Positions 1 through 42,605 of a stretch of 42,605 nt of DNA are shown here, in pieces. The notes under the pieces are model-generated. The model saw only the letters and a program-made list of their open reading frames with translations, did no database searches and had not been told where the DNA came from. Made by a program: the position numbers and the translations under genes. Source of the DNA: a virus; IMG/VR virus record IMGVR_UViG_3300024999_000193, positions 1-42,605 of that record. One strand, 5' to 3'. Positions within the stretch are counted from its first letter, which is position 1. Each line of letters opens with the position of its first letter.

Positions 1-68
1 AAATAGAATAATTCATTTGGTAACTTGCAAAATATACCTTTATTATTTACTGTTTGTTTTTCTGTCAT
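1..68 (-). CDS. Start of a gene cut by the left window edge
   Basis: The reading frame opens with ATG at 68 and runs off the window after about 22 codons (MTEKQTVNNKGIFCKLPNEL and on). An AAAGAGG ribosome-binding sequence lies about nine bases upstream, typical for this window, so I take it as a real gene start. It follows the small gene at 277-483 on the same strand. Too little is present to name a family. Confidence 0.5.
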   Translation of the reverse strand, partial: MTEKQTVNNKGIFCKLPNELFY

Positions 69-131
69 TTGTTAAAACCTCTTTCTTTAATTTGTTTATG
101 ATAATCATTAGAAAAGAAAATAATTTATGAA

Positions 132-144
132 TCGCGTTTCGCGA
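132..144. repeat. Short GC-rich palindrome TCGCG-TTT-CGCGA
   Basis: A five-base perfect stem with a three-base loop in otherwise very AT-rich DNA, about 65 bases upstream of the gene starting at 68. It could be an operator or a small hairpin in the leader of that gene. No T-run follows on either strand, so it is not an obvious terminator. Confidence 0.4.
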
Positions 145-187
145 GACATGAGTATATTATTCTCTCTTATTAATACGTAAGTATTGA

Positions 188-281
188 ACTACATAAAACA
201 GGTAGTCAAATATTTTTACTGTTGTTATGAGTAAGTAACTAAGTTTATACTACATAAATAATGTAGTTGAATATTTTTACT
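188..281. repeat. Pair of 33-base direct repeats, 61 bases apart
   Basis: Positions 188-220 and 249-281 agree at about 28 of 33 bases; both begin ACTACATAAA and end AATATTTTTACT. The right copy holds a seven-base inverted repeat (ACTACAT/ATGTAGT) and overlaps the stop codon of the gene at 277-483. The left copy keeps only the outer five base pairs. They lie in the leader of the gene starting at 68 and may be paired protein-binding sites. The role is unknown. Confidence 0.55.
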
Positions 282-483
282 TCTTTAGTAATTTATATTG
301 TTCAATTGCTTTTAATAATTGAGGACTATTTGTGAATAAGAAAATATTTCTGTTTGAATTTTCTTCTGGTTTTACATTGTGTAAGACGAACCCAGTCATC
401 ATGAGGTATCCGGCTAATTTCATTGATTTGACATAGAAGGTTTTAAGTTCTGATTTGTTGTTTTCTGATGTTTGATTTTTCAT
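277..483 (-). CDS. Small LAGYLM-type protein, copy 1 of 3 (DUF5659-like)
   Basis: A 68-residue protein with RBS AAAAAGGA before its ATG. Its core reads S.KLAGYLMMTGFVLH, then a polar stretch, NRNIFLFTNS, and L.KAIEQY near the C-terminus. The same pattern occurs in the proteins at 5230-5406 and 15312-15488, so it is one of three diverged paralogues in this window. From memory it resembles the DUF5659 family of small clostridial and phage proteins, whose function is unknown to me; that name is tentative. It lies directly downstream of an endonuclease gene (694-1464), and the other two copies also adjoin endonuclease genes. No membrane segment or catalytic motif is seen. Confidence 0.75.
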   Translation of the reverse strand: MKNQTSENNKSELKTFYVKSMKLAGYLMMTGFVLHNVKPEENSNRNIFLFTNSPQLLKAIEQYKLLKK

Positions 484-693
484 AAAATCATTCCTTTTTA
501 TTTATTTCTATAGGATGTGTCACGATTTAACTAAAAAGGAGTCATCCGAGTGGACAACCCCTATTCAATATGATAATATTATTTCTCTATTATTAATCTA
601 CATTTCTAATACAAAAATATATCTTACCTTGAGAATAATTATCTACAATTTTATTTCTTTTTATTTGAGTGTCTAAATATCTAAATTAAATAT

Positions 694-1464
694 TTAACAA
701 TCTTCCATATCCGTTTCATGAAATGAAAATAACTCATATTCTCTTACAATACATTCTAATTTATTTGATTCATTAATAAAATCAAATCCATTCAAATCAA
801 ATATTCTTCTATCTAAATTATTTCCAGTTGCCATATTATAAATTGTTCTGATTACCACCCCTATTCCTTTGGATTCTTCACTTTTATCTACTCTAATAAC
901 TGTTAATCCTAAATTTTCTAAATATGATTGTCTTATTTTATCTTCTTTTTTCTGATATTGATGATGTTCTTCGTCATATTCTATTACTAAAAATGCTTCT
1001 GGTATGTAGCAATCAACTCTATATTTTAAATCTCTTGTATACACTTGATAAAAGAAATTATATTTCTTATCTTGTAATTCACTTAATATCATTTCTAGTT
1101 GTTTGAAGAAATTAATTTCAAATCGTGGTTTTTTAATTAATATAATTTCTTTATTAAGTATTTCCTTATAAATAAATTCTTTTAATTTATACTTATCAAT
1201 ATTTTGCGATTTATCTATTAATAAAAACATTATTTCTAAATTAATAAAATCTCCAGATTTACAGGGATTGCACCCTAGTTCTTTTAAAAATCCATTAACT
1301 CTTTCCCATCTGATAACTTCATTTCCACTATTAGCAATTCTAGTCCATCCACAAAAGCGAGCCACTTCATCAATTCTAACTTCACTTTGTCCATTATTTT
1401 CTCTAAATGCTACCTCTTGCTCTTCATAGATTCTTGTTAATATATTATTGTTGTTGTTAATCAT
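694..1464 (-). CDS. DUF559/Vsr-like endonuclease with N-terminal DNA-binding-like region
   Basis: A 256-residue protein. Residues about 20-90 (RIDEVARFCGWTRI, then VIRWERVNGFLKELG) look like a helical DNA-recognition module of the kind on phage antirepressors. The C-terminal part holds a PD-(D/E)XK-like core: YRVDCYIPEAFLVIEYDEEH, then a Lys/Arg-rich helix and LGLTVIRVDKSEES. Acidic residues on two adjacent strands, then a helix and a hydrophobic IRVD strand, match DUF559/Vsr-type nucleases. It stands alone between a small gene and the LAGYLM-type gene, with no intron visible, so a free-standing homing endonuclease is the likeliest role. A regulator carrying a nuclease-like domain is the alternative. 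Confidence 0.65.
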   Translation of the reverse strand: MINNNNNILTRIYEEQEVAFRENNGQSEVRIDEVARFCGWTRIANSGNEVIRWERVNGFLKELGCNPCKSGDFINLEIMFLLIDKSQNIDKYKLKEFIYKEILNKEIILIKKPRFEINFFKQLEMILSELQDKKYNFFYQVYTRDLKYRVDCYIPEAFLVIEYDEEHHQYQKKEDKIRQSYLENLGLTVIRVDKSEESKGIGVVIRTIYNMATGNNLDRRIFDLNGFDFINESNKLECIVREYELFSFHETDMEDC

Positions 1465-1496
1465 TTATTATTCCTTCTTTCGTTTAAATTTTTTTA

Positions 1497-1712
1497 TTAA
1501 TTATTACTATTATTGGAAACATATTTATTTCTGTCATGATTAAGCCAATCTTGATATGTGTCTGCTGTATCTGCTCTACTAAACTTGTGCCACATTTTCT
1601 TTGTTACATAATGAATTCCAACATCTTTGACTACCTTTCCACGACTTATATAGAATTGTGTTTGTAGGAGATTATAAACGTAAACATAATTATCCTTTGA
1701 ATCAATTTCCAT
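1497..1712 (-). CDS. Small phage protein of unknown function, 71 residues
   Basis: I place the start at the ATG at 1712 because GGGAGGTGAGAGG immediately precedes it. The longer open frame starting at 1802 would translate straight through a 12-base-pair terminator hairpin (1751-1778). The protein is polar: VYVYNLLQTQFYISRGKVVK, then DVGIHYVTKKMWHKFSRADT and an Asn-rich tail. The shape (short tyrosine-rich start, then KVV.VG.H..T.K....F) recalls small accessory proteins near phage lysis genes, but I do not recognise a named family. Being downstream of a terminator, it is either transcribed by read-through or from a promoter I cannot see. Confidence 0.55.
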   Translation of the reverse strand: MEIDSKDNYVYVYNLLQTQFYISRGKVVKDVGIHYVTKKMWHKFSRADTADTYQDWLNHDRNKYVSNNSNN

Positions 1713-1750
1713 CCTCTCACCTCCCTTCAATAAAATTAGGCATAATAAAA

Positions 1751-1778
1751 GAGAGATCATCAAAAATGACGATCCCTC
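1751..1778 (-). terminator. Rho-independent terminator after the lysis genes
   Basis: On the minus strand a 12-base-pair stem (GAGGGATCGTCA with TGATGATCTCTC, two G-U pairs) with a TTTT loop is followed by TTTTATT. It separates the holin-like genes from the gene at 1497-1712. Confidence 0.75.
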
Positions 1779-1849
1779 AAACCCTACTCCAGCCACTTTC
1801 AAAACTCAATATTCTTATCCAATAAAACTGGAATTTAATGGGAAATTAT

Positions 1850-1939
1850 TTATTTCTTATCTTCTGTTTTTACTGCCAAATACATAATATAAATAAACCA
1901 TAAACATAATCCAACAATTAATGCTTTGAAACGAATCAA
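1850..1939 (-). CDS. Possible 29-residue single-pass membrane peptide
   Basis: A TTG-started frame preceded by GGGAAGG about ten bases upstream encodes a peptide with a hydrophobic run (ALIVGLCLWFIYIMYLA) and a charged tail (VKTEDKK). This is the layout of a tiny membrane protein, fitting beside a lysis cassette. The non-ATG start and small size make it doubtful. Confidence 0.3.
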   Translation of the reverse strand: MIRFKALIVGLCLWFIYIMYLAVKTEDKK

Positions 1940-2003
1940 TATATTTATACCTTCCCTTATCCTTGAGTGTGAATTTTGACCTAAAAACTAATATTTTCAC
2001 AAT

Positions 2004-2036
2004 CCTGAAACCTTACAATCACAACACTTTTTCAGG
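2004..2036. repeat. Inverted repeat CCTGAAA/TTTCAGG with 19-base loop
   Basis: Two perfect seven-base arms. No T-run follows on the minus strand, so it is not a clear terminator. It lies between the holin-like gene and the possible membrane peptide; its role is unknown. Confidence 0.35.
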
Positions 2037-2138
2037 CCTATAATAATATCACTCGCACAGAAATAGGTCTAGAATCAATTAGAATTACCTTGGTGAATGA
2101 TTGTGCCACTCTGATAATTTAAACGCTTAGAGATGATA

Positions 2139-2528
2139 TTAATTCCCAACATTACTAACACTTAATTTTACCAAATTCTTAATAATATTCATTCTTGATT
2201 CTGTTAATTCAATTCCTTGATCCTCGGATAATTTTAAAGCATATGCAATAGCAATATTTGTTAAATCTTCATTATTGTCTGCCTTTAAAATATCTTTGGC
2301 ATAATTTATAGAATCAATTACATTATTCCCAATTTTTATTATTTGCGTCTCATTATTTAGATTTAATTCTGAAATAACTGAAATACTTAAACCAAGCATA
2401 CTGGCTACAGTTGTTAATGTAGTTTCATCAATCTTCTTATTATTTTTGAGATATGTTACTCCGACAATAAGGATTATTGCTAGTAAAACGAAAGATATTA
2501 TATAAATCATATTATAATCTATAATCAT
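2139..2528 (-). CDS. Holin-like protein, LLH type (probable)
   Basis: A 129-residue protein with an N-terminal membrane segment (IYIISFVLLAIILIVGVTYL, residues about 8-27) followed by a charged, helical cytoplasmic part. The second half carries INYAKDILKADNNEDL and then IAYALKLSEDQGIELTE, resembling the C-terminal helix pattern of LLH-type phage holins (YAE/YAK helix, later AL..L..QGI.LT). It closes a run of small membrane genes downstream of the endolysin, where a holin is expected. Topology fits a one-pass holin or a holin-associated factor. Moderately sure. Confidence 0.6.
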   Translation of the reverse strand: MIIDYNMIYIISFVLLAIILIVGVTYLKNNKKIDETTLTTVASMLGLSISVISELNLNNETQIIKIGNNVIDSINYAKDILKADNNEDLTNIAIAYALKLSEDQGIELTESRMNIIKNLVKLSVSNVGN

Positions 2529-2551
2529 AATTATTCTCCTTTAATTATTAT

Positions 2552-2794
2552 TTATTTTACCGATTCATCTGATAAGGCATTCTTTGCTTGCTTACTTTTT
2601 GTATAATATGAACCAAATTTTCTTGCAACCATGAGTCCACCTATAGATACTGAAAATTGAACTATAACTGAATCTGATAAATCTTTTGTTATAAATTTAT
2701 ACAATATTGCTAATACACTTAACGAGAACAATAAATTTAAAGTTACCTTTTCCATGTCTTGAATTGATATCCCGTCAGACCAGAAACCTTTCAT
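2552..2794 (-). CDS. Small two-pass membrane protein, candidate holin
   Basis: An 80-residue protein with two hydrophobic segments, LNLLFSLSVLAILYKFI (about 19-35) and SVIVQFSVSIGGLMVARKFG (about 42-61), and a basic, polar C-terminus (YYTKSKQAKNALSDE). Short length, two membrane spans and a charged tail are typical of class II holins. Its start lies next to the end of the gene at 2795-3025, so the two are probably translationally coupled. With the genes at 2139 and 3061 it makes three candidate holin components; sequence alone does not show which one forms the hole. Confidence 0.55.
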   Translation of the reverse strand: MKGFWSDGISIQDMEKVTLNLLFSLSVLAILYKFITKDLSDSVIVQFSVSIGGLMVARKFGSYYTKSKQAKNALSDESVK

Positions 2795-3025
2795 TTAATT
2801 CATCTCCTTCCCTCTAATCATTCTTCCAATTACATCAAGTTGCTTTAATATCTCTTGTGATTGAATTTTGTTAAAAGCATGTTGATCTCTTGCAATTGCA
2901 AATTCTTCTTTGAGTAGTGTGTAGAGGTTTTCATTTTGTTTTGATAATTCTTTGTTTAGTTCTGCAGTTAATATAGTTGTGATTTTTGATATGAGGTAGT
3001 TTTTAAGTTTCTTTAATATATTCAT
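2795..3025 (-). CDS. Small helical protein in the lysis cassette
   Basis: A 76-residue, highly charged and helical protein (LKKLKNYLISKITTILTAEL, later FNKIQSQEILKQLDVIGRMI). No clear membrane span; the N-terminus is amphipathic and basic. It lies immediately upstream of the two-pass membrane gene with no gap, in one transcription unit with it. A peripheral membrane or coiled-coil partner of the holin is possible. I do not recognise a family. Confidence 0.6.
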   Translation of the reverse strand: MNILKKLKNYLISKITTILTAELNKELSKQNENLYTLLKEEFAIARDQHAFNKIQSQEILKQLDVIGRMIRGKEMN

Positions 3026-3060
3026 ATTAATCCAATCCTTATTATTATTTTAAGTGAATC

Positions 3061-3489
3061 TTAAAAAATAGGAATACTTACGCTAATTCCCTTTGCAGCA
3101 AACAGACCTAAAATTATAATTGCTACAATTGATCCTCCAATTTTAATTGAATTTACAATTATATCCTTCTTATTTGTACTAGTAGTTGTTGTAACTTGTG
3201 TTTGATTATTCGAAGTATTTGTAACTACTTGCGTTAAGGTTGTTAAAATAGAATTATTAGTTGTTAATACTGTTGATTCCAATCTTGCTACTGCTGATTT
3301 TAAATCACTTACCTCATCCTTTGTGTCTACCATTTGTGCAGATATTGAATTCAATTTTTCTTTAACATATGCGTTGTCAATTTCTAGTTTTTGAATCCTA
3401 TTGCCATGATCATCAAGAATTATTTTTACTTCATTTTCGTCTAATGCCACATCAAACACCTCTTCCATAATTATATTTTCCACTTGCAA
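3061..3489 (-). CDS. XhlA/holin-like coiled-coil protein with C-terminal membrane anchor
   Basis: A 142-residue protein in three parts: an acidic N-terminus; a coiled coil at about 28-85 (HGNRIQKLEIDNAYVKEKLN, then LKSAVARLESTVLTT); a Thr/Asn-rich linker; and a membrane segment near the C-terminus (GGSIVAIIILGLFAAKGISV). This is the layout of XhlA (haemolysin-like) lysis proteins of Bacillus phages, which act with a holin. It is first in the holin-gene run, just after the endolysin terminator. The linker is longer than in standard XhlA. Confidence 0.6.
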   Translation of the reverse strand: MQVENIIMEEVFDVALDENEVKIILDDHGNRIQKLEIDNAYVKEKLNSISAQMVDTKDEVSDLKSAVARLESTVLTTNNSILTTLTQVVTNTSNNQTQVTTTTSTNKKDIIVNSIKIGGSIVAIIILGLFAAKGISVSIPIF

Positions 3490-3523
3490 TTGCCCCTTTC
3501 TTGATGTATAATTCAGACAAGTC

Positions 3524-3545
3524 TTACAAAGTTAACGCTTTGTAA
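3524..3545. repeat. Palindrome TTACAAAG-6-CTTTGTAA
   Basis: A perfect eight-base inverted repeat in the leader of the XhlA-like gene. The same arms, with a 12-base loop and in the opposite order, occur at 9933-9960 after the large fibre gene. It may be an operator or a hairpin; no T-run follows. Confidence 0.45.
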
Positions 3546-3553
3546 TTCCCAAA

Positions 3554-3585
3554 TGACAGTCCAGATGGGCAATATCTGGCTGTCA
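3554..3585. repeat. Strong hairpin in the leader of the lysis genes
   Basis: TGACAG.CCAGAT and ATCTGG.CTGTCA form 12 base pairs with one mismatch and a short loop. It lies between the endolysin terminator and the XhlA-like gene. On the minus strand only TTTG follows, so it is a weak terminator at best; an RNA-processing or regulatory hairpin is equally possible. Confidence 0.5.
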
Positions 3586-3620
3586 AATACATAAACAACC
3601 TAATATAAATAAAATTTATT

Positions 3621-3656
3621 AAATTAAAAGAGGTGTAATTATAAATTTACACCTCT
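3621..3656 (-). terminator. Rho-independent terminator after the endolysin
   Basis: On the minus strand AGAGGTGTAA and TTACACCTCT form a perfect ten-base-pair stem with an eight-base loop, followed by TTTAATTT. It starts 23 bases after the endolysin stop codon. Confidence 0.75.
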
Positions 3657-3678
3657 AGTTGGCATTTGTTTAATTAAA

Positions 3679-4515
3679 TTATCCTAGATACTTTCCGACA
3701 GCTTGAGCAGTATCATACTTCGTATTTCCACTTAATAAAATCTCATTTTGATGATTTACAGAACCACCTCCGACAACGATCAATTTCTTAGCACTCATAG
3801 CTTCTTTTGGGATAGTCCCATTAAACCTAGTAAATAAAGCACAATTTCCATTCTTTACACAGACATCATAACCACTCCAATAGTCTTCCTTTGAAAATAA
3901 AAGTACAGCAATGTCTAACACATTATCATCTCCTTGATTATTATTTATTGTTGATTGGATAGTAGAAATAGGACTCTTTAATTCAATAATTTTAACATCA
4001 ATTGCTTGTAATAATTCATCCCATGTTTTTCCATGTGATTGAAGATATCCTATTGGGTCTGTATGATTACTCTCTGATGGATACATTAGACTAATTCCTC
4101 TATGACTATTTACATTATCATTTGTATTCCATCCATATTGTACGCAACTTTGGGCAATTAACCAAACTACTCGATTCCATGCTTCTTGAAATTTATTTGA
4201 ATCATCAAATTCACACAGCTCTACCTGAAGAAACTTATGATTTCCAGTATATCCACATGCCCAACATATTTCATTCTCAGGTATCATTTTTATGATTGTT
4301 TGATAATCAACTGCATAATGTGAATTTGCTTGATTTTGTGGATGATTTTCAAAAGAATTTCTAATATTTATTGCTGGTACATTGGAACATGCAGTAGAAT
4401 GAATTACCCATCCTTGAGGATTTAAAGTATCATCTGAACGTGGTTTTCCTTCATTTCGTGTATGTATTAATAATGGGCGATTTTGTAACAATTGTTCATT
4501 AATTTTATATGACAT
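3679..4515 (-). CDS. Endolysin: N-acetylmuramoyl-L-alanine amidase (Amidase_2) with cell-wall-binding tail
   Basis: A 278-residue protein. The N-terminal domain (about 1-170) is an Amidase_2/PGRP-type zinc amidase, which cuts the bond between muramic acid and the stem peptide: GWVIHSTA gives the first zinc ligand (His39), ANSHYAVD and QVELCE are the usual core strands, and SNHTDPIGYL supplies the His and Asp ligands. The C-terminal part (about 198-278: LFSKEDYWSGYD, VVGGGSVN, LLSGNTKYDTAQAV) resembles the CWB2 cell-wall-binding repeat. No signal peptide, so release depends on the downstream holins. It probably replaced the broken Amidase_3 gene at 5419-5709 as the working lysin. Confidence 0.85.
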   Translation of the reverse strand: MSYKINEQLLQNRPLLIHTRNEGKPRSDDTLNPQGWVIHSTACSNVPAINIRNSFENHPQNQANSHYAVDYQTIIKMIPENEICWACGYTGNHKFLQVELCEFDDSNKFQEAWNRVVWLIAQSCVQYGWNTNDNVNSHRGISLMYPSESNHTDPIGYLQSHGKTWDELLQAIDVKIIELKSPISTIQSTINNNQGDDNVLDIAVLLFSKEDYWSGYDVCVKNGNCALFTRFNGTIPKEAMSAKKLIVVGGGSVNHQNEILLSGNTKYDTAQAVGKYLG

Positions 4516-4543
4516 ATTATATTTATTCCTCCTTTTATTTAAG

Positions 4544-5212
4544 TTATATCTCTAATTTAATATGTTTCCAAGTTTTATTATATTTTATATTCCATACTAT
4601 TGAATCACTAATATCTAATATTTTGGAAATTTTTTTTGTCTTCATTCCATCTCTTAACATTATTTTTATAGTCATGGCAATTTTATCAGTAATTTTAGAT
4701 GTCGGGTTATTTTCTCCCCTTGACATCCATTGTAACAGTTTTCTTTTTTCAGACATCTTTTTCCCAAACATTGGATTTCCCTCACCTTTTCTTGATTCAC
4801 TTAATTGTTCTTTTCGTTCTTCTGACCATTTTCCAGGAGATTTTCCCATATGTGCTATACTTATCTTTTTCTTTGTCTCGTTTGATAATTTTAAACCTGT
4901 AGTACCGTTTGCAGATGGAGAAATATTATAACCAATTTCAGAGTCATAACACCTAAATAAATCTAAAAAATATTGTTCTCTTATTAATAGGTCTTCGATA
5001 TTAATTAATTGTTCTAGTATAATAAACTTAAAACTAATTTCTCCGTATTTATTAAATGATCTTTGTAGGTGCTTATTGTAATGCGAATTCGATCTTAAAC
5101 TTCCAAAATGTTCTCTCTCCCTTTTTCTAAGATTATTACTGCTCCCTATGTAAAACTTGCCATTTACATTGTTCAGTATTTTATATATTCCCATTTTTAT
5201 CACTTTTTTCAT
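4544..5212 (-). CDS. GIY-YIG homing endonuclease
   Basis: A 222-residue protein. Residues about 8-90 are a GIY-YIG nuclease: GIYKILNNVNGKFYIGSS, then RKREREHFG and HLQRSFNKYG, with a conserved Glu near LIREQYFL. The middle has three NUMOD3-like DNA-binding repeats (LSNETKKKISIAHMGKSPG, SEERKEQLSESRKGEGNPMF, then MSEKRKLL). The C-terminus (MKTKKISKILDISDSIVWNI) is a helix-turn-helix of the NUMOD1 kind. This is the standard I-TevI/Seg layout. The RBS is TTAGGAGGA. It sits alone between a small LAGYLM-type gene and the endolysin, beside a truncated amidase. Its arrival may have accompanied that truncation. Confidence 0.9.
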   Translation of the reverse strand: MKKVIKMGIYKILNNVNGKFYIGSSNNLRKREREHFGSLRSNSHYNKHLQRSFNKYGEISFKFIILEQLINIEDLLIREQYFLDLFRCYDSEIGYNISPSANGTTGLKLSNETKKKISIAHMGKSPGKWSEERKEQLSESRKGEGNPMFGKKMSEKRKLLQWMSRGENNPTSKITDKIAMTIKIMLRDGMKTKKISKILDISDSIVWNIKYNKTWKHIKLEI

Positions 5213-5229
5213 TAAAACATTCCTCCTAA

Positions 5230-5406
5230 TTATTTGTTTTTGAAAACTAAATAGTTCTGAATCGCATTTTGCAACTCAGAACTATCATTAAATATAAATA
5301 TTTTTCTATTAGATTTCTGATCATCTCTCATTAGTTTAAGCACAAATCCTTGCAACATTAAATATCCAGCAAGACGAAGGGAATAACTACTAAATTCTTG
5401 TCTCAT
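5230..5406 (-). CDS. Small LAGYLM-type protein, copy 2 of 3 (DUF5659-like)
   Basis: A 58-residue protein starting with ATG at 5406 after AAAGGAC. It reads SLRLAGYLMLQGFVLKLM, then NRKIFIFNDSSELQNAIQNY. It matches copy 1 (277-483) and copy 3 (15312-15488) at the LAGYLM..GF.L, NR.IF.F..S and AI..Y positions. It lies between the truncated amidase and the GIY-YIG endonuclease, in the place where the missing C-terminal half of the amidase would be. Function unknown. Confidence 0.75.
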   Translation of the reverse strand: MRQEFSSYSLRLAGYLMLQGFVLKLMRDDQKSNRKIFIFNDSSELQNAIQNYLVFKNK

Positions 5407-5418
5407 TTAAACAGTCCT

Positions 5419-5709
5419 TTATAAAAAATTATAATATGTTTTTTTGTGAAAACTTATGAATACATCTGGATTATATTGTTTTGCAAGTATAATTCTGTTT
5501 GTTAAATCGGTATTCTCGTCATATGAATTTGGGCAAAAATCTTTATCGGTTGTTCTCGTATAATTTACTGTGATTCCATGATTTTGAAGTATTTTTCCAA
5601 CCTTTAATCCTAAAGTTAGATTATTATTTTTTTCTTGTGTTTTTAAACCAATACTTCCTGGATCTCTGCCACCATGACCAATATCAAGAACACATGTTTT
5701 ATTACTCAA
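5419..5709 (-). pseudogene. Truncated N-acetylmuramoyl-L-alanine amidase (Amidase_3), N-terminal half
   Basis: 96 residues match the first half of an Amidase_3 zinc amidase: LDIGHGGRDPGSIG (zinc ligand His12), Glu26, and VFISFH (zinc ligand His88). A normal domain is about 170-180 residues and continues with a segment carrying the catalytic Glu. Here the frame ends eight residues after the last His (KKTYYNFL), and no other frame downstream carries the rest. The zinc site may remain but the catalytic Glu is missing, so I expect no amidase activity. The good start and intact frame allow a residual wall-binding role. Confidence 0.75.
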
Positions 5710-5733
5710 TTATTTCACCTTCTTCAATATTAT

Positions 5734-7143
5734 TTATTTACTACTCACATATACAATCTTACTATTCTTATAACCCAAACCCTTTAAACTCTTATATAAT
5801 CCCTTAATTTCATCACTCCCATTATCTGCAAATTTCCCAACATAAACTTTAAAATATTTTCCATTTTGAATCACAAAAGAATCATAATCTAAATTCTTAC
5901 TATTTAATGTAATTAATAAATTATCTGTTATTGCTTTATCTTTTGTGGATAAAACCTCCAATGTGTAATATTTACTAATTGGCACAATATAAATGTACAT
6001 ATAATCTGATTTAATGTAAGACTTATTATTGGATTGACCTTTGTATGTGTACTTTGCATTTACTTTGATTTTCCCTTCTCTAGATGTAATTAATAAATTA
6101 TCTGCTATTTTTGCTATGGAAGTATCAGATACAAACCATTCTACTTTATCTGTAACGTCTATTTCTGTTTTATAATTATTATCTGCAATTGCTTGTAATT
6201 GTAAAGAATCACCGGAAAACACTTTGCTAATATTTAATTCAGAAATTATATCCAATTTCCTGATTTTAAATAACGGATCAGGTGGTAATTTAGATTCGTC
6301 GGAGTCTATTATTGCCCAATATTCATTTATAGGATAATCAAAAGGCATTAAACAATATCCGTGCATACTTCCCCAGTCTCCACCCCATGAATTTAAAACT
6401 TTCCAATAAGGTTTCCCATTGATAGTAGTCCATGCTACGATTACTAATTCGTGACCTCCACGATATTGTTCTGTTTGATAATTTGGTTTTGTAAGTATTC
6501 CTCCTGTATAAAAACTGTCATAAACAGGGATTGTAATAACTATTGGACTTACATTGACCAATGCTTGCTTCACTTCTTGTTCTGTATGCAATCTAATAAA
6601 TCCATCAATTTTGTGATTTTCAGCTTCTTTTATCATAGACTGAGTTATCAATGAATGTAATTCCAAAAATGTGCCATGTGTGGAGAAGGAATTATTTAGA
6701 CAAGTCCCATACTTACAAAAGCATTCAAGAGCCAATGAGGGATGCATCCCTTCTCCTGTATAATAGTATCCTTTTCTAAAACCATAAATAAAACTTGCAC
6801 TGTGCTCTTCGTCTGGATTATTATTCTGGAGAGATAGCATATCTTTTGTTGCGCTAAATGCATGAGCTACGCAAGATCCAAAATTTCCCTGATCTAGAAC
6901 TTTTGGCAATAGATTGGGCCAAGTGTATTCTTGTAAATCTTGTAATTTAATATTTTCTACAATTTGGCTATTTTTTAAAAATCCGTCAAGAGTTATAGAC
7001 CCTTCGGCATCAGAAGGAGAAGATATAGCATCGAGTTTATATTGAGTATAATCCTTTGTTGTATTTGCTGAGTAAGTTGAACTAGAACAAAACAATAAAC
7101 TTACAGACAGAATTAAAATTAACAACCATTTATTTATTTTCAT
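5734..7143 (-). CDS. Secreted papain-like cysteine protease with Ig-like and SPOR-like domains
   Basis: A 469-residue protein. Residues 1-26 are a signal peptide (WLLILILSVSLLFCSSS). Residues about 75-285 are a papain (C1A) domain: DQGNFGSCVAHAF holds the oxyanion Gln and catalytic Cys91, GGHELVIVAW has His231, and VLNSWGGDWG has Asn251. Next is an Ig-like (BIG2-type) segment at about 295-385, then a SPOR-like end (YYTLEVLSTKDKA, then YFKVYVGKFADN) that may bind peptidoglycan. A complete catalytic set on a wall-directed secreted protein suggests a host- or surface-modifying enzyme. It follows a terminator (7175-7206). A second papain-like enzyme without signal peptide lies at 16708-18105. Confidence 0.85.
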   Translation of the reverse strand: MKINKWLLILILSVSLLFCSSSTYSANTTKDYTQYKLDAISSPSDAEGSITLDGFLKNSQIVENIKLQDLQEYTWPNLLPKVLDQGNFGSCVAHAFSATKDMLSLQNNNPDEEHSASFIYGFRKGYYYTGEGMHPSLALECFCKYGTCLNNSFSTHGTFLELHSLITQSMIKEAENHKIDGFIRLHTEQEVKQALVNVSPIVITIPVYDSFYTGGILTKPNYQTEQYRGGHELVIVAWTTINGKPYWKVLNSWGGDWGSMHGYCLMPFDYPINEYWAIIDSDESKLPPDPLFKIRKLDIISELNISKVFSGDSLQLQAIADNNYKTEIDVTDKVEWFVSDTSIAKIADNLLITSREGKIKVNAKYTYKGQSNNKSYIKSDYMYIYIVPISKYYTLEVLSTKDKAITDNLLITLNSKNLDYDSFVIQNGKYFKVYVGKFADNGSDEIKGLYKSLKGLGYKNSKIVYVSSK

Positions 7144-7174
7144 TTGTTATTTCCTCCCAAAAATAAAAACACAC

Positions 7175-7206
7175 AAAAGAGATAATTATTAAAACCATCT
7201 CTTTTT
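7175..7206 (-). terminator. Rho-independent terminator before the secreted protease
   Basis: On the minus strand AAAAGAGAT and ATCTCTTTT form a nine-base-pair stem with a short AT loop, ending in TTTTG. It lies between the gene ending at 7255 and the protease start at 7143, so the protease is partly uncoupled from the tail genes. Confidence 0.7.
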
Positions 7207-7254
7207 AACAAAACAAAATAAAATCAAGTTTTGATTGGTGAAGTTATTAAGTTA

Positions 7255-7587
7255 CTATATTTGTTCACCTTCATCGTACTCAATAGAATCTTGACAGTGA
7301 TTAAGATCAATTTTATTCAATAAGCCACAGATAATCCTGCATATAAAACAATCTTTTTTCTTGATAAGATGTTTCCCCATTCTACTTGAAATAGTTTCAT
7401 CTTCATCACCAAACAGCAAGGCATTAATTCGCTGATCTATCGCAATAAAATTATTTTTAATATATTTATTTAAGTTTTTATCTTTAAACAATAGAAGGGG
7501 TAAAGTTAAACACATTACCAACAAATCAATTGCTGATAATATTATTACAAATGGAGCAATTAATATAAACAATATGTATTGTTTCAT
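7255..7587 (-). CDS. Small membrane protein of a conserved phage type
   Basis: A 110-residue protein with a long N-terminal hydrophobic stretch (ILFILIAPFVIILSAIDLLV, continuing to LTLPLLLF), enough for one or two membrane passes, then a cytoplasmic part with INALLFGDEDETISSRMGKH and CFICRIICGLLNKIDLNHC and an acidic tail. The GD.DETISSR.GK pattern followed by a late His-Cys is one I associate with small lysis-region proteins in several phages, but I cannot name it. It comes after the tail genes and before the lysis genes, which fits an accessory lysis or membrane role. Confidence 0.6.
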   Translation of the reverse strand: MKQYILFILIAPFVIILSAIDLLVMCLTLPLLLFKDKNLNKYIKNNFIAIDQRINALLFGDEDETISSRMGKHLIKKKDCFICRIICGLLNKIDLNHCQDSIEYDEGEQI

Positions 7588-7601
7588 TTCACCACCTCAT
7601 T

Positions 7602-7946
7602 TCACTCAGGAACAACAAGATTTAAATATGGATTTTGAATATCTCTTAACTCAGATTTGTAATAAACAGTTGTAGGAATCTTATAATTTTCTCTTGAAGA
7701 ATCAATTTGGGAGAAATTTATAGAAGAGAATTGCAATATTTGATTTAAACTATCAATCTTTAACTGTGTTTCAGGAGTTATTTTAGTAGAATCGATTTCA
7801 TTTACTACTTGAGTAATATCCATTAATAAATTAGCCATTATGTCAATCTGAATTTCTGTATAACTTAAAAGTTTTAAAATTGAGCCAATTCTTTCTTCAA
7901 CCTGACGCTGAACTATCTCCCATAATATTTCATCTTGTGATGCCAT
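7602..7946 (-). CDS. Hypothetical tail-region protein, 114 residues
   Basis: An acidic, mostly helical protein (EILWEIVQRQVEERIGSILK, then IDIMANLLMDITQVVNEIDS). No membrane span, cysteine cluster or catalytic motif is visible. It lies 23 bases after the structural-like gene at 7970-8824 and 14 bases before the membrane protein gene, so it is part of the same transcription unit. I do not recognise a family; a small structural or chaperone role is possible. Confidence 0.6.
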   Translation of the reverse strand: MASQDEILWEIVQRQVEERIGSILKLLSYTEIQIDIMANLLMDITQVVNEIDSTKITPETQLKIDSLNQILQFSSINFSQIDSSRENYKIPTTVYYKSELRDIQNPYLNLVVPE

Positions 7947-7969
7947 TATTTCATCTCCTTTACATTAAA

Positions 7970-8824
7970 TTATGCTAATAATGCATAGCAATATATCTCC
8001 CTGTTATTTATTGCTGTATTTTTGAATTTAACAATTACTTTATCTGTTGGAGTTATTAATTTTGTTTTGCCTTTTGAGTCAAAATCAGTAAATGTTAATC
8101 CATTATCACCACTAATTGAAATTGTAATATCTGGTTGAGATTCAATATAAATTTGGAACATATTTGTTAATTTATCTAAGGGAATTGGATTTGATGTTAT
8201 TACTCCCAAATTGTGTAGAATAATCAACCCATTTCCAGATGAAACATTCTGTAATTCAAAATTAGATATTTCCATTTCTTCATCAAATGCCTTAAGTTTT
8301 AAGAGATTAGCATTGTTTATTGCATTTTGTTTTGCTAAAGTTACCTCTTCTGCACTAAATTCCATATATTCATTTTCTATTGAAACTGTACGAATAATTA
8401 TTTCTGGAATTAGAATAGGAGGATTTTCTTGGAAGGATATTGGAATTTGAGATGTATTTGTGATTGTTTCATAGATGGGAATAGAAATTAATATTGTTTC
8501 ACCGAATTCATTAATTTGTTCTTCAGTTGTCTCACCTATGATAATTTTATATGTGTTTATTTGAGTCTCGAATTCAGTAGGAGTTTGAGGAGATAAGGTT
8601 TCAGTGTATGATTCTTCGTTTGTTTCAGGATTGATTGATATATTTTCTTTGTAGAGTGGTAGACCTTCTGAGTTGGTTTTTTGGATTAATTGATTTGTAG
8701 GGATGGAGATTTGTTTTGAGAGAGTTATTGGGAATGGTAATTGGATGGAACGTTCGAATGGAAGTGTTTCGCGGTCAATTCCACGAATTAAGCGAGATTG
8801 TCTATCGAAGACTATATTATTCAT
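7970..8824 (-). CDS. Probable minor structural protein, 284 residues
   Basis: A soluble protein rich in Ile, Thr, Asn and Glu. It starts MNNIVFDRQSRLIRGIDRET, has a long beta-rich middle, one helix (EEVTLAKQNAINNANLLKLK), and a C-terminal beta domain of about 100 residues (LIILHNLGVITSNPIPLDKL and on). Beta-rich content and position just after the big fibre gene suggest a virion surface or fibre-associated protein. No known domain is recognised, and an endonuclease gene (8860-9858) separates it from the fibre. Confidence 0.6.
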   Translation of the reverse strand: MNNIVFDRQSRLIRGIDRETLPFERSIQLPFPITLSKQISIPTNQLIQKTNSEGLPLYKENISINPETNEESYTETLSPQTPTEFETQINTYKIIIGETTEEQINEFGETILISIPIYETITNTSQIPISFQENPPILIPEIIIRTVSIENEYMEFSAEEVTLAKQNAINNANLLKLKAFDEEMEISNFELQNVSSGNGLIILHNLGVITSNPIPLDKLTNMFQIYIESQPDITISISGDNGLTFTDFDSKGKTKLITPTDKVIVKFKNTAINNREIYCYALLA

Positions 8825-8859
8825 TAAGTTTTCTGCCTCCTTTTATGGTTTTGTTTTTG

Positions 8860-9858
8860 TTATTTGGCAATTAAAATAGAACTATCTGTTTGAGTATCGG
8901 ATAGTTCTTGAATAAAATTAATTACTAATTTTTCAATATCGTCAAATTGGTCATATTTAATCCTTAATAATTTTATATTATTCTCCACACAATATTTATC
9001 TTTAAGTTTATCATGATATTGTAACTTTTTGAAATCTTTTTTAGACATCATTCCTTTAATCCATCTAAAATGCTGTTCACCATCAAATTCAATCAAACCT
9101 GCTAATTGTGTTTTCTCACTATCCCAAAAAATAGGCACATCAAATCTCAATAATCCACCATTAATTCCTTTTAAGTCGATAAAAGTAAATTCTCTATCAT
9201 GAGTAAAATTTATATTTGTTAATACTTCATCAATTTTAGTTTCTCCCTTAGATTGATTACATTTAGGACATCTTGCCCTGTGAAGAAATCTATCAGGTGT
9301 TGTCGAATATTCTGTAGAGCAAATAATGTGAAACATACTTATATCTTCTTTTGCTCCGATATAATCACTTTTTACAATATATTCATCACCTTCTAAATCA
9401 TAAACTTCTTTACAGAATTCTTCATGTGTTTTTGTTTTATTTAATACTCTTGATGCACTTCCACATACTGGACATCTATTTCCTTGAAGTAAAGCATTAG
9501 CAAGCACAGGATATTCTTTACCACAACAATGTCTTATTTGAATATATTTGTTGCTTCCAGTGTATTCTCCAATAACTTCGTATTCATCACCATATTTATT
9601 ATAAACTTCCTTTTTATATTTCTCTGTTGTCTTTTTACTTGTTCTAAAACATATAGGGCATTTATATTTACCTTTTAGAAATTGAGTTGGTTTAACATCA
9701 TATTCATGGCTATTACATTCATCACAATTATGTCTCATTTTAATATATTCATTTGCATTTATATATTTTCCTAAAACTGTATATTCTTCTTGATATAAAT
9801 CATAAACCTCTTTCTCAAATTGTTCTTGCGTTTTCTTTGGTTTGCCTTTGCCACTCAT
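8860..9858 (-). CDS. Zinc-ribbon homing endonuclease with Vsr/EDxHD-like core (1)
   Basis: A 332-residue protein. Residues about 10-200 hold three similar 60-residue modules, each with a YD.Y..EY.VLG.Y....I...H start and a zinc ribbon: CDEC with CPIC, HCCG with CPVC, and a third with CPKC; these match repeated DUF723-like DNA-binding modules. The C-terminal core has RFDVPIFWDS, LIEFDGEQHFR, then YHDKLKDKYCVENNIKLLRI, fitting the acidic pair and xHD motif of the EDxHD branch of Vsr-like nucleases (I-Bth0305I type). No intron surrounds it. A hairpin whose loop can pair next to its Shine-Dalgarno sequence lies just upstream. Confidence 0.85.
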   Translation of the reverse strand: MSGKGKPKKTQEQFEKEVYDLYQEEYTVLGKYINANEYIKMRHNCDECNSHEYDVKPTQFLKGKYKCPICFRTSKKTTEKYKKEVYNKYGDEYEVIGEYTGSNKYIQIRHCCGKEYPVLANALLQGNRCPVCGSASRVLNKTKTHEEFCKEVYDLEGDEYIVKSDYIGAKEDISMFHIICSTEYSTTPDRFLHRARCPKCNQSKGETKIDEVLTNINFTHDREFTFIDLKGINGGLLRFDVPIFWDSEKTQLAGLIEFDGEQHFRWIKGMMSKKDFKKLQYHDKLKDKYCVENNIKLLRIKYDQFDDIEKLVINFIQELSDTQTDSSILIAK

Positions 9859-9867
9859 TTTATCATT

Positions 9868-9926
9868 CTCCTTCCGATTATTAGAGAAAATAATGGGAAA
9901 GACACCTGTAATCGGCAGGTGTCTTT
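9868..9926 (-). promoter_or_regulatory. Possible pseudoknot touching the endonuclease Shine-Dalgarno sequence
   Basis: The terminator hairpin at 9898-9926 has the seven-base loop CCGATTA. Its exact reverse complement, TAATCGG, lies at 9874-9880 and abuts the Shine-Dalgarno AAGGAG (9868-9873) of the endonuclease gene. All seven loop bases can pair with the bases flanking the ribosome site, so translation could be repressed when the hairpin forms. This is inferred from base complementarity only. Confidence 0.45.
9898..9926 (-). terminator. Terminator-like hairpin after the large fibre gene
   Basis: AAAGACACCTG and CAGGTGTCTTT form an 11-base-pair perfect stem with a seven-base loop; the stem itself ends in a short T-run. 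It closes the transcription unit of the fibre gene (9987-14264) and lies in the leader of the endonuclease gene. Confidence 0.7.
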
Positions 9927-9932
9927 AATTAC

Positions 9933-9960
9933 CTTTGTAACGCTTCGAATCATTACAAAG
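9933..9960. repeat. Hairpin CTTTGTAA-12-TTACAAAG after the fibre gene
   Basis: Perfect eight-base arms just 5' of the terminator at 9898-9926 on the minus strand. The same arms form a palindrome at 3524-3545. Role unknown. Confidence 0.4.
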
Positions 9961-9986
9961 AACCATATAAAATTATTTTTGGTTGA

Positions 9987-12900
9987 TTATACTTCGTTAT
10001 TCGTGGTAATTAATTTTCTAGTAACATGGTCAACATATCCCATACTTTCTAAATCTGAACTTTTCCAAACATTAGTAGGAGTATTAACTCCACTTCTAAC
10101 GACACCATCTTCAATTTTTAATAAAGGCGACCCTTGACATTTAACGAGCATTCCTATCCCTGTGCCATCACACATGAAATTTCCTGTTGCAGAATATTTA
10201 CTAAATAAAAACAGTTTCAACTCACTATTATGTGATACCAAGAACGAGCAAATTCCAACCATCGGTTTACTGATGGTGTTTAATGCATATTGCTTCCAAT
10301 AATTGTTTGAAAATCCTAGAGATGAAACTTGAATCTTACTTCCAATATTCAAATTTTTACTTTCTGGGGAAAACTTAACCATTGTATAACCGAGTTCCCC
10401 ATACATATTGTCATTTTCATTGTTAGTTCTATAAGCAATATTTCCCCAAGGATGAATTGCTCCAATTTTTGAACCCACTGAACTCGATATGTCTGATAAA
10501 GTCCAATTTTCACATTCTGCTAAAATTGTTACATCTGTAGTAGCACTAACAATATCAGCACTAGGAGTATATTCTGAATAAGTAGTAAGGTTATATTCAT
10601 TGCTCCAATTGAACAAGCTCATAACTGTTTTAGAATTTTTCTCAATTAATAAAATATTCGCAAGTCCAGAATCCCTTCTCAAACTCTTAGGAATCAAAAT
10701 ATCATATCCACTAGGATACATCCCAGAAGCTAAACTCAAATCAAGATTACAATAATCAACAAAAATTGTACTTGCTGTTCCATCACTATCAGCAGAATGT
10801 ACTAAGAAATGAACCCAACCAGAATTATCTATCATATTTGCAATAGAAACAGATGCACTACCACCACTAATTTTTGTCACAGCACTAGTTGTATTTACAG
10901 AACCAATAGTAGTAAAAGTTAAAGCAACACTATTCCATACCGCAAATGTAGCACTATTTCCTCCACTTGCTAATGAACCATATGTCCATACATTTCCAAC
11001 AATAGTTCCTAGATTGGATTTCAAATATGCAACTTTGTCTATGACATTTATTGTTCCATATTTCGACTCAAACTCAGAAATCAAATTCCAAGAAATAATA
11101 TATCCTGCACCTTTACCACTTGTTGAAGTTGCATATGAAGCTAATGTGGCATTTAAAGTAGATAATCCACTATAATTAGAGCTTCCAGTAGTTGATTCAA
11201 TCTCCGTTCCTGTTCCTGGTACAAATTCTGTGTTACGACTTGCAATTGTTCCTTCTTTATATCTAATTATATTTGGATTAGAAGCAGTATCACCTTTTAA
11301 TTTATTAGCAAAGTCATCAGTCAAGACAATACTTGAAGAAGTACCTATAGAATTCTCACTTAAAATCACGATTTTATCTGAGAATTTTATATCTAGTGAA
11401 GCAAAATCTACATTGATGGTTGATGGGGTTACGCCGTCTGATGGGGTGACAGTCGAAGCGAGGAAACTCATTATCCCATCAGAACTTAAACTCATTGGTA
11501 TGGAAGCTATAAATTCTCTAGTGATTATACTGGGAATCGAGGAAGTGTTTGTCCCACCATAACCTGCGTACCAGTCACTGTATCCTGGTGGCCTGTACAC
11601 AAATATCATTGAATTATTACCAGTAGGCGAGCTACCACTGCACCAAATTTTTAACAAAACAGACGTAAGACTACTCTTCAACCAAGCAACCTTATCAACA
11701 ATCGTCTTCCTTGGAATCTTACACCCTAACTTCCTCTCGGCAATCTTAATTAAGTCAAAGCTTAGCAATACACAAGCTTGCTCACCATTAACACTCGTAC
11801 TAAAAGTCGTGCTAATTCCATTTTGAGTAAAAATCTTATCATACTCAACTTGTGCCAATTCATTAACAAACGTCGAGGGAGCAGGATTATTTGCCACAAT
11901 CCTACTTCCTGTCTTAGCGACATTACAATTCTCCCAAGTTCTACCACTAATCTTGTTAGCATAATCACTCACAATAGTCTGATTACCGTATGGTAATCTA
12001 AACCCGGCTTCACCCATCAAAGTAGTGGTAGTAGGAGCACTCAAAGCAGGTTGACCTGCTGGCATAATCATCGAATAATCAATCTGAATATCCTGCGCTA
12101 CCAATGTAGCATTAGTGCCTAGTGTGAATGTTGCAACATTGGTTCCAAGCGTTGCCCACGTTCCTGCTATAGTGGTCTTAGTCGTTCCGTTCATAAAGCT
12201 CGCAAGAGGTACGGAGGAGGTTGCTGTGGTTTCTATGAAAAAACTTCCTAGTGAAAAACTAAGTGTTGCGGGATCAGCCCATGTTAAGGTTAAATAATTA
12301 TCTAACTTACTGCCTACCGTGTATATCCTAGTGCTCACATCTGTCCCATTAGACCACCTTAGTGTATCACCAACTTCTATTTTTGAAGAATCATTAACGA
12401 ACACAGTAATAGACGTAGCAGATGTACCACTGGTTACTGTTTGCATTACTCTCGCTAAAGCAGTATCAGTATCAAAAACTCCACTAATCAATTCTCCTGC
12501 CATTCCAGTGACAACAATGATGTCTGCACTAGTCCAATTACCACTTGTTCTACTTGTTGATAATCCACGACTTGAACCACTTGCAGTACCAACTTTAATG
12601 ATTCCACTTGTTGTTTGTGTCGTCTGAGATTCCGATAAAATGCGTCTTTGCTCGGTGTGCGCTGGCATGATGATAGCATCACCTGAGATGAAGTCTGGAG
12701 GGAGTTGATAATCAACGGTTCCTCTGTCAATATTGGAGATAGAAACATTACTAATTAAAGAACTAGATTTCCACACTACTATTGTACCAAGGGACTGAAC
12801 ATATCCGGCTAATAAAACTTTTGAAGGTTGAGCAATAGTAACCAACGATTGTTTTTCAACTTTTTTTGTATTGTTCAAATAAACAGTTAAATAACTATTT

Positions 12901-14264
12901 TTCCAAGTATATTTCAACTTGTGTTTTCCTTTAATCCCAGTTTTTGAAAAAGTAATTACGTCACCAGTCGTATGGTCAGAGGCAAAAATACCACAAGACA
13001 CTAAACCTGTATTATCAACCCTGATATATACACAGTTATATCCATCAGAATCTAATAGAGCTATAATACCGTCAGAGTTGTTTAACAATGTGTCGAAATC
13101 TACCAAAAGCTCAATAGTCCCTTCAGTTGCACTCAATCCACTCACCGCAACAGGAGTAACACTATCCCCATTAAATTTATACCCACTTCCAGTAGGCATC
13201 GGTTTAAATGACCCTGTACCAAGATTCATAGCACTACTACCTAAAGGAAATTCAGGTACTAACGTCCCATCCAAACTAGCGTAAAACACAGTGTTAGCAT
13301 CAATCTCAGTCTTAGGTATTCCATGATGCACAGTCAGTATTTTCTTAGGACTTAACTCACCGCGCATGAATTGATCCGATGCTTTTTTGAGTTCATAGTC
13401 ATAATTATATTGAGCTTGGACTCTGTGGCGAAGATCATAGGTAGGGGGAATGTCGCGTGCGTCGATGACGTTGGCGTAGAGGGATTGGGGGTGGTCTGAT
13501 TTTTTGTAATACACAATTCCTGAAGTTATGGCGGAATTAATCCCGAACACACTTCCTTGATATGTTATTTTTGCGCTCGTACCAGCAATAACCTCCGAGA
13601 CAACACATCGGGTGTTAGGATTCAACACCGCCTCTAGCACATCGCCATTAACGAGAGTAGCAAAACCGCTAACATTTGATGGGGTTAACGTGGCTACTCC
13701 ATTTACTATGTTAATTATGGCTGTCGATACTATTTGACTATATCCATTACCTCCGCTCGGATTGCTCGGTGAAAAACCCGATGAATTCCGTCTTTGATGA
13801 CACAAAATTTCTAAATATTTATTGCTTCCACTCACAAATAATCCTTTGTCCAAAGTATCAACTGTATACCCCAATCCTGTTAAACTACTCACATTATCAG
13901 CAATTTCAATTATTGCTCCAGTCATATATCCTTGAGAATTAAAAGTTGCCTTTAAATAAGCTAAATCTGTTCTCTTGCCAGTAGTAGGAGGAGCATTAAA
14001 TTGAATTAAAGTATTAATAGGTATCTTAATAAAATACCCATATAAATTTACATATAAATCCTTTTTTATTTTTGTTGCATTCAATGTTGAAGTGGAAAAT
14101 ATAAAATCATCAGGTTGATAATTTAAAAATCCACTATGCATTTGTGTTCTATTAAATGATTTAATTTCACTAGGGGTTACACGGTCGTTTCCGTCCGAAA
14201 TTCCTCCTGAATCAGCCCGTTGCCAAGTTTGACTACCTGTGTCAAAATATTTCATTACTGCCAT
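9987..14264 (-). CDS. Large tail fibre / receptor-binding-type protein, 1,425 residues
   Basis: The N-terminus (MAVMKYFDTGSQTWQRADSG, then DRVTPSEIKSFNRTQMHSGF) is typical of phage fibre proteins that dock on the baseplate. About 325-500 is a concanavalin/LamG-like domain (FYASLDGTLVPEFPLG, EGTIELLVDFD, HKLKYTWKNSYLTVYLNN), often sugar-binding. About 825-960 and 1045-1185 are two copies of one beta domain (first SFDLIKIAERKLG and INVDFASLDIKF; second SWNLISEFESKYG and IFVDYCNLDLSL). The C-terminus is beta-rich. The protein is almost all Ser, Thr, Gly and beta strand, fitting a host-recognition fibre. RBS AGGGGGAAGT. The preceding endonuclease ends four bases before its start. Confidence 0.75.
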   Translation of the reverse strand: MAVMKYFDTGSQTWQRADSGGISDGNDRVTPSEIKSFNRTQMHSGFLNYQPDDFIFSTSTLNATKIKKDLYVNLYGYFIKIPINTLIQFNAPPTTGKRTDLAYLKATFNSQGYMTGAIIEIADNVSSLTGLGYTVDTLDKGLFVSGSNKYLEILCHQRRNSSGFSPSNPSGGNGYSQIVSTAIINIVNGVATLTPSNVSGFATLVNGDVLEAVLNPNTRCVVSEVIAGTSAKITYQGSVFGINSAITSGIVYYKKSDHPQSLYANVIDARDIPPTYDLRHRVQAQYNYDYELKKASDQFMRGELSPKKILTVHHGIPKTEIDANTVFYASLDGTLVPEFPLGSSAMNLGTGSFKPMPTGSGYKFNGDSVTPVAVSGLSATEGTIELLVDFDTLLNNSDGIIALLDSDGYNCVYIRVDNTGLVSCGIFASDHTTGDVITFSKTGIKGKHKLKYTWKNSYLTVYLNNTKKVEKQSLVTIAQPSKVLLAGYVQSLGTIVVWKSSSLISNVSISNIDRGTVDYQLPPDFISGDAIIMPAHTEQRRILSESQTTQTTSGIIKVGTASGSSRGLSTSRTSGNWTSADIIVVTGMAGELISGVFDTDTALARVMQTVTSGTSATSITVFVNDSSKIEVGDTLRWSNGTDVSTRIYTVGSKLDNYLTLTWADPATLSFSLGSFFIETTATSSVPLASFMNGTTKTTIAGTWATLGTNVATFTLGTNATLVAQDIQIDYSMIMPAGQPALSAPTTTTLMGEAGFRLPYGNQTIVSDYANKISGRTWENCNVAKTGSRIVANNPAPSTFVNELAQVEYDKIFTQNGISTTFSTSVNGEQACVLLSFDLIKIAERKLGCKIPRKTIVDKVAWLKSSLTSVLLKIWCSGSSPTGNNSMIFVYRPPGYSDWYAGYGGTNTSSIPSIITREFIASIPMSLSSDGIMSFLASTVTPSDGVTPSTINVDFASLDIKFSDKIVILSENSIGTSSSIVLTDDFANKLKGDTASNPNIIRYKEGTIASRNTEFVPGTGTEIESTTGSSNYSGLSTLNATLASYATSTSGKGAGYIISWNLISEFESKYGTINVIDKVAYLKSNLGTIVGNVWTYGSLASGGNSATFAVWNSVALTFTTIGSVNTTSAVTKISGGSASVSIANMIDNSGWVHFLVHSADSDGTASTIFVDYCNLDLSLASGMYPSGYDILIPKSLRRDSGLANILLIEKNSKTVMSLFNWSNEYNLTTYSEYTPSADIVSATTDVTILAECENWTLSDISSSVGSKIGAIHPWGNIAYRTNNENDNMYGELGYTMVKFSPESKNLNIGSKIQVSSLGFSNNYWKQYALNTISKPMVGICSFLVSHNSELKLFLFSKYSATGNFMCDGTGIGMLVKCQGSPLLKIEDGVVRSGVNTPTNVWKSSDLESMGYVDHVTRKLITTNNEV

Positions 14265-14268
14265 AATA

Positions 14269-15285
14269 TTACTTCCCCCTGTCTTTGATCAAAATTAAAA
14301 GACTTAGGATAAATCCAAAGTCTTTTAATTTTTCTATTAAAATATTTTCTATATTGTTGTGTTTCCAATATGGTATAATAAGTAATTCAATATCTTTATC
14401 AGTACAATAAGTCTTCTTTATATTGTCGTTTATTTGTTGTTTATTAAAAGTATTTAAAGCCCTATTGTAAGATATTCCACCAAATTTAATTGGTTTATAA
14501 TGCTGTTCCCCTTGGTATTCAATTAAAAATAATAGATTGTTTTCTGAATCAAATATTGCAAAATCAAACCGTAATTTATTTTTATTTTTACAATCTTTAA
14601 AAGTATATTGTGAGACATATTTAATTTGAAACTTCTTTAATAAATTTTCAATAATTATTTCATTTTTTGATTTAGAAAGATTTGGATGTCCACTTCCTCC
14701 ATTTATAAAACTATCTATAGACAGCAAAAATACCCTATTTGTTTCTTTTGATAAATATTTTCCTAAATATTTCCATTCATGAATTTCTTTAACCCCTTTG
14801 TATTCTATACTTAATAATCTGTAATCTGGTCTATACAATGCACAATAAAGATTTATGTTCTCCAAAGCATATTTATTGTACTGAAAAGGTGATGGATTTC
14901 TGTTTGCTTTTAAGTTAGTTATAGAGGCAAATACTTTAAATCCTTCTTTATTTATACATAATATACTTTTATCTACTGATTCAAAATCCCCAATGCTAAC
15001 AATTTGCAATTCATACTTTTTATAAAAATTATATACTTTTTCATCGTTCCATATTAAGTGTTTAGGTTTATTTTCTTTATTACATTTCTTACAGAATTGT
15101 TTATTTTTAAAATGATTCCACCAAACCCAATATTCTTCATGATTTTTATTTGGACATTTAACCAATGCCCACAGTTGTTTCTGATATGGTTTCTCTACCC
15201 ATTTAATATCTAATACTTTATACCCTTGCATATTATTAATGCACCATTCTTGTATTGAATCAAAATTCCATAATTGAACCGACAT
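14269..15285 (-). CDS. Homing endonuclease with Vsr/EDxHD-like core (2)
   Basis: A 338-residue protein. N-terminal parts have a zinc-binding-like CPNKNHEEYWVWW and CKKCNKE pair, then a module with DYRLLSIEYKGVKEIHEW. The C-terminal core reads NKLRFDFAIFDSENNLLFLI, EYQGEQHYKP, then FNKQQINDNIKKTYCTDKDI and LLIIPYW, the same layout as the nuclease at 8860-9858. The xHD position reads xND here (QIND), a possible change of a catalytic His. It sits directly upstream of the fibre gene and downstream of the third LAGYLM-type gene. Free-standing; no intron seen. Confidence 0.8.
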   Translation of the reverse strand: MSVQLWNFDSIQEWCINNMQGYKVLDIKWVEKPYQKQLWALVKCPNKNHEEYWVWWNHFKNKQFCKKCNKENKPKHLIWNDEKVYNFYKKYELQIVSIGDFESVDKSILCINKEGFKVFASITNLKANRNPSPFQYNKYALENINLYCALYRPDYRLLSIEYKGVKEIHEWKYLGKYLSKETNRVFLLSIDSFINGGSGHPNLSKSKNEIIIENLLKKFQIKYVSQYTFKDCKNKNKLRFDFAIFDSENNLLFLIEYQGEQHYKPIKFGGISYNRALNTFNKQQINDNIKKTYCTDKDIELLIIPYWKHNNIENILIEKLKDFGFILSLLILIKDRGK

Positions 15286-15311
15286 TAATTAACATATCAC
15301 CTCTTCTTTCT

Positions 15312-15488
15312 TTAAACTGCTTTGTCTGTTTTATATTTATCAATCACTTTTCTAAGTAACTCACTATCTTGAAACAAATAAATATTTCTACCAGTTTTCT
15401 TTAAATCAGATTTAACTCCAATAATAGAAAATCCATTAGTAAGAAGGAATCCTGCTAACTTTTGAGAAAAACAATTATATATGTTCAT
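15312..15488 (-). CDS. Small LAGYLM-type protein, copy 3 of 3 (DUF5659-like)
   Basis: A 58-residue protein starting with ATG at 15488 after AAAAAGGAG. It reads CFSQKLAGFLLTNGFSIIGV, then GRNIYLFQDSELLRKVIDKY. It matches the copies at 277-483 and 5230-5406 and has the same length as the latter. It lies between the BppU-like gene and an endonuclease. Function unknown. Confidence 0.75.
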   Translation of the reverse strand: MNIYNCFSQKLAGFLLTNGFSIIGVKSDLKKTGRNIYLFQDSELLRKVIDKYKTDKAV

Positions 15489-15516
15489 TTTTAAAACTCC
15501 TTTTTAGACAAAATAA

Positions 15517-15539
15517 AAAGACAGAAATTATCTGTCTTT
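15517..15539 (-). terminator. Rho-independent terminator after the BppU-like gene
   Basis: AAAGACAGA and TCTGTCTTT form a perfect nine-base-pair stem with a five-base loop, followed on the minus strand by TTATTTTG. It starts about 20 bases after the gene's stop. Confidence 0.75.
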
Positions 15540-15557
15540 AAAAAATTAATTTATTAT

Positions 15558-16637
15558 TTAACTATTAATATCAACCCACAAAATTGACACGTCACTTGGT
15601 TGACTAGCTCCTACTAATATTCCACCTTTATTTGTATTTCCAATATTAACCCAAGAAGTCCCCCCATATCTCCAAGAATTACCAGTATCTAAAGCGACAA
15701 CAACCCACCCAATAGTTGGAGAAGAATATGTAGTTAAAATAGTTGCATAATTTGCTACCGGATCTTTATAAATCATTACAGAAGAATTATATGCAGTTGA
15801 ACGATTGGATTCTGCCACAACCCTTCCTGACTCTTGTGAAACTCTTGTTGCTTCTTGACTCTGGCGAGTAGTCTCATTTATTTGGCGACTGTTTTCAGCA
15901 TTTAACCTTGAAGTTTCACCACTAATCCTCAAACTCTCTGCACTACTTCTAGCTGATTCTGCCGTATTTCTACTTTGTTCAGCAGAAATTCTAACATTTT
16001 CTGATCCTACACGAATATTTTCTGCTGAAACCCTACCATTTTCTGCTACAACTCTAATAGATTCAGTATTAACTCTTCCAATTTCTGATGCTAATCGAAT
16101 ATCCTCACTTATTACCCTAATTGCTTCTGCATTATTAGCATTTCCCGTTGCTAAAATTGCGTCAGCAGTTGCTTCATTTGCATTAATAATTGCTTGATCT
16201 AATAAAGCTACTTCATTACTAGAAATAAATCCTTCACCATTGTCAATTGAAGCTGTAACAGTAAAATTAAAGGTTGCTGTACTTAATTTTTTACCAGAAA
16301 CATCTGTAAAACTAATTTCCGCTTTTACTACACCAACTGATGCTAGAGTTTGTGAGCGTAATATACATTGTATTTTACCATTTACGGCATCAAGTATGGA
16401 AACACCACTTGAAGAATTTTGAATTACGAGTGTATTGTCTGATTTAAGAAATGCAAATGTAACAACTTGACCTGTTAGGTTTACTGGTATTCCTTGATTA
16501 CAAATCATAAATTCTAATACCGATGTATCTATATCATTTTGTACAAATTTTATATTTGTAAATGAACTTTGTTTGAAATCTAATATCAGACTGTGGCGAT
16601 TTTCGATGGTAAACTCCTCCTTATTGTTAATTAACAA
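15558..16637 (-). CDS. BppU-like baseplate protein with heptad-repeat stalk
   Basis: The N-terminal 130 residues (FVQNDIDTSVLEFMICNQGI, VNLTGQVVTFAFLK, KAEISFTDVSGK) match the BppU N-terminal domain that docks receptor-binding parts on siphovirus baseplates. About 170-281 is a run of 16 seven-residue units of the form .E..R.., such as SEDIRLA and AENIRVG, a likely trimeric coiled coil. The end is a small beta domain (IGWVVVALDTGNSWRYGG). The longest frame starts at a TTG at 16637 with only a poor ribosome site. A perfect AAGGAGG lies eight bases before an ATC at 16607, so a start there is possible and would shorten the protein by ten residues. Confidence 0.8.
   Translation of the reverse strand: MLINNKEEFTIENRHSLILDFKQSSFTNIKFVQNDIDTSVLEFMICNQGIPVNLTGQVVTFAFLKSDNTLVIQNSSSGVSILDAVNGKIQCILRSQTLASVGVVKAEISFTDVSGKKLSTATFNFTVTASIDNGEGFISSNEVALLDQAIINANEATADAILATGNANNAEAIRVISEDIRLASEIGRVNTESIRVVAENGRVSAENIRVGSENVRISAEQSRNTAESARSSAESLRISGETSRLNAENSRQINETTRQSQEATRVSQESGRVVAESNRSTAYNSSVMIYKDPVANYATILTTYSSPTIGWVVVALDTGNSWRYGGTSWVNIGNTNKGGILVGASQPSDVSILWVDINS
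16605..16622 (-). promoter_or_regulatory. Ribosome-binding site pointing to a non-standard ATC start
   Basis: On the minus strand AAGGAGG is followed after eight bases by ATC (16607-16605), in frame with the BppU-like protein. There is no ATG, GTG or TTG between the two. The BppU-like homology begins right after this point. Confidence 0.4.
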
Positions 16638-16707
16638 AGAAGATTTATCGTCTTCCTTGTTCTTGTTCTCTTATATATAATCATTTTTATGGAATATAAT
16701 ATTTCTA

Positions 16708-18105
16708 TCACATAAATTCTTTAATAGTGTTAATATTATCAGCTAAATTTGTAAAATCAGCAGTATATATAAGTTGCCCAGTAGTTGCTAAAGGATTACT
16801 GATTCCCATTTCATTTATAGCACCTCTAACCTCATTAAAAATTAAAGCAGAAATCTCTGTTTCGCCAGCAATCGCTTGAGTAAAATTTACTATTGGATAT
16901 CCGTTAGAGCTTCTTATGGCACTTATAAGCGTAGTCAATCTATTCCAATCATAAGCACTAATATTAACAAGTCCTCCAGAAGAATTTGGGTTTACACTCC
17001 AACTAAAGTTATTGAAATCTTCGACAGTGAAAAAGTAAGCAATATAGTCCCACTCTAGAGGCATGTAAGCTCTTCCAAAATCCGAAGCATCACCCCAATT
17101 GCCCCAATTGTTATGAACAATCCACCATGTTCTTCCGTTTACGACTTTCCACCCGATTAGATTAACTACATGGAATCCTCTTATATTTCCAACTGTATCA
17201 GGAATGTATCCATCGGAAATATATGGTTGATAACCTTGTGTTAATTGGTCAAACGAAGGAGGTATGGCGATATTCAATAAAACGCAACCGTCATCAATGA
17301 TCCTTTGCTTTATGACTTCAATTATATTTTTCCCCCAACCATTTAACTCCCCCAACCAATCATTGGTTGTATATTGTTCCCACGACAATATTCTTTGTAA
17401 AAGAGCATCTGCAGAAATTGTTGGTGTAGCTTTATTATTATTAACTAATGTTTTGGCACCAATTGCTACTCCGTTAACATTATCGTTGTAATAATAATTA
17501 TCCGGATAATACCTCAGACTATTTTCAGGTAACAATTCCCATTTAGGAACTCCTTCGGCCTTCAGTCTATCTAACCCCTCGGGCACATACATATCCTCAC
17601 CTTGATTGTCGGTGGGAAGTCTATTTCCGAATACCCATCCTGTTGAATAGGATAAATATGATTGTCCTCTTTCCCTTTTTTCGTGGATTTCCTTCATCGA
17701 CGCGACACTGGTGGCAAAACAATTCCCTGCTTGACCAGACCATGTTCCATTCGCAGTATTCCAGACCCACTGGTGTAAAACTTGCGGTTTATATACTGGC
17801 AAATAATCAGTTGGTAAACTTGTAGGGTATGCAGGAATATTTACGCTATAATAACTAGTCCAATCAGAGGTTACTCCACTCACTATAGATCGAACGCGAT
17901 ATGAATGTGTTGTTTCAGATTTTACATTGCTAAAATTAACAGTTGTGGCAAAACCTGTAAATGAATATATTTTTACAAATCCACCAATTCTACTTGTTTC
18001 GATCTCAATAGAACTTGCGCCGGAAACCTGATAAAAACTAATTATAGATTTATAAACATTGTTATCAAATTCGTATACACAACTAATTACTGTTGGGGCT
18101 GGCAT
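16708..18105 (-). CDS. Papain-like cysteine protease in the tail operon
   Basis: A 465-residue protein without signal peptide. Residues 1-95 form a fibronectin-III-like domain (SSIEIETSRIGGFVKIYSFT, later HSYRVRSIVSG). About 105-355 is a papain-like domain: GQAGNCFATSVAS with Cys129, GFHVVNLIGW with His312, and VHNNWGNWGD with Asn332 where papain has NSWG. The C-terminus (SALIFNEVRGAINEMG) is helical. The RBS lies inside the preceding gene, which overlaps it by 23 bases, so the two are coupled. Position between Tal and BppU suggests a baseplate-attached enzyme, perhaps cutting surface proteins at entry or a virion protein during assembly. It is not a close copy of the secreted enzyme at 5734-7143. 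Confidence 0.8.
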   Translation of the reverse strand: MPAPTVISCVYEFDNNVYKSIISFYQVSGASSIEIETSRIGGFVKIYSFTGFATTVNFSNVKSETTHSYRVRSIVSGVTSDWTSYYSVNIPAYPTSLPTDYLPVYKPQVLHQWVWNTANGTWSGQAGNCFATSVASMKEIHEKRERGQSYLSYSTGWVFGNRLPTDNQGEDMYVPEGLDRLKAEGVPKWELLPENSLRYYPDNYYYNDNVNGVAIGAKTLVNNNKATPTISADALLQRILSWEQYTTNDWLGELNGWGKNIIEVIKQRIIDDGCVLLNIAIPPSFDQLTQGYQPYISDGYIPDTVGNIRGFHVVNLIGWKVVNGRTWWIVHNNWGNWGDASDFGRAYMPLEWDYIAYFFTVEDFNNFSWSVNPNSSGGLVNISAYDWNRLTTLISAIRSSNGYPIVNFTQAIAGETEISALIFNEVRGAINEMGISNPLATTGQLIYTADFTNLADNINTIKEFM

Positions 18106-18472
18106 TTAATAAATCACCTCCGTTAACCGAAACTCCAGTGGAGTGTTTACCATTAATCGGAAATGGAAGATCATTATTATTTGGATATGTTAAATATTTA
18201 CACGTTCCAAGTGTATCAAACCATTCATCGTTATATAATACTTGACCAATTACCTCATATACAGTAAATGGTTTTAAATTATTAAAAACTACTATTCTAG
18301 TATCATGAAGTTGACTATCTGCAACTTGAATATCTATAAATGTAAAATCATCTTCTTCTCCTCTTAATCCAATTTGAAACCCTTCATATTCTTTTTCCTC
18401 TAATTTTAACTCTCTAATGGAAAAGGCAAGTTGTGTTTCAGAACACATACTTGCCTTACGAATCACTTCCAT
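18083..18472 (-). CDS. Small Ig/fibronectin-like tail protein, 129 residues
   Basis: Beta-rich with a pattern resembling a fibronectin-III or Ig fold: FTFIDIQVADSQLHDTRIVV, then LKPFTVYEVIGQVLYNDEWF. It begins 28 bases after the Tal gene and overlaps the protease gene by 23 bases. The C-terminal tail is Asn/Ser-rich. An adaptor between Tal and the protease or baseplate is the likeliest role. Family not recognised. Confidence 0.65.
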   Translation of the reverse strand: MEVIRKASMCSETQLAFSIRELKLEEKEYEGFQIGLRGEEDDFTFIDIQVADSQLHDTRIVVFNNLKPFTVYEVIGQVLYNDEWFDTLGTCKYLTYPNNNDLPFPINGKHSTGVSVNGGDLLNASPNSN

Positions 18473-18499
18473 ATTATTTATTTCCTTTCATTTAATAAT

Positions 18500-21400
18500 T
18501 TAAGAAAATCTTGCAAATGAATTACTTATCGTTAGTGCAACAAACGTCCCAGATGAAGATTCATATCTTAAAGGATAAATTGTATTTGCTGTTAACATAC
18601 CAGAAGTTAAATTTGCTCCAGATAAACTTTTAATCTGCTTTACACCAAGATTATTAACGTTTAAAGTAGAAGTTCCAGTATTTGATACATGAATTTTAAG
18701 ATTAATTCCCAAACCATCCACTAAACTAGTTGGAGCAGGTGTAAGGGTTGCTACATATGCATTTGCTGTCCCTGTCGAAACTGCATATCCTGCTGTACGA
18801 ACATAATCCGTTGTATTAACAGTAGTGTCTTTTATGATAGTAGAAATTTTATATAATAATGCTGTTCTATAAGTATAATAATTATGAAATTTTAACACAA
18901 AAGTATCTTTTACAATAGGCGATTTTACATTCAAATATGTTGTTACTAAAGGAGTTATATAATCACTTAACGCATAATAAGCAGCATTATAATTGTCCCT
19001 TTCAAACCCTATTGAATAAGATGCTGCTTGTGCATCGTAATTGAACCGTTCTCCCACTATAAGATCCCACTGAGGTTTTACTGTTCTTGTCTTTTCTTTT
19101 ACTGTAAGCATAGAATCATCAGCCACATCTACAATTTCTGCTTCTGCTACTAATGCTGTAGATTGTGCTTGCGAAGCTAATGAATAAGCGGCACTAGCAA
19201 TAGTATCATCTGTATATTTAGAAGATTTAATCCAATCCGCAGAAGAATAACTTCCTCCTAATGATTTTTTTGTAATACAAATCATCATATCCCCTGCATA
19301 TCCTTGACTCCACAAATCTGATATATCATAAGGTGGAATTGGATATAATGGAGGAACTTGCGTAAATACTCTTCTAGTACCATCTGCGGTATCCATTGCT
19401 ATAGACGCATCATGTAAAGCAGATACTAAACTAGGATCAGTTTCTTGTATCCAAGAATATGTTGATCCTGACAATGTAAATTTATAAGCTAATCCGGAAG
19501 TAGTGTTGTAAAATAAATCACCTACATGTCCGTCTTTAAGACTATTTTTTGTCCATTTATTTGCAGGGGAATTATTCAATGTCGGTAAATATCCAGAAAA
19601 CCAAGTTTCAATTTTTCCATCAATTTGATTCTGAAAAATTTCTTTATCAATTTCATAAACTTCTGTCTTAAAATCTTCTAAATTAGCACTAACATAATTT
19701 TTTGCAGACGATGTAATAAATAAATACAAATCACTTCTTGCATTATAATAATCATTAAATTTAGAATCAAATTCCTCTCTAATAACATTTGTAGTTTTCG
19801 TCAAATCTCCTAAAATTGGAGTAGGATTCCTAACATTATTAGGAAGAATAGTGACATTAAGATAAGTGTCCAAAGCATCAAAAGCTGTAGTATATGCTAA
19901 GTCTAATGCAGTCATTTCTACAGACGAATATAATAAAGATTGATTGTGGTAGTTTGGTTCTTCTGTCACAATAGCATCCCATATTGGTTTCAATATTTTA
20001 ACTTTCTCAGTTTTTGTTATTTTACCTCCATCTGCTATTTCATCTAAATCTTCCATTGCATTGTCAGCATTAGTTTTTGCTTGATTTGCCAATGACTTTG
20101 CTATACTTATTGCAATATCATCAGTATATTCTGTAGAATCAATCCAATCAGAAGAAACATAGTTTCCAGTTAATCTTTCAATTATACAAATTTTTAAATT
20201 TCCTGTAATTCCTTCTCTCCATAAGTCTTCCATATTATAAGGAGGTGGAGGAGTAGCAACAAATATTGTTCGCTTTGAATCTATTGACCCTAGTGATTTT
20301 GAAGCATCTGATAATACTTGTAGTACACTTGTATCTGCAATTGAAACCCACTGATAAGCCGAAGAAAATCTATATGAATTTCCCGTAGCTACATCGTAAA
20401 ATAAATCACCCACATGTTCATCTTTAATTGTATTTGTCTCCCATTCAATACTTGGAAGATTATTTAATGATGGTGAATAACCATAAAACCAACATTCAAT
20501 TTTATAATCACTTTGGGATTGAAAATTAGTAATATCTGCTGAATAAAGTGTATTTACAAATGTTTTCAAAGAAGCAGATGTAGACATTTTGGCATTATTA
20601 ATTTGAACTGTAGCTAATTTATTTTGAAGAAGTGATTTTGTACTATTAACATCTTCAAAATTTTTCTTTACTAAATTCTTATCATCTGCTGTTACAGTAA
20701 ATGGATATAAACTACTATCTTTGCCAATCCATTCACTAAGCGTAGTAGATAAATCATTTAGAGCAGTTTCATAATTTGTCTTTTCAAACTCACCAGTTCT
20801 ATCTAATCCTAAACTTGTAGCTAATTCTATTAAAGGAGTTGATTCTGCTACAACAGATGCCAAATCGGATGCAAGTCTTGTTGCTTCTGGTTCAAATATT
20901 TTGCTATCATTAAATGCATCATTAATTTCTAACGCCAACCCAATCATAGAACCAGCTAATCCTTCAATTGCATCACCAATATAATTCCTAGCTACTCCCA
21001 TAATTGCTTTAAGGAGTGTAATTTTAGCGTTATAATATGATTCAAAGGTACTAATAAATGTAGCACTAACAATAGTAGAAGGAGTAGTCATGCTTGATAA
21101 TATAGTAGAAATATAACTACTTAAATTATAATAAGCAATTTCATAACTTGCCAATGTAGAAACGACATCAGGATAATTAACTGAATTATAATAACTTGCT
21201 TGACTTTCTACAGTTGATTTTTCATTTACTATAGCATCCCAATATTTTTTAACTAGTTTTTTTTCTGTTGATGTTATCGATGTAGGAGTTGTTGTAGCAA
21301 CTTTATTGATGTCAACCATTGCTACAATTTTCCCAGATTCAGCTTTTTGAACTGCTAATATTGCCTGTGCTGAAATTACAGAAGTTCCAATTGCAATTCC

Positions 21401-24400
21401 TTGAGGTGTACCATCCGTAATTATAGTTGATATATCTGCATATGGAGCTTTTGTTCCTGAATCACTAAATACCTCTAATGCAGAACCTTTAAATAATCCT
21501 GGTATTCCAATTAATGCAAATGGGAATTTACCTACTCCTGTATCTGTTCCAGTGCCACCAATTTTAATCATTGCGTCCAACAATGTTTGATTCCAACCAA
21601 TTGAATCATAAGATGTTAATACAATAATTACTGTGTCAAATAATGTATCATACAATGAATTTAATTTTGTTGCCAAAGCAGTTCTATCAGCATCAACATC
21701 AAAAGTATGATAGCATTGAGTGTGTTCGGGGATTACAGCTAAATCTTCTCTATTAATTACAGTTAACATTAATCCTTTGTTTTCTGAATTACTTAAACTA
21801 CTGTCTGCAATGCTTTTTCCGTTAATCTTTAAAAAACGATTGCCACTCTGATTTGCTCCCACACCTCTAATTGATATTTCACCATCAATAGAATATTCAG
21901 GTGTTGCCAAAGTAATTGCATTATTCAATGATAATTTTGTACTCATAACTAAGTTGAATTTATTTAATAATGCTGTTTTTTGCTTTGATGTTATTTTTAA
22001 CCCTTTACCAGCATAGCTTTCTATTGGTAAATCTACCCATTTATTTAATTCTACTTGCAATCCATCCACACCACATGATACCACTGTGCCAGTTAAAGAA
22101 TTTTGATAATTATTTATTAATGTAGTAGAAACAGACATACTTTCTGCAATATTAATTATATCTGTACTTTCTGCAAGAATTGTATCAAAAGATGCCTTTA
22201 AAGAAACAGATTCGTCATAAGTAATATAATTCCCATTTGCAAATGCTTTGATATCCATTTGCATTGAAGTGATCGCAACACTTACTTCAAATAATTGTTG
22301 ATCTACGAGAGTTAATTCATTATCTATTTGTACTTGAGCAATTAAAGCGGTTAACGTTTCTTTAGTTGTTTCTACTTTACTAATTTTCTTATTCACATTT
22401 ATCCCTTTTGTACGAGATATGGTAATTGGATAACTAGACTTATTAAACCAATCATCTATTTCATTAAAAACATCGTGAATAGCACCTGAATTTCTATCAA
22501 CATTATAATAGGAATTTCTTGCATCATGTAAACTATCATATAAAACATTATCTTCGCCTATTATTTCCATCAATTCATCTGCGATGGCTGTAATATCATC
22601 TGATTCTGTTTGAACATCAACAAATAATCCACTTAATGTTACTGATTCGGTTTGAGTAATTTCTTTTGATTCTATGTATTCGTTGACTTGTGTTTGAAAT
22701 GCACTTAATACTGTATTTAGTTCGGTTATTTGTGTTTCAACATATCTTTTACCATCATCTTGACGAACCTTACCAATTGTATTAATCAAAATTGATTTTG
22801 TATCTTCTACTGTTTTAAATAAATTACTAATAATAATTCTTTCATCTTCAGGACTACTATCGCTAATGATTTGAATAGGATAATTTGGTTGATCAATCCA
22901 ATCATTTCTCAATTCAGTTTCTAAAGCATCTAAAGCATTATTATAATTATTTGCCTCGGTTATAATTTCTAATTCTTCTGCGATATTTAAAATATCTTCT
23001 GATTCTGCTATTGCTTGTTCTAATGTTAATTTTAGTGTATTGGCTTCATCTTTTGTGATAAATCCATCAGCACCAAATCTTTCAATATCAATACTTAAAT
23101 TCAATAAACTACCAGTCATTTCTTGTATTTGTAAATCAACATATTCTTTTGCGTCATCTTGAGATTTATCCCATTTTAGTTTATTGACATTTATTACATC
23201 TACAACACTAGTAGTAGTATATATTAAATCTGATAATTTAGAGTTTTTACTTTTCACATTAGAAATTGTAAGTTGTATTTCATAATTCTCGAAATCATAG
23301 GTTCCTTCTATTATTCTAGCAGTCAAATCAATTCCTAATTGTTTGTGTACAATAGAGATAGAATCGCCTAAATTAATTTTATCCCAATTGGATTGCTCGC
23401 TTATTATTTCAAGAAAATTAACAATGCTAATTTGAATAATTGTGACAATATTTTTTCTAGACTCCATTTCATCGAGTCCATAAATGTATAAATCTTCTGC
23501 AGATATAAGACTTTCATTAGTCCAGTCTTTTTCAATTATATAAGGAATTAATTCTGATAATAATTCAGGAGTAAAATATGTTTCATAAGACATATCGGTT
23601 GCAATTTGTTTGATACTAGCATTTATAACATCAATTTCTGCCTGTTTTGCATTGATTAATAATTGTAAAGCATCAATTTCTACTTGTTTTGCTATTTTTT
23701 GATCAGTATAAGTTGTTTTCTTTGACCCACTAGCAGTTACAAGATTATCATCAATAACTTTCATTTCATCGATTAATATTGTCATTGCATTTGTCAATGC
23801 TGTCATTTCCGTTTGCTTTGTTGTTAAAGTTGCCAATAGGGTAGGGAAATCAGCTTTATGTTGAGTTAATAATATTTGATAATCTAAAATAGCATTGCAT
23901 AAAGAATCTGACATATAGTCTGAATGAGCAATTACTTCTTTTGTGTCTTCATTTCTTTGAAAAGGGAAAAGAAAGGCACTATAATTTTCGATATATGACT
24001 GTCCTGTTGGATTTATCTCATTAATTGTCATTCCATCTTTGCCATAGAGTTTTAATCTAGTACAAAATGTTTCACTATCAATATTTTGAACAATTGTACG
24101 CAAATATCTTGTATCAGATATACGGAGTCCTTTATTTGTGCCTGAAGTATCTAAAGTATAGAAATTAACTTTGCGTAAATTAGAATCAAATTTAGCCACA
24201 AGATTAAATTTTTCTGCAACTTCTAAAATGAAATCAAGTTTAGTTTTTACAGAAACCTCAAATGATCTATATACTAAATCTAATTCTATAGGGAATTCCC
24301 CAAGTGTCCATGCAGTTTCTTTGAGAATTCCATCTGTATTAGTTGTGACTGTAGTGGAAATTCCATTAGTTACAGTAGTTACATCTCTTGAAAATCCATT

Positions 24401-24799
24401 CATAACTTCAGATAATTTTACAGCATCCACTTTATAGGATCTAATATTCTTGTCTTTGAGTTCATATTCAAGAGAATAGCAATTTACTTGAAGAAAATCA
24501 GAATTATCATCAGCGTTTGGCGATGGATCACTAATGATGAAAAATTCAGTATAATCACCTAAAATTAATTTTATTAAATATCTGTTTTTAATTTTATCAC
24601 AATGATTATTATGTTGTAATTCATGATTTATGTCGAGTTGATAAGGCAATTCAAACGTTAGTTCATTAAGAGTTGTGAGATTAAGTTTCAAACTTGCACC
24701 ATAATGTTCTTTTAAAGATGCAATAATTGTTTTGTTTGGTTTACAGAGATATAATTTTGGACGTTGCGGTGTTTTTGTTAAATCAATATCTATGAACAA
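18500..24799 (-). CDS. Tal-like tail-tip protein, 2,099 residues, with helical repeats and ILEI-like domain
   Basis: The first 400 residues fit the Tal / phage minor structural N-terminal region that follows Dit at the tail tip (LTTLNELTFELPYQLD, FFIISDPSPN, FILEVAEKFNLVAKFD). About 560-960 holds three helical repeats with I(T/S)..E...L and W....YPI landmarks. About 965-1115 looks like an ILEI/FAM3 domain: SIDGEISIRGVG, INREDLAVI, HTFDVDADRTALATKLN, TVIIVLTSYDSIGWN, FPFALIGIPG. More helical repeats follow, and two copies of a (E.WF.GY.P.LNN...HVGDLFY) module at about 1430 and 1726. The C-terminus is a beta domain. Start TTG at 24799 after GGAAGGTGA. No peptidase motif seen. Confidence 0.8.
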   Translation of the reverse strand: MFIDIDLTKTPQRPKLYLCKPNKTIIASLKEHYGASLKLNLTTLNELTFELPYQLDINHELQHNNHCDKIKNRYLIKLILGDYTEFFIISDPSPNADDNSDFLQVNCYSLEYELKDKNIRSYKVDAVKLSEVMNGFSRDVTTVTNGISTTVTTNTDGILKETAWTLGEFPIELDLVYRSFEVSVKTKLDFILEVAEKFNLVAKFDSNLRKVNFYTLDTSGTNKGLRISDTRYLRTIVQNIDSETFCTRLKLYGKDGMTINEINPTGQSYIENYSAFLFPFQRNEDTKEVIAHSDYMSDSLCNAILDYQILLTQHKADFPTLLATLTTKQTEMTALTNAMTILIDEMKVIDDNLVTASGSKKTTYTDQKIAKQVEIDALQLLINAKQAEIDVINASIKQIATDMSYETYFTPELLSELIPYIIEKDWTNESLISAEDLYIYGLDEMESRKNIVTIIQISIVNFLEIISEQSNWDKINLGDSISIVHKQLGIDLTARIIEGTYDFENYEIQLTISNVKSKNSKLSDLIYTTTSVVDVINVNKLKWDKSQDDAKEYVDLQIQEMTGSLLNLSIDIERFGADGFITKDEANTLKLTLEQAIAESEDILNIAEELEIITEANNYNNALDALETELRNDWIDQPNYPIQIISDSSPEDERIIISNLFKTVEDTKSILINTIGKVRQDDGKRYVETQITELNTVLSAFQTQVNEYIESKEITQTESVTLSGLFVDVQTESDDITAIADELMEIIGEDNVLYDSLHDARNSYYNVDRNSGAIHDVFNEIDDWFNKSSYPITISRTKGINVNKKISKVETTKETLTALIAQVQIDNELTLVDQQLFEVSVAITSMQMDIKAFANGNYITYDESVSLKASFDTILAESTDIINIAESMSVSTTLINNYQNSLTGTVVSCGVDGLQVELNKWVDLPIESYAGKGLKITSKQKTALLNKFNLVMSTKLSLNNAITLATPEYSIDGEISIRGVGANQSGNRFLKINGKSIADSSLSNSENKGLMLTVINREDLAVIPEHTQCYHTFDVDADRTALATKLNSLYDTLFDTVIIVLTSYDSIGWNQTLLDAMIKIGGTGTDTGVGKFPFALIGIPGLFKGSALEVFSDSGTKAPYADISTIITDGTPQGIAIGTSVISAQAILAVQKAESGKIVAMVDINKVATTTPTSITSTEKKLVKKYWDAIVNEKSTVESQASYYNSVNYPDVVSTLASYEIAYYNLSSYISTILSSMTTPSTIVSATFISTFESYYNAKITLLKAIMGVARNYIGDAIEGLAGSMIGLALEINDAFNDSKIFEPEATRLASDLASVVAESTPLIELATSLGLDRTGEFEKTNYETALNDLSTTLSEWIGKDSSLYPFTVTADDKNLVKKNFEDVNSTKSLLQNKLATVQINNAKMSTSASLKTFVNTLYSADITNFQSQSDYKIECWFYGYSPSLNNLPSIEWETNTIKDEHVGDLFYDVATGNSYRFSSAYQWVSIADTSVLQVLSDASKSLGSIDSKRTIFVATPPPPYNMEDLWREGITGNLKICIIERLTGNYVSSDWIDSTEYTDDIAISIAKSLANQAKTNADNAMEDLDEIADGGKITKTEKVKILKPIWDAIVTEEPNYHNQSLLYSSVEMTALDLAYTTAFDALDTYLNVTILPNNVRNPTPILGDLTKTTNVIREEFDSKFNDYYNARSDLYLFITSSAKNYVSANLEDFKTEVYEIDKEIFQNQIDGKIETWFSGYLPTLNNSPANKWTKNSLKDGHVGDLFYNTTSGLAYKFTLSGSTYSWIQETDPSLVSALHDASIAMDTADGTRRVFTQVPPLYPIPPYDISDLWSQGYAGDMMICITKKSLGGSYSSADWIKSSKYTDDTIASAAYSLASQAQSTALVAEAEIVDVADDSMLTVKEKTRTVKPQWDLIVGERFNYDAQAASYSIGFERDNYNAAYYALSDYITPLVTTYLNVKSPIVKDTFVLKFHNYYTYRTALLYKISTIIKDTTVNTTDYVRTAGYAVSTGTANAYVATLTPAPTSLVDGLGINLKIHVSNTGTSTLNVNNLGVKQIKSLSGANLTSGMLTANTIYPLRYESSSGTFVALTISNSFARFS

Positions 24800-24833
24800 A
24801 ATAGAATCACCTTCCTATTATATTTAATTATAA

Positions 24834-25598
24834 TTATAGAGTTTTAAACTGGTATCTAAACTGAAGTTTACAAGTTCCAATTATTTTTATGTTATTTACT
24901 CCACGGATCATATTTATGAATACCCCATTATGATTATCATATCTATAAGTTAATGGGATAGATGTTATTATTTCTTCGTTTTCATTATCTATGTATAAAT
25001 CTTCATTTGCAATAAGGGAAGTTAGTTTGAATTCTGATCCTCCATTTGATAAATTAGTTATAGAAACATCTCCGTCTCCAATTTTTTGAAGTGAGAGAAT
25101 TGGTTGACAATTTACATCTCCATTATTGATGAATTGCATTTGTGTGAAGGTGGGGTTTGTAGATAAATCGTAAAGTGGAGATAAAAATTGTGATGAGTAA
25201 ATAAATTGATCTTTGCAACGCATTTGAAGAGTTATGTAACCACTATCTCCCGTATGGGATAATGTAGAACTACTATCTAATATGCAATAAAAGATCAAAT
25301 CGGGAAGAGATTCAAAAACTAATGGACAGTATTTTTCTTGGGACAACCATCTTTTTACCGAACGAAGGTTATCTTGATCAAATTCTTCTGTAAATGCAAT
25401 TGTTAAATTCAATATTCTTGGAGATGATTTCACTTCTACAAAATATGGAGATGATTTACGAGTGGTAATTTCTTTAATTTCTCTATCTGTAATGAATGAT
25501 TCTTCAAATAATCCTGAATCAATTTTGCAATTAATTATATTATAATCTACTGAAGATTGATTATTAAACGTAAATGAGAGGGATTCTGAGATGGGCAT
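24834..25598 (-). CDS. dit: Distal tail protein (Dit)
   Basis: A 254-residue protein with the pattern of siphovirus distal tail proteins: LSFTFNNQSSVDYNI at the start, FVEVKSSPRILNLTIAFTEE, then WLSQEKYCPLVFESLP and YCILDSSSTLSHTGDSGYIT, and a C-terminal galectin-like beta domain. Dit links the tail tube to the tip protein encoded next (18500-24799). GGAGGTGA, seven bases before its ATG, lies inside the end of the upstream endonuclease gene, which overlaps dit by 35 bases. About 5 kb of accessory genes separate it from the tape measure, its usual neighbour. Confidence 0.85.
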   Translation of the reverse strand: MPISESLSFTFNNQSSVDYNIINCKIDSGLFEESFITDREIKEITTRKSSPYFVEVKSSPRILNLTIAFTEEFDQDNLRSVKRWLSQEKYCPLVFESLPDLIFYCILDSSSTLSHTGDSGYITLQMRCKDQFIYSSQFLSPLYDLSTNPTFTQMQFINNGDVNCQPILSLQKIGDGDVSITNLSNGGSEFKLTSLIANEDLYIDNENEEIITSIPLTYRYDNHNGVFINMIRGVNNIKIIGTCKLQFRYQFKTL

Positions 25599-26604
25599 TG
25601 TTACTTTTCACCTCCATTTGTTTGAAATATTTAACCAATATATCTTCTATGTTATCAAAATCATAATACCAAATTTCAAGAAAATTATATTCTTTCTCTA
25701 AAGCATATTCTTTCTTTCGTCTATCATGTTCTTTTTGTGTTTCAAAATCTTTCTTTGTTTGATTACCTGCAGTTCCATCATGGTATTGTCCTTGATACTC
25801 TATAAGATTATATTTTGGCACATAGAAATCGTATGATAGTAATTTTCCTCCTTTTCCCAATAATCCTTTAAATGTTTTTTGAGATATAAAATATATATTG
25901 TTGATTTTATCAACTTTTAATAATTTGTTATAATTATCTTGAGTTATTTCGACAAACTTGTTAATTTTATAAACTCTTTTACATTCCTTTTCTCCTTTAG
26001 ATTCTGAACATTCTGGGCAACCATTACCAAAACTTCTTCCTCCAATTGTTGAAGGCCATTCACGTCCACATTCTTTGCATTTCCACCAAACTTTTTTGTT
26101 GCTATTTTCCGTTACGTCATAAGGAGTTAAATCTCCGTTTTCAGTTGGATGCCATTCGGATGCTAGTATTGGATTTTTAGTTGCTAGACAATTAGATATA
26201 CCCACTTGTTTAGGTGCGACACAACAATATCCACACCCTTTTTCTTGTGATATATCGGACCAATTTGCTTCAAATACTTCTTTACAACCATCTTTAAGAC
26301 ATTGCCATTTCAATTTTATTTTGTTGCCTTCATATTTATTACTTATTAATTCAAATAGTTTTTTCTCCAATTTACACCATAATATAATATTTTGAATAGT
26401 ATAGATGTTACTTGTATCAAATTTTCGTGGAGGATGATGACCTTTTAATAATGAATGAAGATTAACATAAAATAAATAACCCATTTTATCAATTAAAGTA
26501 ACATGTTTTTTATTAACATAATATAAATCAACGAATTTTAATCCCATTTCTAAATTGTCTATTAATCTTTGAATATTTTGAACGTTATATTTATTATTAC
26601 CCAT
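25564..26604 (-). CDS. Zinc-ribbon homing endonuclease with Vsr/EDxHD-like core (3)
   Basis: A 346-residue protein. The middle has DUF4379-like zinc ribbons: NPILASEWHPTENGDLTPYD, VWWKCKECGREW and CPECSESKGE, preceded by CLKDGC and CGYC. The C-terminal core has LLSYDFYVPKYNLIEYQGQY, then QKEHDRRKKEYALEKEYNFL and EIWYYDFDNIE, giving the acidic residues and the xHD motif (EHD) of the EDxHD Vsr-like family. Its last 11 codons read through the ribosome site and first codons of dit. It is the last gene of accessory cassette B and follows the structured RNA at 26664-26722. Confidence 0.85.
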   Translation of the reverse strand: MGNNKYNVQNIQRLIDNLEMGLKFVDLYYVNKKHVTLIDKMGYLFYVNLHSLLKGHHPPRKFDTSNIYTIQNIILWCKLEKKLFELISNKYEGNKIKLKWQCLKDGCKEVFEANWSDISQEKGCGYCCVAPKQVGISNCLATKNPILASEWHPTENGDLTPYDVTENSNKKVWWKCKECGREWPSTIGGRSFGNGCPECSESKGEKECKRVYKINKFVEITQDNYNKLLKVDKINNIYFISQKTFKGLLGKGGKLLSYDFYVPKYNLIEYQGQYHDGTAGNQTKKDFETQKEHDRRKKEYALEKEYNFLEIWYYDFDNIEDILVKYFKQMEVKSNNAHLRIPLIYV

Positions 26605-26663
26605 ATTTTTATTTCAACCTCCTCAAATTATTGACCATTAACCTCAAAAATTGCATAGCAAAA

Positions 26664-26722
26664 AGAGCAGAGTGCTTGAGGAACACTTTTCATTGGCTCA
26701 TGACTTCCAATATATCTGCTCT
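26664..26722 (-). ncRNA. Three-way-junction RNA, copy B
   Basis: On the minus strand: closing stem AGAGCAG/CTGCTCT; first hairpin ATTGG, ten-base loop AAGTCATGAG, CCAAT; second hairpin AGTGTT, loop CCTCA, AGCACT; then TTTTT. The same plan, with different stem bases but a ten-base loop that also starts AAGT-AT, occurs at 40328-40398. It lies between a terminator and an endonuclease gene in both places. It could be an attenuator, a terminator with an extra arm, or a separate small RNA. Confidence 0.55.
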
Positions 26723-26751
26723 AAAAATTTTTATTAAATTTTTACATACAA

Positions 26752-26783
26752 AAAAGAATCCACTAAAATCTGTGGATTCTTTT
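26752..26783 (-). terminator. Rho-independent terminator after the BRO-type antirepressor
   Basis: AAAAGAATCCAC and GTGGATTCTTTT form a perfect 12-base-pair stem. Its stem sequence (AGAATCCAC) also occurs in the terminator after the other antirepressor (40460-40487). Confidence 0.8.
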
Positions 26784-26826
26784 CTATAAAAGTGTTATAA
26801 TCTAATTGCATGATTTGAATAAATCT

Positions 26827-27591
26827 CTATCCGACCAATGACTGTAACCATTGGTCTTTCTTTTTGTTTAAAATCTTCCTGATAAATTTTAATGCTTTCA
26901 CAGTACAAAGTGTTGTACAAATACTCTCTAAACCATTACTAGTCCTCATGGGAGTAATCTTAACTTTAAATAAATCTGCTTTGATATATTGAGAATAAGG
27001 ATGATTCTTAATGAAGCTTCCGTCGGATAAAATTTTTTCCTCCCTCAATATTTTCATTAAGGAATTTCTGCCACACCCTAATGTATCAGCAACTTGTTTA
27101 AAATTCATTAATGAATCTGAGTTCATAAAATCGTCATACATTTGTACTTTTGGTTTCTGATCTTCTAATTGCTGTTCAATTAACAGTCGCTTTTGTTGCT
27201 CTTCTTTTAATTGAGTTGCTAATTTAATAATAAAATCAGGATCATTTAAGGTTTTTTCAATCGTATCCTCAGTCATATAAACACCATGTTTACGAATAGA
27301 GGGAAGGACTTCTGAAGTAACCCATTTCTTAAATTGTTTTGCTTCTGGTAACTTTGAGCCAATTATAGCATTGTAAAATCCACTTTCATTAATTAATGTT
27401 GATTTCATATTCATACCCTCCAATTTGTCGGATATGACTTCATCACTATCTAATCGTTTAGTCATGGAGTTTGTTTCAGAATATCTAAGTATGTCAGCTA
27501 TATCTTTAGCAACAAACCACAATTCTTCATTTTTAATAGAAACTCTAATATTTCCAAATCTTTCATGGTTAAACAATACTAAATCATTCAC
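26827..27591 (-). CDS. Antirepressor-type regulator: BRO-N plus KilAC (ANT) domains
   Basis: About 255 residues. The N-terminus is a BRO domain: LFNHERFGNIRVSIKNEELW, FVAKDIADILRYSE, SGFYNAIIGSKLPEAKQFKK, then VTSEVLPSIRKHGVYM. The C-terminus is a KilAC/ANT-type domain (MNFKQVADTLGCGRNSLMKI, LREEKIL). Such proteins act on phage repressors or bind DNA. I prefer the GTG at 27591, with GGTGA five bases upstream, over a TTG at 27603. The start overlaps the end of the CxxC gene upstream, so the two are coupled. A strong terminator follows. Confidence 0.85.
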   Translation of the reverse strand: MNDLVLFNHERFGNIRVSIKNEELWFVAKDIADILRYSETNSMTKRLDSDEVISDKLEGMNMKSTLINESGFYNAIIGSKLPEAKQFKKWVTSEVLPSIRKHGVYMTEDTIEKTLNDPDFIIKLATQLKEEQQKRLLIEQQLEDQKPKVQMYDDFMNSDSLMNFKQVADTLGCGRNSLMKILREEKILSDGSFIKNHPYSQYIKADLFKVKITPMRTSNGLESICTTLCTVKALKFIRKILNKKKDQWLQSLVG

Positions 27592-28066
27592 AAAGTTCAC
27601 CAACTTCGTAGCCGATCATTTCATAAAGACAATCATCGCAAATTTTAATATTCAACTTTTCACTATCAAAATGACTACCATATCCACCAGTCCCATTAAT
27701 CTCCCACACGTTTTCCATAGGATTTAGGTTTAATATCTTTTGACATTTAAAGCATCTTACAGGCAATTCATAAACGCATAATTGAATTTGAGTATTATCC
27801 CTCATATTGATAGTAAAAACACTTTTAAATATATTCTCTCCATCTACATAATCAATATCAAGTATATCGTCTTTGAAGAATCTCAACTCTTGAGGATGAT
27901 CATTGTCCATATCAGAAAATATTACAGTATCTCTTAATAATTCTACATTAAACCAGTGATATGTATTACTCGCCTTAATTGGATGTAAATCAACCTCTAT
28001 TTGTCTACCTTTAAAAGATCCAAGTAAACTAACCATCTCTTGAACATTGACTTCTCTCATACTCAT
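27584..28066 (-). CDS. CxxC zinc-ribbon protein, first gene of the cassette B operon
   Basis: About 160 residues. The ATG at 28066 (MSMREVNVQEMVSLLG) has AGAGGAG eight bases upstream. The longer frame from a TTG at 28108 would start inside the region just after the promoter and is less likely. A beta-rich N-terminal part (LHPIKASNTYHWFNVELLRD) precedes a zinc site: CFKCQKILNLN, then CDDCLYEMIGYE. It is driven by a consensus promoter (28120-28148), and its end overlaps the antirepressor start. The matching slot in cassette A (41797-42252) also encodes a CxxC protein of different sequence. Confidence 0.7.
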   Translation of the reverse strand: MSMREVNVQEMVSLLGSFKGRQIEVDLHPIKASNTYHWFNVELLRDTVIFSDMDNDHPQELRFFKDDILDIDYVDGENIFKSVFTINMRDNTQIQLCVYELPVRCFKCQKILNLNPMENVWEINGTGGYGSHFDSEKLNIKICDDCLYEMIGYEVGELCE

Positions 28067-28119
28067 TACAAAAACTCCTCTATATTCATATTTAGGATTG
28101 TTTATCAACCCATAATATT

Positions 28120-28148
28120 ATTATAGAGGATAATGTCAGTTATGTCAA
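28120..28148 (-). promoter_or_regulatory. Perfect sigma-70 promoter of cassette B
   Basis: On the minus strand TTGACA (28148-28143), 17-base spacer, TATAAT (28125-28120). The spacer ends ATCCTC and the bases after the -10 box include GGTTGATAA. Both flanks recur in the promoter at 42313-42341. It sits between the XRE gene and the CxxC gene. Confidence 0.8.
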
Positions 28149-28172
28149 TACATTAAGGAAAAACATTTTACA

Positions 28173-28385
28173 TTATAATTCTTCTAAATTTTCCAAATAG
28201 AATATATCATTGAAGTCCATATTAAGTACATATGCAATCTTCAATCCTATTTCTGTACTTGTTGTATATCTATTCTTAACTAAATTAGACATAGTTTGTC
28301 TAGTAACCCCAACTTGATTTGCTAACCAAGTTTGTTTAATTCCTCTTTCTGCGAGTATATTTTCTAATCTGTTTTTGACTGTCAT
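28173..28385 (-). CDS. XRE-family (Cro/CI-type) helix-turn-helix regulator
   Basis: A 70-residue protein that is almost entirely one HTH_3 domain: LENILAERGIKQTWLANQVG, VTRQTMSNLVKNRY, then EIGLKIAYVLNMDFNDIFYL. It has its own promoter (28415-28444) with repeated CCATA-type bases, and lies just upstream of the consensus promoter for the CxxC and antirepressor genes. It probably represses that promoter, its own, or both. Single-domain size fits a small Cro-like switch protein. Confidence 0.9.
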   Translation of the reverse strand: MTVKNRLENILAERGIKQTWLANQVGVTRQTMSNLVKNRYTTSTEIGLKIAYVLNMDFNDIFYLENLEEL

Positions 28386-28414
28386 ATTCTATATCACTCC
28401 TTATTCCTCTATCT

Positions 28415-28444
28415 ATTATACCATAATGTCCATATGTCTATCAA
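28415..28444 (-). promoter_or_regulatory. Promoter of the XRE gene with possible operator
   Basis: TTGATA, 18-base spacer, TATAAT on the minus strand. The spacer holds GACATATGGACATTATGG, a direct repeat of GACAT-A/T-ATG at a nine-base step, a likely autoregulatory binding site. Confidence 0.6.
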
Positions 28445-28575
28445 AATCAAAACATATGTATTGGAGTGAAAATAAATAATAGTATAGTCTTTATCTTCAT
28501 ATTTGCATAATATCATAGATAATAAACTAAGTCAAATAATTATTTATTGATTTAAAAACTCCTTTTCACAAAAGA

Positions 28576-28601
28576 AAAAGACCCTTTTGATCAGGTCTTT
28601 T
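28576..28601 (-). terminator. Rho-independent terminator after the leucine-rich-repeat gene
   Basis: AAAAGACC and GGTCTTTT form an eight-base-pair stem with a ten-base loop, followed by more T on the minus strand. It isolates the surface-protein gene from the XRE gene downstream. Confidence 0.75.
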
Positions 28602-28618
28602 TTCTGCTGATGTCCAAA

Positions 28619-29857
28619 TCAAAAAGTGATACTACATTTTGGCAAAGCAGTCTTTAAACTCTGCTTATCAGCACTGCTTATAGGATTACCACCTAAAGAC
28701 ATAATTAATAAGTCATCCATGCTCTTTAATGGTTCTATATTGCTAATATTATTAGATAATAAACCAAGATACCATAATTTCGTTAGCCCTGACAATGCAC
28801 TAACATCACTAATATTATTCTGATGTGGTTGGATTGAGGAAGGAACCAAATTACCTAAATCAATAGATTGTAAATTATACAGATTTTTCAATGGAGTAAT
28901 ATCTGCGATTTGATTATTTCCCAAAGAAATGTTTCTTAATCTATACAATCCAGATAATTTACTAATATCACTTACAGAACTATTAAATAAACTAAAATTA
29001 GCTAAATAAGTCATATATTCTATTTCGCTTATGTCATATATTGATTCATTAGATATAGATAAAGTATTGATTTTTTGTAAGTCTTTTGTGTCTATATCTC
29101 CATACGGTTTATTTAAATTGTTTCTTATCGCTTTTTCAAAATTTGGATCTTTAAACTTAACTACATTTTGATTTACTACAGTAACCTTACATACTGCTAT
29201 TTTACTACCATCCATTGTTGTCGCTGTAATATCTGATGTTCCAGACCTCGAACTAAAACTCATGATATTACCATTTTCATATGCTGATACTATAGAAGGA
29301 TTACTACTAGTCCAAATTACATCTTTAATAGTGGCATTAGATGGTGAAATTGTGGCAACTAACTGTTCGGAAGCTCCCATATCCATAGTAAGAGAACTTT
29401 TGTTTAAACTAATTCCTGTAACTTTAACAGCAGGAATCATATTAACATTAATAGTACATTTAGCTGTCTTTTTGCCATCCACTGTAGTTACAGTGATAGT
29501 TGCTTTTCCTGTTGACCAACCTGAAGCAATTCCATTTGAATCAACCGTTGCTATAGATGGTTTACTGGATTTCCAAGTGATATTTTGATTATCAGCATTA
29601 GCTGGATAAATTGTAGGGAATAATTGTTTAGTGTATCCAGACACTATATTTACAGGTTCTTTTGGCAAAGTTATCTTTGATACTTTTATTACTTTTACTT
29701 TTTTTATTGCTAGATTTGATTGCGATATTGGAAGTGATATTTGTTGATTTGGTGCTATCTTATTTAAATTATCCTCCGAAGCAAATACAGGTAATACTGG
29801 CGTGAACAATATGGCAATCGACAATGTAATTGTGGTTATTAGTTTTATTAATTTCAT
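28619..29857 (-). CDS. Secreted Ig-like / leucine-rich-repeat (internalin-like) surface protein
   Basis: A 412-residue protein. Residues 1-26 are a signal peptide (LITTITLSIAILFTPVLPVF). About 56-140 and 145-227 are two BIG2 (Ig-like) domains (LFPTIYPANADNQNITWKSS; LVATISPSNATIKDVIWTSS). About 235-410 is an internalin-like leucine-rich-repeat array (LYRLRNISLGNNQIADITPL, then LTKLWYLGLLSNNISNIEPL). There is no LPXTG, membrane or wall anchor, so it is either released or held by other contacts. It has its own promoter and terminator within the tail operon, the mark of a host-altering 'moron' gene. Confidence 0.85.
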   Translation of the reverse strand: MKLIKLITTITLSIAILFTPVLPVFASEDNLNKIAPNQQISLPISQSNLAIKKVKVIKVSKITLPKEPVNIVSGYTKQLFPTIYPANADNQNITWKSSKPSIATVDSNGIASGWSTGKATITVTTVDGKKTAKCTINVNMIPAVKVTGISLNKSSLTMDMGASEQLVATISPSNATIKDVIWTSSNPSIVSAYENGNIMSFSSRSGTSDITATTMDGSKIAVCKVTVVNQNVVKFKDPNFEKAIRNNLNKPYGDIDTKDLQKINTLSISNESIYDISEIEYMTYLANFSLFNSSVSDISKLSGLYRLRNISLGNNQIADITPLKNLYNLQSIDLGNLVPSSIQPHQNNISDVSALSGLTKLWYLGLLSNNISNIEPLKSMDDLLIMSLGGNPISSADKQSLKTALPKCSITF

Positions 29858-29899
29858 ATTATCTTCCTCACTTTACTTTTTATTACTTTTACTAGTATA

Positions 29900-29928
29900 A
29901 GTATATATGAAAAGTAAGGAAAATTCAA
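29900..29928 (-). promoter_or_regulatory. Promoter of the leucine-rich-repeat gene
   Basis: TTGAAT, 17-base spacer, TATACT on the minus strand. GTGAGGA follows as ribosome site before the ATG at 29857. It lies just downstream of the tape measure gene. Confidence 0.55.
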
Positions 29929-30000
29929 ATAAATAATTATGATTAATTATGACAAATATTTATTTACTTATTTGAAAATTATAGAAAAGAGGAAGAATAA

Positions 30001-33000
30001 TTATCTTCCTCTAATAATCTGTGCTCGCTCGATTTTCCTAATAGTAAAATCTGCTGCTCTTTCCAATTCTTTATTGGATATTTTTCCATCAACCGATGTT
30101 ACATTGAAATTAATATTAGGAATTGTTACATTTGTTCCTGATGAATTATTATTTATAAATTTAGGCATCTGAAATGATGGCATATTAAATGATGGTAATT
30201 GGATATTTTTGATTAAATCCATTAATGGGGTATTACCAGTTCCATTTGCATAAGATGGAATATTTAGCAGTTTTGCTTTACTAAGAAGAGATTCTGTTTC
30301 ATTGTGGTTGAGAATTTCTGTTCCTATGGGAAGATTTGCTATTTTTGCCCCACTATTATCGCCAAGAATTTGTTTACCAGAAGGAAGAATTAATAACTCT
30401 CTTCCTTCTTCATCGAATGATGCTAATCCACCAGGATGAGATTTTGTACCTGATGCATTGGCAGGAATCTCAGGAATACTATCTGATGCTTTTTTAATTT
30501 GAGCAATAGTTTTTATAATTTTCTTAAACTCTTTATCAATTTTATTTGCACTAGTGGTTAAATCTTCAGTATATCCATCAGAAAATTTCTTTAAAGAAGT
30601 TTGAATGTCAGTAATATTTTTGTCAATAATTTCTTTTTTCTTATCGGCGAAATATTGATCATTAGCCATCATTGTATTATAAGTTTCATCTGCTGATTTT
30701 TTATCTGCCTCATATCTAGTTTTTGTAGCATTATAAGATTCGTTTTCAGCATTCTTTTTTGCTTCTAATACTTTTTTAATTTCATCTAATTGATCTTGTA
30801 AATTTTGTTTGCGAAGTTCAATAGTATGATCGGCTTGCATATCATTAATTGAAGAATTTTTCTCATCAATCTGTTTTTGCAATTCTGCTACTCTTGCTCT
30901 TCCCTCTGTCGATGTATCAAGAGAAAGAGAATCTTTTTCACTTTGAAGTGTTTGAACTTCAGATTGAGCAGAATTTAATGATTTATTATAGTCTTCAGCA
31001 GATTTCAATTTATCTATGGCATCGATTTGAGCATTAATCGAATCTTCATAAGCTTTTTCTTCTTTATCTAGATTATCCAGAACTTTTTGATGAGCAGAGT
31101 CTAATTTTTTCATTTTTTTCTCATATGCTTCATCATCTAGTTTTTTCTGATTTTCATAATATTGTTTTAGAAGAGCAATTGCTTCATCTGCTTGAGATGA
31201 TTGGAGAGATTGGAGAGATTGCTGGAGTTGTTTCTGGGATTCTGTAACAGAGTTTATGGAACTTTTTGTATCCATCCACGCTTTTTGAAGTTTTGATAAT
31301 TTATCAAAAGTAGCTGAAAGTTGTTTTTGGGTTTCAACAGATGAAGCATTCCATAGATTTTGATATTCTAATGTCGCTTCGCCTTGTGGGTCAATAAATT
31401 GTGATGTGTTTTGAAATCCTGATTGGGTTGAAACTTTTGCAAACTCTGCTTCTATTTTTGATTTCGCTTCATTGCGTTGTGATATTTCTAATGATTGATT
31501 CTTTATCAAATCATTAGTAAGAGATAGTTCTTTATTTAAATCCTTTGCAGATTTTGCATTTGCTATTTGTTTTTCTAAAAGTTTCCCTGCTTCTGCCGTC
31601 ATATTCGCTTGAGTTTGGAATGAACGAATTAGAGATTCTTCAATATCGACTTGTTCTGCTAAAGAAGAGGATGGTTCTTTTTTGTCTTTCTGGGCTGATG
31701 GATAACTTCCAGAATATGCTGCAGACTTGATATTCCCTAGTAATGCTTTCATTGATGCAATTTTATCTTTTGTAGCATTGTCAGCATCAATTTGTTTTTG
31801 TAAAATATCTGCTTCTGCTTTTAATCTAGCTTCTGCTTCTGATTTTAATTGTTCTTCTCTATTAGCATATGGAATTCCACCTGTGGCATCTACATTCGTT
31901 AAATCAACAGTAGGTTTAAAAAATGATGGTAAGCCAGAATTATAGGCGGAATTTCTTCTTTCTATCGCCTCCGCTTCAAGTATCAGGTTATTAATTCGTA
32001 CCTTTGTATTTTCTGCTTCTACTTCAGTAAATTTTATAGATTCTTGAAGAGATGTTATCATTCCATCAATGCGAACTTGGAGTAAACTTTGAACTGCTTC
32101 CTTGTTCAATGTTAACTGTCCGTTTTCAACTTTTAATTGATCAATTAATTGGGGGTATTTTGTAACTAAATCTACAATGGTTGATGCTGATAACTTTCCT
32201 GTCTCATTATATTCCTCCATAGCTTTTGAAACATCTGTTGCTAAAGAAGTAACATCTTTAAGACTATCTGCTAAATCTTTTGATGATATAGCAATACCTT
32301 TTATAGAATTAGTTGCTTTTGGAGCATTATCTAATTTTATAGCATCATTAAAATATTTAATAATTTTAGTTGCTATATCTGCTTCAACACCATGTTTTTT
32401 TAAAGCAGATTCCATATCTTTGATATCTTCTGTTGCTTTTTCAGTAGTAGTTACTTTGGTCATATCTTCAGATATTCTTTTAAATACTTCTGACACGTCT
32501 AATTTACTAAATACTCCCATTACAGATAAAAGGTCATTAAATCCTTTACCAGAATCGAAAGTTGCTTTTGATAAATTATTAATTAAACTTTGACTTAATT
32601 TGTTGGATGACTCAGTAGATTGATCAAAAGCGTATGCTTCTTGAGAAAGTGTTTTCTGTATTTCATTGCTTTCACCTGACAATTTAGTTCTTTCTGTAGC
32701 TAATTCCGCTATTGATTCTTGATAGTCTTTAATGAATTTATTATTTACTTTAGCACTAATAAAGTCATCAGGGTTTGAGTCATTATAATTTTGTAAATTG
32801 GTAACTTTACTATTCTTTTCAGAAATTTCAGCATTAATTTCTTTAATTCTATTTTGTTTTTCTAATATCTCATCATATTGATCTTTACCCATAGAATTAA
32901 ATTTAGATGATAATTCTTGTTGTTGAGTAATTAACAAGTCTTTTTTAGCTTGAGTTAATTGTTTAACATATTCTATATCCACTTGAATTACTTTACCTTC

Positions 33001-34642
33001 AGAATCTAATTGGATTACAGAATCTCCAAAGAGAGATGATAGTCTTGCTGTGGCGTTTGCTAATTCTTCTTTTTCCTCAGTAGTTTTGCCTAATTTATCA
33101 TACAACTTTTCATATGAAGATATAAGAGATGGTAGTTCAGTAGTTTCTTTTTTGAGTTGTGAAATACTCATTGTAAGATTTTCAAATTCTTCTTTTGCTT
33201 TTTCTGTTTTTTGTGTAAGATTTGAAAATGCTGTAACTGCTCCCATTATTAAAAGAGATAGTCCAACAGTCAATGCTGCATTAAATGCTACTGTTGCAGC
33301 CGTAGCCCCCACTGTTGCAATAGTCTGAGCAATAGTTCTTCCAGTCAATGCAGTATAACCAACTTGAACAGTATTAGTAGAAGCCCTTACTCCAGCTAAA
33401 GAAGCCGATAAAGAATTATTAATTCTTATATTTTCTGCCATTACAGATGCGTATCTTGTTTTGAAATTCATTAAATTTTTAGTTAACTCACTAAAAATAC
33501 CAGACCCAACACCTATAGATGCTCCAGATACACCAACATTTGTAAAACTAAGTGCAGTCCATTGTTTTTTAAATAAAGAAAGAGCTATAACTGCTGTTGC
33601 TAGTATAGTAGGAATACCGCCAATTGTACTTGTGATTTTTGTAAATATTCCCACCAAACTAGTTGCAGAGGAAACCATTTCTTTTAATGCGTTTGAATTA
33701 ATTATAGATGCAGAAAATTCCTCTCCTGCGACTTTTAGTAATCCTAGACGACCACTTAAACTGTCTAATTTTTTAGCGTTCTCGTCCAACGCACTATTTT
33801 CACTGTTCCTCGCCTTTGCCGCGGCATCTAGTTTTATCTGGTAATTTTCTAATAAGGCGATGAATTTCGAATAATGATAAGTCGAACCCATACTCTGCGC
33901 TACTGCCAACTGCTCTTGTTTTGACATTTCGCTCCAACCACTTTTTATCTCAGAAATAAGGTCATTAAAGCTTTTCAAGTTACCATTTGCATCTGATGTG
34001 TCAATATCCATAATCTCTTTTAATGCTTTTGCTGTTTTCCCTAATTCATCAGGGTTAGATTCATCGGTTCTATAAATACGACTCATAAAAGATTTTATGG
34101 CTGTTCCAGCTTCATTACCAGAAATTCCCAAAGATTGTACTATTGCCGCAGTCATTCCCTCTAAATCTTCCATATCTGTGTTGGCTAACCTGCTCGCTGC
34201 CCCGATCTTGGAAATTGATGCTACCATGTCCTCTGCTGATACTTTAAAATTATTCTGAACCTCATTTAGCGAATTCAATATCCTCATAGAATCTTTTGCT
34301 TCTATACCAAAAGTAATCATACTTGTTGTAATTGCCTTGGCAGCCTCCGCTGATGTCATTGTAGTGACGTTCGATGCCATTGTTGCAACACGAGACAATT
34401 CAATTATTTCATTCTGATCTTTGGTAATTCTTCCAAATTCTGCCATACCTTGCATAATTTCAACACTAGATTTACCAAGTTGTTTACCTAAACCAATTGC
34501 TGATTCTGCCATTTCATTTAATTGATTAGACGAAAAATCGACAACTTTCGACAAATCTGTGAGAGCTGTATCCATCTGGTAAACATATTGAATTCCTTCC
34601 TGCAATGCCCGAAATGGAGCGTAGAAAACTGTGGCTGCGGCG
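30001..34642 (-). CDS. Tape measure protein, exon 2 (C-terminal 1,547 residues)
   Basis: The conserved minor-tail domain of phage tape measures starts at the exon join: AAATVFYAPFRALQEGIQYV, YQMDTALTDLSKVVDF, then the TMP core (AKAITTSMITFGIEAKDSMR). Hydrophobic stretches (GIPTILATAVIALSLF and VGLSLLIMGAVTAF) come next, and long coiled coils (YYENQKKLDDEAYEKKMKKL) fill the C-terminal half. The proline/phenylalanine-rich tail reads MPSFNMPSFQMPKF. The open frame continues upstream past the TTG at 34605 to a stop at about 34651, so these codons must be joined to exon 1 by splicing. The protein sets tail length and is ejected with the DNA. Confidence 0.85.
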
Positions 34643-35085
34643 CGGTTTGTTCAATAGAGGTCGTTAATCTCTACCAGTTCTCAATAAAACTTAATAGTTT
34701 AATATGAACTTCTGCATGTTTTCCATGCATGCCCAGACTATATCATCATCCTTATTTCTAAGGAGTCTCTCGTTTCGAGTCACTTGACCCTACTTCCCTC
34801 AAGGGGAATAGTCGTTGAACTGTATCCTATTCGGATATAAGCTGCTGAAGACGCATTGTTTATAGCACTTAGGATTTAACCATATGCCATCCTAATTATT
34901 TTTTCTACTTTCGTCACCATCACGTTTAGGTATATTTCATCCTTGCGTTGTGGTTAATTAGGCTCTTAGCGATTGCCAGACAGTTGATGAGATTTTGAAT
35001 AAGTTGTTATACGTCACTTATCACTACATACAGTTCACACTATATGCGGAGCTTCACGTTTGTCTTTATCGACAAATATTGACAA
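34643..35085 (-). ncRNA. ORF-less group I intron in the tape measure gene
   Basis: The minus strand carries the conserved group IA-type core in order: GCGTCTTCAGCAGC, GTTCAACGACTATTCCCC, AGGGTCAAGTGACTCGAAAC, GAGACTCC and GATGATATAGTCTGGGC. These match the P, Q, R and S regions of phage introns such as those of Twort and SPO1. The two flanking frames are halves of one tape measure protein and cannot be read through without removing this part. It has no internal ORF. Exact ends are not settled: removing 34643-35085 restores the frame (...GLWSI, AAATVFYAPF...), with the last intron base a G. A better P1 pair (GGAGT with GCTCC, U-G at the site) would put the 5' end three bases earlier in another phase. 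Confidence 0.85.
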
Positions 35086-36737
35086 ATACTCCAAAGACCT
35101 AATTTAAAAATGTCCTTTCCGAACGTAGTTACAATGCTATCTGCTGCACTATTAATCCTAGAAATTTCATTCGTAGCACTTCTTACAGATGTAGTTAATT
35201 GTGCAAATTGTAAATTTACTTCTCTAGCAGACCTTCCACCAACTGTACCAAACCTTGCTATACTATCCGTCAAACGATTTGTTTCAGCTACAATCTCTGG
35301 TCTAGCAAAAACAGTATCCGTCCTTCCAACCTGTAAACTTGCTAATTTATTACTCATAGTATCTTGGAATAATGAAATATCATTTGAACTTAGACTTCTA
35401 GGATTAGTAGATGCCATAATTCTCTGTAAATCTTGATACTGCTTTATCTCTAATTTTAAATCAGAAATATTTTGAATTATTCCTCTACGTTGTTCATTTG
35501 AAAGTCCTGTACCCGCAGTTCTTACTTGATTTATTGTATTTATAATCTGTTCATATTTTACATTTAAATTATTTAAGTGTCCTTCATCACTAATACCAGT
35601 AGCAGGAGATGTAAATCCAGTTTGCAATCTTTTTATTTGATTCTCATAAGTTTGCAACCTATTTAACGAAGATTGATTAGCACTTGCATTCCTTTTATTT
35701 TCTGCGTCTGATAAACTATTTGTAACTAATTTTAATTTATTTTTTAAATCAGTCTCTAATTCTAAATATTGTACAGAACGTTGTTGGTCTACTAAATTGT
35801 TATTTACTGCTCTATTTTGAGAAGATGAAAGTCTTGCTGTTTGCAATTGTAGCATTTTCTCTAATTGAGATATTTCTTTAGTATTATCTGTTGGGTTAAC
35901 TTTAGCAAGTTTTTCTTTTAGCGAATATACACTTTTTAATAATTGTTCTTGCTGTCTATATGAATCAGCAATTGCTTTTAATCTCTGTACTTCAACCCCT
36001 TTTGCATTACTCTGTCCTGTATCTTTATTATATTCTGTTTGTGCTGTTTTTAACGTATTGAATAGTTTTGCCTGTTCTTTTAATTCTGCGGTAGTAGTAC
36101 CATTCATCTTGCCTTGATTATATAAATTTGCAGAAGCAGTTATAAAACGTTCTGCACTAATACGCTGTGCTTTATATAGATCAATTAATTTTTGTACAGC
36201 ACTAATTTCTTTTTTAACTGCTTCTGCTTTGCTCTGTGTATCTTTTACAACTTTTTTAGCAGATTCTTGAGATGCCATTTCTATCTTTTTAAATGTCATC
36301 TCTTCTGAACCATTTGTTGTTGTGTTAACATTTACTGTAAATTTACTTGTTTCTTTTATTTTTCCATTAAGTCTATCTACACTAACTTCAAATTGTTTTA
36401 AAGACGCATCAGCATTGCTAAAAACTTGTTTAACTTTAACATTGTCTCCGAGGGTTGCAAAATGTCCTCTTATTTTTTCAATCCCATATAGTATCTTATC
36501 CATTTCATGATTGGCTTCTCCAAAACTTCCAACCTTAATAGATTTATTACTTTGTGACTGTGCCTTTTTTTGAACTTCTTCTATTTTCTGAGTTATTAGT
36601 TGAATATCCTTTGAATCTATATTTAATTTAACCGAAATTGTTTGTGTTATTTGTTTGTTTAAGGCTCTTATTTGTGTTTCAATTTCTTCCTTTGTTGAAG
36701 ATATCTTTGCTTTAATTAATATATTTAAATCATCCAA
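35086..36737 (-). CDS. Tape measure protein, exon 1 (N-terminal 550 residues)
   Basis: The N-terminal part is almost entirely coiled coil: LIKAKISSTKEEIETQIRAL, ITQKIEEVQKKAQSQSNKSI, and later LKLEIKQYQDLQRIM. It ends with ARFGTVGGRSAREVNLQFAQ, then SIVTTFGKDIFKLGLWS, where a tape measure would run on into FYAPFRALQEG; that continuation is found at 34642 after the intron. If unspliced the frame ends 15 codons later at about 35040. The start is a TTG at 36737 with AGAGAGGTGG seven bases upstream. Spliced length would be about 2,097 residues. Confidence 0.85.
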
Positions 36738-36773
36738 ATGAATCCACCTCTCTTTTGTAATTTAGGGCATGAA

Positions 36774-36799
36774 AAATACCCTACCTTCAAAGAGTAGGG
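36774..36799 (-). terminator. Short terminator just before the tape measure gene
   Basis: CCCTAC and GTAGGG form a six-base-pair stem with a nine-base loop, followed by TATTTTTC on the minus strand. It lies between the minor tail gene and the tape measure, where read-through is needed, so it probably reduces rather than stops transcription. Confidence 0.6.
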
Positions 36800-36810
36800 A
36801 GTTAAAAATT

Positions 36811-37293
36811 TTATTGTGCATTAATTCCTTTTGTTCTTAAATATCCTTTTAATCTATTCATATGTTCTTTTGTTTGTTTCATCTCTTCTACCGTTAATTT
36901 CATATATTCAAAAGCTGGAGTATTATAATAAGGATTATATCTCTGGTTTCCATACTCTAATGTAAATGGTAACTGTTCATTATATGGACTACCATCAAAA
37001 GATTGATGAATACCCCACATGCCTTCTGGCCCATCTCTAGGTATTATTTTATCAGCATCTATGTAAATCTTAACCGATATTTCATCACCAATTACAGAAA
37101 CCTTACCTATGGTCAAGGCTCGCAAAACCTCAAATGATCTAATGTACATTGTGTGCTCATTCGCATAAACAGTAGATAAGAGATACTTTTGAACAGTATC
37201 TCTTACATGCCTAGCCATATCATCTTGCATAGCACTTGCAACATTTTTTTTAATGTGGGAAAACAAAGAATTTAAATCTTTAAAGTCAGGCAT
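36811..37293 (-). CDS. Minor tail protein / HK97 gp10-like (tentative)
   Basis: About 160 residues: MPDFKDLNSLFSHIKKNVAS, MARHVRDTVQKYLLSTVY, IRSFEVLRALTIGKVSVIGD, then DGPEGMWGIHQSFDGSPYNE. A helical N-terminus, RSFEVL and a beta middle recall HK97 gp10-type head-tail or tail-completion proteins. I choose the ATG at 37293 (AAAGGGA six bases upstream) over the ATG at 37323. It overlaps the preceding gene by eight bases (ATGCCTGA), so the two are translationally coupled. It sits directly upstream of the tape measure. Confidence 0.55.
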   Translation of the reverse strand: MPDFKDLNSLFSHIKKNVASAMQDDMARHVRDTVQKYLLSTVYANEHTMYIRSFEVLRALTIGKVSVIGDEISVKIYIDADKIIPRDGPEGMWGIHQSFDGSPYNEQLPFTLEYGNQRYNPYYNTPAFEYMKLTVEEMKQTKEHMNRLKGYLRTKGINAQ

Positions 37294-37837
37294 CTTTATT
37301 CCCTTTACTCCAACCAATTGCATCAGTTAAAAATTTAAAACTTGATGGGGATATATTATTTATTTGTTTACTTAGTTTTGGAATCATTTTATTAATTTCT
37401 TTGCTGTCTGGAAGTTTTTCGACAAGTTTACTTAATTGCTTACTAACTACACTTGCTAAACTATTATCAATTAATTGAATCTGTTCAATTTCTTTTCCTA
37501 ACACGTTGATTATAAATTCTTTTTCAGACTCAGGGATTAACTTTATTACTTTATCTATTACCCCATTCTCTTTAATTTCATCATATAGTGCTAAAACATC
37601 CTCCATTTCAAAATTTATGTTTGAGAACTCGTTTACTAATACGTATTCGTATGCAAATTCTTTTAATGCAAAATCAATCTTCTTAATATCTCCCTCAATT
37701 ATACATAAGTCTAATATTTTTTTAATTAATATTTTCTTAGCAGATAGAGATAAATAACCTTTAATCTCTAAAATAGAGTTTATTTCATATCCTTGTTCTC
37801 TAATGGTTTCAATTGTTAATGATATTTGTTCCGTCAT
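37286..37837 (-). CDS. Possible tail assembly chaperone, 183 residues
   Basis: An acidic, helical protein (LTIETIREQGYEINSILEIK, DVLALYDEIKENGVIDKVIK, QLSKLVEKLPDSKEINKMIP). The position, two genes before the tape measure, and the acidic helical nature fit a G-type tail chaperone that keeps the tape measure soluble. No slippery sequence of the X-XXY-YYZ kind is seen at the overlap with the next gene, so a G/GT frameshift product is not supported. It follows the lipoprotein gene by 19 bases and has no recognised family. Confidence 0.5.
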   Translation of the reverse strand: MTEQISLTIETIREQGYEINSILEIKGYLSLSAKKILIKKILDLCIIEGDIKKIDFALKEFAYEYVLVNEFSNINFEMEDVLALYDEIKENGVIDKVIKLIPESEKEFIINVLGKEIEQIQLIDNSLASVVSKQLSKLVEKLPDSKEINKMIPKLSKQINNISPSSFKFLTDAIGWSKGNKDA

Positions 37838-37856
37838 AAATACACTTCCTTCTTTA

Positions 37857-38345
37857 TTATTCGTAATATTTAATTATGTTCTCAACATCCGTCTTAAGTT
37901 TTTGCAAATATTTAACTTTATTAATTTTAGATTCTTCCATGTTCTGATTATAATCTTCCTTACTCAAAATTCCATCATCATATAGCGTTTTAGCATTTTT
38001 CAAAACATATTCATTTGCTGATAATACCTTATAATTTTCTCCAAAACTATAAACATAAAGTTTAAAACCAGATTCTCTATCATTTGATGCAACTATTTTG
38101 GAAAAGTTATCATATTTTAATTCAAATGTCTCTCTTTCTGGAATTTTGTCAGCAATTGCTTGATTGTATAAACTTGCTGATAATTTTGCAATATCATTTG
38201 ATTTACCCGTAAAGGATGAAGTAAATTCTTTAATGTGTTCTTGTTTTAAATTTATAGAAGAAAAAGAAACTTGTTCACCGTTGGAACAACCTGTGATTCC
38301 GAGTGTCAATATGATAACCAATAGATAATTTAGTAATCTTTTCAT
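37857..38345 (-). CDS. Lipoprotein with C-terminal SHOCT-like helix
   Basis: A 162-residue protein with a lipoprotein signal: positive start MKRLLNYL, hydrophobic core VIILTLGI and lipobox ITGC (lipidated Cys20). The mature part is charged and helical (FTSSFTGKSNDIAKLSASLY, later FGENYKVLSANEYVL). The C-terminus LYDDGILSKEDYNQNMEE resembles a SHOCT motif. Phage lipoproteins between structural genes often block superinfection at the membrane (the Ltp type), which is my inference. It lies between the zinc-finger endonuclease and the tail genes. RBS GGAGGA. Confidence 0.75.
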   Translation of the reverse strand: MKRLLNYLLVIILTLGITGCSNGEQVSFSSINLKQEHIKEFTSSFTGKSNDIAKLSASLYNQAIADKIPERETFELKYDNFSKIVASNDRESGFKLYVYSFGENYKVLSANEYVLKNAKTLYDDGILSKEDYNQNMEESKINKVKYLQKLKTDVENIIKYYE

Positions 38346-38431
38346 ATTATTATCCTCCTATGGTTTGTATTTTATAGTTATGACTATTATATGATAAACC
38401 ATAGGAAGTATGCAACAGAATATTGAAATTA

Positions 38432-40273
38432 TTATGTTAATGCTAATTCTTTTATTCTAATCTCTCTTTTAATATCCAACAACCTATCCTCTTCTTTTGT
38501 AAATCCAACTCTCTTTTGATATTTATGTTGACAATTTTGATCACAAAAGAATCTTTTATTGGTAATATACTTATCTTGAATAACTTCAATTTCTTTGTTG
38601 CAATTATTGCACTCCACTTTAAAGCGTTTACGATTTGCTTTTCCTTGACATTCATTACTACAATAGTGATGTTCATTAATGCTATATTTACCAATTAATT
38701 GTTCTGTTTCAATCCCACAACTCTCACAATTAAACGTAATCCATTTATCTAATTGTTTGTGACTCATCTTTTCTTTAACTGTCGTATCAGTAATTTCTCT
38801 AATGTCTTCTGAATCATATTCCATGTACGGAATAATTAATTCATTATTTAGAGTAAGTATTGAGTCAACAATATTATAATTAAACGATTGATAATTGTCC
38901 AAAATACCTTTATTATTAACATATTCTTGAACCAATAGTTTACACAATTCTGTATTATTATTTATATCAAATTCCCATAAGTACAAAATCTCTATTAAAT
39001 GATTGTTCTTAATATATGTATGTTTTGCCTTATCAATCTTAATTCTATTAACCTGTATTTCATAATTTATTTCTTTATAGAATCTAGGATCTGTGTGCCA
39101 GTATTGACCTTGACATTCAATCATCAAATTATGCTCATTTAGATAATTGTCAATCGCATAATATTTACAGTTGTATTCATTGTCATATTCAATATTTAAA
39201 TCACCTAAAATTTTATTAGTCAATAATTGAATGCTAGTATCTGTCTTATTCATTACACCATCAGATAAATTTTTAACAGCTTGTATCCTAGACCTTTCTA
39301 TATTTTCTTCTGTAATCGAAAATTCTTTTGCAAACCAATCTTGTCTACATTTATCAGAACAAAATCTCCTTCCATTTTCTATTTGATGTGGTTTAGCCTG
39401 ATGTTCCAATCCACACCATTCACATGTAATAGTTCTATCTTCAATAGACCATTCATGGTTGTACCCGTTAGCATTTTCCCCTGATAAATTTATAGATTGC
39501 CATTTCCCTTGGCATTGAATTGAGCACATTTTTTGAGTACTTGTTTTAAAACATTCAAAATCTCCTCCACATATTTCACAACTTCTAATCTCATGTGATC
39601 TATTATGTTTATATTCTATCTCACAATCTAAGGAACAATAATTATTTCCATCTCTACTTTGGTATCTTCTATTATAATCTTTACCACAATTTGTACATAC
39701 TATATCTTCATATTTAGGATGCTCTCTGTAATATCCTTTTTTACATTCTTGACAACAAAATTTTTGATCTAGCACATTGTCATAAATATCAAATTCTCCT
39801 TCACAGGAGATACATTTCCCTTTTCCAATTACCCTATGAAAATTTTTACCTTTTTTATATTTATTACTACATGATTTATCACAAAAATGTACTTTAGATG
39901 CTAAATATACAGATGATGGTGTTACCATATCTTTTTCACAGTTATCACAATTACATTTTACTTGTAATGGTGTTCTTCCACTGACTTTTAAATAATTACT
40001 AACAACATCACACAATTCTCTTAAATCTTTATTAAGTAAAGTTGCTATATCATTCAAAAATATTGGTTTCTTATTGATCAAATTGTCTATTATTATAATA
40101 TATTCGTCTATCGTCCATCCGTCTTTAATCGTATAATTCTTATTTCTTTCAAACCATCCACATAGCGTACATTTAGAATCGTAATAGCCTTTTCCTTTTG
40201 AATTAAACTCACTAACTGATTTTTCTTTACCACAAACCTTACATACTTTAGTCTCAACATTAACATTTTCCAT
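38432..40273 (-). CDS. Giant zinc-finger endonuclease with Vsr-like core, 613 residues
   Basis: About nine treble-clef-like zinc sites surround one nuclease core. Before the core are CKVCGKEKS with CTLCGW; CNCDNCEKD with CDKSC; CISCEGEF with CCQEC; CTNCGKDY with CSLDC; CEICGGDF with CSIQC; CEWCGLEH with CSDKC. After it are CESCGIE with CSNEC, and CNNCNKE with CDQNC. The core at about 345-440 reads YYAIDNYLNEHNLMIECQGQ, YWHTDPRFYKE, then VNRIKIDKAKHTYIKN and LIEILYLWEFD, like the PD-(D/E)XK endonucleases elsewhere here. At 613 residues it is nearly twice the size of the others. It follows the structured RNA and terminator of cassette A. Confidence 0.8.
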   Translation of the reverse strand: MENVNVETKVCKVCGKEKSVSEFNSKGKGYYDSKCTLCGWFERNKNYTIKDGWTIDEYIIIIDNLINKKPIFLNDIATLLNKDLRELCDVVSNYLKVSGRTPLQVKCNCDNCEKDMVTPSSVYLASKVHFCDKSCSNKYKKGKNFHRVIGKGKCISCEGEFDIYDNVLDQKFCCQECKKGYYREHPKYEDIVCTNCGKDYNRRYQSRDGNNYCSLDCEIEYKHNRSHEIRSCEICGGDFECFKTSTQKMCSIQCQGKWQSINLSGENANGYNHEWSIEDRTITCEWCGLEHQAKPHQIENGRRFCSDKCRQDWFAKEFSITEENIERSRIQAVKNLSDGVMNKTDTSIQLLTNKILGDLNIEYDNEYNCKYYAIDNYLNEHNLMIECQGQYWHTDPRFYKEINYEIQVNRIKIDKAKHTYIKNNHLIEILYLWEFDINNNTELCKLLVQEYVNNKGILDNYQSFNYNIVDSILTLNNELIIPYMEYDSEDIREITDTTVKEKMSHKQLDKWITFNCESCGIETEQLIGKYSINEHHYCSNECQGKANRKRFKVECNNCNKEIEVIQDKYITNKRFFCDQNCQHKYQKRVGFTKEEDRLLDIKREIRIKELALT

Positions 40274-40327
40274 TTTACAACAACTCGCTTCCTTATTTTA
40301 TTTTATTGTCTACCCGCCCATAATTAT

Positions 40328-40398
40328 AAAAACTAGCAAGAACGATGTGCGAGTTACATCTAATAGTGGGTAATTACTTCCACTACCTCTTGCTAGTA
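40328..40398 (-). ncRNA. Three-way-junction RNA, copy A
   Basis: On the minus strand: closing stem ACTAGCAAGA/TCTTGCTAGT (ten pairs); first hairpin TAGTGG, ten-base loop AAGTAATTAC, CCACTA; second hairpin GATGT, loop AACTCGC, ACATC; then TTTTTAT. Stem bases differ from copy B (26664-26722) but the pairing is kept, and the first loop has the same length and starts AAGT-AT. It lies between the antirepressor terminator and the zinc-finger endonuclease gene. Confidence 0.6.
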
Positions 40399-40459
40399 AA
40401 AATATCTAGTTAAATTAAATTGAGTATAGTTCATTTTGATCCATACTCCCAATCACAAA

Positions 40460-40487
40460 AAGAACCCACTAAAAACAGTGGATTCTT
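40460..40487 (-). terminator. Rho-independent terminator after the P22-type antirepressor
   Basis: AAGAATCCACT and AGTGGGTTCTT form an 11-base-pair stem (one G-U pair) with a six-base loop, followed by TTTG on the minus strand. Its 5' arm shares AGAATCCAC with the terminator at 26752-26783. Confidence 0.75.
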
Positions 40488-40558
40488 AAAATATTCACAT
40501 TTACACAGACAATAAACCAGAAACAAAAACAATTTATTTATGTATTTATATTACTAAC

Positions 40559-41374
40559 TTAATCATCCAAATCACCAAAACTATCTAAATTATAATTAAC
40601 TTTCTTCAACAATTTATCAATAAACTCAATCCCTTTACTAGTCACCAAAGTTTGCACTCTATTAACAATTTCTCCATCATCGTCAGGAATTGTATATTCT
40701 CTAACAACAAATAACTTTTGTTCAAGATATTGTTGTCTAGGAACATTATGCTTTTCTTTATCATTTTTACTTCCGGTCATTAAAATATCATTATATCTTA
40801 AGAATGCAAATAGTCTTGTACGTCCCACCTTAAACGACTTCGCGACTGAATTCATATTTTGACTTCCATTAGCTCCAATAAGTTTGTCAAATGAATTTGC
40901 TTTAGGGATTAATTCTTTATTTTGAAGTTCTAACATTTTTCTTTGTTTCTTTTCTTTAAAATATGCAATTCCTCTTTCATCTTCATCCATATCGAGATAA
41001 TCTTGAATAAATGTCTCTATGTCTGGAAGGAATGCTTTTGCAAGTACATCTTTAGCTTTAAGTTGATAATCAACAAGTTTATCAACTACCTTTTCACTTA
41101 CTAATTTTGGATTAATACCTGCTAACCATAAAGGAAGAAATTCGATTTCAATTACAAAAGTGTCTTGTATTCCACCATTTGAAGGTATGCCCCACTCGGT
41201 ACACCCCTTTGACAATGTTAAATGATCTTTAATTTTATCTCTTTGTTTACGAGAATTTAATCCCAAACCATTACAGACATGATTTATAGAAACATAAATT
41301 TTACCATCTTTATTCTGAATCGCCAACAAACTTGCACCATTAAAATCTACTTCTTTAATCATTAATTCGTTCAT
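40559..41374 (-). CDS. Antirepressor-type regulator: P22_AR_N-like plus KilAC domains
   Basis: A 271-residue protein. The N-terminus (ASLLAIQNKDGKIYVSINHV, CNGLGLNSRKQRDKI) and FLPLWLAGINPKLVSEKVVD match the P22-type antirepressor N-terminal domain. The C-terminal half is a KilAC/ANT-type domain (MNSVAKSFKVGRTRLFAFLR). Antirepressors relieve repression by binding the phage repressor. The gene has RBS GAAAGAGGA and follows a consensus promoter and a ten-residue leader peptide. The corresponding protein in cassette B has a BRO N-terminus instead. Confidence 0.85.
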   Translation of the reverse strand: MNELMIKEVDFNGASLLAIQNKDGKIYVSINHVCNGLGLNSRKQRDKIKDHLTLSKGCTEWGIPSNGGIQDTFVIEIEFLPLWLAGINPKLVSEKVVDKLVDYQLKAKDVLAKAFLPDIETFIQDYLDMDEDERGIAYFKEKKQRKMLELQNKELIPKANSFDKLIGANGSQNMNSVAKSFKVGRTRLFAFLRYNDILMTGSKNDKEKHNVPRQQYLEQKLFVVREYTIPDDDGEIVNRVQTLVTSKGIEFIDKLLKKVNYNLDSFGDLDD

Positions 41375-41441
41375 ATTATTTAATCATTCCTCTTTCTATT
41401 TTAATATTATTTTATTTATTGATTTATACAACCTGACTAAA

Positions 41442-41474
41442 TTACATACCTATATCCGTTGGATCTCTAGGCAT
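41442..41474 (-). CDS. Ten-residue leader peptide before the antirepressor
   Basis: ATG at 41474 has a strong AAAGGGTGGTGAG ribosome site and lies just after a consensus promoter. The product would be MPRDPTDIGM, then stop. About 67 bases separate it from the antirepressor start. It could be an attenuator peptide. Alternatively it may be a remnant of a longer gene, since D.TGM..FGRL is a common start of HNH-type proteins. No product is proven. Confidence 0.4.
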   Translation of the reverse strand: MPRDPTDIGM

Positions 41475-41498
41475 ATATCTCACCACCCTTTCTATTCT

Positions 41499-41527
41499 AT
41501 TATACATGGATAGAACAATGGTGTCAA
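41499..41527 (-). promoter_or_regulatory. Perfect sigma-70 promoter of the cassette A antirepressor
   Basis: TTGACA (41527-41522), 17-base spacer, TATAAT (41504-41499) on the minus strand, followed by AAAGGGTGGTGAG and the leader peptide ATG. Confidence 0.8.
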
Positions 41528-41566
41528 GCAATAAATAAAATAATTCAAAACAATAATTAGAGGAAG

Positions 41567-41584
41567 GGGGATAGTAAAATCCCC
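41567..41584 (-). terminator. Weak terminator-like hairpin after the small acidic gene
   Basis: GGGGAT and ATCCCC form a six-base-pair stem with a six-base loop, followed on the minus strand by a T-poor CTTCCTC stretch. It may separate the small acidic gene from the antirepressor transcript. Confidence 0.4.
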
Positions 41585-41614
41585 ATAATATTCAAACTAA
41601 CTTAACCAAAATAA

Positions 41615-41794
41615 TCACAATCTAACCAAAACAAACATCAAACATTTCCTAACAAATCCCTTAAACAAACCATCCTTAACTAAAACTTCCTCACCATAAC
41701 CTTGTTCCTTATTCTCAAACTCTTCACTATAATAATCTTCATAATTCCATTCCTCATAATAATCATTGCAAGGAAATTCAATAATCTTACCCAT
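41615..41794 (-). CDS. Small acidic, tyrosine-rich protein, 59 residues
   Basis: ATG at 41794, two bases after the stop of the CxxC gene, so translation is probably coupled. The first 40 residues are very acidic and aromatic (CNDYYEEWNYEDYYSEEFEN), followed by a basic, hydrophobic end (FKGFVRKCLMFVLVRL). The acidic, DNA-mimic-like front and small size are typical of phage-encoded inhibitor peptides, but this is inference. The ribosome site is weak. Confidence 0.5.
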   Translation of the reverse strand: MGKIIEFPCNDYYEEWNYEDYYSEEFENKEQGYGEEVLVKDGLFKGFVRKCLMFVLVRL

Positions 41795-41796
41795 AA

Positions 41797-42252
41797 TTAT
41801 ACCAACTCACTTTTTGCTATGTATTCATCACCTATATCCTTACTCATCTCTTTATGCTTATTCCTAATCTCCCTAATCATCCTACGATGTAAACCAATAC
41901 ATCCCTTCTTTATGTCCTTCACAACAACAGAACTATCATTCCCACCACAACCTAAATCTCTACCTCTCACAAACGATTCTATCATATCCTCACGACTCTC
42001 AAACTCTTCAACCATCCACTCTAAATCAAACCCTGCTAATAAATTAATTTCCCTTAACTCACTAATCACATTCTGCAATTCTAAATTAATCTTACCACAA
42101 TTATCACATTCGCACTCGAACCAACTCATAGGATTATAAGTCGAGTAATAACTCCATTTGTAATCACCTCTGCCAGTTTCTGCGTTGGAAAAAATATTAA
42201 GATGTCCACCATAATTACCATCAGTATCCTTAATTACATATGCTTTAATCAT
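41797..42252 (-). CDS. CxxC protein, first gene of the cassette A operon
   Basis: A 151-residue protein: MIKAYVIKDTDGNYGGHLNI, then FECECDNCGKINLELQNVIS (zinc-like CxC..C), and a charged helical end (IGLHRRMIREIRNKHKEMSK). It follows a consensus promoter and is next to the XRE gene, the same slot as the CxxC protein at 27584-28066; the two sequences are different. No family is recognised. The opposite-strand frame here is a shadow. Confidence 0.65.
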   Translation of the reverse strand: MIKAYVIKDTDGNYGGHLNIFSNAETGRGDYKWSYYSTYNPMSWFECECDNCGKINLELQNVISELREINLLAGFDLEWMVEEFESREDMIESFVRGRDLGCGGNDSSVVVKDIKKGCIGLHRRMIREIRNKHKEMSKDIGDEYIAKSELV

Positions 42253-42312
42253 GTTTATGTATCTCCTCTACTCTAATATTTCAAGGCCGTTGGTTATCAA
42301 CCTCTTAATAAT

Positions 42313-42341
42313 ATTATAGAGGATCAAATGGATATTGTCAA
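42313..42341 (-). promoter_or_regulatory. Perfect sigma-70 promoter of cassette A
   Basis: TTGACA (42341-42336), 17-base spacer, TATAAT (42318-42313) on the minus strand. The spacer ends ATCCTC and GGTTGATAA follows the -10 box, as in the promoter at 28120-28148. CCTCT and AGAGG also form a short inverted repeat around the -10 box, a possible operator. Confidence 0.8.
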
Positions 42342-42348
42342 TATCTAA

Positions 42349-42605
42349 TTATACAAAATCTATATCTATTCGTTTCCCATCAATATCTATATAGAACAAA
42401 TCTCCAATCTTTGCCTCAAATATTTTACATATTCCTATAGCATAAATTAATTTCCAATCACTACGATTATTTAAAAGCTGTACCAATGCCTTATATTCTA
42501 TCTTAAATCCATTCTCATTTAACTTTTCAACTAACCAAGGGATTCTTCTACCATCCAATTTCTCGTTTATTTTGTATCTATCACATAATATTTTTATACC
42601 AGTAG
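42349..42605 (-). CDS. XRE-like regulator, 5' end outside the window
   Basis: The frame is open to the right edge. Visible are about 84 residues, with IKILCDRYKINEKLDGRRIP, WLVEKLNENGFKIEYKALVQ, LLNNRSDWKLIYAIGICKIF and then IGDLFYID at the end. The last part matches the final helices of XRE/Cro-type domains (AIGICKIFEAKIGDLFYI). It lies upstream of the consensus promoter of cassette A, like the XRE gene of cassette B. The N-terminus is missing. Confidence 0.65.
   Translation of the reverse strand, partial: TGIKILCDRYKINEKLDGRRIPWLVEKLNENGFKIEYKALVQLLNNRSDWKLIYAIGICKIFEAKIGDLFYIDIDGKRIDIDFV

Follow-up and report, generated by a model that had tools for sequence, protein, structure and literature searches.

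A free-standing IA2-like intron in a phage tape measure gene, related to TnpB IStrons and probably spliced one base before its U-G pair

In nearly all group I introns the 5' cut follows the U of the U-G pair. To our knowledge, a G at position -1 is almost unknown among them, and the one-base shift has been demonstrated experimentally only in group B IStrons. These elements (BcISt1, CsISt1 and CbISt1-4; IS607 type) are IA2-like, with a U-G pair followed by an internal loop, a target ending in AG or GG and a 3' end of CGG or CAG; by RT-PCR, BcISt1 splices after G, with U as the first intron base (PMC4227781). The IS component of IStrons starts directly after the P9.2 stem, at GAACAA or GAACAC (PMC4227781). 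The 2014 survey by Tourasse et al. reported no separate copies of IStron introns in any genome. Its one IS-free intron of group B type, only loosely related, was an IA2 intron with a GGAGG homing site in Turicibacter, and the survey treated splicing after G as puzzling and in want of more cases (PMC4227781). Introns in tape measure genes are also known: that of the Vibrio phage ICP1 holds three, one with an HNH endonuclease and some with no endonuclease gene, and their splicing was demonstrated by RNA-seq and RT-PCR (PMC10448857).

The DNA analysed here (the window) is a viral sequence of 42,605 nucleotides, IMG/VR record IMGVR_UViG_3300024999_000193, whose tape measure gene is, like that of ICP1, interrupted by an intron lacking an endonuclease gene. 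Our preferred reading, held at a probability of about 0.85, is an IA2 intron that belongs to the lineage of IS607 IStrons but is free-standing, and that is spliced after G. The features, in the order of the transcript, are as follows (arrows below mark cuts).

35089..36737, minus: tape measure gene, 5' exon, ending ...TTTGGAG; ORF of 565 aa with a putative TTG start at 36737; homologous to L002-L005
34643..35088, minus: group I intron, IA2-like, no ORF; 446 nt from U at 35088 to the omega-G at 34643, as placed by RF00028, frame, empty-site comparison and P9.0
35088..35092, minus: P1 exon side, GGAG (35092-35089) plus the intron U (35088) of the U-G pair; pairs with 35048-35052
35048..35052, minus: internal guide sequence GCUCC; its G at 35052 is the partner of U 35088, and beside this pair stands an A-A mismatch (internal loop)
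35026..35047, minus: P2 hairpin, GCAUAUAGU-GUGA-ACUGUAUGU; covarying pairs in the six-sequence fold
34808..34813, minus: P7 5' strand GACUAU; RF00028 match and six-sequence fold
34764..34807 (approximate), minus: P7.1/P7.2 hairpin region and P3 3' strand, an IA2 feature; RF00028 match and fold
34736..34741, minus: P7 3' strand AUAGUC; RF00028 match and fold
34732..34733, minus: P9.0 5' side GG; pairs with CC at 34644-34645
34653..34675, minus: P9.2 hairpin; six-sequence fold
34643..34645, minus: CC of P9.0 and omega-G, the 3' splice site by frame test and P9.0 exchanges
30001..34642, minus: tape measure gene, 3' exon, starting CGCCGCAGCC...; PF10145, E=7e-31; homologous to L002-L005

The intron is real and far from a chance match. 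Scanning with cmscan gave a single Intron_gpI (RF00028) match in the whole record, at 34712-35051 on the minus strand (40.2 bits, E=1.2e-8), covering the full model (1-253); Rfam sets its gathering threshold higher, at 50, and a default scan therefore misses it. A fold of six sequences, the window intron and five relatives, contains 108 pairs, and in 43 of these both partners have changed. The window ORF list holds no ORF inside the intron, bearing out the first-pass annotation of an ORF-less intron of group IA type in the tape measure gene. The IA2 hallmarks are a catalytic core P3-P8 with the P7 G-binding site (full-length RF00028 match, covariation), P7.1/P7.2 and P9.0/P9.1/P9.2 in the alignment fold, with exchanges in P9.0, and an omega-G end, CCG at 34643-34645, joined to P9.0. 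Departing from them is the near-universal 5' exon ending in U paired to the guide G: frame and homologues place the cut ahead of that U.

Sequence comparison thus also gives the window intron two marks of group B IStrons, a predicted splice after G with U first and a U-G pair followed at once by an internal loop (the A-A mismatch), together with their kind of AG/GG-ending target. Unlike group B IStrons, the window intron terminates directly after P9.2, 6 nt beyond the GAAC that follows this hairpin, and ends in CCG rather than CGG or CAG. It lacks TnpA and TnpB, and neither PF07282 nor serine recombinase (PF00239) domains occur in the record; the AU-rich inverted repeat is absent from this copy, and the window gave no RAGATH-18 match for a guide RNA. 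Since the IS component, a defining feature, is missing, we do not class the copy as an IStron; by sequence it is an IS-free intron of the IStron ribozyme lineage. The Turicibacter intron resembles it, going by the published description alone, in being IS-free, group B-related and set at a GG-rich target; it differs in lying in another gene, in a bacterial genome, and its 3' end differs from that of IStrons (PMC4227781).

The minus-strand frames that flank the intron, one ending at 35040 and the other beginning near 34605, had been taken for halves of one tape measure protein, and this held up. The 3' half contains a PhageMin_Tail domain (PF10145, E=7e-31), and with the exons joined at 35089/34642 a single open frame of 2096 aa runs across both. 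Four close tape measures (L002-L005) came from a protein search of 2.9 million viral contigs. Those of L002 and L003 are contiguous at the site, reading FKLGLW-SAAAT-IFY and FKLGLW-AGAAT-AFY, and the tape measures of SPBc2, vB_BcoS-136 and Sundance keep the same spacing across it; no relative was found that carries the intron sequence as protein. L004 and L005 hold a related intron, 80-82% identical to that of the window, at exactly the same position. The intron enters between Trp and AAAT, five codons ahead of FYAPFR, and not within the conserved motif FYAPFRALQEG where it had been placed; the intron-free alleles read TGG-TCG or TGG-GCT there. Neither the tape measure protein nor a guide/P2 DNA pattern found prophage relatives in bacterial genomes. 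Two other causes of a split gene were rejected, a sequencing error by the agreement of three independent contigs and a translated insert by its in-frame stops.

The 3' end at 34643, as first annotated, is set by the omega-G and by P9.0, whose two sides have changed together (GG/CC in the window, L004 and L005; UG/CA in L029, L032 and the Alicyclobacillus phage). For the 5' end the comparison supports GGAG↓U, giving an intron of 34643-35088. Only this cut (TGG AG↓C GCC) makes the window product match its homologues in length, SPBc2, vB_BcoS-136 and Sundance included, and at five loci (window, L004, L005, L029 and Alicyclobacillus phage KKP_3916) a cut at +0 leaves the frame open and true to length. 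L029, an IStron described below, supplies empty sites: most of the 27 intron-free loci of its host gene read ...GGNAG↓ATATGG, with no U, and the IStron therefore ends U...CAG and is cut before the U. Cuts at GGAG↓...CCG↓ and at GGAGU↓...CCGC↓, one base apart, would yield the same protein (Ser as AGC or AGU); the omega-G and P9.0 favour the former. P10 pairing, weak in the window copy and suggestive in L004, was left out of the splice-site evidence.

Tail-tube introns of Staphylococcus Silviavirus phages (SSP49, qdsa001), with about 60% core identity and the same P9.0 logic as the window intron, served as controls. Measured against the intron-free phage K protein, which we take to be a valid yardstick, three of them follow the usual cut after U by sequence reading and guide pairing. 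They differ from the window intron in this canonical cut and in the base pair that flanks their U-G: the position beside the U-G is paired in 3/3 canonical Staphylococcus introns and mismatched in 7/7 introns of the window's kind. The tail-tube gene of both phages has three or more introns, and the qdsa001 annotation calls it a truncated capsid protein. The introns L007 and L008 of Enterocloster phages were dropped as controls because an internal endonuclease gene makes their 3' ends ambiguous. An automated P1/frame survey of 61 loci resolved seven cases, all cut before Y, and zero canonical ones; as it mis-picked P1 in L006 and L068 and the omega-G in L005, our conclusions rest on the hand-checked cases.

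Two other 5' boundaries were weighed. In an ordinary group IA intron the U of the U-G pair would be the last exon base, the exon ending GGAGU at 35088. The resulting P1 (GGAGU/GCUCC) would be ideal, and the related Staphylococcus tail-tube introns, one of which has the same guide GCUC, are cut in this way and in frame. With the 3' end set by P9.0, however, such a +1 cut breaks the frame at the five loci above, where it meets early stops, and at three more (L068, L072 and L086), and it would call for a U that the L029 empty sites lack; we consider it improbable. The conflict between U-G pairing and frame noted in the first-pass annotation arises from assuming this cut, and disappears with a cut one base earlier. 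The frame-preserving site chosen there, an exon ending AGUAU and an intron of 34643-35085, does place a U at -1 in the window and is in frame, but we think it very improbable. At all five loci the corresponding +3 cut, though open, adds one residue, in the window an Ile (ATC) between Ser and Ala that no homologue has; the base at -1 is A in L004 and L005, and P1 would need a three-base bulge. Junctions reading TGGAGUCGCC and TGGAGUAUCGCC would be incompatible with a cut before the U.

Under the preferred reading of a splice after G, the guide GCUCC would pair in the transcript with GGAG-U around the 5' boundary, the U-G pair giving way immediately to an internal loop as in group B IStrons. Exogenous G would attack between GGAG and U, one base ahead of the U-G pair, and the omega-G at 34643, positioned by P9.0, would set the 3' cut. 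Ligation of the exons as TGG AG↓C GCC (W-S-A-A-A-T), with a predicted junction of TGGAGCGCCGCA, would then restore the 2096-aa tape measure protein. From these comparisons we infer that the window intron splices by this chemistry.

The closest relatives found outside the tape measure site are two phage TnpB IStrons, L029 and L032, with 82% and 80% core identity to the window intron; a search of viral contigs with the pattern of the closest introns gave four loci only. L029, recovered with a pattern derived from P9.2, shares its source metagenome with L002, L004 and L005. It is an IS607-type IStron (3770-5666) in a small phage structural gene, in which P9.2 is followed by an AU-rich repeat, a TnpB gene (PF01385, PF07282, PF12323) and a RAGATH-18 RNA (E=3.5e-12); with 27 uninterrupted relatives as empty sites, it is a good test case for phage IStron boundaries. 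RAGATH-18 is the guide RNA of IS607 TnpB, whose TAM is AGGAG or GAGGG (PMC11061315). L032, a 167-kb phage contig, likewise carries a TnpB (PF01385/PF07282) IStron with RAGATH-18, within the tape measure region; at about 4400-6800 this IStron seems nested in another, probably group I, tape measure intron. An Acetoanaerobium record has a GAGG↓U boundary with TnpB. The TnpB L035 of the L005 phage was considered as an intron partner and discarded, being linked to no group I intron.

Two further observations concern this group. Around 7640 in L110 lies another TnpB IStron, with GGAG↓U, apparently in the coiled-coil part of a phage tail gene. A leader, GACAGAGGGTNGCTCC...TACTGCAAT..., is common to L029 (about 4280-4365), L110, L007 and L008, where it stands 5' of the intron-borne ORF; it precedes both TnpB and GIY-YIG endonuclease genes, the latter in L007 and L008.

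IS-free introns of the GGAG↓Y kind were also found in L068 (about 2070-2423), L072 (8989-9390) and L086 (5947-6429), each in frame solely with a cut before Y. As read from protein sequence, the first two are in tape-measure-like genes at other positions and the third in another structural gene. The tail gene intron of Alicyclobacillus phage KKP_3916 (L006) shares with that of the window its IS-free form, the GGAG↓ boundary, the guide AAGCUCC and 70% identity, and differs in having C-G in place of U-G, a CAG end and another host gene. That split gene (L006 2276-3452) is annotated as two hypothetical proteins, and its relatives in Sundance and in Lactococcus phages are uninterrupted. A plasmid of Paenibacillus larvae (L037, NZ_CP019656) has at about 1840-2350 an IS-free intron, in frame with its gene, apparently with a group A IStron-like target (TTTAT) and a TCAG end.

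The window 5' exon is 84% identical to that of intron-free L002 and 64-67% to those of intron-bearing L004 and L005, so that gain or loss of the intron has taken place among these phages. The L002 site reads TGGTCG and not TGGAG, which suits neither a precise loss of the intron nor its plain insertion into an allele of that kind; we infer that it was more likely exchanged along with flanking exon sequence. Having no TnpB, TnpA or guide RNA, the intron would not transpose autonomously and would probably spread by recombination between co-infecting phages.

Two histories, both compatible with a free-standing intron spliced after G, bear on this. In collaborative homing, known in phages (PMC10448857), a free-standing endonuclease would cleave intron-free tape measures and so spread the intron. 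The window has candidates, Vsr-like genes at 694, 8860, 14269, 25564 and 38432 and a GIY-YIG gene at 4544, and the exon identities do record gain or loss. Against this, relatives of the endonuclease at 25564-26604 are present in intron-bearing phages but also in the two that lack the intron; that at 38432-40273, the nearest upstream, has no detectable relative in any of the related phages; there is no clear signal of a co-conversion tract around the junction, and the target sequence is not the same in the intron-free alleles. For neither of these two endonucleases was a specific association with the intron seen. That window endonucleases mobilise it in trans, as proposed at first pass, is possible but unsupported, and we regard collaborative homing as rather unlikely. 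Alternatively, an IS607 IStron may have inserted here and lost its whole IS part, leaving the intron, for which the chance seems to us not far short of even. The IStron relatives are 80-82% identical, L029 being from the metagenome of L002, L004 and L005; the GGAG target matches the IS607 TnpB TAM (PMC11061315), and ORF-less BcISt1 copies are known (PMC4227781). Yet no remnant of an inverted repeat or guide RNA is present, the intron ends in CCG, its P9.0 having co-varied, and not in CAG, and the outlying Alicyclobacillus intron is also IS-free, so that the IS-free state may be ancestral. The intron tree, a near-trichotomy of the window, L004 with L005, and the IStrons, does not separate loss of the IS from its original absence.

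Elsewhere in the window, the Vsr-like gene at 25564-26604 overlaps the start of a tail gene (24834-25598, DUF6558) by about 35 bases, and two putative papain-type cysteine peptidase genes, assigned on sequence impression, lie at 5734-7143 and 16708-18105.

IS-free introns with a predicted G↓Y cut thus occur at several independent phage sites, once beside TnpB relatives of the same metagenome. To our reading, IS-free introns cut after G in several phage genes are undescribed in the literature searched, which covers IStron-TnpB studies of 2023 and later only thinly. Where introns of this sort split a tape measure or tail gene, annotation takes the gene for a broken one. The window intron offers a small IS-free ribozyme for studying 5' site choice, and the set as a whole a natural one in which to examine how introns become joined to RNA-guided transposons. 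We suggest tentatively that phage structural genes may host a free-living intron lineage, cut one base before the U-G pair and inserting behind GGAG, the IS607 TnpB TAM, that would be, within phage populations, either the source of TnpB IStrons or their decay product. If so, tape measure, portal and tail genes would hold IS-free and TnpB forms side by side.
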